Virus record (IMG/VR): IMGVR_UViG_3300047200_000344
Span: 1-22,714 of that record
Length of the DNA stretch: 22,714 bases
Source: a virus
Strand: one strand, 5' to 3'
Shown piece by piece: positions 1 to 22,714 of this stretch. The position numbers were made by a program, and so were the translations under genes. The notes beneath the pieces are model-generated. The model was not told the origin of the DNA. It did not search any database and was given only the letters and a program-made list of their open reading frames with translations. Within the stretch, counting starts at the first letter, position 1, and each line of letters starts with the position of its first letter.

Positions 1-521
1 GAGTTAGAACCCGCTGAGCCAAACCCGCCAGCGCCCTGGAAAATTACATTACCGCCCCCCGCCGCATTTGTGCCAAACCCCACCGAAGTGTTTGCGGCTA
101 TTCCGGCAGCACCACCCCCAGAAGCGGTCACCGCTATTCCCGGCGCTCCACCACCGCCGCCAGACGCATAACCTTTGGTGCCAAAGCTAGTCAGACCACC
201 GCGCCCGCCCTGACCAGCAATGGTGCCGCCAGACGGCGTAACGCCAGATGCCCCTGAAGCGCCAGCCGCACCCACCGTAATTGTTTCAGAAGCAGCAATA
301 TCCGAGGCGCGGAACGTGGCAACAAATACGCCAGCACCACCGCCACCAGCGCCGCCAGAGCCACCGCCAACCGCAGCGTATGTGCCGCCAAAACCACCAC
401 CGCCACCGCCACCAACAAGGAACACTCGAATGTTTGTGCTGGCTGGGTTTTTGGTAAACGTGCCGGAACCAGTAAACGTAGTGGCAATGCTGTTGGGTTG
501 GAATCTTACCGTTTTAAGCAT
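1..521 (-). CDS. Glycine-rich phage tail/appendage protein (3' end cut by window)
   Basis: The reading frame starts at an ATG 4 nt after the stop of the preceding gene and stays open to the window edge, giving about 173 residues with the C-terminus missing. It begins MLKTVRFQPNSIATTFTGSG, then a short beta-type stretch (GTFTKNPAS, IRVFLVGGGG), then long Gly/Ala/Ser-rich runs such as GGGGGGGFGG and GGGSGGAGGGG. This architecture is familiar from glycine-rich tail fibre or receptor-binding proteins, where polyglycine sheets form the distal tip; that role is inferred from composition and from position at the end of the leftward structural operon. The opposite strand holds a Pro-rich open frame that is only a shadow of the glycine codons. 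Which receptor it might bind cannot be told. Confidence 0.7.
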   Translation of the reverse strand, partial: MLKTVRFQPNSIATTFTGSGTFTKNPASTNIRVFLVGGGGGGGFGGTYAAVGGGSGGAGGGGAGVFVATFRASDIAASETITVGAAGASGASGVTPSGGTIAGQGGRGGLTSFGTKGYASGGGGGAPGIAVTASGGGAAGIAANTSVGFGTNAAGGGNVIFQGAGGFGSAGSN

Positions 522-524
522 GAA

Positions 525-854
525 TTACAGCCCATCCCCAGGAGTTATGTACACCACCGCATTGCTGGTGCTTGTAATCCCCGTAAAATACGCATTGGGC
601 ACAAAAGTCAAAATCTCATCAGTGCCTGGCAGCAACGGAATAGCCAATTGGGAAGACGACACCACCACCGCGGCGTTGGCCGCGCTAGCACTAGTTGCGC
701 CATATCCCAAAAACGCCACTACATAGCCGGCATTAATAATACGGTATTGGTTGCCGCCAAGCGTTGTGCTGATAGCTTGCACAGGCGTAGGCGCCGAAGT
801 GGCAGCGGTAAACGTCACCGTGTTGCCCATAGCCGTAAACGCTTGAATACCCAT
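525..854 (-). CDS. Small beta-rich structural protein, unknown function
   Basis: 109 residues, beginning MGIQAFTAMGNTVTF. I chose the ATG at 854 because AAGGA lies about 8 nt upstream inside the end of the holin-like gene and the start is 1 nt past that gene's stop; a longer frame from 899 would overlap the holin gene. The protein is rich in Ala, Thr, Val and Gly with alternating hydrophobics (NQYRIINAGYVVAFLGYG, AIPLLPGTDEILTF, NAVVYITPGDGL). It resembles in style the other small beta-sandwich-like proteins of this operon near 5.2-6.1 kb, which suggests a head or tail decoration or fibre-associated protein. No transmembrane segment or catalytic motif is visible, and I do not recognise the family. 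Confidence 0.75.
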   Translation of the reverse strand: MGIQAFTAMGNTVTFTAATSAPTPVQAISTTLGGNQYRIINAGYVVAFLGYGATSASAANAAVVVSSSQLAIPLLPGTDEILTFVPNAYFTGITSTSNAVVYITPGDGL

Positions 855-855
855 T

Positions 856-1023
856 TTAGCGGTCCTTTTTGTCCAGCACCGACCATGCAACGCCCGCAAG
901 CGTGGCGGTAGCGCCCACTACGGAGTTCAGAGTGTCAGTGTCAACATAACCCTTAGCAACAAAAAAACCGCCAACCACAGTGAGAATATGGCGAAAAATG
1001 CCCAGCCACATATCGTTGCTCAT
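856..1023 (-). CDS. Holin-like small membrane protein
   Basis: 55 residues starting MSNDMWLGIFRHILTVVGG. An N-terminal hydrophobic helix (about residues 6-23, IFRHILTVVGGFFVAKGY), a short polar turn (DTDTLNS), a second hydrophobic stretch (about 34-50, VVGATATLAGVAWSVL) and a charged tail (DKKDR) match the small two-helix Pam3-gp28-type holin layout. Such proteins permeabilise the inner membrane so that endolysin can act. AGGAGG lies 5 nt before the ATG. It sits between a membrane-anchored coiled-coil gene and a structural gene in the leftward late operon, while the endolysin is far away on the other strand. The holin role is inferred from topology and length. Confidence 0.7.
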   Translation of the reverse strand: MSNDMWLGIFRHILTVVGGFFVAKGYVDTDTLNSVVGATATLAGVAWSVLDKKDR

Positions 1024-1032
1024 GTCAGCCTC

Positions 1033-1263
1033 CTATTTGTCTGCCTTACGGTCTAGCTTATCAAATATCTGCTTTACCATGTCCTTTAGCTCAAGGATGT
1101 CCTGGCGATAGTCGTCTTTAGAAACATAGTTAACGTGCAAATCACGCTCCATGTCTCGGATGTCCTGCTCTAACGCGCGCACCGCATCCCAAATGACCTT
1201 TACAATCCAGCCTATGGCCGCTCCTGCTGCCGCTACGGCTATGTTGTAAAGGTTCTGGTCCAT
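1033..1263 (-). CDS. Membrane-anchored coiled-coil protein (XhlA/spanin-like)
   Basis: 76 residues. One hydrophobic segment lies at about 7-27 (NIAVAAAGAAIGWIVKVIWDA), followed by a highly charged helix (LEQDIRDMERDLHVNYVSK, then DILELKDMVKQIFDKLDRK) with heptad-like spacing, so an N-terminal membrane anchor plus coiled coil. This layout occurs in XhlA-type haemolysin accessory proteins and other small lysis-cassette membrane proteins. The gene lies 1 nt after the preceding stop and directly upstream of the holin-like gene, so a lysis accessory function is plausible. No lipobox or cleavable signal is seen. A tail-associated role cannot be excluded. Confidence 0.7.
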   Translation of the reverse strand: MDQNLYNIAVAAAGAAIGWIVKVIWDAVRALEQDIRDMERDLHVNYVSKDDYRQDILELKDMVKQIFDKLDRKADK

Positions 1264-1264
1264 G

Positions 1265-1540
1265 TTATCCTACTGGCTGTGTGGGCCATACAATGGTTGC
1301 GGGAAAGCCAGGCTGATTAGGCACATCGCGTAATTCTTGCCGATAAGTGGCCCAAGCAAAACTATCCACGGGCGCATCAACAAGTTGCGTCCAATCAGAA
1401 GCGGCTAACAAAGCGTTGCGCTGAACGCGCGCAGATTGCCCTAACCCAGACTGCCAATCGGCATACTCGGCATCGGTCATTTCTCGGGAAACGGTTTGGC
1501 CCGTTTGCGCGTCGTAAATTTCAACCAGCGGCTTGGTCAT
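1265..1540 (-). CDS. Phage tail assembly chaperone-like protein
   Basis: 91 residues. The central block RNALLAASDWTQLVDAP, followed by WATYRQELRDVPNQPGFP and a terminal IVWPTQP, is the signature of the small Phage_tail_APC-type proteins found next to tail-fibre genes. In that family the R..LL..SDW and YRQ.LRD.P motifs are the conserved part; the N-terminal half (VEIYDAQTGQTVSREMTDAEY) is more variable. The ATG overlaps the stop of the tail-fibre gene by 1 nt, so the two are translationally coupled and the product probably assists folding or assembly of that fibre. The exact biochemical role in the family is not well established. Confidence 0.75.
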   Translation of the reverse strand: MTKPLVEIYDAQTGQTVSREMTDAEYADWQSGLGQSARVQRNALLAASDWTQLVDAPVDSFAWATYRQELRDVPNQPGFPATIVWPTQPVG

Positions 1541-2364
1541 TATGGCACTCCATACAAATAAATAGAGCCAGTACCATTAAAACTACTGGAAACATTAACT
1601 ATCTTGACCGCATTTATTACGCCGGTGACAGTGGAAATGGCGTCTGCCGCCGTTCCTGCGCTACTGCCATTGACGCAATAATATGGTTTATTGGAGCTAG
1701 ATACGTTGGTTCTAAAGATTTCAGCAAACCCCGTGGGCGTTAAGGAGTTTGATGTTAAGTTTTGCGATGAGGAGCTATAAACGCCGCCATTATTGGAGCT
1801 AACCTGGAACACCAAGGCGCTGCTTGCGGCTGACCCTATGCCGCTAATAACAATTTTAATTGATGAATAAGCACTCAGGCCCGTAGCGGCAATTGATGTT
1901 GTGCCGTTTGTTGGGCTTAAAGTTGCCATCAAAGCCAAGCCTGTGCCGCCAGTTGCTACTGAAGAAGCCCATGTAGTGCCATTGCTGGTTAACACATTGC
2001 CGCTAGCGCCGGGCGCTACAACCTGTACCGTGTTAGTACCGTTGCCTAAAATCACGTTGTTTGCGGTCAACGTAGCGGCGTTTGTGCCACCGCTGGCAAC
2101 CCCAAGCGGCGATGACAAGCTGGCGGTTGAGTTTGTAATAGACGCAGCGTTAATGGTTCCGCCCGTAATGGTCACGTTAGAGCTAGACAGCGATACGTTG
2201 GAAATAGCACCGCCGGTAATAGACACGTTGGCTAGGCTGTTGGTGCCATTGCCAATGCCGTTTACCCCGTTCACTACCGTGGTAAAATTGTTGTCCAACT
2301 GCGACAACGGAATAGACGTTGTAGCGCCGGCAAACGTGTTTGGGATCGTGATTGGCAGTGCCAT
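1540..2364 (-). CDS. Tail fibre / appendage protein
   Basis: 274 residues, very rich in Ser, Thr, Asn and Gly. It starts with MALPITIPNTFAGATTSIPL and LSQLDNNFTTV, a typical fibre N-terminus used for attachment. It continues with short beta-helical repeats (LANVSITGGAISNVSLSS, NVTITGGTINAASI), then the common fibre linker GVASGGTNA...NNVILGNGTNTVQ..SGNVLTSNGTTW, then a C-terminal beta-rich domain ending SIYLYGVP. Such proteins sit on the short tail and contact the host surface. The start overlaps the stop of the nozzle-like gene by 1 nt. No enzymatic (depolymerase) motif is visible. The C-terminal domain, from about residue 145, is the likely variable receptor-binding part. Confidence 0.8.
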   Translation of the reverse strand: MALPITIPNTFAGATTSIPLSQLDNNFTTVVNGVNGIGNGTNSLANVSITGGAISNVSLSSSNVTITGGTINAASITNSTASLSSPLGVASGGTNAATLTANNVILGNGTNTVQVVAPGASGNVLTSNGTTWASSVATGGTGLALMATLSPTNGTTSIAATGLSAYSSIKIVISGIGSAASSALVFQVSSNNGGVYSSSSQNLTSNSLTPTGFAEIFRTNVSSSNKPYYCVNGSSAGTAADAISTVTGVINAVKIVNVSSSFNGTGSIYLYGVP

Positions 2365-4301
2365 TAGAACCTAGCCCTCAGTTCATATTCGAGTTCAAGA
2401 GTGTTTAACGTAAACAAAGCGTTAGACGCCGTAATCGTCAAACCTAGGTACTTGCCATATTGCTGGGCATCGCTCTTGTAAAGCGTGTACCCATTGTTAA
2501 ACCAGTTTATAGTGGCGTTGCTGTTATTTGTCCACGCAATCGTGGTTCCGGCGTTGTTCAGCCAATTGGTGTACGAAACGGCAATGCCGGTGGCGCTGGA
2601 TTTTATCTCGCTGTCGATTGTGACGCCAAACGTGCCAATGGTGGTTGTTGTAACCTCAATAGCCGCCTTTAGAGCCTGCTTGTCCCTGATGGGATCACTC
2701 ATGGGCCACAATGCGCTGCGGATGGTCACGTTACCGCCCGCCGTGCTGCTGTTGTACAGTTTGTAAAGATCCGTGCTGGTTGTGCCATACAGGCTGATAA
2801 CGCCGCTGGACGGAACGCTGGTTACATAGTTAAGCGTGCCTTGCGACGTAAAGAACCACCGCTTGTCAAAAAACACGGCTTGGATTGGTCGCGCGCTAGA
2901 CAACGGATCGTTGTAAGTAAACGACCAAGCGGCACACAAAATGTTGTTGAGCAACACCTGGCCGCCCGTTACCGGCTGGGTAAAATCAATCAACGGGAAT
3001 ATGGCATCAAGCTCGTTGCTCAGCTTAGTTGTGGTGCTGCCCACCAAAGCATAAATGCCGTAGTCGTTCATAAACAACACCGACCGGAAATACGGGAAAA
3101 TAGCCATATTGCGTTTGGTGCCCACCGACGCCGTGACGTTGGTGTTAGTAAAGATTGTAGTGCCGCTTGTTTGCACGCGAACATCTGAAAACACGTTGAT
3201 GCTGTTGTCGCCAAACACATACAGGAAATTGTTAGCCGAGAGCAGCGCCGTAATGTTGTTGTGCAGCGTCTCGTCTTGGATGTTAATGTTGCCGGCGCTT
3301 ACGCTCACAAAATCATTATAGCTAGCCGCCGCCGAGTAATAAACCGTGCGCCCTTGCGCCACCCACGCGCGGCCAGAAAACGTACTTACATCCACAGTGG
3401 TATCAGTGGTTGCTACCGCCGTAGCAATGGCTGCGCCTGTGCTAAACGCAATAGTGGGCGGCGAGGTATAACCCGTGCCGTTGTTGCTAAAGATTAAGCC
3501 CACAACCGCGTTGCCAGACACAATAGCCGTGGCTGCGGCGTTAGTGCCTCCACCGCCCGTTATGGTGACCGTGGGAGCCGATGAATAACCAGTGCCACCG
3601 CTCAGCACATACGCGCCCACAGTGCCCTGTGCGAAGCTCAGCGTGCTTACTACGGCGTTAGCGCCAGAACCGCCGCCGCCAGTAAACGTTACCGTGGGAG
3701 GCGACGTGTAACCCGTGCCAGCTTCAGTAAACAACAGCCCGCTTACGGCGTTGGCCGTCATCACTGCTTGGGCTACAGCCTGAATGCCGCCCGTCTCATT
3801 GGGCGCGGTAATAGCAACCGATGGAGGTGACGTGTAACCCGATCCGCGGTCAACCATGCCGTAAGCCGAAATTGAGCCAATAGACACTACGTTAGTGCCG
3901 TCCCAATTAAACAAACCCTTAACGGTATCTGCGATCAAAATTCGATCGGTTTTCCACTGAGCAATACGCACGCCAGAAGCCGAAAATTTACTGGCAGCAG
4001 CAACCGTGCCTGTGGCGCCCGTATCCACCCGATAATACTGAGCGCCTCCGTTGGTAAAAAACGCTATGATATAATCAACGTTTTTGACGTTGCAGTTATA
4101 CAACGCAGACGGCGTGCCAGACCAAGTAAACAAACTGGCGCTTTGCGCGCCCAACGCTTTAATGTTGCCAAACCCAATGGGCTGAACATTCTCAAGCCAA
4201 GCAAATTGATCGGTATCAATGGCCGTGCGGTTAGCTTGGGTATTTACACCCTTAAAGTTTTTAACGACCTGATAAGATTTCTTTTGCTCAGCCGCGGCCA
4301 T
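2364..4301 (-). CDS. Tail nozzle-like / stabilisation protein with four-repeat insertion
   Basis: 645 residues. The N-terminal part (VVKNFKGVNTQANRTAID..QFAWLENVQPIGFG) has the look of P22 gp10/SU10-type nozzle proteins, which are beta-propellers that extend the short tail below the adaptor; the repeating hydrophobic strands between 60 and 145 and from 310 onward fit this. Residues about 153-300 contain four copies of a roughly 40-residue unit (GSGYTSPPSVAIT, GTGYTSPPTVTFT, GTGYSSAPTVTIT, GTGYTSPPTIAFS), spaced 42, 41 and 39 residues apart. They appear inserted into the propeller. Position directly after the adaptor gene supports the tail role. The exact homologue is not certain. Confidence 0.75.
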   Translation of the reverse strand: MAAAEQKKSYQVVKNFKGVNTQANRTAIDTDQFAWLENVQPIGFGNIKALGAQSASLFTWSGTPSALYNCNVKNVDYIIAFFTNGGAQYYRVDTGATGTVAAASKFSASGVRIAQWKTDRILIADTVKGLFNWDGTNVVSIGSISAYGMVDRGSGYTSPPSVAITAPNETGGIQAVAQAVMTANAVSGLLFTEAGTGYTSPPTVTFTGGGGSGANAVVSTLSFAQGTVGAYVLSGGTGYSSAPTVTITGGGGTNAAATAIVSGNAVVGLIFSNNGTGYTSPPTIAFSTGAAIATAVATTDTTVDVSTFSGRAWVAQGRTVYYSAAASYNDFVSVSAGNINIQDETLHNNITALLSANNFLYVFGDNSINVFSDVRVQTSGTTIFTNTNVTASVGTKRNMAIFPYFRSVLFMNDYGIYALVGSTTTKLSNELDAIFPLIDFTQPVTGGQVLLNNILCAAWSFTYNDPLSSARPIQAVFFDKRWFFTSQGTLNYVTSVPSSGVISLYGTTSTDLYKLYNSSTAGGNVTIRSALWPMSDPIRDKQALKAAIEVTTTTIGTFGVTIDSEIKSSATGIAVSYTNWLNNAGTTIAWTNNSNATINWFNNGYTLYKSDAQQYGKYLGLTITASNALFTLNTLELEYELRARF

Positions 4302-4302
4302 A

Positions 4303-4938
4303 TTAGAACCCTGAGCCGTAGGCGTCGGGAATCCGACGCGTAAAGCTGGTATTAATCACCGACAAGGCTTTGGCCTTGTATTGGTTTAAAAATATCTCAG
4401 ACTCACCGTAAGACTGCTCTTTAAACTTAGCCGTGTGGCAAGCGTAATACGGCACCGGATCCGTCCACGGGCTAATAATGGCATCCACATCCGTTGTGTT
4501 GACCAAAGCCGTGGGCAGGATAATTGTATCCAATTCCATCTCGTAAACTTGGTCAGGAATTGGGCTAATATAAAAAGACTGCTGCCCATACACCGAAAAC
4601 GCAATTGGCCTGCCAATGTAGTTCTGCCAGAACCGCAACTCGGCGTTAAACTGTGTCCAAGGCAGGTAACGCAGCGGAATGCGCGTATTGCCCCAGTACA
4701 AATTGATGTTGAGGATGTCCATCGTCTGAATGCCGCTTGGAAGCGCGCTAAATTGATAGACTTCTTGGCTTGTGACCGTATTTACGGTCTGGATGGTGCG
4801 CAAGCAACCCGTATCGCGCACCAGCCGCTCACGCGCGGCGTTGATGTAGTCGGTTAACTCGCTGTCAGACCAAAAGTTGGCGTTTGCGTCATGCAAAAGC
4901 CGCCTGCACTGCGTAATGTAAGTCTGAAGGGTAGCCAT
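4303..4938 (-). CDS. Head-to-tail adaptor protein
   Basis: 211 residues. The N-terminal helix-rich segment (ITQCRRLLHDANANFWSDSELTDYINAARERLVRDTGC) is the recognisable hallmark of P22 gp4/SU10-type adaptors: a conserved FWSD.EL..YIN.AR..L pattern that docks under the portal ring. The middle part is beta-rich (EVYQFSALPSGIQTMDIL, FYISPIPDQVYEMELDTI), and the C-terminus has a helical YYACHTAKF..QSYGES..FL..Y motif also typical of the family. GGAGAG lies just before the ATG. The gene lies between head genes and the nozzle-like gene, the expected place. The protein would close the portal exit and bind the nozzle. Confidence 0.8.
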   Translation of the reverse strand: MATLQTYITQCRRLLHDANANFWSDSELTDYINAARERLVRDTGCLRTIQTVNTVTSQEVYQFSALPSGIQTMDILNINLYWGNTRIPLRYLPWTQFNAELRFWQNYIGRPIAFSVYGQQSFYISPIPDQVYEMELDTIILPTALVNTTDVDAIISPWTDPVPYYACHTAKFKEQSYGESEIFLNQYKAKALSVINTSFTRRIPDAYGSGF

Positions 4939-4950
4939 TTACTCTCCAAC

Positions 4951-5235
4951 TCATGATACGAGTGCAACAACCTTGGGCCGCTCTTCTTTTGGCTGTTCGT
5001 CAGACATAACAAACCGATTTAGCCGTTCCAAGCCTTTCGGCACGTCATTAGACGTAACCGCCCAGCCTAGCCTGGCAAGCACGGGTACGCGATTATCCAT
5101 TCCGTACCCAAAGACGTGCCGCGCAACCTCCAGAGGCACCATGACGGCCTTTCCGGGCGGGAACGCGTACTTGTTCCCATGCCACATATCCTCAAAGTGC
5201 TCTTTAGTGTTGTTAGTAACCCACACGTCGCTCAT
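4951..5235 (-). CDS. Conserved small phage structural-region protein, unknown function
   Basis: 94 residues. The sequence WVTNNTKEHFEDMWHGNKYAF..GKAVMVPLEVARHVFGYG..NRVPVLARLGW is a recognisable pattern in podovirus-like head/neck regions: an N-terminal beta piece with a V.VPL.VA.H.FG motif, then a charged tail (SDEQPKEERPKVV). Its start overlaps the upstream stop by 4 nt (ATGA), so it is coupled to the preceding structural gene, and the adaptor follows 12 nt downstream. I cannot assign a biochemical role. A head-completion or internal neck role is inferred from position only. Confidence 0.75.
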   Translation of the reverse strand: MSDVWVTNNTKEHFEDMWHGNKYAFPPGKAVMVPLEVARHVFGYGMDNRVPVLARLGWAVTSNDVPKGLERLNRFVMSDEQPKEERPKVVALVS

Positions 5236-5696
5236 AGGTTTACAATATCGCCGTAAACAGAAATGTTCACCGCCGAGTTTGCTACAGCCACGCCCACCTT
5301 AACAAACAAAACAGGCGCCGTGTATGCGCTGGTAGCCGCAGCGGCAATGAGCGTTAGGTCTTGCCAAGTGTTGGCCGCGGTTACGTTGCCAATAGTCTGG
5401 CCCACAGCAGTAGTAACAGCGTTAGACGTGTTACCATCACTGGTGGTTAAGATTGTAACGTTAGCCGTAGCCATTGACGGCACCGAACCACCCGCCGTGT
5501 TAGACGGGTTGGTCACAGTGATTCGGCGGATAATGTACGAGCCGTTACCAAAGGCGCCACCAATACCGCCGCTCAGGACAGGCAAAGTAACCACTGCGTT
5601 GCCCGTGCTCGCAATAGACTGACCGGAAGCAAACGCAATCCGGTAAGATCCAAACGAGTCTTGATAGTCGTTACCAACGTATTGTGGGGACGCCAT
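5232..5696 (-). CDS. Small beta-rich head protein, unknown function
   Basis: 154 residues, beginning MASPQYVGNDYQDSFGSYRI, Ala/Thr/Val/Asn-rich and Cys-free, with repeated short strands (AVVTLPVLSGGIGG, SYIIRRITVTNPS, VTAANTWQDLTLIAA, PVLFVKVGVAVANSAVNISV). It is preceded by a strong AAGGAGG 6-7 nt before its ATG, suggesting high expression as for a virion component. It has the same style as its upstream neighbour at 5709-6071, and both follow the capsid gene. A decoration, head-fibre or cement protein is a reasonable inference. No catalytic signature is seen and the family is not recognised. Confidence 0.75.
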   Translation of the reverse strand: MASPQYVGNDYQDSFGSYRIAFASGQSIASTGNAVVTLPVLSGGIGGAFGNGSYIIRRITVTNPSNTAGGSVPSMATANVTILTTSDGNTSNAVTTAVGQTIGNVTAANTWQDLTLIAAAATSAYTAPVLFVKVGVAVANSAVNISVYGDIVNL

Positions 5697-5708
5697 GGGT
5701 TGCCTCCT

Positions 5709-6071
5709 TTACCAAGCCGTGCCGGAACCGCTGGACACGTTCGCGCCGCCATTTACGGTCAGCAGCGTAACGGTTTGCGTACCCGTAACAGCGTTAGCGC
5801 GCACGTTGAAACCGTCCGAGATCAGCACACCGCCCGTGTTGTTAGCCAACAACGTGGTAAAGCTATTAGCCGAACCCGTATAGTTGTTGACTTCAATTGT
5901 GACGTTGGCTGCGGGCAGCATCAAGTAAGTGCCAGCCGGAACAAACTGTGAATTTAGCATCGCAGTGGCGTTACCCGCCCCCACGTTGGAAATAGTCACA
6001 GGTTGCAGATATGCGCCCGGCGTATTGGCCGAGGCGTTCGCCATGATGATCTTGTTTAGACCGAGAGCCAT
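5709..6071 (-). CDS. Small beta-rich protein after capsid gene (possible decoration protein)
   Basis: 120 residues, starting MALGLNKIIMANAS. Low in charged residues and rich in Asn, Ala, Thr, Val and Gly, with strands such as GTYLMLPAANVTIEVNNY and GTQTVTLLTVNGGANVSSG. An AAGGAGG ribosome site stands 6-7 nt upstream, as strong as that of the capsid gene, so abundant expression is likely. Position immediately downstream of the major capsid gene is where head decoration or cement proteins are often found. Function is inferred from context; composition resembles the gene at 5232-5696, and the two may be paralogues or partners. Confidence 0.75.
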   Translation of the reverse strand: MALGLNKIIMANASANTPGAYLQPVTISNVGAGNATAMLNSQFVPAGTYLMLPAANVTIEVNNYTGSANSFTTLLANNTGGVLISDGFNVRANAVTGTQTVTLLTVNGGANVSSGSGTAW

Positions 6072-6083
6072 TGTTCTGCCTCC

Positions 6084-7100
6084 TTAGATCGTTAGAGCGT
6101 TGAAGCCAGTAACCTTGGTCATGGCTCGAGGCTTGGTATTTACCAACTCCGCAATCATGAGCACGGCACCGACATAACCAATCTGCCAATTTGGCAGCGT
6201 GGACTCAAAGCCCGTGAACACAAACGAACCCTGATCGTGGATGTACAACGACAGGTAGTTGGTGTTCAGGAAGTACACTGTGCCTTCGGGGCAGTACGGA
6301 TCGGGATAGATCGGCACACCAGCAACCATAAGCGCGCGGAACGCAGCCTGCGGGCCGTTTGCATCGCCATCAAAGCCGGAACCCGGCGTGATAACGTATT
6401 GTTCCTGACCAACGTAATCCTGCGCCAGCAAGGTCCAAGTACCAAAACCGCACACGCCAAAGGTCGGCACTTCCGCGCCGTTCTTAACCGTGCCGCTGAT
6501 GTACTGAAGGATGTTCTGACGGGTCGGGTTAACCGAACCAGCCGCGTACACCTTAGAGCGCCACCAGGTATTAACCGTGGTAGAGCGGGCAATGTTGCCG
6601 TAGGTGCCAAGCGTGGTGCCGTCATCCACAGCGCCCGGCAGACCAATAAACTGCTGAGTGTTTGTGGTGTTGTTGTACAGCGCCGTCGCCATCGCATCCA
6701 TCATGACGTTGGTTGCGTCATTCATGCGGGCTTCAATCAGCGGAATAATTGCATGATCCTGCTGCACAGCGCCTTCCATACCAAGGAACGGCACCGGAGC
6801 AATCATCAGCTTCAGGTTAAACTCGGCGTTATACGCGCCTTGCTGAACCGCGGGCTGAGTGAACGAACCAGAATAATCCGACCACTGCGCGTTGATAAAC
6901 TGGCTGCCCTGCACCGGCACGGTAACGGACGAAACACCGCCCGTGGCCTGCTGGCTGTTTGCAATCAACGCCGCCATAAGCGGGGTGCTGTTGTAAATCT
7001 GGACAACAAGTTTCGGGATGAACGCCCTACGAGTAAGGTAGGTCAGTTCTGTGTACTGCGTGCTCCCCGATGCGGGGAGAATACCACCACCAATTGGCAT
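6084..7100 (-). CDS. Major capsid protein (HK97-fold type)
   Basis: 338 residues. Recognisable features include the N-terminal region (TELTYLTRRAFIPKLVVQIYNSTPLMAALI), the VSSVTVPVQGSQFINAQWSDYSG segment, the long helix region (HAIIPLIEARMNDATNVMMDAM) corresponding to the HK97 spine helix, and the C-terminal strand block (PNWQIGYVGAVLMIAELVNTKPRAM). It would form the icosahedral shell. An AGGAG site precedes the ATG by about 7 nt. It follows the scaffold-like gene and precedes small head genes, the standard order. No protease gene is visible nearby, so scaffold removal may not need one. The long rightward open frame across 6237-7709 is a codon-usage shadow. Confidence 0.9.
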   Translation of the reverse strand: MPIGGGILPASGSTQYTELTYLTRRAFIPKLVVQIYNSTPLMAALIANSQQATGGVSSVTVPVQGSQFINAQWSDYSGSFTQPAVQQGAYNAEFNLKLMIAPVPFLGMEGAVQQDHAIIPLIEARMNDATNVMMDAMATALYNNTTNTQQFIGLPGAVDDGTTLGTYGNIARSTTVNTWWRSKVYAAGSVNPTRQNILQYISGTVKNGAEVPTFGVCGFGTWTLLAQDYVGQEQYVITPGSGFDGDANGPQAAFRALMVAGVPIYPDPYCPEGTVYFLNTNYLSLYIHDQGSFVFTGFESTLPNWQIGYVGAVLMIAELVNTKPRAMTKVTGFNALTI

Positions 7101-7130
7101 TTTTTTCTCCTAACTATTGTTGATACCGCA

Positions 7131-7673
7131 TCAGAGACCGATGGGACGGCGCGGATTGCGCATTTCCGCAAGAGCCTTGAACGCTTCGTCACGCGCTGCA
7201 CGCTGCGGATTCTTCCAATACGCTTGGAGAGTATCGCGCGCTTTGCCGTCCAGCACATTCATGTTGAAAGACGAAGCCGTGGGAGCGGCAGCTTCCTTCA
7301 TCCAGCGGTGGTAATCCGCCGCCGTTTCATGGTTGGTAATGCCACGCTCAAGCATCACCTTTTCCACTTCTTGGATTTCGTCTTCACTGCGGATTTTGCC
7401 CTGCTTCATCAGCGACTGGCGGCGCTTTTCAAGCTCGGCAAGAGCGTCTTTCTCTTGAAGTTTGGCTTCCAGCATCTGAATGCGAGCCTCAGAAGCCGAG
7501 GTGGAACGCGCCACCGATTCCTCAATTTCCAACTCGGGAATGTTAAGGCCAGGCTGAGCCTTCTTGGTCAACCGCAAGAAATCCTTACGGGTGTCCGGGT
7601 TTTCAGCCAGCGTGCGCGCCAAACGAGCCAGTTCATCGCGCGTTTCAAAGCTCAAGTCTTCAAGAGAAGCCAT
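7131..7673 (-). CDS. Scaffolding-like protein
   Basis: 180 residues, strongly charged and predicted mostly helical. It has a central coiled-coil-like block (ARIQMLEAKLQEKDALAELE, then IQEVEKVMLERGI) and a conserved-looking C-terminal half (ETAADYHRWMKEAAAP, KARDTLQAYWKNPQRAARDEAF) ending in basic NPRRPIGL. A Glu/Lys-rich helical protein encoded directly upstream of the major capsid gene is the usual signature of a scaffold that guides procapsid assembly, often with a basic C-terminus contacting capsid subunits. The start lies 1 nt past the preceding stop. The role is inferred; sequence recognition of the family is partial. Confidence 0.7.
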   Translation of the reverse strand: MASLEDLSFETRDELARLARTLAENPDTRKDFLRLTKKAQPGLNIPELEIEESVARSTSASEARIQMLEAKLQEKDALAELEKRRQSLMKQGKIRSEDEIQEVEKVMLERGITNHETAADYHRWMKEAAAPTASSFNMNVLDGKARDTLQAYWKNPQRAARDEAFKALAEMRNPRRPIGL

Positions 7674-7674
7674 A

Positions 7675-7860
7675 TTAGATTACCTTCTTACCGTCGCCGG
7701 GCGGCTTGATAGCCATGCGGTTCTTAGAACCCGTAGCGGTCGCGTTCTTCAAGCCACCAAACTCCGCATAACGCGGGGTGTTAATAACTTGACCGTTCTG
7801 CTGGGTATTGTCAGTCGGGCGACGGGGGTTAGCAGCCCCGCGCGGCTTAAAAAGATCCAT
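7675..7860 (-). CDS. Small basic hypothetical protein
   Basis: 61 residues, starting MDLFKPRGAANPRRPTDNTQ. Polar, basic and probably unstructured (KNATATGSKNRMAIKPPGDGKK). An AGGAG site stands about 6 nt before the ATG, and the gene fits tightly between its neighbours (9 nt from the upstream stop, 1 nt to the next start), so it is very likely translated. No domain is recognised. Its place between the Gly/Pro/Met-rich protein and the scaffold-like gene suggests a minor head component or assembly factor. Confidence 0.65.
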   Translation of the reverse strand: MDLFKPRGAANPRRPTDNTQQNGQVINTPRYAEFGGLKNATATGSKNRMAIKPPGDGKKVI

Positions 7861-7869
7861 TTTAAACTC

Positions 7870-8430
7870 CTATCGGGGCATTCCCGGAGGCGGACCACCC
7901 GCACCCGGCATTGGGGGACCACCAGGCGGCGGACCACCCGGCATAGGCATACCACCCGGCGGCGGCATTGGCGGGCCACCCGGAGGCATACCCGGAGGCA
8001 TACCGGGAGGAGGACCGCCGCCACCCATACCCGGAATGGCCGGCATTCCAGCCATAGCCTTCATTTCAGGGGTTGCGCCGCCAGCTTGCGGTAGATTTTG
8101 CAACAACTGAAGAATCTCGGCGTTCTGAAGCTCGCCAACCTTTTGCCGGCGCGGCCCCATTGCTCCCGTGAGCGAACGCAATGCAGACACTAGCCTTTGG
8201 CCTTCTGAAGTCTCGCTTCCAATTGCCGGAAGGGATTGCTCAATCAAGTCCATAGCCATTCCCACGTTAATCAACGCGGCTTCACGCGAACCCATTTTAG
8301 GTTCCGGCGTACTCATAGGCGATGCCATTGGCGGGGCAGACGCGCCTTCTTTGCCCGGCTCGGGCGCATTTAGTTCCGGTGCTTCTTGTGGGCGCTGATT
8401 ACGCAGCAGCCTCATAACGCTTTCGGACAC
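7870..8430 (-). CDS. Gly/Pro/Met-rich low-complexity protein between portal and scaffold genes
   Basis: 186 residues from a GTG start at 8430, chosen because GGAG lies 6 nt upstream; a TTG four codons earlier has no site. The N-terminal third is polar and Pro-rich, the middle (REAALINVGMAMDLIEQSLP, GQRLVSALRSLTGAMG, NAEILQLLQNLPQAGG) is helical, and the last 60 residues are almost only Gly, Pro and Met (GMPPGMPPGGPPMPPPGG). Similar proteins with a helical core and GGMPP tail occur in this position in podovirus-like genomes. The tail may be disordered and could bind scaffold or capsid. A minor internal head role is inferred, and no enzymatic motif is present. Confidence 0.7.
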   Translation of the reverse strand: MSESVMRLLRNQRPQEAPELNAPEPGKEGASAPPMASPMSTPEPKMGSREAALINVGMAMDLIEQSLPAIGSETSEGQRLVSALRSLTGAMGPRRQKVGELQNAEILQLLQNLPQAGGATPEMKAMAGMPAIPGMGGGGPPPGMPPGMPPGGPPMPPPGGMPMPGGPPPGGPPMPGAGGPPPGMPR

Positions 8431-8555
8431 TTTATGCTCCAAATAACAATTGCGGGCGTAACACCCACATTAAGCAAAAGTCAAGCGGGACTATTTTTAT
8501 CTTCCGGTCCCGCGCGGAAGTCGCGGTGTAACGACTGCTCAAGGCAGTGCGTTAG

Positions 8556-8588
8556 TTACCGGCGAGCCTTACGACCCTTGCGACGCAT
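8556..8588 (-). CDS. Tiny basic peptide, 10 aa
   Basis: An ATG preceded by AAAGGAGG at 6-7 nt opens a 10-residue frame MRRKGRKARR, seven of whose residues are Arg or Lys. The ribosome site is among the best in the window, so translation is likely even though the product is very short. It follows, about 40 nt downstream, a second tiny basic peptide of the same style. Possible roles (inference) are packaged DNA-neutralising peptide, similar in idea to protein J of phiX174, or a translated leader controlling downstream genes. A 17-codon frame overlapping it from an upstream ATG has no comparable site. Confidence 0.5.
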   Translation of the reverse strand: MRRKGRKARR

Positions 8589-8627
8589 GGGAAACCTCCT
8601 TTCATTGCTAGAGAAAAACAAACCGCA

Positions 8628-8672
8628 TTAACGGCAGCCTTTACGGCGACCGCGCTTGACGGACTTGTACAT
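8628..8672 (-). CDS. Tiny basic peptide, 14 aa
   Basis: The frame encodes MYKSVKRGRRKGCR, eight of 14 residues basic. Its ATG lies 7 nt after a GGAGG within AAGGAGGTGA, a full-length match to the 16S rRNA anti-Shine-Dalgarno. That site is itself the end of the upstream 53-aa gene, whose TGA is embedded in it, so the two are coupled. With the neighbouring 10-aa peptide it forms a pair of Arg/Lys-rich mini-genes between portal and minor head genes. The function is unknown; a nucleic-acid-binding virion peptide or a regulatory leader are the two main guesses. Confidence 0.55.
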   Translation of the reverse strand: MYKSVKRGRRKGCR

Positions 8673-8676
8673 GGTA

Positions 8677-8838
8677 TCACCTCCTTCCTGAACGCGCACT
8701 AGCGCGTGGCGCTGCCTTGTTACCCAAGGTGCGAATAGAGGATACCCTGTATTCTATAGAAGGCGAGGGATTTCCACGCGCAATATCTTTTGCTTGCGCT
8801 CGGGGCTGGTCGGATTGGATTCTAAAATCCTGCGCCAT
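8677..8838 (-). CDS. 53-aa basic protein coupled to the portal gene
   Basis: The ATG at 8838 overlaps the portal stop in a TAATG arrangement, and the frame runs 53 residues: MAQDFRIQSDQPRAQAKDIA, then RGNPSPSIEYRVSSIRTLGN, then KAAPRASARSGRR. The product is hydrophilic and basic, with an Arg-rich C-terminus. Its TGA lies inside the perfect ribosome site of the following 14-aa peptide. The stop/start coupling on both sides argues that it is a real gene. The segment SIEYRVSSIRTLGN may form a short ordered element. No family is recognised. Confidence 0.6.
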   Translation of the reverse strand: MAQDFRIQSDQPRAQAKDIARGNPSPSIEYRVSSIRTLGNKAAPRASARSGRR

Positions 8839-10451
8839 TATTTACCCTGCTTGCCTGGCGGCTTGCCCTCCGGTGGTGGGCTTGCCTTTTGTTGAGTGGC
8901 TTGCTTCTTCAGCTTGTCTTTCAACAATTGCTTCATAGGCGGATCAAGCAAATCAATCAAGGATTCTTTGTCGATAGCTTGCGCCTTGAACAAGTTGAAC
9001 GCCAACTGCCGCATGTCCTCCATGAAAATCGGGCTGTTGGAGTGAGCGTCAACCTTGACCATAAAGTCCTTGGTAAACTGCTCAGCAATAAACCGATGCC
9101 CATGCGCATCCGTAAAATGCGTGCGATCATACTGCTGCATAGCTTTTAGGTACAGCGTAGCCATCTTTTCCAGCGCGTCTTCAATGACTAGAGCGCGCTT
9201 CTTAATGCGCGAAGAACCAAGCCGCGCCAACTGAGACGCATGGCCCTGAGACCTAACGCCAGACTCGCCGCGGCCAGACAACACTGAGGAAATGCCAGAC
9301 GCCTCGGCAAACATAGCGTCAATGGCGTCAATCTCGCGGAACAAATCAGCCGGCATTTCAGGCGCCAGCCGTTCAACTTTGCCTTGCGCCATGTCGTTGG
9401 ACAACAGCCCGCCGGCGCGGTTTAGCGCAAAATTCTTCTCATCCAAAATGCCCGTAAAACCCATCAACGCCGTGGGCGGATTCACCTGCTTGCTCAACAG
9501 GTCAAGAATCTCAGCCATGCGTTGGTTGCGCATCTGCTGAAGGTGAACCAGCTTTTGAACCTCAGATTGACCCCAGTAATAATCATACTGCGGGTTAGGC
9601 GTAATCTGGATAAACGGCAGTTCGCCCTTCATAAAAAGCTGCTCGCCGGGGCGGTCATAGATGATGACATCCGGGTCCGCGATGGTCACGACCTGATAGT
9701 CGTTTGTCTCATCGTTCCACAGATACAACTCTCGCATTTCGATTGTATCTTCGGCCACCCGCGCTTTCATGCGGTTAAAGCCGTTTAGATCAAGGTTAAC
9801 ATTGCCATAAATTGTGGGATTGGTTTGGCTCATCACGATGCGGTTAAGACCGTCAGGCACTTGGCTAGGAGCGTGCTGGGCGGCGCTAATACGATCCATA
9901 ATGGACTTACGCTTAGGATGCCCATACAGCCGACGCGCCAAATCAGACTTGGTAATGTAGTAAGTCTGAACAATAGCCTCTTGCCGGTCAGTGTATGGCG
10001 TATCTTCGCGCAGCACACCTACGCTGCCAGGCTCCACCATGTAGGGGTGTATGGACCCATTGCGCATAACCAACTTGATAAACGTAGACGCATAACAAAG
10101 CGCCCACGTCATCGCCATGGCAAACACTTGGTCGCCGTTGGAATCCTGCCACTTGTCGTTCAACGCAGAAGTCAGAACCTGGACCTTGGTGTGCTCAACT
10201 TCCGGTACCGACGCGCCAAGGTTGATGCTAAACCGCGTGGTATCCGCGCTAAACAAAAACGCGGTCACCTGATCAATGTGCGGGTAAATCTTGTTGTAGT
10301 GCGCCGGGCTTTCATCCGGCCCAGACCCAAACAGATAGAAGGAACGCAAGGTGCTGTAGTCCGCCTTGCGCTCCTCGCGCGACACCATGCACTTCTCTGT
10401 CAAATCCAGATACAGTGTTTCGCGCTCAATTGGGTCTTTGGGGAGGATCAC
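8838..10451 (-). CDS. Portal protein
   Basis: 537 residues, starting at a GTG with AGAGGGA about 8 nt upstream. Portal-like features include the N-terminal REERKADYSTLRSFYLFGSG, the beta/helix region with IYPHIDQVTAFLFSADTTRF, the GELPFIQITPNPQYDYYWGQSEVQ segment, the clip/stem-like helices (LVHLQQMRNQRMAEILDLLSKQ) and ASGISSVLSGRGESGVRSQGHASQL, where residues line up with the crown-proximal helix of podovirus portals. The C-terminus is Lys/Pro-rich (PPPEGKPPGKQGK). The dodecameric ring would form the DNA entry vertex and bind TerL and the adaptor. Its position after terminase genes is the standard order. Confidence 0.88.
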   Translation of the reverse strand: MILPKDPIERETLYLDLTEKCMVSREERKADYSTLRSFYLFGSGPDESPAHYNKIYPHIDQVTAFLFSADTTRFSINLGASVPEVEHTKVQVLTSALNDKWQDSNGDQVFAMAMTWALCYASTFIKLVMRNGSIHPYMVEPGSVGVLREDTPYTDRQEAIVQTYYITKSDLARRLYGHPKRKSIMDRISAAQHAPSQVPDGLNRIVMSQTNPTIYGNVNLDLNGFNRMKARVAEDTIEMRELYLWNDETNDYQVVTIADPDVIIYDRPGEQLFMKGELPFIQITPNPQYDYYWGQSEVQKLVHLQQMRNQRMAEILDLLSKQVNPPTALMGFTGILDEKNFALNRAGGLLSNDMAQGKVERLAPEMPADLFREIDAIDAMFAEASGISSVLSGRGESGVRSQGHASQLARLGSSRIKKRALVIEDALEKMATLYLKAMQQYDRTHFTDAHGHRFIAEQFTKDFMVKVDAHSNSPIFMEDMRQLAFNLFKAQAIDKESLIDLLDPPMKQLLKDKLKKQATQQKASPPPEGKPPGKQGK

Positions 10452-10454
10452 GGC

Positions 10455-10913
10455 TTAATCCCTCTTAATGGCAAGATTCTCATGATCCCCTACATAACTT
10501 GCCGTGCGGGGTCCACGCAATTCGCCAGCGTCACGAGGATTGAAGCCTACGCTCTCGCCGCGCACAGACTTAATTGCGCCGCCCATAACCGACTGCAAAC
10601 TATGCCCTGCACCACCGCCCCAGATCACGCCAGAGCCAGGCCGCTGCTCAGGAGGCTGCTCTACAGCCGGGCCGTTGTTGCGGGTCAGGTAGCCCTCTTG
10701 GTGCTCGCCCTCGCGGGTGCTTTTGAGGTTCGTCATGTTAAACTCCTGCGCCAAACCCTTGAGGTTGGCATCGTTGCGCTTGGTCTTGTCAGACAGGTAT
10801 GCCGGCGCCTTCAGGAAAGCCACCTTGATACCGTCTAGGCAACCGTGGGAGCACACGGCTTCCCAAGATTCAAAAAACCCGTGCTTAGGGCATTTGTAAT
10901 GGCGCTTGATCAT
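10455..10913 (-). CDS. Hypothetical protein with N-terminal Cys/His cluster
   Basis: 152 residues. The first 25 residues contain C8, H11, C21, H23 and C25 (KCPKHGFFESWEAVCSHGC), a plausible zinc-binding knuckle; the rest is polar, with Gly-rich stretches (SGVIWGGGAGHSLQ) and a conserved-looking tail (PRDAGELRGPRTASYVGDHE). The start overlaps the upstream stop by 4 nt (ATGA), and the portal GTG follows closely. Proteins of this kind (short CxxHG knuckle plus disordered tail) occur beside terminase/portal genes in some podovirus-like genomes, but I do not know their function. An accessory to packaging is a positional guess. Confidence 0.7.
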   Translation of the reverse strand: MIKRHYKCPKHGFFESWEAVCSHGCLDGIKVAFLKAPAYLSDKTKRNDANLKGLAQEFNMTNLKSTREGEHQEGYLTRNNGPAVEQPPEQRPGSGVIWGGGAGHSLQSVMGGAIKSVRGESVGFNPRDAGELRGPRTASYVGDHENLAIKRD

Positions 10914-11299
10914 TTCAGCTGTTCCTTCAAAGTGGGCGCCATGTAATTCGCCCGGTTTTTTAATCCCACATTCAGACGGATTTGCCCGTCCACAACTTGC
11001 AGTCCAACGCTTGGCCGCATGTCCAACACAGGCTCCCGCCTATACCTAATTGCCTTTGTGCGGTTGGGGCGCATGTAAACCTCAATCATGCCCGCCTCCC
11101 ACTCATGCGCAAACTTGCTTAGCGACGATTGCACCCAGTCTTGCATGGGGCGGTTGCCACGCCTCGCCACCTCTTCCAGCGTTTTCTTAGAAACGCCGGT
11201 AAAATCCACCAGCAACTCCATGCTGATGCCGCGGTCCTTGTCCGCCCAAAACCGGCGGAACCACTCAATCAATTCCCGCTTCGGCCTAAGCGCAAACAT
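10910..11299 (-). CDS. Hypothetical protein after large terminase
   Basis: 129 residues from an ATG that overlaps the TerL stop (TGATG); a GTG one codon earlier is an alternative. The N-terminal half is basic and helical (LRPKRELIEWFRRFWADKDR, ISMELLVDFTGVSKKTLEEV), with a possible helix-turn-helix around VDFTGVSKKTLEEVARRG. The C-terminal half has strands (GLQVVDGQIRLNVGLKNRANY). A DNA-binding or packaging accessory role is possible because of the HTH-like segment and its place in the terminase operon. No family is recognised with confidence. It overlaps the next gene by 4 nt. Confidence 0.7.
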   Translation of the reverse strand: MFALRPKRELIEWFRRFWADKDRGISMELLVDFTGVSKKTLEEVARRGNRPMQDWVQSSLSKFAHEWEAGMIEVYMRPNRTKAIRYRREPVLDMRPSVGLQVVDGQIRLNVGLKNRANYMAPTLKEQLK

Positions 11300-13059
11300 C
11301 ACATACCCAGCCCAATGTTCTTGAGGTACTTGCTCACTACCGTGCGCTCCCGCCCGCGCTCTTCGGCATCCAACTCATCCAAAGCCCGGTTGCGCAGCTT
11401 GGTCAGGCCCATGGCTATCAACCGCGGCTGCAACTGCTCAGCATACGCCGCCGCCGCCAACGCCGCAGCAATCACACGGTCATCCTTGCCGCGGCCAGAA
11501 GCCGCAATAGTGCCGTCCTGCCGCGTTACCGTCTTCATCTCATCCAGCGTATCCATGGATTTTACAATGAGCATCCCGCGCTCAAAATAATCCTTGAAGT
11601 AGTTCAGCATCCGCTCCTTGCTAGCCGAGGTGGTTACCCAGCCAATGCTATTAGACAGCCCGCCCAGCGTATCGTTCTTGCGCCAAATGTAATTTTGCAT
11701 GTGGCCCAGCACGTTCATCAAACTGGTGCCGTCTTTGCCGCCCATGGCAACCGCCTGACGCTTCAAATTCCGCAACTCATTGATGACGGCCTGGCCGGGA
11801 CCATTCACTTCCAGATTAAGAATGCTGTTCTTGTACGCACCGCCCAAATGGCTAATCACCCACGCAAACTGGTAGGTGTTCAACTCGCTCGTAGCAAACT
11901 CAGCCACTTGCTCCATGCCGTCCGAGTAGCAACGAAACACCTGAATGCAAAAGCGGTCAGCCCAATCGCTACTGCCATAAGCAGGATCGGCACCAATAAC
12001 ATAATACCCATTGTCTACCGGCTCTTCCCAAATGCTCAGCGTTGCCAGACGCTCCTGAGATTTCATAACCTCAGTGTCCTGAAACAACTGCCCCATCACA
12101 TAGCGATAGTAATCCGGCTTGATGGCCTTGGCAGCCTTAGCAGCATCCGTGCAACGCGATGTGCTGAAAAACGAAGTGCCCGACATGATGAACGCATAGT
12201 CTTCTGTCGGCGGAAATTCCTGATACATCAACGCATCGTCCTTGATGCCCTCTGCCAGCTTCCACCGCCACCAAGCCATTTGCCGGCTGTTAATCTCAAA
12301 GCCGTAGAGCTTCTTAATATCCCTGACCCACTCCTTCTCTTCCGGGGTCAGTCTTCCATCCCAATATGTTTTATATACCGCCGTCTCTGGGTCTGCGGTG
12401 TAAAACTCGTTTCTCCACCAACCGCAAAAGATGGCCCTCTGCGTGCGAGCTTTTTTGGACGTGACATACATATCATGGAACAGGTTGAAGCCTCGCGCAG
12501 TGCTCTCAAACATGTACAGCCTGTCCGGGTTGGTCTCAGCCAGCGAAGCCAGCAAGGACGCCAAACCCTCTTCATCGCCCCATGAACTCGTCTCCGTGCC
12601 GTGTAGGTAAGTGATAGCCTTACCGCGCCCCAAGCTGCCCTTAGCCCGTAAGCCAGCCACCTGGTAAAACAACCGACTGCGGTTCTTCAGCAACAACTGG
12701 TTCCGGTTATGCCCCTCCATCGGAATCTTGTACTGCCGCGGCAGATGCTCAAAATACATCCCCAAGGTGGACCGGAACATCTCACGGTTTTCCTCAGTGT
12801 CCGTCACAAGCGTTGCACCCAAACCAGGATGCGTAAACACCCAATACAAATCCAGCGCCAAGCTAATCGTGGTCACGCCAAGCTGCCGGCCCTTCAAAAT
12901 CGTAAAAAAATGCACGTCCTCTTCTAGCCCACGCGCAATCTCGTTCATCACATACGTCTGCGTGCCCAACAGCTTGTCCAGCCGCTGCAAGCCCTTCTCC
13001 TTCGTCTCAATCTGCAACTGAGAGCAAAATTGATAGAACTTCTTGAGGTCAAACTTCAC
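11299..13059 (-). CDS. terL: Terminase large subunit
   Basis: 586 residues from a GTG start with AGGGG about 9 nt upstream. The ATPase domain shows a Walker-A-like ILKGRQLGVTT (about 54-64), a degenerate Walker B ending in E156 (ITYLHGTETSSW; the usual Asp before the catalytic Glu is replaced by Thr) and the coupling motif FESTARG (184-190). The nuclease domain starts with VIGADPAYG (D358), followed by NLEVNGPG and a late DDRVIAAALAAAAYA acidic motif, as in RNase-H-like terminase nucleases. It would cut and pump DNA into the head through the portal. It heads the packaging/structural operon. Confidence 0.92.
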   Translation of the reverse strand: MKFDLKKFYQFCSQLQIETKEKGLQRLDKLLGTQTYVMNEIARGLEEDVHFFTILKGRQLGVTTISLALDLYWVFTHPGLGATLVTDTEENREMFRSTLGMYFEHLPRQYKIPMEGHNRNQLLLKNRSRLFYQVAGLRAKGSLGRGKAITYLHGTETSSWGDEEGLASLLASLAETNPDRLYMFESTARGFNLFHDMYVTSKKARTQRAIFCGWWRNEFYTADPETAVYKTYWDGRLTPEEKEWVRDIKKLYGFEINSRQMAWWRWKLAEGIKDDALMYQEFPPTEDYAFIMSGTSFFSTSRCTDAAKAAKAIKPDYYRYVMGQLFQDTEVMKSQERLATLSIWEEPVDNGYYVIGADPAYGSSDWADRFCIQVFRCYSDGMEQVAEFATSELNTYQFAWVISHLGGAYKNSILNLEVNGPGQAVINELRNLKRQAVAMGGKDGTSLMNVLGHMQNYIWRKNDTLGGLSNSIGWVTTSASKERMLNYFKDYFERGMLIVKSMDTLDEMKTVTRQDGTIAASGRGKDDRVIAAALAAAAYAEQLQPRLIAMGLTKLRNRALDELDAEERGRERTVVSKYLKNIGLGM

Positions 13060-13077
13060 CGCGTTAGCCCCTAAACT

Positions 13078-13437
13078 TTATGCCAACACATAGCGGCCCT
13101 TGAGGCTCTTAACAACCACCCCAGCCTTCCGCAGCTTGCTAATCTCCATCACCACCACAGTACGCCAAGTGCTCGGCAAATCATCGCCCCACAACAACTC
13201 AGCAATCTCGCCAGGCGTCACACCACCCTCAACACCCAACATACCCGCAATCATTCTAGTCCTCTCACCACCAACCAACCTCCTACGCCTCACAACCCTC
13301 ACATCACCCTCAACCCTCGCCTGCCTCACAATCCTCATCACCGAACTAATGCTCACATTGAGACGGTTGCAGACAACCCTCACAAGCGCACCACTTGCAT
13401 ACATGTCCAACACTTTGTTGACTGTCACAGTCTCCAC
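13078..13437 (-). CDS. Two-HTH DNA-binding protein (possible regulator or small terminase)
   Basis: 119 residues from a GTG at 13437, preceded by AGAGGGG at 8 nt; an ATG at 13485 would add 16 residues but has no ribosome site and would place an operator-like palindrome inside the gene. The N-terminal part (VLDMYASGALVRVVCNRLNV, SISSVMRIVRQARVEGD) looks like a helix-turn-helix. The C-terminal part (GGVTPGEIAELLWGDD, TVVVMEISKLRKAGVVVKSL) looks like a winged helix. Position before terL fits a small terminase subunit; two DNA-binding domains and nearby palindromes fit a regulator. The coding strand is unusually G/T-rich and the protein very Val/Arg-rich, unlike neighbours. Confidence 0.6.
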   Translation of the reverse strand: METVTVNKVLDMYASGALVRVVCNRLNVSISSVMRIVRQARVEGDVRVVRRRRLVGGERTRMIAGMLGVEGGVTPGEIAELLWGDDLPSTWRTVVVMEISKLRKAGVVVKSLKGRYVLA

Positions 13438-13459
13438 AACATAATCCCCTCTGACACCT

Positions 13460-13478
13460 ACGTTATAACGTATATATA
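13460..13478. promoter_or_regulatory. Palindromic operator-like site and AT-rich element before HTH gene
   Basis: The perfect 12-bp palindrome ACGTTATAACGT (13460-13471) merges into the 14-mer ATAACGTATATATA (13465-13478). Leftward, TATAAC could serve as a -10 box for the HTH/terminase operon, about 25 nt before its GTG. The same 14-mer recurs at 17669-17682, and its ATAACG half-site recurs at 13745-13890, which points to a protein binding site. Binding by the adjacent HTH protein is inference. Confidence 0.45.
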
Positions 13479-13555
13479 TAACCATAACCCAAAACCCAGT
13501 TTTTTCTTGGGGGGAACAAGGAGAGGGGCACGCTCTCAGGCCCCCACGCGGCCCA

Positions 13556-13608
13556 TGCGCGGGCAGGCGCGGGCAGGCGGGTGCGGGCTGGCAGGCGGGT
13601 GCGGGTGC
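13556..13608. repeat. G-rich tandem repeat with quadruplex potential
   Basis: The + strand carries near-tandem copies of GCGCGGGCAG and GGCGGGTGCGGG, with runs GGG-N7-GGG-N5-GGG-N3-GGG that satisfy the usual G-quadruplex pattern. It lies in the non-coding control region (13438-14072) about 120-170 bp from the HTH gene start. A 93-codon open frame over it (13507-13788) has skewed composition and no ribosome site, so I treat it as non-coding. Confidence 0.5.
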
Positions 13609-13744
13609 TCTAGCTACTCACATAGGTCACAACCCCTTACCCAAACTCCAACGCAGACGAGGCTACAGGGCGGTGATAGGGGTTTGCGCGGATACCCTAG
13701 CTACCCCATGCCCAGAGGGGCCTGTAGCACGCTCAGAATGCCCT

Positions 13745-13912
13745 ATAACGTGTCACGGGGGGACGTGGGGACGCTGTTACCCCTCTGATTGCCATTGCGT
13801 GGGATGTTTAACGATATAGGACATAGACACTGCCCTAATATGGACGTGCGTTATGATATAACGTGCCAGGCGATGTAACGATATAACGTGGCCACGCCAT
13901 GACGATATATCG
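13745..13912. promoter_or_regulatory. Array of ATAACG half-sites and palindromes (operator array)
   Basis: ATAACGTG occurs at 13745-13752, 13858-13865 and 13883-13890, the last two within GATATAACGTG. TAACGATATA occurs at 13809 and 13876. One inverted pair CGTTAT-GAT-ATAACG sits at 13849-13863, and the perfect palindrome CGATATATCG at 13903-13912. Such clustering in a region without a convincing gene, between the leftward terminase operon and the rightward cluster, suggests binding sites for a phage regulator, most simply the HTH protein at 13078-13437. Confidence 0.45.
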
Positions 13913-13930
13913 AATTAGACGTAATAAGGA

Positions 13931-13946
13931 ACGCGCGTGCGCGCGT
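13931..13946. other. Alternating CG inverted repeat
   Basis: ACGCGCG-TG-CGCGCGT is a perfect 7-bp inverted repeat of almost pure alternating purine/pyrimidine, prone to form a cruciform or left-handed helix. The flanks (13920-14010) are AT-rich, including TTAACAATGTTTAATAAAAT upstream of the first rightward gene. Apart from this and the operator array, I see nothing gene-like in 13438-14072. Confidence 0.4.
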
Positions 13947-14015
13947 AGCAAGATGCGTGCCAAGTAGGGCGCCTCAAAGATTAACAATGTTTAATAAAAT
14001 AGCTCTTGCAATGAT

Positions 14016-14033
14016 CCGTCACATCCGTCACAT
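14016..14033. repeat. Tandem CCGTCACAT repeat upstream of rightward cluster
   Basis: Two perfect, directly adjacent 9-bp copies of CCGTCACAT are framed by CAATG (14009-14013) and CATTG (14031-14035). They end 39 bp before the first rightward gene, a suitable place for an operator. Related CCGTCACA copies sit at 17460 and 17479, and an inverted relative (GGGTGTGACG) stands before the RHH gene at 19647, so a common regulator is likely. Confidence 0.5.
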
Positions 14034-14072
14034 TGTGCTCACCGGCAATTAAGCTGGATAGGGAATGACACA

Positions 14073-14324
14073 ATGGACTTGGCGCTCAATCTTCAACGCG
14101 ATGGCCGCTTCAGCATGGCGCAGCGTCTACTCGATGCGCAGCGCGAAAGCTTGTTGGCAGCGCAATATGCCTTGGTTGACATTGGCAGGGCGATGGCACG
14201 CCGCAATCACGGCGCTTGCTATGACGCCATGATTTTGGCGGCTGCACACTATCGCAACGCCGGTGACGCCAACATGGCGGCGCATTGGGATATACGGGCC
14301 AAGCGCTTTGCGGTGGGGGGCTGA
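14073..14324 (+). CDS. Hypothetical protein, first gene of rightward cluster
   Basis: 83 residues, mostly helical: MDLALNLQRDGRFSMAQRLL, then AALYAL-type helix AQYALVDIGRAMARRNHGAC, then MILAAAHYRNAGDANMAAHWDIR. The Ala-rich paired helices resemble a tetratricopeptide-like hairpin but no family is recognised. A GGATAGGGA stretch lies 10-17 nt before the ATG. It is followed 4 nt after its stop by the next gene, so it begins a polycistronic unit. Being first after the control region with tandem repeats, it is a candidate early gene. The function is unknown. Confidence 0.6.
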   Translation: MDLALNLQRDGRFSMAQRLLDAQRESLLAAQYALVDIGRAMARRNHGACYDAMILAAAHYRNAGDANMAAHWDIRAKRFAVGG

Positions 14325-14328
14325 TACC

Positions 14329-14583
14329 ATGCAACATGAATGGCGGTATATTTACCGGAGCTTTCGTAGAGGCTCCCCAGTTTCGGATAGCAAGGTGTTC
14401 GATACTGAAAAGGCAGCGTGGAAGGCCGCTAAGGCTTATGTGGCGCGCAATCGAGATATGGGCGGGTTCGCCGCGGTGTGGGCCGGACGGATTGAGGGCG
14501 GGCAATTTAACGCAAAGCAACATTTGGCGGGGTTTGGCGAACCAGAGGATTCGGAAGCCTATTGCCAAGCTGGCGGCGCTTAA
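14329..14583 (+). CDS. Hypothetical protein (84 aa)
   Basis: The ATG at 14329 is preferred over an upstream start at 14263, because it stands directly after the previous stop with GGGGGG about 9 nt before it and avoids overlap. The protein (MQHEWRYIYRSFRRGSPVSD, KVFDTEKAAWKAAKAYVARN, GFAAVWAGRIEGGQFNAKQH) has an alpha/beta pattern with a Trp-rich core: strand, helix AAWKAAKAYVA, strand. It ends EDSEAYCQAGGA. No family or catalytic motif is recognised. Small proteins of this size in early phage clusters often modulate host functions, but nothing in the sequence shows which. Confidence 0.65.
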   Translation: MQHEWRYIYRSFRRGSPVSDSKVFDTEKAAWKAAKAYVARNRDMGGFAAVWAGRIEGGQFNAKQHLAGFGEPEDSEAYCQAGGA

Positions 14584-14587
14584 CAGG

Positions 14588-14636
14588 CAGGGGGTTTAGG
14601 CCCCCCGCTACCTAATCCGCTTCAATGGGGCGGATT
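14588..14636 (+). other. Two consecutive hairpins in intergenic gap
   Basis: GCAGGGGG-TTTAGG-CCCCCCGC (14588-14608) and AATCCGC-N9-GCGGATT (14614-14636) are G+C-rich inverted repeats in the 97-nt gap between genes. Neither is followed by a run of T, so they are not typical Rho-independent terminators. They may protect or process the mRNA. Confidence 0.4.
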
Positions 14637-14680
14637 TGGCAGCGTCAATGTCGATGCTGATAACGGGATAGGACAAAAAC

Positions 14681-15076
14681 ATGCGTATCATTCCGACTCA
14701 ATATGCAGCTTGCGACACACTCCGCGACGCGTATGCGGATGGCTGGAACGCCGGTCATGGTATCGCTTGCCACAACGTGCCGCAGCTTGGCGCGAAGTTG
14801 TGGCTGGAAAGCGAGTGGCACAATGTGGTGGTGGATGCTGACAACGTGCGCGAAATCCACGAATCGCTTTGCTTTGAGGCCGAGAATAACGGACGCCAAT
14901 ATTCACCTTTTGAACACACTGCGCACCGCTTCAATTCTCTTGGCGAGGGTGATGAAGCAACGCCATCCGCATGGGAAGCATGGGAGGCGTATGACGCCGG
15001 CGTTTGCGACGCTATCCATGCCGATTTGGCGACATATGCGGATGAACACTACGGAATCGAAAGCGCGGAGGCTTAA
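14681..15076 (+). CDS. Hypothetical acidic protein (131 aa)
   Basis: 131 residues, acidic. Segments include MRIIPTQYAACDTLRDAYAD, WLESEWHNVVVDADNVREIH, SLCFEAENNGRQYSPFEHTA, and a C-terminal helix-rich acidic part (SAWEAWEAYDAGVCDAIHAD, then TYADEHYGIE). The middle EAENNGRQYSPFE with preceding strands is reminiscent of small proteins carried by many proteobacterial phages and plasmids, but I cannot name the family. GGGATAGGA lies 7-15 nt upstream of the ATG. The net negative charge and size would suit a DNA-mimic or inhibitor protein, which is speculation. The next gene starts 2 nt after the stop. Confidence 0.65.
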   Translation: MRIIPTQYAACDTLRDAYADGWNAGHGIACHNVPQLGAKLWLESEWHNVVVDADNVREIHESLCFEAENNGRQYSPFEHTAHRFNSLGEGDEATPSAWEAWEAYDAGVCDAIHADLATYADEHYGIESAEA

Positions 15077-15078
15077 TC

Positions 15079-15273
15079 ATGTTAACGCAAGCACAGCACT
15101 ATGAAATGGCGCGGCGTAAGATTGCTTCGCTTAATGACGCTTTCATGGAATTGGTGAACCATGCCACTAATCCTATGACGCGCGAGGATTTACAATCTCT
15201 CATTGCACGCCGCCCTAACGTGTATGGGCGCTTCGCTGGATTCCTAGACACACTACCACAGCGCGATAGCTGA
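15079..15273 (+). CDS. Hypothetical helical protein (64 aa)
   Basis: 64 residues, helical: MLTQAQHYEMARRKIASLND, AFMELVNHATNPMTREDLQS, LIARRPNVYGRFAGFLDTLP. GGAGG overlaps the end of the upstream gene and sits about 8 nt before the ATG, so translation is coupled. No conserved domain is recognised. It is followed by a 75-nt gap containing a strong hairpin. Confidence 0.65.
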   Translation: MLTQAQHYEMARRKIASLNDAFMELVNHATNPMTREDLQSLIARRPNVYGRFAGFLDTLPQRDS

Positions 15274-15274
15274 C

Positions 15275-15320
15275 AATCCGGCAAGGCGGGGTTGCGTTGC
15301 AGCCTGCGCTTTGCCCGATT
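15275..15320 (+). other. Long hairpin in intergenic gap
   Basis: AATC-C-GGCAAGGCG (15275-15288) pairs with CGCTTTGCC-C-GATT (15307-15320), giving about 13 bp interrupted by a C-C mismatch and one G-U pair, with an 18-nt loop. No T-run follows. It may attenuate or stabilise the transcript entering the gene at 15349. Confidence 0.4.
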
Positions 15321-15348
15321 GCCATAACGGCACTCGATTAGGGAAAGA

Positions 15349-15627
15349 ATGGACATGAACAACATTAAGACATTAGCTAGCGTTAAGCGCGCCTTGCGTG
15401 ACGGCTATGCTTGGCCGGGCGGGTATCCGCTTTATATCGTCATGGCAGATGGGGAGGCGCTTTCCATCGCGGCCGCGCGGTCTGAATGGCGCAATATCTG
15501 CCATTCCACGCTGCACCGTTCGCGCGATGGATGGCAGGCTGCTGGCGTGGATATCAATTGGGAGGATACGTCACTGTATTGCGCCCACACCGGCGAGCCT
15601 ATCGAATCCGCATATGGGGAGGTTTGA
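15349..15627 (+). CDS. Conserved hypothetical protein of mobile elements (92 aa)
   Basis: 92 residues. The pattern LASVKRALRDGYAWPGGYPL, YIVMADGEALSIAAARSEWRN, DGWQAAGVDINWEDTSLYCA, HTGEPIESAYGE is one I associate with small proteins carried on proteobacterial phages and plasmids: helix, PGGYP.Y.V..DGE.LS strand, then a W...G.DINWED..LYC.HTG motif with two Cys/His-type residues. The pair C (LYCAHTG) and H could bind metal, but this is uncertain. AGGGAAAGA immediately precedes the ATG. Function is unknown in the family as far as I know. Confidence 0.65.
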   Translation: MDMNNIKTLASVKRALRDGYAWPGGYPLYIVMADGEALSIAAARSEWRNICHSTLHRSRDGWQAAGVDINWEDTSLYCAHTGEPIESAYGEV

Positions 15628-15630
15628 ACC

Positions 15631-16008
15631 ATGACAATATCACTGGATACCGCCGCGGCATTGCGGGCTGAATTGAACCAACAAATGCAAGCTGGCGCGC
15701 ATGAGGCGGTTGTTGCGGCGTTGGGCGCTGCGCTGCGCATGGCAGAGGGGGGCGGCATGATGCTGCAAGCCATTGTGACCAAATATCACGGCCCGACAAA
15801 CCATCGGGGATCGCGCATATCCGCCAAGGTAGAAGCCGGGCGCATTAGCGTGTCCTATGACCATGCCTTGAACGCCAGCGACAACCATAAGGCGGCGGCG
15901 CAAGCATTGGCCGATAAGATGGGCTGGACGGTTGCAGCGGGCTATCCGGCGCTTGTTGGCGGGGCCTTGCCTGGCAATGCGGGCTATTGCTTTGTGATGG
16001 GGGGCTGA
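15631..16008 (+). CDS. Conserved hypothetical protein with extra N-terminal segment (125 aa)
   Basis: The C-terminal 83 residues (MLQAIVTKYHGPTNHRGSRI, AKVEAGRISVSYDHALNASD, KAAAQALADKMGW, GGALPGNAGYCFVMGG) match a small-protein pattern widespread on proteobacterial plasmids and phages (Y.GPTN.RGSRI.A...G.....YDH.LN). The first 42 residues (MTISLDTAAALRAELNQQMQ..) are a helical Ala-rich extension not expected for that pattern. An internal ATGATG at 15757-15762, preceded by AGAGGGGGG, offers a separate start for the core. Hence either a fusion or two products from one frame. The biochemical role is not known. Confidence 0.65.
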   Translation: MTISLDTAAALRAELNQQMQAGAHEAVVAALGAALRMAEGGGMMLQAIVTKYHGPTNHRGSRISAKVEAGRISVSYDHALNASDNHKAAAQALADKMGWTVAAGYPALVGGALPGNAGYCFVMGG

Positions 16009-16010
16009 CA

Positions 16011-16229
16011 ATGATCGAGACATGCAATTGGTCGTTTGACGTCGGGTATTTCGAGCTCGGCTATTGGGCTGAGGATTACGAGCCTGCATTCAGCGGGCCG
16101 GACGGCTGGTATATCTATGAGCGCGGCCAGCCTGTTGTGGGGCCTTTTGACAGCAAACAAGCCGCGGCTTTGGAATTGCGCACCATGCTGCGTGACCTGG
16201 CGCGCTATGAGAGGGAAGCCGCACAATGA
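16011..16229 (+). CDS. Hypothetical acidic/aromatic protein (72 aa)
   Basis: 72 residues, starting MIETCNWSFDVGYFELGYWA; the ATG lies 2 nt past the previous stop with GGGGGG upstream. Rich in Trp, Tyr and Phe, acidic, with strands FELGYWAEDYEPAF and DGWYIYERGQPVVGPFDSKQ, then a helix AAALELRTMLRDLARYEREA. The central GW.IY..GQPVVGPFDSKQAA resembles short single-domain proteins of phages whose role is unknown. The stop overlaps the next start by 4 nt (ATGA), so it belongs to the translationally coupled chain. Confidence 0.65.
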   Translation: MIETCNWSFDVGYFELGYWAEDYEPAFSGPDGWYIYERGQPVVGPFDSKQAAALELRTMLRDLARYEREAAQ

Positions 16230-16480
16230 CTGAAGCCGAACACATCGCCCACGCCGCGCAGATGGAAAGCGCGGCTATGGCTGCGAGGGAAGATAGATTG
16301 CTACAGAGGGAGGAGCAATTGCTTGAAGCTCTATCCACCATGGCAAATTTCGTTTGCATTGCCATGGGCCATATGCCTGACGAAGAGCGGATAGGCTACG
16401 GCAACCCGCGCAAAATGGCTCAGTGGCATTTTAATTTCGTTATGGACATTCTTACGAAAGCGAAAGGGGCCGCACAATGA
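16226..16480 (+). CDS. Hypothetical helical protein (84 aa)
   Basis: 84 residues, helical. A charged coiled-coil-like segment (AMAAREDRLLQREEQLLEAL, about 18-37) is followed by a hydrophobic stretch (STMANFVCIAMGHMP) and a C-terminal helix (RKMAQWHFNFVMDILTKAKG). ATGA overlaps couple it to both neighbours. No recognised family. It stands directly before a tiny membrane protein and so could be part of a small membrane-associated module. Confidence 0.65.
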   Translation: MTEAEHIAHAAQMESAAMAAREDRLLQREEQLLEALSTMANFVCIAMGHMPDEERIGYGNPRKMAQWHFNFVMDILTKAKGAAQ

Positions 16481-16560
16481 CCATGCTCAAAACCCTGGCC
16501 GAGGGGCTGGCATTTCTTGTGCTGCTAGGCGGCACCTGTTTCTTGGTGGTGGTGCTATGA
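16477..16560 (+). CDS. Tiny single-pass membrane protein (27 aa)
   Basis: MTMLKTLAEGLAFLVLLGG continues TCFLVVVL: 27 residues with one strongly hydrophobic stretch from about residue 11 to the end, N-terminal Lys inside by the positive-inside rule. Its ATG and TGA each overlap a neighbour by 4 nt (ATGA), which supports translation. Such miniature membrane proteins before an endolysin may assist lysis, but the length is below that of a usual holin. The function is unproven. Confidence 0.55.
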   Translation: MTMLKTLAEGLAFLVLLGGTCFLVVVL

Positions 16561-16715
16561 GCGGCAAAGCATTGGCCGATTGCGAAGATGCGGCGGAGGC
16601 TCGCGCGGCGGGTTATAGCACCACTGAATGGCTACGCTCGCGCTCGCTCGCCTGGCATTTGGAGCGAATCAAGCGCGAGGCTACTCTGTATGGGCATGTG
16701 TGGGGCTTGGAGTGA
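16557..16715 (+). CDS. Hypothetical small protein (52 aa)
   Basis: 52 residues, charged and helical: MSGKALADCEDAAEARAAGY, STTEWLRSRSLAWHLERIKR, EATLYGHVWGLE. Overlaps on both ends (ATGA upstream, GTGA downstream) place it in a coupled chain of four tiny genes leading to the endolysin. No domain is recognised. Confidence 0.6.
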   Translation: MSGKALADCEDAAEARAAGYSTTEWLRSRSLAWHLERIKREATLYGHVWGLE

Positions 16716-16942
16716 TACTGCCCACGCGCAAGCTAGTGACAACCGCGGCCGGGCTGGCGATAGCGTCATGCCTGGCCGCAAGCTATTTATGGTGGAACGA
16801 TGATAGACGAAAAGCTCCTCACCGGCCTAGGCTGGATTGCGCCGGCTATGTGGGCGCCCATCCTAGAGGAACACATGGCGCGCGGCGGTATGACCGGCAA
16901 GCCTATCCGTGCGGCAATGGCGCTGGCCAATTTCGGGCATGA
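16712..16942 (+). CDS. Possible small lipoprotein/membrane protein overlapping endolysin
   Basis: A GTG overlaps the previous stop by 4 nt and opens 76 residues. The N-terminus MILPTRKLVTTAAGLAIASC has a basic start, hydrophobic core and an IASC lipobox-like end, then AASYLWWNDDRRK; the rest is Arg/Pro/Gly-rich (RGTHGARRYDRQAY). The last 48 codons run in a different frame over the beginning of the endolysin. A lipoprotein upstream of and overlapping an endolysin suggests a spanin-type role, but the C-terminal part may be a shadow of the endolysin's GC-rich code. If only the signal part is real, the gene is a remnant. Confidence 0.35.
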   Translation: MILPTRKLVTTAAGLAIASCLAASYLWWNDDRRKAPHRPRLDCAGYVGAHPRGTHGARRYDRQAYPCGNGAGQFRA

Positions 16943-17432
16943 AACCAATGGCGGCCGGCGGCTTATCGAAAGCCTAGACTACAGCCCTGACCGCCTGGCC
17001 GCCGTGTTTGGTGCTCGGGCCACTACGCGCGCGCTCGATGCCTGCCGCCGCGTGGGCCATCCGGCGGACCAAAAGGCCATTGCCAATGAGGTTTACGGTG
17101 GCGATTGGGGCCAGCGGAACCTTGGCAATAAGCTGCCCGGTGACGGCTTTGCTTACAGGGGGCGGGGCCTAATCCAGCTAACAGGGCGATGGTCATATGC
17201 GCGCGTGGCCGCCGTGCTCGGGAAAGAGCTCACCGACGAATGGGTGGACAGCATCGGCACGCCGGCCGGCGCGGCGGAATCCGCTTGCGTATGGTGGTCG
17301 CGCATGGGCCTTAATTTTGTGGCTGACAGCGGGGATCTAGCCAAGCTGCGCAAAGCGGTAAACGGCGGCCAGGTTGGGCTTGAAGATGTGAAGCACCGCT
17401 ATGACCAGGCCCGCGCGTTGCTGGTTGGTTAG
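16800..17432 (+). CDS. Endolysin, glycoside hydrolase family 19 (chitinase-like muramidase)
   Basis: 210 residues. The GH19 hallmarks are plain: ANFGHETNG with the catalytic Glu at about residue 48, RRLIESLDYSPDRLAAVFG, a WGQRNLGNKLPGDGFAYRGRG segment and the signature GRGLIQLTGRWSYARV (about 119-134). Phage proteins of this family cut peptidoglycan sugar chains at the end of infection. No signal peptide is visible, so release needs a holin; the holin-like gene lies far away in the leftward operon. The ATG is only weakly served by GGTGGA, and the start lies inside an out-of-frame small ORF. The C-terminus ends 19 aa after the VKHRYDQARALLVG helix region typical for this group. Confidence 0.88.
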   Translation: MIDEKLLTGLGWIAPAMWAPILEEHMARGGMTGKPIRAAMALANFGHETNGGRRLIESLDYSPDRLAAVFGARATTRALDACRRVGHPADQKAIANEVYGGDWGQRNLGNKLPGDGFAYRGRGLIQLTGRWSYARVAAVLGKELTDEWVDSIGTPAGAAESACVWWSRMGLNFVADSGDLAKLRKAVNGGQVGLEDVKHRYDQARALLVG

Positions 17433-17459
17433 CGTGTCGCTTGCATGCATGTGTCGCAA

Positions 17460-17486
17460 CCGTCACAAGTCGCGCAACCCGTCACA
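17460..17486. repeat. Paired CCGTCACA motif after endolysin
   Basis: CGCAACCGTCACA and CGCAACCCGTCACA stand 19 bp apart (CCGTCACA at 17460-17467 and 17479-17486). The same core is tandem at 14016-14033 and inverted before the RHH gene at about 19641-19656, where GTTGCGAC/GTCGCAAC is also shared. Probable regulator binding sites. Confidence 0.45.
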
Positions 17487-17524
17487 GTAGCAGCGCGCCA
17501 TTTCCCTAAGGTTTGCAAGGGTTT

Positions 17525-17544
17525 ACGGGCCTGCGCTTGCCCGT
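17525..17544 (+). terminator. Weak terminator-like hairpin after endolysin
   Basis: ACGGGC-CTGCGCTT-GCCCGT is a perfect 6-bp stem with an 8-nt loop 92 nt after the endolysin stop, followed only by TTTCGCG, so termination would be weak or protein-assisted. The rest of 17433-17616 contains C-runs (CCCCCCC, CCCCCC) and no credible gene; a 94-codon leftward frame there has no ribosome site. Confidence 0.35.
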
Positions 17545-17616
17545 TTCGCGCGCCATTCCCCCCCTTGCATCCCCCCTGTTTTTGCCCGCTAGGGCTATAA
17601 ATAGGGGGGTTGTAGA

Positions 17617-17683
17617 CTAGACGATTGTAAGCACGACGCACGTAAGCACTACGATCGTCTAGGACGTGATAACGTATATATAA
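17617..17683. repeat. Inverted repeat enclosing direct repeats, with shared AT-rich 14-mer
   Basis: CTAGACGAT (17617-17625) and ATCGTCTAG (17654-17662) form a perfect 9-bp inverted repeat. Inside it GTAAGCACGACG and GTAAGCACTACG are 15-bp-spaced direct repeats (17627 and 17642). Immediately right lies ATAACGTATATATA (17669-17682), identical to 13465-13478. The composite looks like a protein-binding or recombination site; as leftward RNA it could fold into a hairpin. Confidence 0.5.
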
Positions 17684-17686
17684 GAT

Positions 17687-17703
17687 TGCAAGAACCGTGC
17701 CAG
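17687..17703 (-). promoter_or_regulatory. Sigma-54-type (-24/-12) promoter consensus, copy 1
   Basis: On the minus strand this reads CTGGCACGGTTCTTGCA, matching the published sigma-54 consensus YTGGCACGrNNNTTGCW at every defined position: GG of the -24 and GC of the -12 elements are 10 bp apart. Predicted start of a leftward RNA is near 17676, entering non-coding DNA and the 17617-17662 inverted repeat. No activator site is identified. Confidence 0.5.
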
Positions 17704-17715
17704 TCGTAGGCATGC

Positions 17716-17750
17716 AAAAGGGGCCTTCCTGAATGACCAGAAAAGCCCCT
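17716..17750 (-). terminator. Second leftward Rho-independent terminator
   Basis: In the leftward RNA, AGGGGC-TTTTCTG pairs with CAGGAAG-GCCCCT (13 pairs, two of them G-U) around a 6-nt loop and is followed by UUUU. On the opposite strand the G-U pairs become C-A mismatches, so the structure is built for leftward transcription. It backs up the terminator at 17785-17826. Confidence 0.65.
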
Positions 17751-17751
17751 A

Positions 17752-17768
17752 TGCAAGAACCGTGCCAG
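17752..17768 (-). promoter_or_regulatory. Sigma-54-type (-24/-12) promoter consensus, copy 2
   Basis: An identical 17-bp copy of CTGGCACGGTTCTTGCA, 65 bp from copy 1 and in the same orientation. Its predicted start near 17741 falls in the left arm of the second terminator hairpin. Copies 1 and 2 bracket that hairpin. Whether they are promoters or another protein's binding sites needs experiment. Confidence 0.45.
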
Positions 17769-17784
17769 ACTAGGGATTGGCGGC

Positions 17785-17826
17785 AAAAAAAGCCTTCGCA
17801 AAGCCCGCGGGCGTCACACTGCGAAG
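17785..17826 (-). terminator. Leftward Rho-independent terminator of methyltransferase operon
   Basis: In leftward RNA, CUUCGCA (17826-17820) pairs with UGCGAAG (17800-17794), with an inner GCCCGCGGGC palindrome, followed by GGC and seven U (17791-17785). The methyltransferase stop codon (17814-17816) lies inside the loop region, so coding and terminator overlap. Confidence 0.75.
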
Positions 17827-18311
17827 CGCCGCGCGCTCGGGGCTAGGCGGTAGTTTGTGCATCTTGCTTCCCTCACTCGCTTCCACCGGGCGCTTGGGGG
17901 GGGCGTGAAGTGGCCCCATAGCAGTGTGCGCTTAGTGTAGGGATCACCATACTCTGAGGGGTCGAAAGCCATGCGAGGCTCGCCTAGGTATCGCTTCAGC
18001 CGGCCAATGGGATTCTCAAGCACCCACCATTGTGGGCGATGCACTGCGATAATCCGCATACAGGCATCAACCACAGCCAGGCCTTCTAGAATGGCCGCCT
18101 CGCCCTTGCTCTCCCAATATCGCGCGCCGCTGGCGGAGAAATGGGTGCATGGCGGGGCTGCTAGAACCCCGCGCACTGGGAACGGCAACGCCTCAAACAG
18201 TCTGACATCGCCGCCCCGCTTTATATCCACCTGCACAACGTCATAGCCGGCGTCCCGGTAGGGCTGAGACCATGACCCCGTATAATCGCACAGGCTCAAG
18301 ATGGTCATCAT
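17814..18311 (-). CDS. Small cytosine-5 DNA methyltransferase-like protein without visible target-recognition domain
   Basis: 165 residues. Motif I-like ILSLCDYTGSWSQPYRDAGY, motif II-like VVQVDIKRG, the catalytic-loop type AAPPCTHFSASGARYW (Pro-Cys at 54-55) and WWVLENPIGRL (ENP in place of ENV) are all present, followed by DPYTKRTLLWG. Full C5 methyltransferases exceed 300 residues with a target-recognition domain and motifs IX-X; those are absent here. Proteins of this short type are common in phages and mobile elements and may methylate or merely bind DNA. It overlaps the upstream gene by 4 nt and is last in its operon, ending inside a terminator. Confidence 0.75.
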   Translation of the reverse strand: MMTILSLCDYTGSWSQPYRDAGYDVVQVDIKRGGDVRLFEALPFPVRGVLAAPPCTHFSASGARYWESKGEAAILEGLAVVDACMRIIAVHRPQWWVLENPIGRLKRYLGEPRMAFDPSEYGDPYTKRTLLWGHFTPPPSARWKRVREARCTNYRLAPSARRFAV

Positions 18312-19027
18312 TCGTTGCGCAGCTTCGCAAGCCGCACCCGCGCCGCCTCGGCATAGCTGCCGCCGCTGTCGATCACGCGCTGGTAACCGGCCATCAAAGC
18401 TCCGAGCGATACCGGCGCCGCCCTATCCGCGCGCTCTGGCCGCATCCGGTGCTCTCTCTCGGCAATGGCGGCTTTCATTTGGTCGATCATTTCGCGCGTT
18501 TTGGCATCATCAATCGCCTTTTGTTCCGGTGATAGGTCAGTGAACGTGACCTTTTGGGGAGCCTCTGGGGGCTTCCGCCGCGCGATCCGCTCCATCGCCA
18601 GCACCTTCGAGAAAAGCCGATTAGCCTCTGGCTGCACAACGGCCAGCACCTCGCTCGCGCTAGGCCAAAACTTGCTCGCGCGTGCCAGGTCAAGCAAAGC
18701 ATCCTCGGTAAAAGCCTGCGCCGGAATCCTCGCGCAAGCCTTTGCAACCGCGGAGGCCCATACGGCACTTTCCCGCGCGCTGGGCGGGTTGGAGAAGCCC
18801 GCGTGGATAGGTGCCACCCAGGACAGCACGAAGGGGCCTGTAGGCGGCGCAAAAGAGGCTCTAGCCTGCCGTGCGGCCTTATCAGCCTCCGCTATAAGAG
18901 AGGGGGCCAGAGCCTGCGCCGAGAAATCCCCGGGCGCGCTGGAAGCCTCTCTCCGCTGCTCATCCGCCACGGCCAGGCTAAGGGGCTGCGAAAGCGTCGG
19001 CATACGCCTGACTGCAATGTCACTCAT
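18308..19027 (-). CDS. Hypothetical replication-operon protein (239 aa)
   Basis: 239 residues. The N-terminal 60 are Ala/Ser-rich and likely disordered. A helical core follows (ARESAVWASAVAKACARIPA, ALLDLARASKFWPSASEVLA, then ANRLFSKVLAMERIARRK), and a charged region (EQKAIDDAKTREMIDQMKAA, IAEREHRMRPERADRA). The FWPSASEVLAVV segment resembles pieces of phage helicase-loader-type proteins, and gene order after a replication-type protein is like lambda O-P, so a helicase loader is possible. I cannot confirm it from sequence. It starts 8 nt inside the end of the small membrane-protein gene and overlaps the methyltransferase start by 4 nt. Confidence 0.65.
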   Translation of the reverse strand: MSDIAVRRMPTLSQPLSLAVADEQRREASSAPGDFSAQALAPSLIAEADKAARQARASFAPPTGPFVLSWVAPIHAGFSNPPSARESAVWASAVAKACARIPAQAFTEDALLDLARASKFWPSASEVLAVVQPEANRLFSKVLAMERIARRKPPEAPQKVTFTDLSPEQKAIDDAKTREMIDQMKAAIAEREHRMRPERADRAAPVSLGALMAGYQRVIDSGGSYAEAARVRLAKLRNE

Positions 19028-19133
19028 CGCCCCATTCCTTCATCACTGCCCGCCAGGACGCCGCCACAACGACCAGCCCGGCTATCAGCGCCCCTATGCA
19101 CCCGGCCATGAAAAGCCCTGCTATTGTCCACAT
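19020..19133 (-). CDS. 37-aa single-pass membrane protein
   Basis: The start is the ATG at 19133, which overlaps the stop of the upstream gene (TAATG); a longer frame reaching back to 19340 would overlap that gene for 200 nt and is rejected. The product MWTIAGLFMAGCIGALIAGL then VVVAASWRAVMKEWGDE has one long hydrophobic helix (about 3-26) and a charged tail. Its stop overlaps the next gene's start. Miniature membrane proteins in phage replication operons are common and mostly uncharacterised; a role in superinfection exclusion or membrane anchoring is guesswork. Confidence 0.6.
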   Translation of the reverse strand: MWTIAGLFMAGCIGALIAGLVVVAASWRAVMKEWGDE

Positions 19134-19612
19134 TAAAACATCTCCTCCGCGCTGGATTCCACGATGGGCTGCACGCGGCGGGCTAGGTCTTCCCGGTTGC
19201 CCACGGCTAGGTCTTTCGGCTGGAAAAGCCCAGCCCAGCCATTCTCTATGCTCTGCTGGATAACCGCCCGCGGGTCCGCACCCTGCTGCCAATAGGTTTC
19301 CAACCGCGCGATGGACAGTTTTTTCGCGTGCGCCGTCCAAGCCTTGCCGCTCTTAGCCTGGCGATACATGTCCCACTCAATCCACGCATCAACCGGAATG
19401 CAAGACGGTATTTCCAGCGTGGCGACAGGCTTAGAAACCCGCTGCACCGCCCGCTTGGGCTGCACGGCGCTGCCGAAAATCTCCCCCTTCAGCCCCTCTT
19501 CCAGCAATTTCCGGCCTACGCGGCTGCGGCTGTGCTCTGTGCGGCGGCAGATAGCGTCAATAGCCTCGGCTACTTCCAAAGGCACGCGGATAGGTATGGT
19601 TACGCTTGACAT
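19133..19612 (-). CDS. Ribbon-helix-helix protein with replication-protein-type C-terminus
   Basis: 159 residues; the ATG at 19612 has AAAGGAC just upstream and begins MSSVTIPIRVPLEVAEAIDA. Residues 1-45 look like an RHH fold: strand VTIPIRV, helix PLEVAEAIDAICRR, turn, helix SRSRVGRKLLEEGLKG. The C-terminal part (AKKLSIARLETYWQQG, ADPRAVIQQSIENGWAGLFQ) has the ..GADP..VI..SI.NGW.GLF pattern common at the end of phage replication initiators. So it may be a DNA-binding protein that starts replication or represses its own promoter. The divergent control region lies directly upstream, with TGTGACG motifs. Confidence 0.7.
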   Translation of the reverse strand: MSSVTIPIRVPLEVAEAIDAICRRTEHSRSRVGRKLLEEGLKGEIFGSAVQPKRAVQRVSKPVATLEIPSCIPVDAWIEWDMYRQAKSGKAWTAHAKKLSIARLETYWQQGADPRAVIQQSIENGWAGLFQPKDLAVGNREDLARRVQPIVESSAEEMF

Positions 19613-19629
19613 GTGTGTCCTTTCGTTAC

Positions 19630-19667
19630 GTTGCGACGATTGCAACGGGTGTGACGTAGGGCATTAT
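19630..19667. promoter_or_regulatory. Regulatory region of the RHH operon with inverted CCGTCACA-like site
   Basis: GTTGCGACGATTGCAAC can form a small stem (GTTGC/GCAAC), followed by GGGTGTGACG, the reverse complement type of the CCGTCACA motif seen at 14016 and 17460. Rightward, TTGCAA (19640-19645) and CATTAT (19662-19667) form a weak -35/-10 pair 16 bp apart with the motif in between; leftward CATAAT overlaps the same place. A repressor here could control both directions. Confidence 0.35.
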
Positions 19668-19694
19668 GGTAGGGCTTGCAATAGGGGGTTACGC

Positions 19695-19782
19695 GGGGCA
19701 TTGTGTCCCCGACAGCGATGTCATTGTGTTCCTTTCCCAAGCGATCCACTTAGCCCTGGCCTAACCGCTGGGGCTTTTTTTT
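19695..19782 (+). ncRNA. Candidate structured small RNA
   Basis: Rightward RNA from this 88-bp stretch could fold into GGGG-CAUUGUGU-CCCC (19695-19710), directly followed by GACA-GCGA-UGUC with a GNRA tetraloop (19711-19722) and then a strong terminator hairpin (19752-19782). No gene precedes it on this strand: the upstream DNA is coding leftward. A weak promoter at 19640-19667 could drive it. The boundaries of the RNA and its function are unknown. Confidence 0.35.
19752..19782 (+). terminator. Rightward Rho-independent terminator without an upstream gene
   Basis: AGCCC (19752-19756) pairs with GGGCT (19771-19775), followed by eight T. Stem and U-tract fit only rightward transcription. Since no rightward gene lies upstream within 2 kb, it must end a short untranslated RNA, or act as an attenuator or insulator before the 19868 operon. 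Confidence 0.7.
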
Positions 19783-19802
19783 GCCTTTGTGCATTTTCCC
19801 GC

Positions 19803-19830
19803 TTGACCTCACAAAAACCTGCCGTAAATT
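19803..19830 (+). promoter_or_regulatory. Sigma-70-like promoter of the recombination operon
   Basis: TTGACC (19803-19808) and TAAATT (19825-19830) are 16 bp apart: 5/6 and 4/6 matches to the consensus boxes. The site lies just after the terminator and 38 bp before the ATG at 19868, a suitable distance. Confidence 0.55.
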
Positions 19831-19867
19831 GTGTGTCGCGCCACCAACAAGGAAAGGGACAGCGCAA

Positions 19868-20092
19868 ATGGAAGAAGTATTTTTCGGCAAATATCACGAC
19901 ACGGGAGATTACTGGCAGGTCTATCTCGATATTGGAGAAGACACTGCCACGATCCAGGTCGTGCTCGATCATGATGATGAGCAGCTTGTGCGTGATACAG
20001 TATGGCTGCCAATCCAGATGCTTCCGGCTTTGGCTACGGCCATTAATAGCTATTTTGCGGGCACAAAGAAGCTGGTGGAGGTGGTGATATGA
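19868..20092 (+). CDS. Hypothetical acidic protein, first gene of recombination operon
   Basis: 74 residues. The ATG at 19868 is preferred to an upstream start at 19781, because AGGAAAGGGA stands about 9 nt before it and the promoter lies between the two. The sequence MEEVFFGKYHDTGDYWQVYL, DIGEDTATIQVVLDHDDEQL, VRDTVWLPIQMLPALATAIN is acidic, beta-rich, then helical. No family is recognised. The stop overlaps the next gene by 4 nt. Small acidic first genes of such operons may inhibit host nucleases, as lambda Gam does, but there is no similarity to support that. Confidence 0.65.
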   Translation: MEEVFFGKYHDTGDYWQVYLDIGEDTATIQVVLDHDDEQLVRDTVWLPIQMLPALATAINSYFAGTKKLVEVVI

Positions 20093-20460
20093 AATTCCCG
20101 GATTTTGAAAAAGAGTTGGCCGTTTTCAGGACGCATCTGGAAACGGCTTATGCGCAGGGGTTTGACGACGCCGCTGATGCCATCCTGGCGGGTGCTCAAG
20201 CCCGCGTGATGGGCCAGCCCCAGCCGGAATTGCCGTTGCGGCAGCCGAATCAACAGCCCGCTTCTCGCCAGCGGAATTTTGCCCCTCGCGGATGGACAAA
20301 GGCTGAAGATGATTTCCTGCGTGAGGCTTGGGGCAAGCTGCCGTTTCGGGAGTTGAGCAAAACTTACGAGCGTAGCCCCAGCGCCATACGTTTGAGGGGC
20401 CAGAAGCTTGGGTTGGAGCGGCTGCCGATTAACTACCAATTCACGGGGGGCAAGACATGA
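20089..20460 (+). CDS. Myb/SANT-like (GcrA-type) DNA-binding protein
   Basis: 123 residues. Residues 68-110 (RGWTKAEDDFLREAWGKLPF, RELSKTYERSPSAIRLRGQK) form a Myb-like helix-turn-helix of the W(T/S)..ED..LR..W...PF.EL...Y.RS..AIR.R...LGL type seen in GcrA cell-cycle regulators of Alphaproteobacteria and in phage relatives. The N-terminal 40 residues are helical (ETAYAQGFDDAADAILAGAQ), then a Pro/Gln-rich linker. It likely binds phage or host DNA to regulate transcription. Coupled by 4-nt overlaps to both neighbours. Confidence 0.7.
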   Translation: MKFPDFEKELAVFRTHLETAYAQGFDDAADAILAGAQARVMGQPQPELPLRQPNQQPASRQRNFAPRGWTKAEDDFLREAWGKLPFRELSKTYERSPSAIRLRGQKLGLERLPINYQFTGGKT

Positions 20461-21365
20461 GCGGCTTTAGCGCAGACGAGCGCCGCACCGCCTGGTGGAG
20501 CACTGATAGCCGCCGCGCCGTCAGCGGCAAAGCCTTCGAGGTGGTGGCTGAGAAGATTGGCAAAGCTGAGCGCCCTGATCTGAGCGGGGTTGAGGTGGTG
20601 CAGATGGGCCTTCGTATGGAGAGCACCATTGCAGCCTTTGCCAGCGAGGAATTGGGCCAGCTTAAGGCTTTGGGCGACAGCGTGGCCGTGCATCCTAAGC
20701 ACCCGTGGCTGCGGTCTCACGGCGATTATATGGCTCAGGACAACAGCTTTCTGGTGGAGTGCAAAAACTACAACGCGCTGCATATCCACCAATACAGCGA
20801 ACCTGGCGAGCCTGTGCGGGTGCCTAACGCGGATTGGGCGCAGTGTTGCCACGAAGCGGCCTGTTTCGGGGTTTCCACGGTCTATCTGTGCATTCTCTTT
20901 GGCGGGCAGCGGTTCAGGACGTTCAGGCTTCCTTTCTCAGAGGATGAGAAGGAAGGCCAGATAATGCAGATGGCTAAGCTCTGGGCCATGGTAGAGGCTG
21001 GCACCCTGCCTGACCCGGAAACTGTCAGCCAATGCAAAGCGGCTTACCCCGCCAGCACTGATGGCATCGCCACAGCCTCTCTAGAGCTTGAACAGGCGGC
21101 TAAGAGGCTCGCGGGCATCAAGGCCAGCATCAAAGCCTTTGAAGCCGAGGAGGACCGCCTACAGACGGCTATACAGCGCGTAATGGGCGATGCTGGCGAG
21201 ATGCACACGCTGGACGGGCGCACGCTCGCCACATGGAAAAGCGCCAAGCCCACAAAGCGATTTAGTGCCGATTTGTTTAAGTCGGCATATCCAGACATCT
21301 ACGAGTCTTTCGTGGTGGAACAGCCCGGCAGCCGCCGGTTTCTTTTGAAGGAGAAAGCAGAATGA
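20457..21365 (+). CDS. YqaJ-type (lambda exonuclease-like) recombinase nuclease
   Basis: 302 residues. The nuclease core is visible: AWWSTDSRRAVSGKAFEVVA, then GLRMESTIAAFASEEL (Glu 55), HGDYMAQDNSFLVECKNYN with the PD-(D/E)xK triad at about D90, E101 and K103, and a DWAQCCHEAACFGV helix typical of the YqaJ family. From about 205 a coiled-coil region (AKRLAGIKASIKAFEAEEDR) and a C-terminal piece (KPTKRFSADLFKSAYPDIY) follow. It would resect duplex DNA ends 5' to 3', feeding the annealing protein encoded downstream. Start overlaps the previous gene by 4 nt (ATGA). Confidence 0.82.
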   Translation: MSGFSADERRTAWWSTDSRRAVSGKAFEVVAEKIGKAERPDLSGVEVVQMGLRMESTIAAFASEELGQLKALGDSVAVHPKHPWLRSHGDYMAQDNSFLVECKNYNALHIHQYSEPGEPVRVPNADWAQCCHEAACFGVSTVYLCILFGGQRFRTFRLPFSEDEKEGQIMQMAKLWAMVEAGTLPDPETVSQCKAAYPASTDGIATASLELEQAAKRLAGIKASIKAFEAEEDRLQTAIQRVMGDAGEMHTLDGRTLATWKSAKPTKRFSADLFKSAYPDIYESFVVEQPGSRRFLLKEKAE

Positions 21366-21368
21366 CGC

Positions 21369-21593
21369 GTGGCGGATACGGACATTCCCAAGCGTGTGAA
21401 GACGGTGCTGATGGGCCATGACCCGTCTATGGTCTGGGCTGACGTTTTGGGCATGACCGAGCGGGACATTATGGCCCTGCCGCACATGGGCAAAACCAAC
21501 CGCTTGAGCCTGCTGCATGTGCTGCGCGCGGGACAATCCGGCGATTTGGTGAAGTGCAACCGCACGCTCGGGGAGGTGATTAGCGATGTCTAA
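21369..21593 (+). CDS. Small helix-hairpin-helix protein, RNA polymerase alpha-CTD-like
   Basis: 74 residues from a GTG at 21369; no ATG is available before residue 15. The section VWADVLGMTERDIMALPHMG, KTNRLSLLHVLRAG resembles the helix-hairpin-helix of RNA polymerase alpha C-terminal domains (..LT..DLL..PN.G..SL..I..VL). That suggests DNA binding, and possibly transcription control, but a recombination accessory role is equally possible. The best ribosome site (AAGGAG, 21348) lies 8 nt before an out-of-frame ATG at 21362 and 15 nt before this GTG, which is odd. The stop overlaps the next start by 8 nt. Confidence 0.55.
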   Translation: MADTDIPKRVKTVLMGHDPSMVWADVLGMTERDIMALPHMGKTNRLSLLHVLRAGQSGDLVKCNRTLGEVISDV

Positions 21594-22320
21594 CATCGTT
21601 CCCATGGGCGACATCCAAAAGATGGCGCAGGTGGCAGCCGATAGCAAAATGTTTGGCTTCAAAAACCAGGCAGAAGCCATGGCTATCATGTTGCTGTGTC
21701 AGGCCGAGGATATGCACCCAGCCATCGCCATGCGGGATTACCATGTGATCCAAGGCCGTCCCGCGCTCAAGTCTGATGCCATGTTGGCCCGCTTCCAGAC
21801 CTCTGGGGGCAAGGTGAACTGGACCAGCTATACGGATGAGGTGGTCACAGGCGTGTTCAGCCATCCGCAAGGTGGTGAGGTGTCCATCACTTGGAACATG
21901 GAAATGGCGCACCGGCTGGGCTTCAATAAGAAGGAGAATTGGCGCAACTACCCGCGGGCGATGATGCGCGCTAGGTGCATTTCTGAGGGCATCCGCACCG
22001 TGTTTCCCGCGTGTGTGGCTGGTGTGTATACGCCCGAGGAAGTGCAGGACTTTGCGCCGGCCAAGGGCGCCGTGGTGGATGTCGCGCCAGAGCCTGTGGT
22101 GGAGGAGGAATTGAACGTCCACCTCTACAAGCCGGATGGCACGATCTACGCCAGCTTTGCCAATGAGACCGAAGCCTACCAGGCTTACTATAAGGTGGTG
22201 GACGGCATTGCGGCCAATCCCCGGATTGCGGAACAAGACAAGCTGGATAAGCTGCGCGCCTTTAAGCTCGCCAACATGGGTTGGATGGAACCCGAAACTC
22301 AGGAGGAACCCGCAGAATGA
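21586..22320 (+). CDS. RecT-like single-strand annealing protein
   Basis: 244 residues. The first 160 form the conserved core: IQKMAQVAADSKMFGFKNQA, EAMAIMLLCQAEDMHPAIAM, DYHVIQGRPALKSDAMLARF, then GEVSITWNMEMAHRLGF and the basic NWRNYPRAMMRARCISEGIR, all characteristic of a RecT-type recombinase subgroup found in proteobacterial phages. The rest (EPVVEEELNVHLYKPDG, AEQDKLDKLRAFKLANMG) is a variable acidic tail that may contact SSB or polymerase. It would anneal complementary single strands made by the exonuclease. The order exonuclease, small protein, annealing protein, SSB is a complete Red-like module. Confidence 0.82.
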   Translation: MSNIVPMGDIQKMAQVAADSKMFGFKNQAEAMAIMLLCQAEDMHPAIAMRDYHVIQGRPALKSDAMLARFQTSGGKVNWTSYTDEVVTGVFSHPQGGEVSITWNMEMAHRLGFNKKENWRNYPRAMMRARCISEGIRTVFPACVAGVYTPEEVQDFAPAKGAVVDVAPEPVVEEELNVHLYKPDGTIYASFANETEAYQAYYKVVDGIAANPRIAEQDKLDKLRAFKLANMGWMEPETQEEPAE

Positions 22321-22616
22321 GCGGAACATACGCGGACAAGCCCGGCAAAGGCGCCATTTTCAGCAACGAGAAGAAAGGTGAGAAAGGCCCTGACTATAAG
22401 GGCAAACTTGTGCTGGATCGGGACTACAAGGCCGGCGAGGAAGTGAAGCTGGCAGGATGGCAGAAAACCAGCCGCCGCGGGCCTATGGTCAGCCTGAGCA
22501 TCGACAGTTGGAAGCCAGATCCTGATTGGAAACCTGACCCTGACAAGCAGCGGGAGCGGGAGAATAGCTATCGGCCAGGCGGTAGCACCCGCTTTGACGA
22601 TGATGTTCCTTTCTGA
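22317..22616 (+). CDS. Single-stranded DNA-binding (SSB-like) protein
   Basis: 99 residues; the ATG at 22317 overlaps the previous stop by 4 nt, so a longer frame from 22281 is rejected. The N-terminal part (GAIFSNEKKGEKGPDYKGKL, VKLAGWQKTSRRGPMVSLSI) is a short OB-fold-like pattern, with aromatic DPDW repeats after it. The C-terminus FDDDVPF has the acidic DDDxPF tip that in bacterial SSBs recruits repair and replication partners. It probably coats single strands made by the recombination module. The combination is shorter than cellular SSB (about 170 residues). Confidence 0.75.
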   Translation: MSGTYADKPGKGAIFSNEKKGEKGPDYKGKLVLDRDYKAGEEVKLAGWQKTSRRGPMVSLSIDSWKPDPDWKPDPDKQRERENSYRPGGSTRFDDDVPF

Positions 22617-22714
22617 TGGCCGCTTACTATAACGAAAATGACCCGTTTGCTGCCCAGTGGTTGCGGAACCTCGTTTCCGCTGGGCACATAGCGCATGGCA
22701 TTGTGGATAATAGG
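22616..22714 (+). CDS. DNA cytosine methyltransferase N-terminus (3' end cut by window)
   Basis: 33 residues are visible, beginning MAAYYNENDPFAAQWLRNLV and continuing SAGHIAHGIVDNR. The YYNENDPFAA.WL..LI..G.I..G.VD.RSI pattern is the usual opening of a common phage C5-cytosine methyltransferase group, where the catalytic domain follows soon after. The ATG overlaps the SSB-like stop (TGATG). Only this short end is seen, so the catalytic motifs cannot be checked. If confirmed, this would be the second methyltransferase-like gene of the phage besides 17814-18311. Confidence 0.65.
   Translation, partial: MAAYYNENDPFAAQWLRNLVSAGHIAHGIVDNR

Follow-up and report, generated by a model that had tools for sequence, protein, structure and literature searches.

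The J protein of phiX174 binds the phage DNA and guides it in the capsid, with about 120 copies per RF molecule (PMC13386984). T4 gene 32 encodes a protein that binds nucleic acid and, by way of a 5′ pseudoknot, represses the mRNA from which it is made (PMC535899). Catalogues and reviews of phage small proteins have likewise described unannotated short phage genes found by conservation, although such surveys mostly concern ORFs longer than those reported here. We analysed a window of 22,714 nucleotides (the whole stretch, positions 1 to 22,714 of IMG/VR record IMGVR_UViG_3300047200_000344), in which two tiny genes, P1 and P2, follow the portal gene.

P1 and P2 resemble microvirus J in being very small and basic, and J, which acts at the virion stage, is their nearest functional analogue. 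However, J is a longer protein from a small ssDNA phage, whereas P1 and P2 belong to dsDNA tailed phages, have 10–17 aa, occur as 1–3 paralogues and are candidates for packaging; no homology is claimed. The peptides are too short for a homology search against J to be meaningful. The operator of T4 gene 32 is the nearest regulatory analogue, with an H-type pseudoknot 5′ of the ribosome site that is lost in some relatives, as in the present lineage. But gp32 is a full-size ssDNA-binding protein, the window has no pseudoknot while its relatives do, and binding of the peptides to the pseudoknot is hypothetical. Membership in neither the J-like nor the gp32-type system can be claimed for P1 and P2. 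SU10 (Kuravirus) has a related portal domain (Pfam SU10_portal) and the order terminase-portal-scaffold-capsid in common with the window, but its gap holds a 78-aa ORF and no basic mini-ORF, unlike the lineage of the window.

Layout of the locus

The features of the locus are as follows, all on the minus strand.

10451 to 8838 (8838..10451, −): gene of the 537-aa portal protein, on which the locus is anchored (matches: Pfam SU10_portal and PHROG portal families)
8677..8838 (−): ORF53, 53 aa, overlapping the portal stop via TAATG; a conserved ...DQPR...YR... protein in most relatives
8677..8686 (−): P1 ribosome site AAGGAGGTGA, which contains the ORF53 TGA stop; strongest duplex energy of 407 ATGs
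8628..8672 (−): P1, 14-aa basic peptide gene MYKSVKRGRRKGCR; pooled dN/dS in relatives 0.225
8620..8640 (−): terminator-like hairpin over the last codons and stop of P1, then a T run; consensus match only
8595..8602 (−): P2 ribosome site AAAGGAGG; second strongest duplex energy on the strand
8556..8588 (−): P2, 10-aa basic peptide gene MRRKGRKARR; pooled dN/dS in relatives 0.28
8485..8513 (−): inverted repeat GCGGGAC-15 nt-GTCCCGC, flush with the −35 box of the next promoter; arrangement kept in relatives
8479..8484 (−): TTGACT, which lies downstream of P2 and is the putative −35 box of a promoter for the head genes; its −10 partner is weak in the window
7870..8430 (−): next gene, GTG start, Pro/Gly-rich head-region protein, family unassigned
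6084..7100 (−): major capsid protein gene (phrog_9953, E 4e-36)

An earlier, sequence-only reading had placed a 53-aa frame in a TAATG overlap with the portal stop, and both its coordinates and its frame were right (ORF53, 8838-8677); the equivalent gene is annotated in MW202753 at 4573-4737. The ribosome sites that it had described before P1 and P2 were found as claimed. Its count of seven basic residues out of ten was correct for P2, but P1 has seven K/R residues out of 14 and not eight. Both products are therefore small and highly basic, as J-like miniproteins are. The spacer between P1 and P2 is 42 nt in the window, and P2 lies about 125 nt from the next head-region gene. The predicted pairing with the 16S tail was −18.3 kcal/mol for P1 and −12.8 for P2, which rank first and second among the 407 ATGs on the strand, compared with −7.3 for the capsid gene, and both peptides are predicted to be efficiently and strongly translated.

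Distribution and coding evidence

Portal relatives were drawn from IMG/VR, species genomes and annotated phages, and 132 distinct downstream regions were chosen by portal similarity alone. A basic mini-ORF was defined as 9–20 aa with at least 45% K/R, an ATG and a ribosome site. The gap held two such ORFs in 100 regions, one in 23, three in 5 and none in 4, so 128 of the 132 portal-fetched regions carry one to three basic peptides, with start, stop and ribosome site conserved. In the first 237 loci, 410 basic mini-ORFs were on the portal strand versus 5 on the opposite one. Control sequence of about 275 kb, from 12 phage regions or genomes (Mx8, BUCT555, SU10, HTVC010P, HMO-2011, T7 and six more), contained none.

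Of the four regions with none, two (L164 and L238) lack both peptides beside an intact portal, as does a further locus (L109); L160 has only a much less basic version (20 aa, 35% basic), and in L034 the ATG of an otherwise intact P2 was changed to ATA. Because of these cases, P1 and P2 are, as judged from the genomes compared, near-universal yet dispensable in some backgrounds. In L109, a gene MAQTNNLTTGQRVGAQ... stands directly after the ORF53 equivalent, a natural replacement in the tiny-gene slot. In two other loci (L157 and L158), the portal stop is followed closely by an extra 32-aa Lys/Arg-rich ORF (MANKEKKEEKKPQKYTGPRKYRGEGKKRGRIT), which precedes the ORF53 equivalent and adds another small basic gene to this slot.

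An IMG/VR-wide scan with the pattern MARKARK[AG]xK gave at least 128 matches, and 127 of the 128 listed stop at 13–14 codons. Among the matches listed, all 118 with a detected portal lie less than 700 nt downstream of it on the same strand; nine of the ten without a detected portal are in the pseudoknot context described below, and the other is an unrelated longer ORF. The P2 family, among the matches listed, therefore occurs only beside the portal lineage of the window or its pseudoknot. In searches of cultured phages and plasmids, the portal was found in two metagenomic records only. DNA searches with the P2 unit returned only chance-level matches in plasmids and, in phages, short chance-level matches plus a weak one to MW202825, a relative already known. 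No such peptides were found in phages whose link to the lineage is limited to a distant capsid protein (Mx8, BUCT555 and others). The phages that carry the peptides form a large, almost entirely uncultured tailed-phage group.

The pooled Nei-Gojobori dN/dS was 0.225 for P1 (102 distinct DNA sequences) and 0.28 for P2 (91 distinct), and third codon positions held 63% and 58% of the differences, respectively. In the wrong frames the ratio was 1.7–3.8, which indicates purifying selection in frame; the pairs compared are phylogenetically non-independent, but the direction is unambiguous. In the clade of the window, P1 differs between members mostly by synonymous changes and by insertions or deletions of codon size, and the 33 nt of P2 are the same throughout apart from L017. 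The coding evidence for P2 comes from the other clades, since its invariant DNA gives no synonymous signal here, and an extra RNA- or DNA-level constraint on P2 in this clade is possible from the alignment. We conclude from these comparisons that P1 and P2 are almost certainly real protein-coding genes. Chance ORFs were ruled out by the selection, the strand bias and the control phages. Pieces of a larger spliced, hopped or frameshifted protein were rejected as well: the length of the P1-P2 spacer ranges between about 39 and 91 nt, with every phase represented, and no fixed frame therefore joins the two.

The same data bear on the idea that these stretches are untranslated and form part of a signal in structured RNA or DNA, such as a packaging site or a pRNA-like element, with a sequence that reads as basic codons by chance. 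The identity of P2 DNA in nearly all of the clade of the window would fit such a signal, as would the structured RNA that adjoins P2 in relatives. However, the 91–102 distinct DNA versions found elsewhere differ by synonymous changes and codon-sized length changes, and they conserve the ATG, the stop and the ribosome site. We consider this idea extremely improbable.

The sequence-only reading had suggested an unannotated class of miniproteins next to the portal, and its observation on P1 and P2 is confirmed as real and broader than it had described: conserved peptides are present in 128 of 132 relatives and under selection, and neither of two annotated relatives has them called. In both of these, MW202825 and MW202753, P1 and P2 are present but unannotated. 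In MW202753, two hypothetical proteins are annotated antisense over P1, the pseudoknot and P2 (4740-5038), and both annotations are probably spurious; in MW202825, one wrong-strand ORF is annotated across the gap. The genes are below the size cut-off of ordinary gene callers, which in MW202753 called wrong-strand ORFs instead. The exact peptide strings that we tested were not found in the literature searched. Under purifying selection in hundreds of genomes and only 10–13 codons long, P1 and P2 rank with the shortest protein-coding genes that sequence comparison strongly supports.

Beyond what had been seen in the window itself, our analysis showed the paralogy of P1 and P2, their occurrence in one to three copies and an ancestral pseudoknot. 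P1 (MYKxxKRGRKTRR type) and P2 (M(A)RKARKGRKSRK type) have a C-terminal GRKxRR/K pattern in common, and in L240 the two are nearly identical (MRKARKAGRKTRR, MARKARKAGRKGRK). Three copies occur in several loci (L045, L088, L101, L308 and others). At 38% portal identity (L383, L404, L430 and L451), P2 is MARRGRRHKRK-like and is followed by a further tiny basic gene, for example MAGRRGAKRPRRY or MPGKVRGARKPRRAKRY. The peptides consist almost only of K, R, G, A, S and T; exact residues turn over and charge is kept. From these sequences, P1 and P2 look like paralogues in one family of 10–17-aa polycationic peptides.

The pseudoknot and the promoter elements

In most clades, the P1-P2 spacer holds an H-type pseudoknot, GGG-TRT-[GGCTGNCTT]-CCC-n-[AAGNNGGCC], whose 3′ end is 18–25 nt before the P2 ATG, just upstream of the P2 ribosome site. 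Its second stem is rebuilt from differing sequences: GGCTGACTT/AAGTTGGCC, GGCTGCATT/AATGTGGCC, GGGCGCAT/ATGTGCCC, CCTGCTC/GAGTAGG and TTCTGCTC/GAGTAGAA. The covariation score was 0.290 versus 0.108 ± 0.012 when shuffled (0/500; alignment A2, 47 sequences); in this alignment, 8 of 11 pseudoknot pairs had changed on both sides, and slid controls scored at most 0.15. In IMG/VR, 86 of 89 matches to the pseudoknot pattern precede a basic mini-ORF. The Rfam covariance models gave no gathering-level match in the gap, and a relaxed search gave none in the gap of the window and two in L239 that were below threshold and at chance level; a known RNA family was thus rejected, with no accepted Rfam match.

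The deepest branches sampled (L163, L239, L162 and L383) have the pseudoknot. One variant of it has a 2x2 internal loop. By a scan that allowed mismatches and by alignment, no pseudoknot was found in the P1-P2 spacer of the clade of the window and its neighbours. Since it is present on the deepest branches and absent here, it was lost in the clade of the window. The hairpin at 8640-8620 (−) may stand in for it as the element between P1 and P2.

These results bear on whether the peptides are mainly RNA-binding regulators of the arginine-rich-motif kind, which would time head-gene expression through their action on phage mRNAs, their own pseudoknot leader among them, and would have no part in the virion. 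The pseudoknot is ancestral and specific to P2 and lies close before its ATG, and P2 ribosome sites are weaker where it is present (−7.1 kcal/mol, versus −10.3 without it, as compared by clade with relatedness ignored). T4 gp32, which binds nucleic acid, has its operator in a pseudoknot on the 5′ side of the ribosome site, a pseudoknot that RB49 reportedly lacks (PMC535899). However, P2 stays where the pseudoknot is lost, so self-regulation cannot be its sole role, and the IMG/VR pattern scan did not find the pseudoknot upstream of other genes. A mainly regulatory role is in our view unlikely.

In deep relatives, P2 also has promoters of its own. In L239 it has a TTGACA-17-TAGAGT promoter and an intrinsic terminator, and TTGACA- or TTGACT-led units stand ahead of the pseudoknot and P2 in L162, L163, L383 and L380; P2 is retained with its own promoter at 38–59% portal identity. 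Of 113 regions in the larger clade, 90 have a TTGAC element between P2 and the head genes, compared with 12.5% of shuffles; the element is often abutted upstream by a 6–7-bp inverted repeat with an A-rich loop. In the window, promoter prediction called none at TTGACT, where the −10 is weak. At 8513-8479 (−), GCGGGAC-CGGAAGATAAAAATA-GTCCCGC directly abuts TTGACT; its loop of 15 nt is A-rich, and divergent relatives have different stems. This inverted repeat is possibly an operator or terminator at the head-gene promoter.

The sequence-only reading had also proposed translated leaders. Translation of such a peptide would govern the head genes behind it, through attenuation or coupling. P1 and P2 are located ahead of the head genes and both are followed by hairpins, as such leaders might be. 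But a leader would lie in a 5′ leader transcript with no promoter between it and the genes, and most relatives have the promoter element downstream of P2, weak as its −10 is in the window. Moreover, P2 of L239 has its own promoter and terminator, and P2 of L162 lies beside unrelated neighbours. The amino-acid sequence is conserved and codon choice is not: synonymous codons vary while the peptide is kept. The promoter downstream of P2 and the separate promoter of P2 on deep branches thus disfavour a leader role, which we regard as very unlikely.

Possible functions of P1 and P2

The best overall explanation, which we consider about evenly balanced between right and wrong, is that P1 and P2 are J-like nucleic-acid binders at head assembly. 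Their composition suggests nucleic-acid binding: residues that are almost only K, R, G, A, S and T are typical of such binders and too polar for membrane action. Position, copy number and predicted expression point to a role in packaging or in the head. While the head is assembled and the genome packaged, the peptides would bind nucleic acid in the manner of phiX174 J, and would either enter the capsid with the DNA or act on the DNA during packaging. The sequence-only reading, which is borne out in part, had suggested packaged peptides that could condense DNA, a role that is conjectural. By our own arithmetic, charge neutralisation of a whole 35-kb genome would take thousands of copies per virion, and a partial or catalytic role is likelier for this reason.

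The ancestral output of P1 and P2 may have been set by the pseudoknot in the P2 mRNA. By analogy with gp32, a plausible feedback is that peptide not taken up by DNA would bind the pseudoknot and block translation. In the clade of the window, the pseudoknot has been lost and the ribosome sites are stronger. Timing, packaging and feedback are what we infer from the arrangement of the genes, and the functional reading as a whole is held tentatively, a little short of an even balance.

Action on the host at a late stage (for example, on ribosomes, the nucleoid or RNA polymerase) would agree with the high predicted expression, and many phage small proteins do reprogramme the host (review PMC11323111). 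Nevertheless, the position between the portal and the head genes is fixed in all clades, the composition offers no recognisable interaction surface, and exact residues turn over while charge is kept. We therefore judge a host target to be quite improbable.

It is possible, although doubtful, that P1 and P2 represent a new class of virion miniproteins in dsDNA phages: polycations of 10–17 residues, in one to three paralogues beside the portal, which would either be packaged along with the genome or load onto it, and whose dose would ancestrally have been set by feedback between peptide and pseudoknot on the mRNA that encodes them. If the peptides are packaged, some tailed phages would use encoded polycations on their own DNA. 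The P2-specific covarying pseudoknot without an Rfam match, the natural lineages with and without it and the natural losses of the peptides make the question directly testable.

Elsewhere in the window, a tail or structural protein at 2364-4301 (−) has at least three internal repeats of the GTGYTSPPTVTITGGGG type.

Follow-up and report, generated by a model that had tools for sequence, protein, structure and literature searches.

Genomic context and sequence of the sites

The window, meaning the whole stretch of DNA that was analysed, is a 22.7-kb viral record. A 17-bp element occurs twice on its minus strand, in the convergent gap between an endolysin gene that ends at 17432 (plus strand) and a DNA methyltransferase gene that ends at 17814 (minus strand), and a third, closely similar element lies nearer to the late operon. 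The features relevant to the three sites are as follows.

11299–13059, minus strand: terminase large subunit, in the leftward late operon
13935–13946, minus strand: GC-rich alternating tract ACGCGCGCACGC directly after site 3, conserved (18% A+T) and unfavourable for opening
13947–13963, minus strand: third sigma-54-type site (site 3), TTGGCACGCATCTTGCT, with the leftward late (terminase/structural) operon following about 0.5 kb downstream
16800–17432, plus strand: endolysin, which ends the rightward small-gene block and converges on the site pair
17675–17686, minus strand: AT-rich tract ATCTTATATATA, the expected point of DNA opening after site 2, its AT-richness conserved
17687–17703, minus strand: inner sigma-54 site (site 2), CTGGCACGGTTCTTGCA, an exact copy of site 1
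17719–17750, minus strand: terminator hairpin followed by a U-run, between sites 1 and 2, kept in relatives
17752–17768, minus strand: outer sigma-54 (-24/-12) site (site 1), CTGGCACGGTTCTTGCA, with a start region that enters the terminator stem
17814–18311, minus strand: DNA methyltransferase, with which the leftward replication block ends
19133–19645, minus strand: O-like replication initiation protein (phrog_678, 1e-13)

The gene map of the window places no same-strand gene 3′ of the pair, and Rfam and tRNA searches of the window gave no match. The region had been described as a phage control region; it is instead a convergent gap between the endolysin operon (plus) and the replication-methyltransferase operon (minus), not an upstream control region.

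The two copies of CTGGCACGGTTCTTGCA are exact and start 65 bp apart, as the initial annotation had stated. Its assignment to the full sigma-54 consensus is likewise borne out, with every fixed position matched, and the -24 (TGGCACG) and -12 (TTGC) elements with their 4-bp spacer are present at all three sites, site 3 differing from the consensus solely at the weak purine position. Three matches to YTGGCACGRNNNTTGCW at up to one mismatch are found in the window against 0.09 expected from dinucleotide shuffles, none of the 100 shuffles reaching three; for the 17-mer itself with up to two mismatches the expected count is 0.00. Minus-strand folding gives the hairpin between sites 1 and 2 an energy of -22.9 kcal/mol (z -4.6), followed by UUUU, so that the earlier call of a leftward terminator bracketed by the pair was right. 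The putative transcription start of site 1 falls inside the stem of this terminator. Neither an NtrC consensus (at up to one mismatch) nor a Fur site is present in the window. A 19-bp repeat, ACGTkATAACGTATATATA, occurs both in the late-operon region (13460–13478) and just after site 2 (17664–17682).

Conservation in related viruses

In related IMG/VR contigs the pair is retained around the hairpin with a spacing of 64–67 bp. Variation is seen at n1 and the outermost bases, and the GG and GC elements are invariant, the reverse of the pattern (17-mer kept, GG/GC lost) that the initial annotation had set against its own reading. In the alignment of site 2, which is partly circular given that loci were picked for having a site, the core varies at n1 and the outer base alone; the neighbouring columns vary, and the bases after the core change and carry indels. 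Across 20 relative contigs the strict pattern is almost confined to the two regions of the sites and nearly always lies on the late-operon strand, and a reversed-control pattern gives one match in all 20 together. In most relatives a few bases separate the outer site from the end of the gene before it. L017 and L032 have an insert of about 0.4 kb between the two sites, both of which are kept, and a single copy remains in L031, as if the two repeats had recombined. A few relatives with a close endolysin (L034 and L036) no longer have any gap there, so that the pair is common and not universal. In relatives, the interval that separates site 2 from the endolysin is well conserved; a structured RNA within it was considered as a main explanation and rejected, covariation being weak on both strands.

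The mean A+T content of the start region in relatives is 86% for site 2, 50% for site 1 and 18% for site 3, with the sites sorted by a simple text rule that agrees with the alignments. On these values site 2, the inner site, looks able to open and could still serve as a promoter, its AT-rich start region being conserved; site 1 overlaps the stem of the terminator. Site 3 is oriented toward the leftward structural operon. The alternating CG tract that follows it (13935–13946, also seen in relatives) is a possible Z-DNA former, and similar CG tracts follow the array ends in two other viral contigs (L193 and L121).

Arrays of sigma-54 sites in unrelated phages

The exact 17-mer is also found in unrelated viral contigs, where further copies lie nearby. 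Two sigma-54 cores 5–35 bp apart are present in at least 119 stretches of viral DNA, against 0 for the reversed pattern used as control, and 41 viral stretches carry three cores in a row. Once related flanks were removed, 92 arrays of 2–12 sites each were left. At the 366 array sites the bases outside the search pattern follow the sigma-54 consensus: a pyrimidine precedes TGG in 84%, a purine follows CACG in 72%, and A or T follows TTGC in 83%. The commonest same-strand spacing is 24–28 bp, and the 92 unrelated arrays show spacing peaks at 24–28, 41 and 46 bp. A clean 10.5-bp helical phasing of the arrays was rejected; it was lost after removal of related arrays, and longer periods scored equally.

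By simple ORF calls, the arrays that lie between same-strand genes are oriented with the genes in nine cases and against them in nine. Divergent gaps are over-represented, holding 25 of the 57 classified arrays against 20% of intergenic length; convergent gaps hold 8 of the 57, and most others are divergent or tandem. Face-to-face pairs with 3–9 bp between their -12 elements were found in 90 viral stretches, of which 51 are unrelated. Two promoters facing each other at such a distance presumably cannot both fire, because each would start inside the other.

The genes nearest to the arrays include terminases and endolysins, which identifies the array contigs as real phages. No sigma-54 activator domain (PF00158) or sigma-54 DNA-binding domain (PF04552) was detected in 41 array contigs, many of them fragments; the reader of the sites must therefore be a host protein. 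Three deposited relatives of array phages were scanned and had no arrays. A search of deposited phages with a concatenated query was set aside, as its best matches were a Fur-box-like stretch. In the open-access literature no description of sigma-54 arrays in phages was found.

How far are such clusters peculiar to viruses? In 84,980 prokaryote genomes (257 Gb) there are five triples; coding or identical tandem repeats account for four, and the fifth, from a Dadabacteria assembly, appears to be genuine. No core pairs were found in 397 Pseudomonadota genomes besides the centre genome, which had been selected for its coding repeat, and face-to-face pairs number zero in 398 Pseudomonadota genomes. 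Single perfect sites in bacteria occur at about one per genome (60 Pseudomonadota). The collections differ in size, and so the viral and prokaryote figures are counts and not rates. Whatever their function, the sigma-54 arrays form a large class of regulatory DNA that is nearly confined to viruses.

Function of the sites

The sigma-54 holoenzyme binds its promoters in an inactive closed state and awaits an activator (PMC4591121), and its occupancy can repress sigma-70 promoters (PMC4551910). We propose that the three minus-strand elements of the window are binding sites of the host sigma-54 (RpoN) RNA polymerase, and that most of them, like most of the phage arrays, would act mainly as silent sites. 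The holoenzyme would dock as a closed complex, unable to open in the absence of an activator, and replicating phage DNA would thereby soak up host sigma-54 polymerase. At the borders between modules, polymerase bound in this way may also obstruct traffic, and in the family of the window the inner site 2 may additionally serve as a promoter. We give about an even chance to this reading of silent binding or titration, the inner site being perhaps a promoter as well. The analysis itself establishes sequence and conservation, the geometry of the arrays, their context and a near-absence from the genomes of bacteria; binding, titration and any effect on infection or benefit to the phage are inferred.

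An E. coli cell holds about a hundred copies of sigma-54. With three sites per genome, a hundred copies of the phage DNA would exceed this number, which makes titration plausible even for the phage of the window and more so for the arrays. Several consensus sites lie in non-coding DNA (three in the window, 2–12 in the arrays), and their placement is unlike that of promoters, as seen in the 9:9 orientation, the 51 face-to-face pairs and, for the pair in the window, the convergent gap. Against titration stand the presence of three sites and no long array in the window, the fixed spacing (64–67 bp) and orientation in its family, the promoter-like AT-rich start of site 2, the enrichment of arrays in divergent gaps, where promoters also sit, and the close deposited relatives of array phages that have no arrays. 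The clusters in many unrelated phages, almost never seen in bacteria, suggest that host sigma-54 is tied up or tapped through them. A broader reading, which we hold more tentatively and think somewhat less probable than its opposite, is that clusters of decoys for sigma-54 polymerase, some with NtrC and Fur palindromes beside them, have arisen independently in many unrelated tailed phages, such that the phage DNA itself, with no protein involved, would disarm nitrogen, envelope or motility programmes of the host.

The sites might instead be true sigma-54 promoters. A leftward transcript from site 2 (perhaps also from site 1) would then run antisense to the endolysin block and site 3 would drive the late structural operon, under a host activator that responds to nitrogen or envelope stress. 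The conserved 86% A+T in the start region of site 2 fits this, as do the common direction of all the sites, with site 3 facing the late operon, and the NtrC-type palindromes beside sigma-54 sites in some other phages (L006 and L206). However, the start of site 1 lies in the terminator stem and that of site 3 in GC-rich DNA, the pair is followed by no same-strand gene and no convincing RNA, and the window has no NtrC site, the sole type of activator site scanned for. We put this at perhaps one chance in four. The initial annotation had read both members of the pair as sigma-54 promoter sites that may give a leftward transcript. As sigma-54 (-24/-12) elements they stand, given the kept GG and GC and the flanking consensus in the arrays; that both of them start such a transcript is not supported, in view of the buried start of site 1, the lack of a same-strand gene, of a convincingly covarying RNA and of an NtrC site, and the placement and packing of the same element in the arrays of other phages, which are unlike those of ordinary promoters.

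The bracketing of a terminator in a convergent gap would also suit a roadblock or insulator, in which sigma-54 polymerase, closed at the junction, reinforces the terminator and keeps the two operons from colliding, and silent holoenzyme occupancy can indeed repress other promoters (PMC4551910). We consider this unlikely, as arrays elsewhere are mostly divergent or tandem, with just 8 of 57 classified ones convergent, and site 3 is not at a terminator. Still less probable is that the elements belong to another protein, for instance as iterons or as packaging or partition sites, and match the sigma-54 consensus by chance. The regular 24–28 bp arrays do look iteron-like, and the genes closest to the arrays include terminases; nevertheless, the exact sigma-54 consensus recurs in unrelated phages whose terminases and replication genes differ, also at positions that the search pattern did not cover, and close relatives of array phages lack the sites. 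A weak sigma-70 promoter overlapping site 2 can be read from the sequence at 17674–17703 (CTGGCA, 17 bp, TATATA), but it would leave the conserved TTCTTGC and sites 1 and 3 unexplained, and a scan for sigma-70 sites found none; we regard it as very improbable.

Comparison with known systems

Measured against the sigma-54 (RpoN) -24/-12 promoter, YTGGCACGRNNNTTGCW, the window shares all fixed positions, both elements and the spacing, and the inner site also has the AT-rich start. It departs from such a promoter in lacking an NtrC site and a same-strand gene after the pair, and in the GC-rich start of site 3; the other phages depart from it in their arrays and face-to-face pairs. The closest parallel to silent binding is offered by the silent and intragenic sigma-54 sites of E. 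coli (PMC4591121) and by repression through occupancy (PMC4551910), in which the holoenzyme binds sites that are not promoters, as we infer for the phage sites. A decoy function has been suggested as one possibility for the E. coli silent sites. Those are scattered singles in the chromosome, whereas the phage sites are non-coding, repeated and carried on phage DNA. Synthetic decoys that titrate regulators (PMC7826281) likewise use repeated sites for one regulator on DNA that can reach high copy; different from them, the ligand of the putative titration by phage sites would be a sigma factor or polymerase. Phage interference with sigma-54 polymerase is known from the inhibitors Xp10 P7 (PMC5053324) and T7 Ocr (PMC7064336), which are proteins and not DNA sites.

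Sigma-54 is the one bacterial sigma family that is silent on DNA, and it should therefore be unusually easy to titrate by DNA alone. If phages do titrate it, they possess a protein-free way to rewire the host. If the sites are promoters, late or antisense transcription of the phage would depend on host activators, a link that is likewise seldom described.

Other motifs near sigma-54 sites

NtrC-consensus palindromes, TGCACCN5GGTGCA, are interleaved with or lie beside sigma-54 sites in L006 (5494–5790), L206 (8498), L268, L300 and L323. Pairs of NtrC-type palindromes were counted in 77 viral stretches, forming 13 unrelated groups by flank, in a scan of the viral collection; L313 at least, and probably others among these groups, look like coding repeats. 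At 68 of the 76 NtrC-pair loci examined no sigma-54 core lies within 400 bp, and these are therefore not ordinary NtrC promoters. In the viral contig L298 (4450–4750) NtrC-like palindromes form an array with a spacing of about 48 bp, and its surroundings contain no sigma-54 core. Fur-box-like palindromes (AATGAGAATnATTCTCATT) are found near sigma-54 sites in L006, L009, L026, L030, L095, L102 and L134, and the Fur-like box of L095 also matches unannotated (non-coding) stretches of T5-like phages. Another palindrome, TTAGTGAGnrCTCACTAA, recurs in the same intergenic regions of L006, L027, L102, L134 and L333. In L006 the terminase large subunit (2353–4781) is apparently split by an intein-like insert, with minus-strand ORFs at 2353–3798 and 3789–4781.
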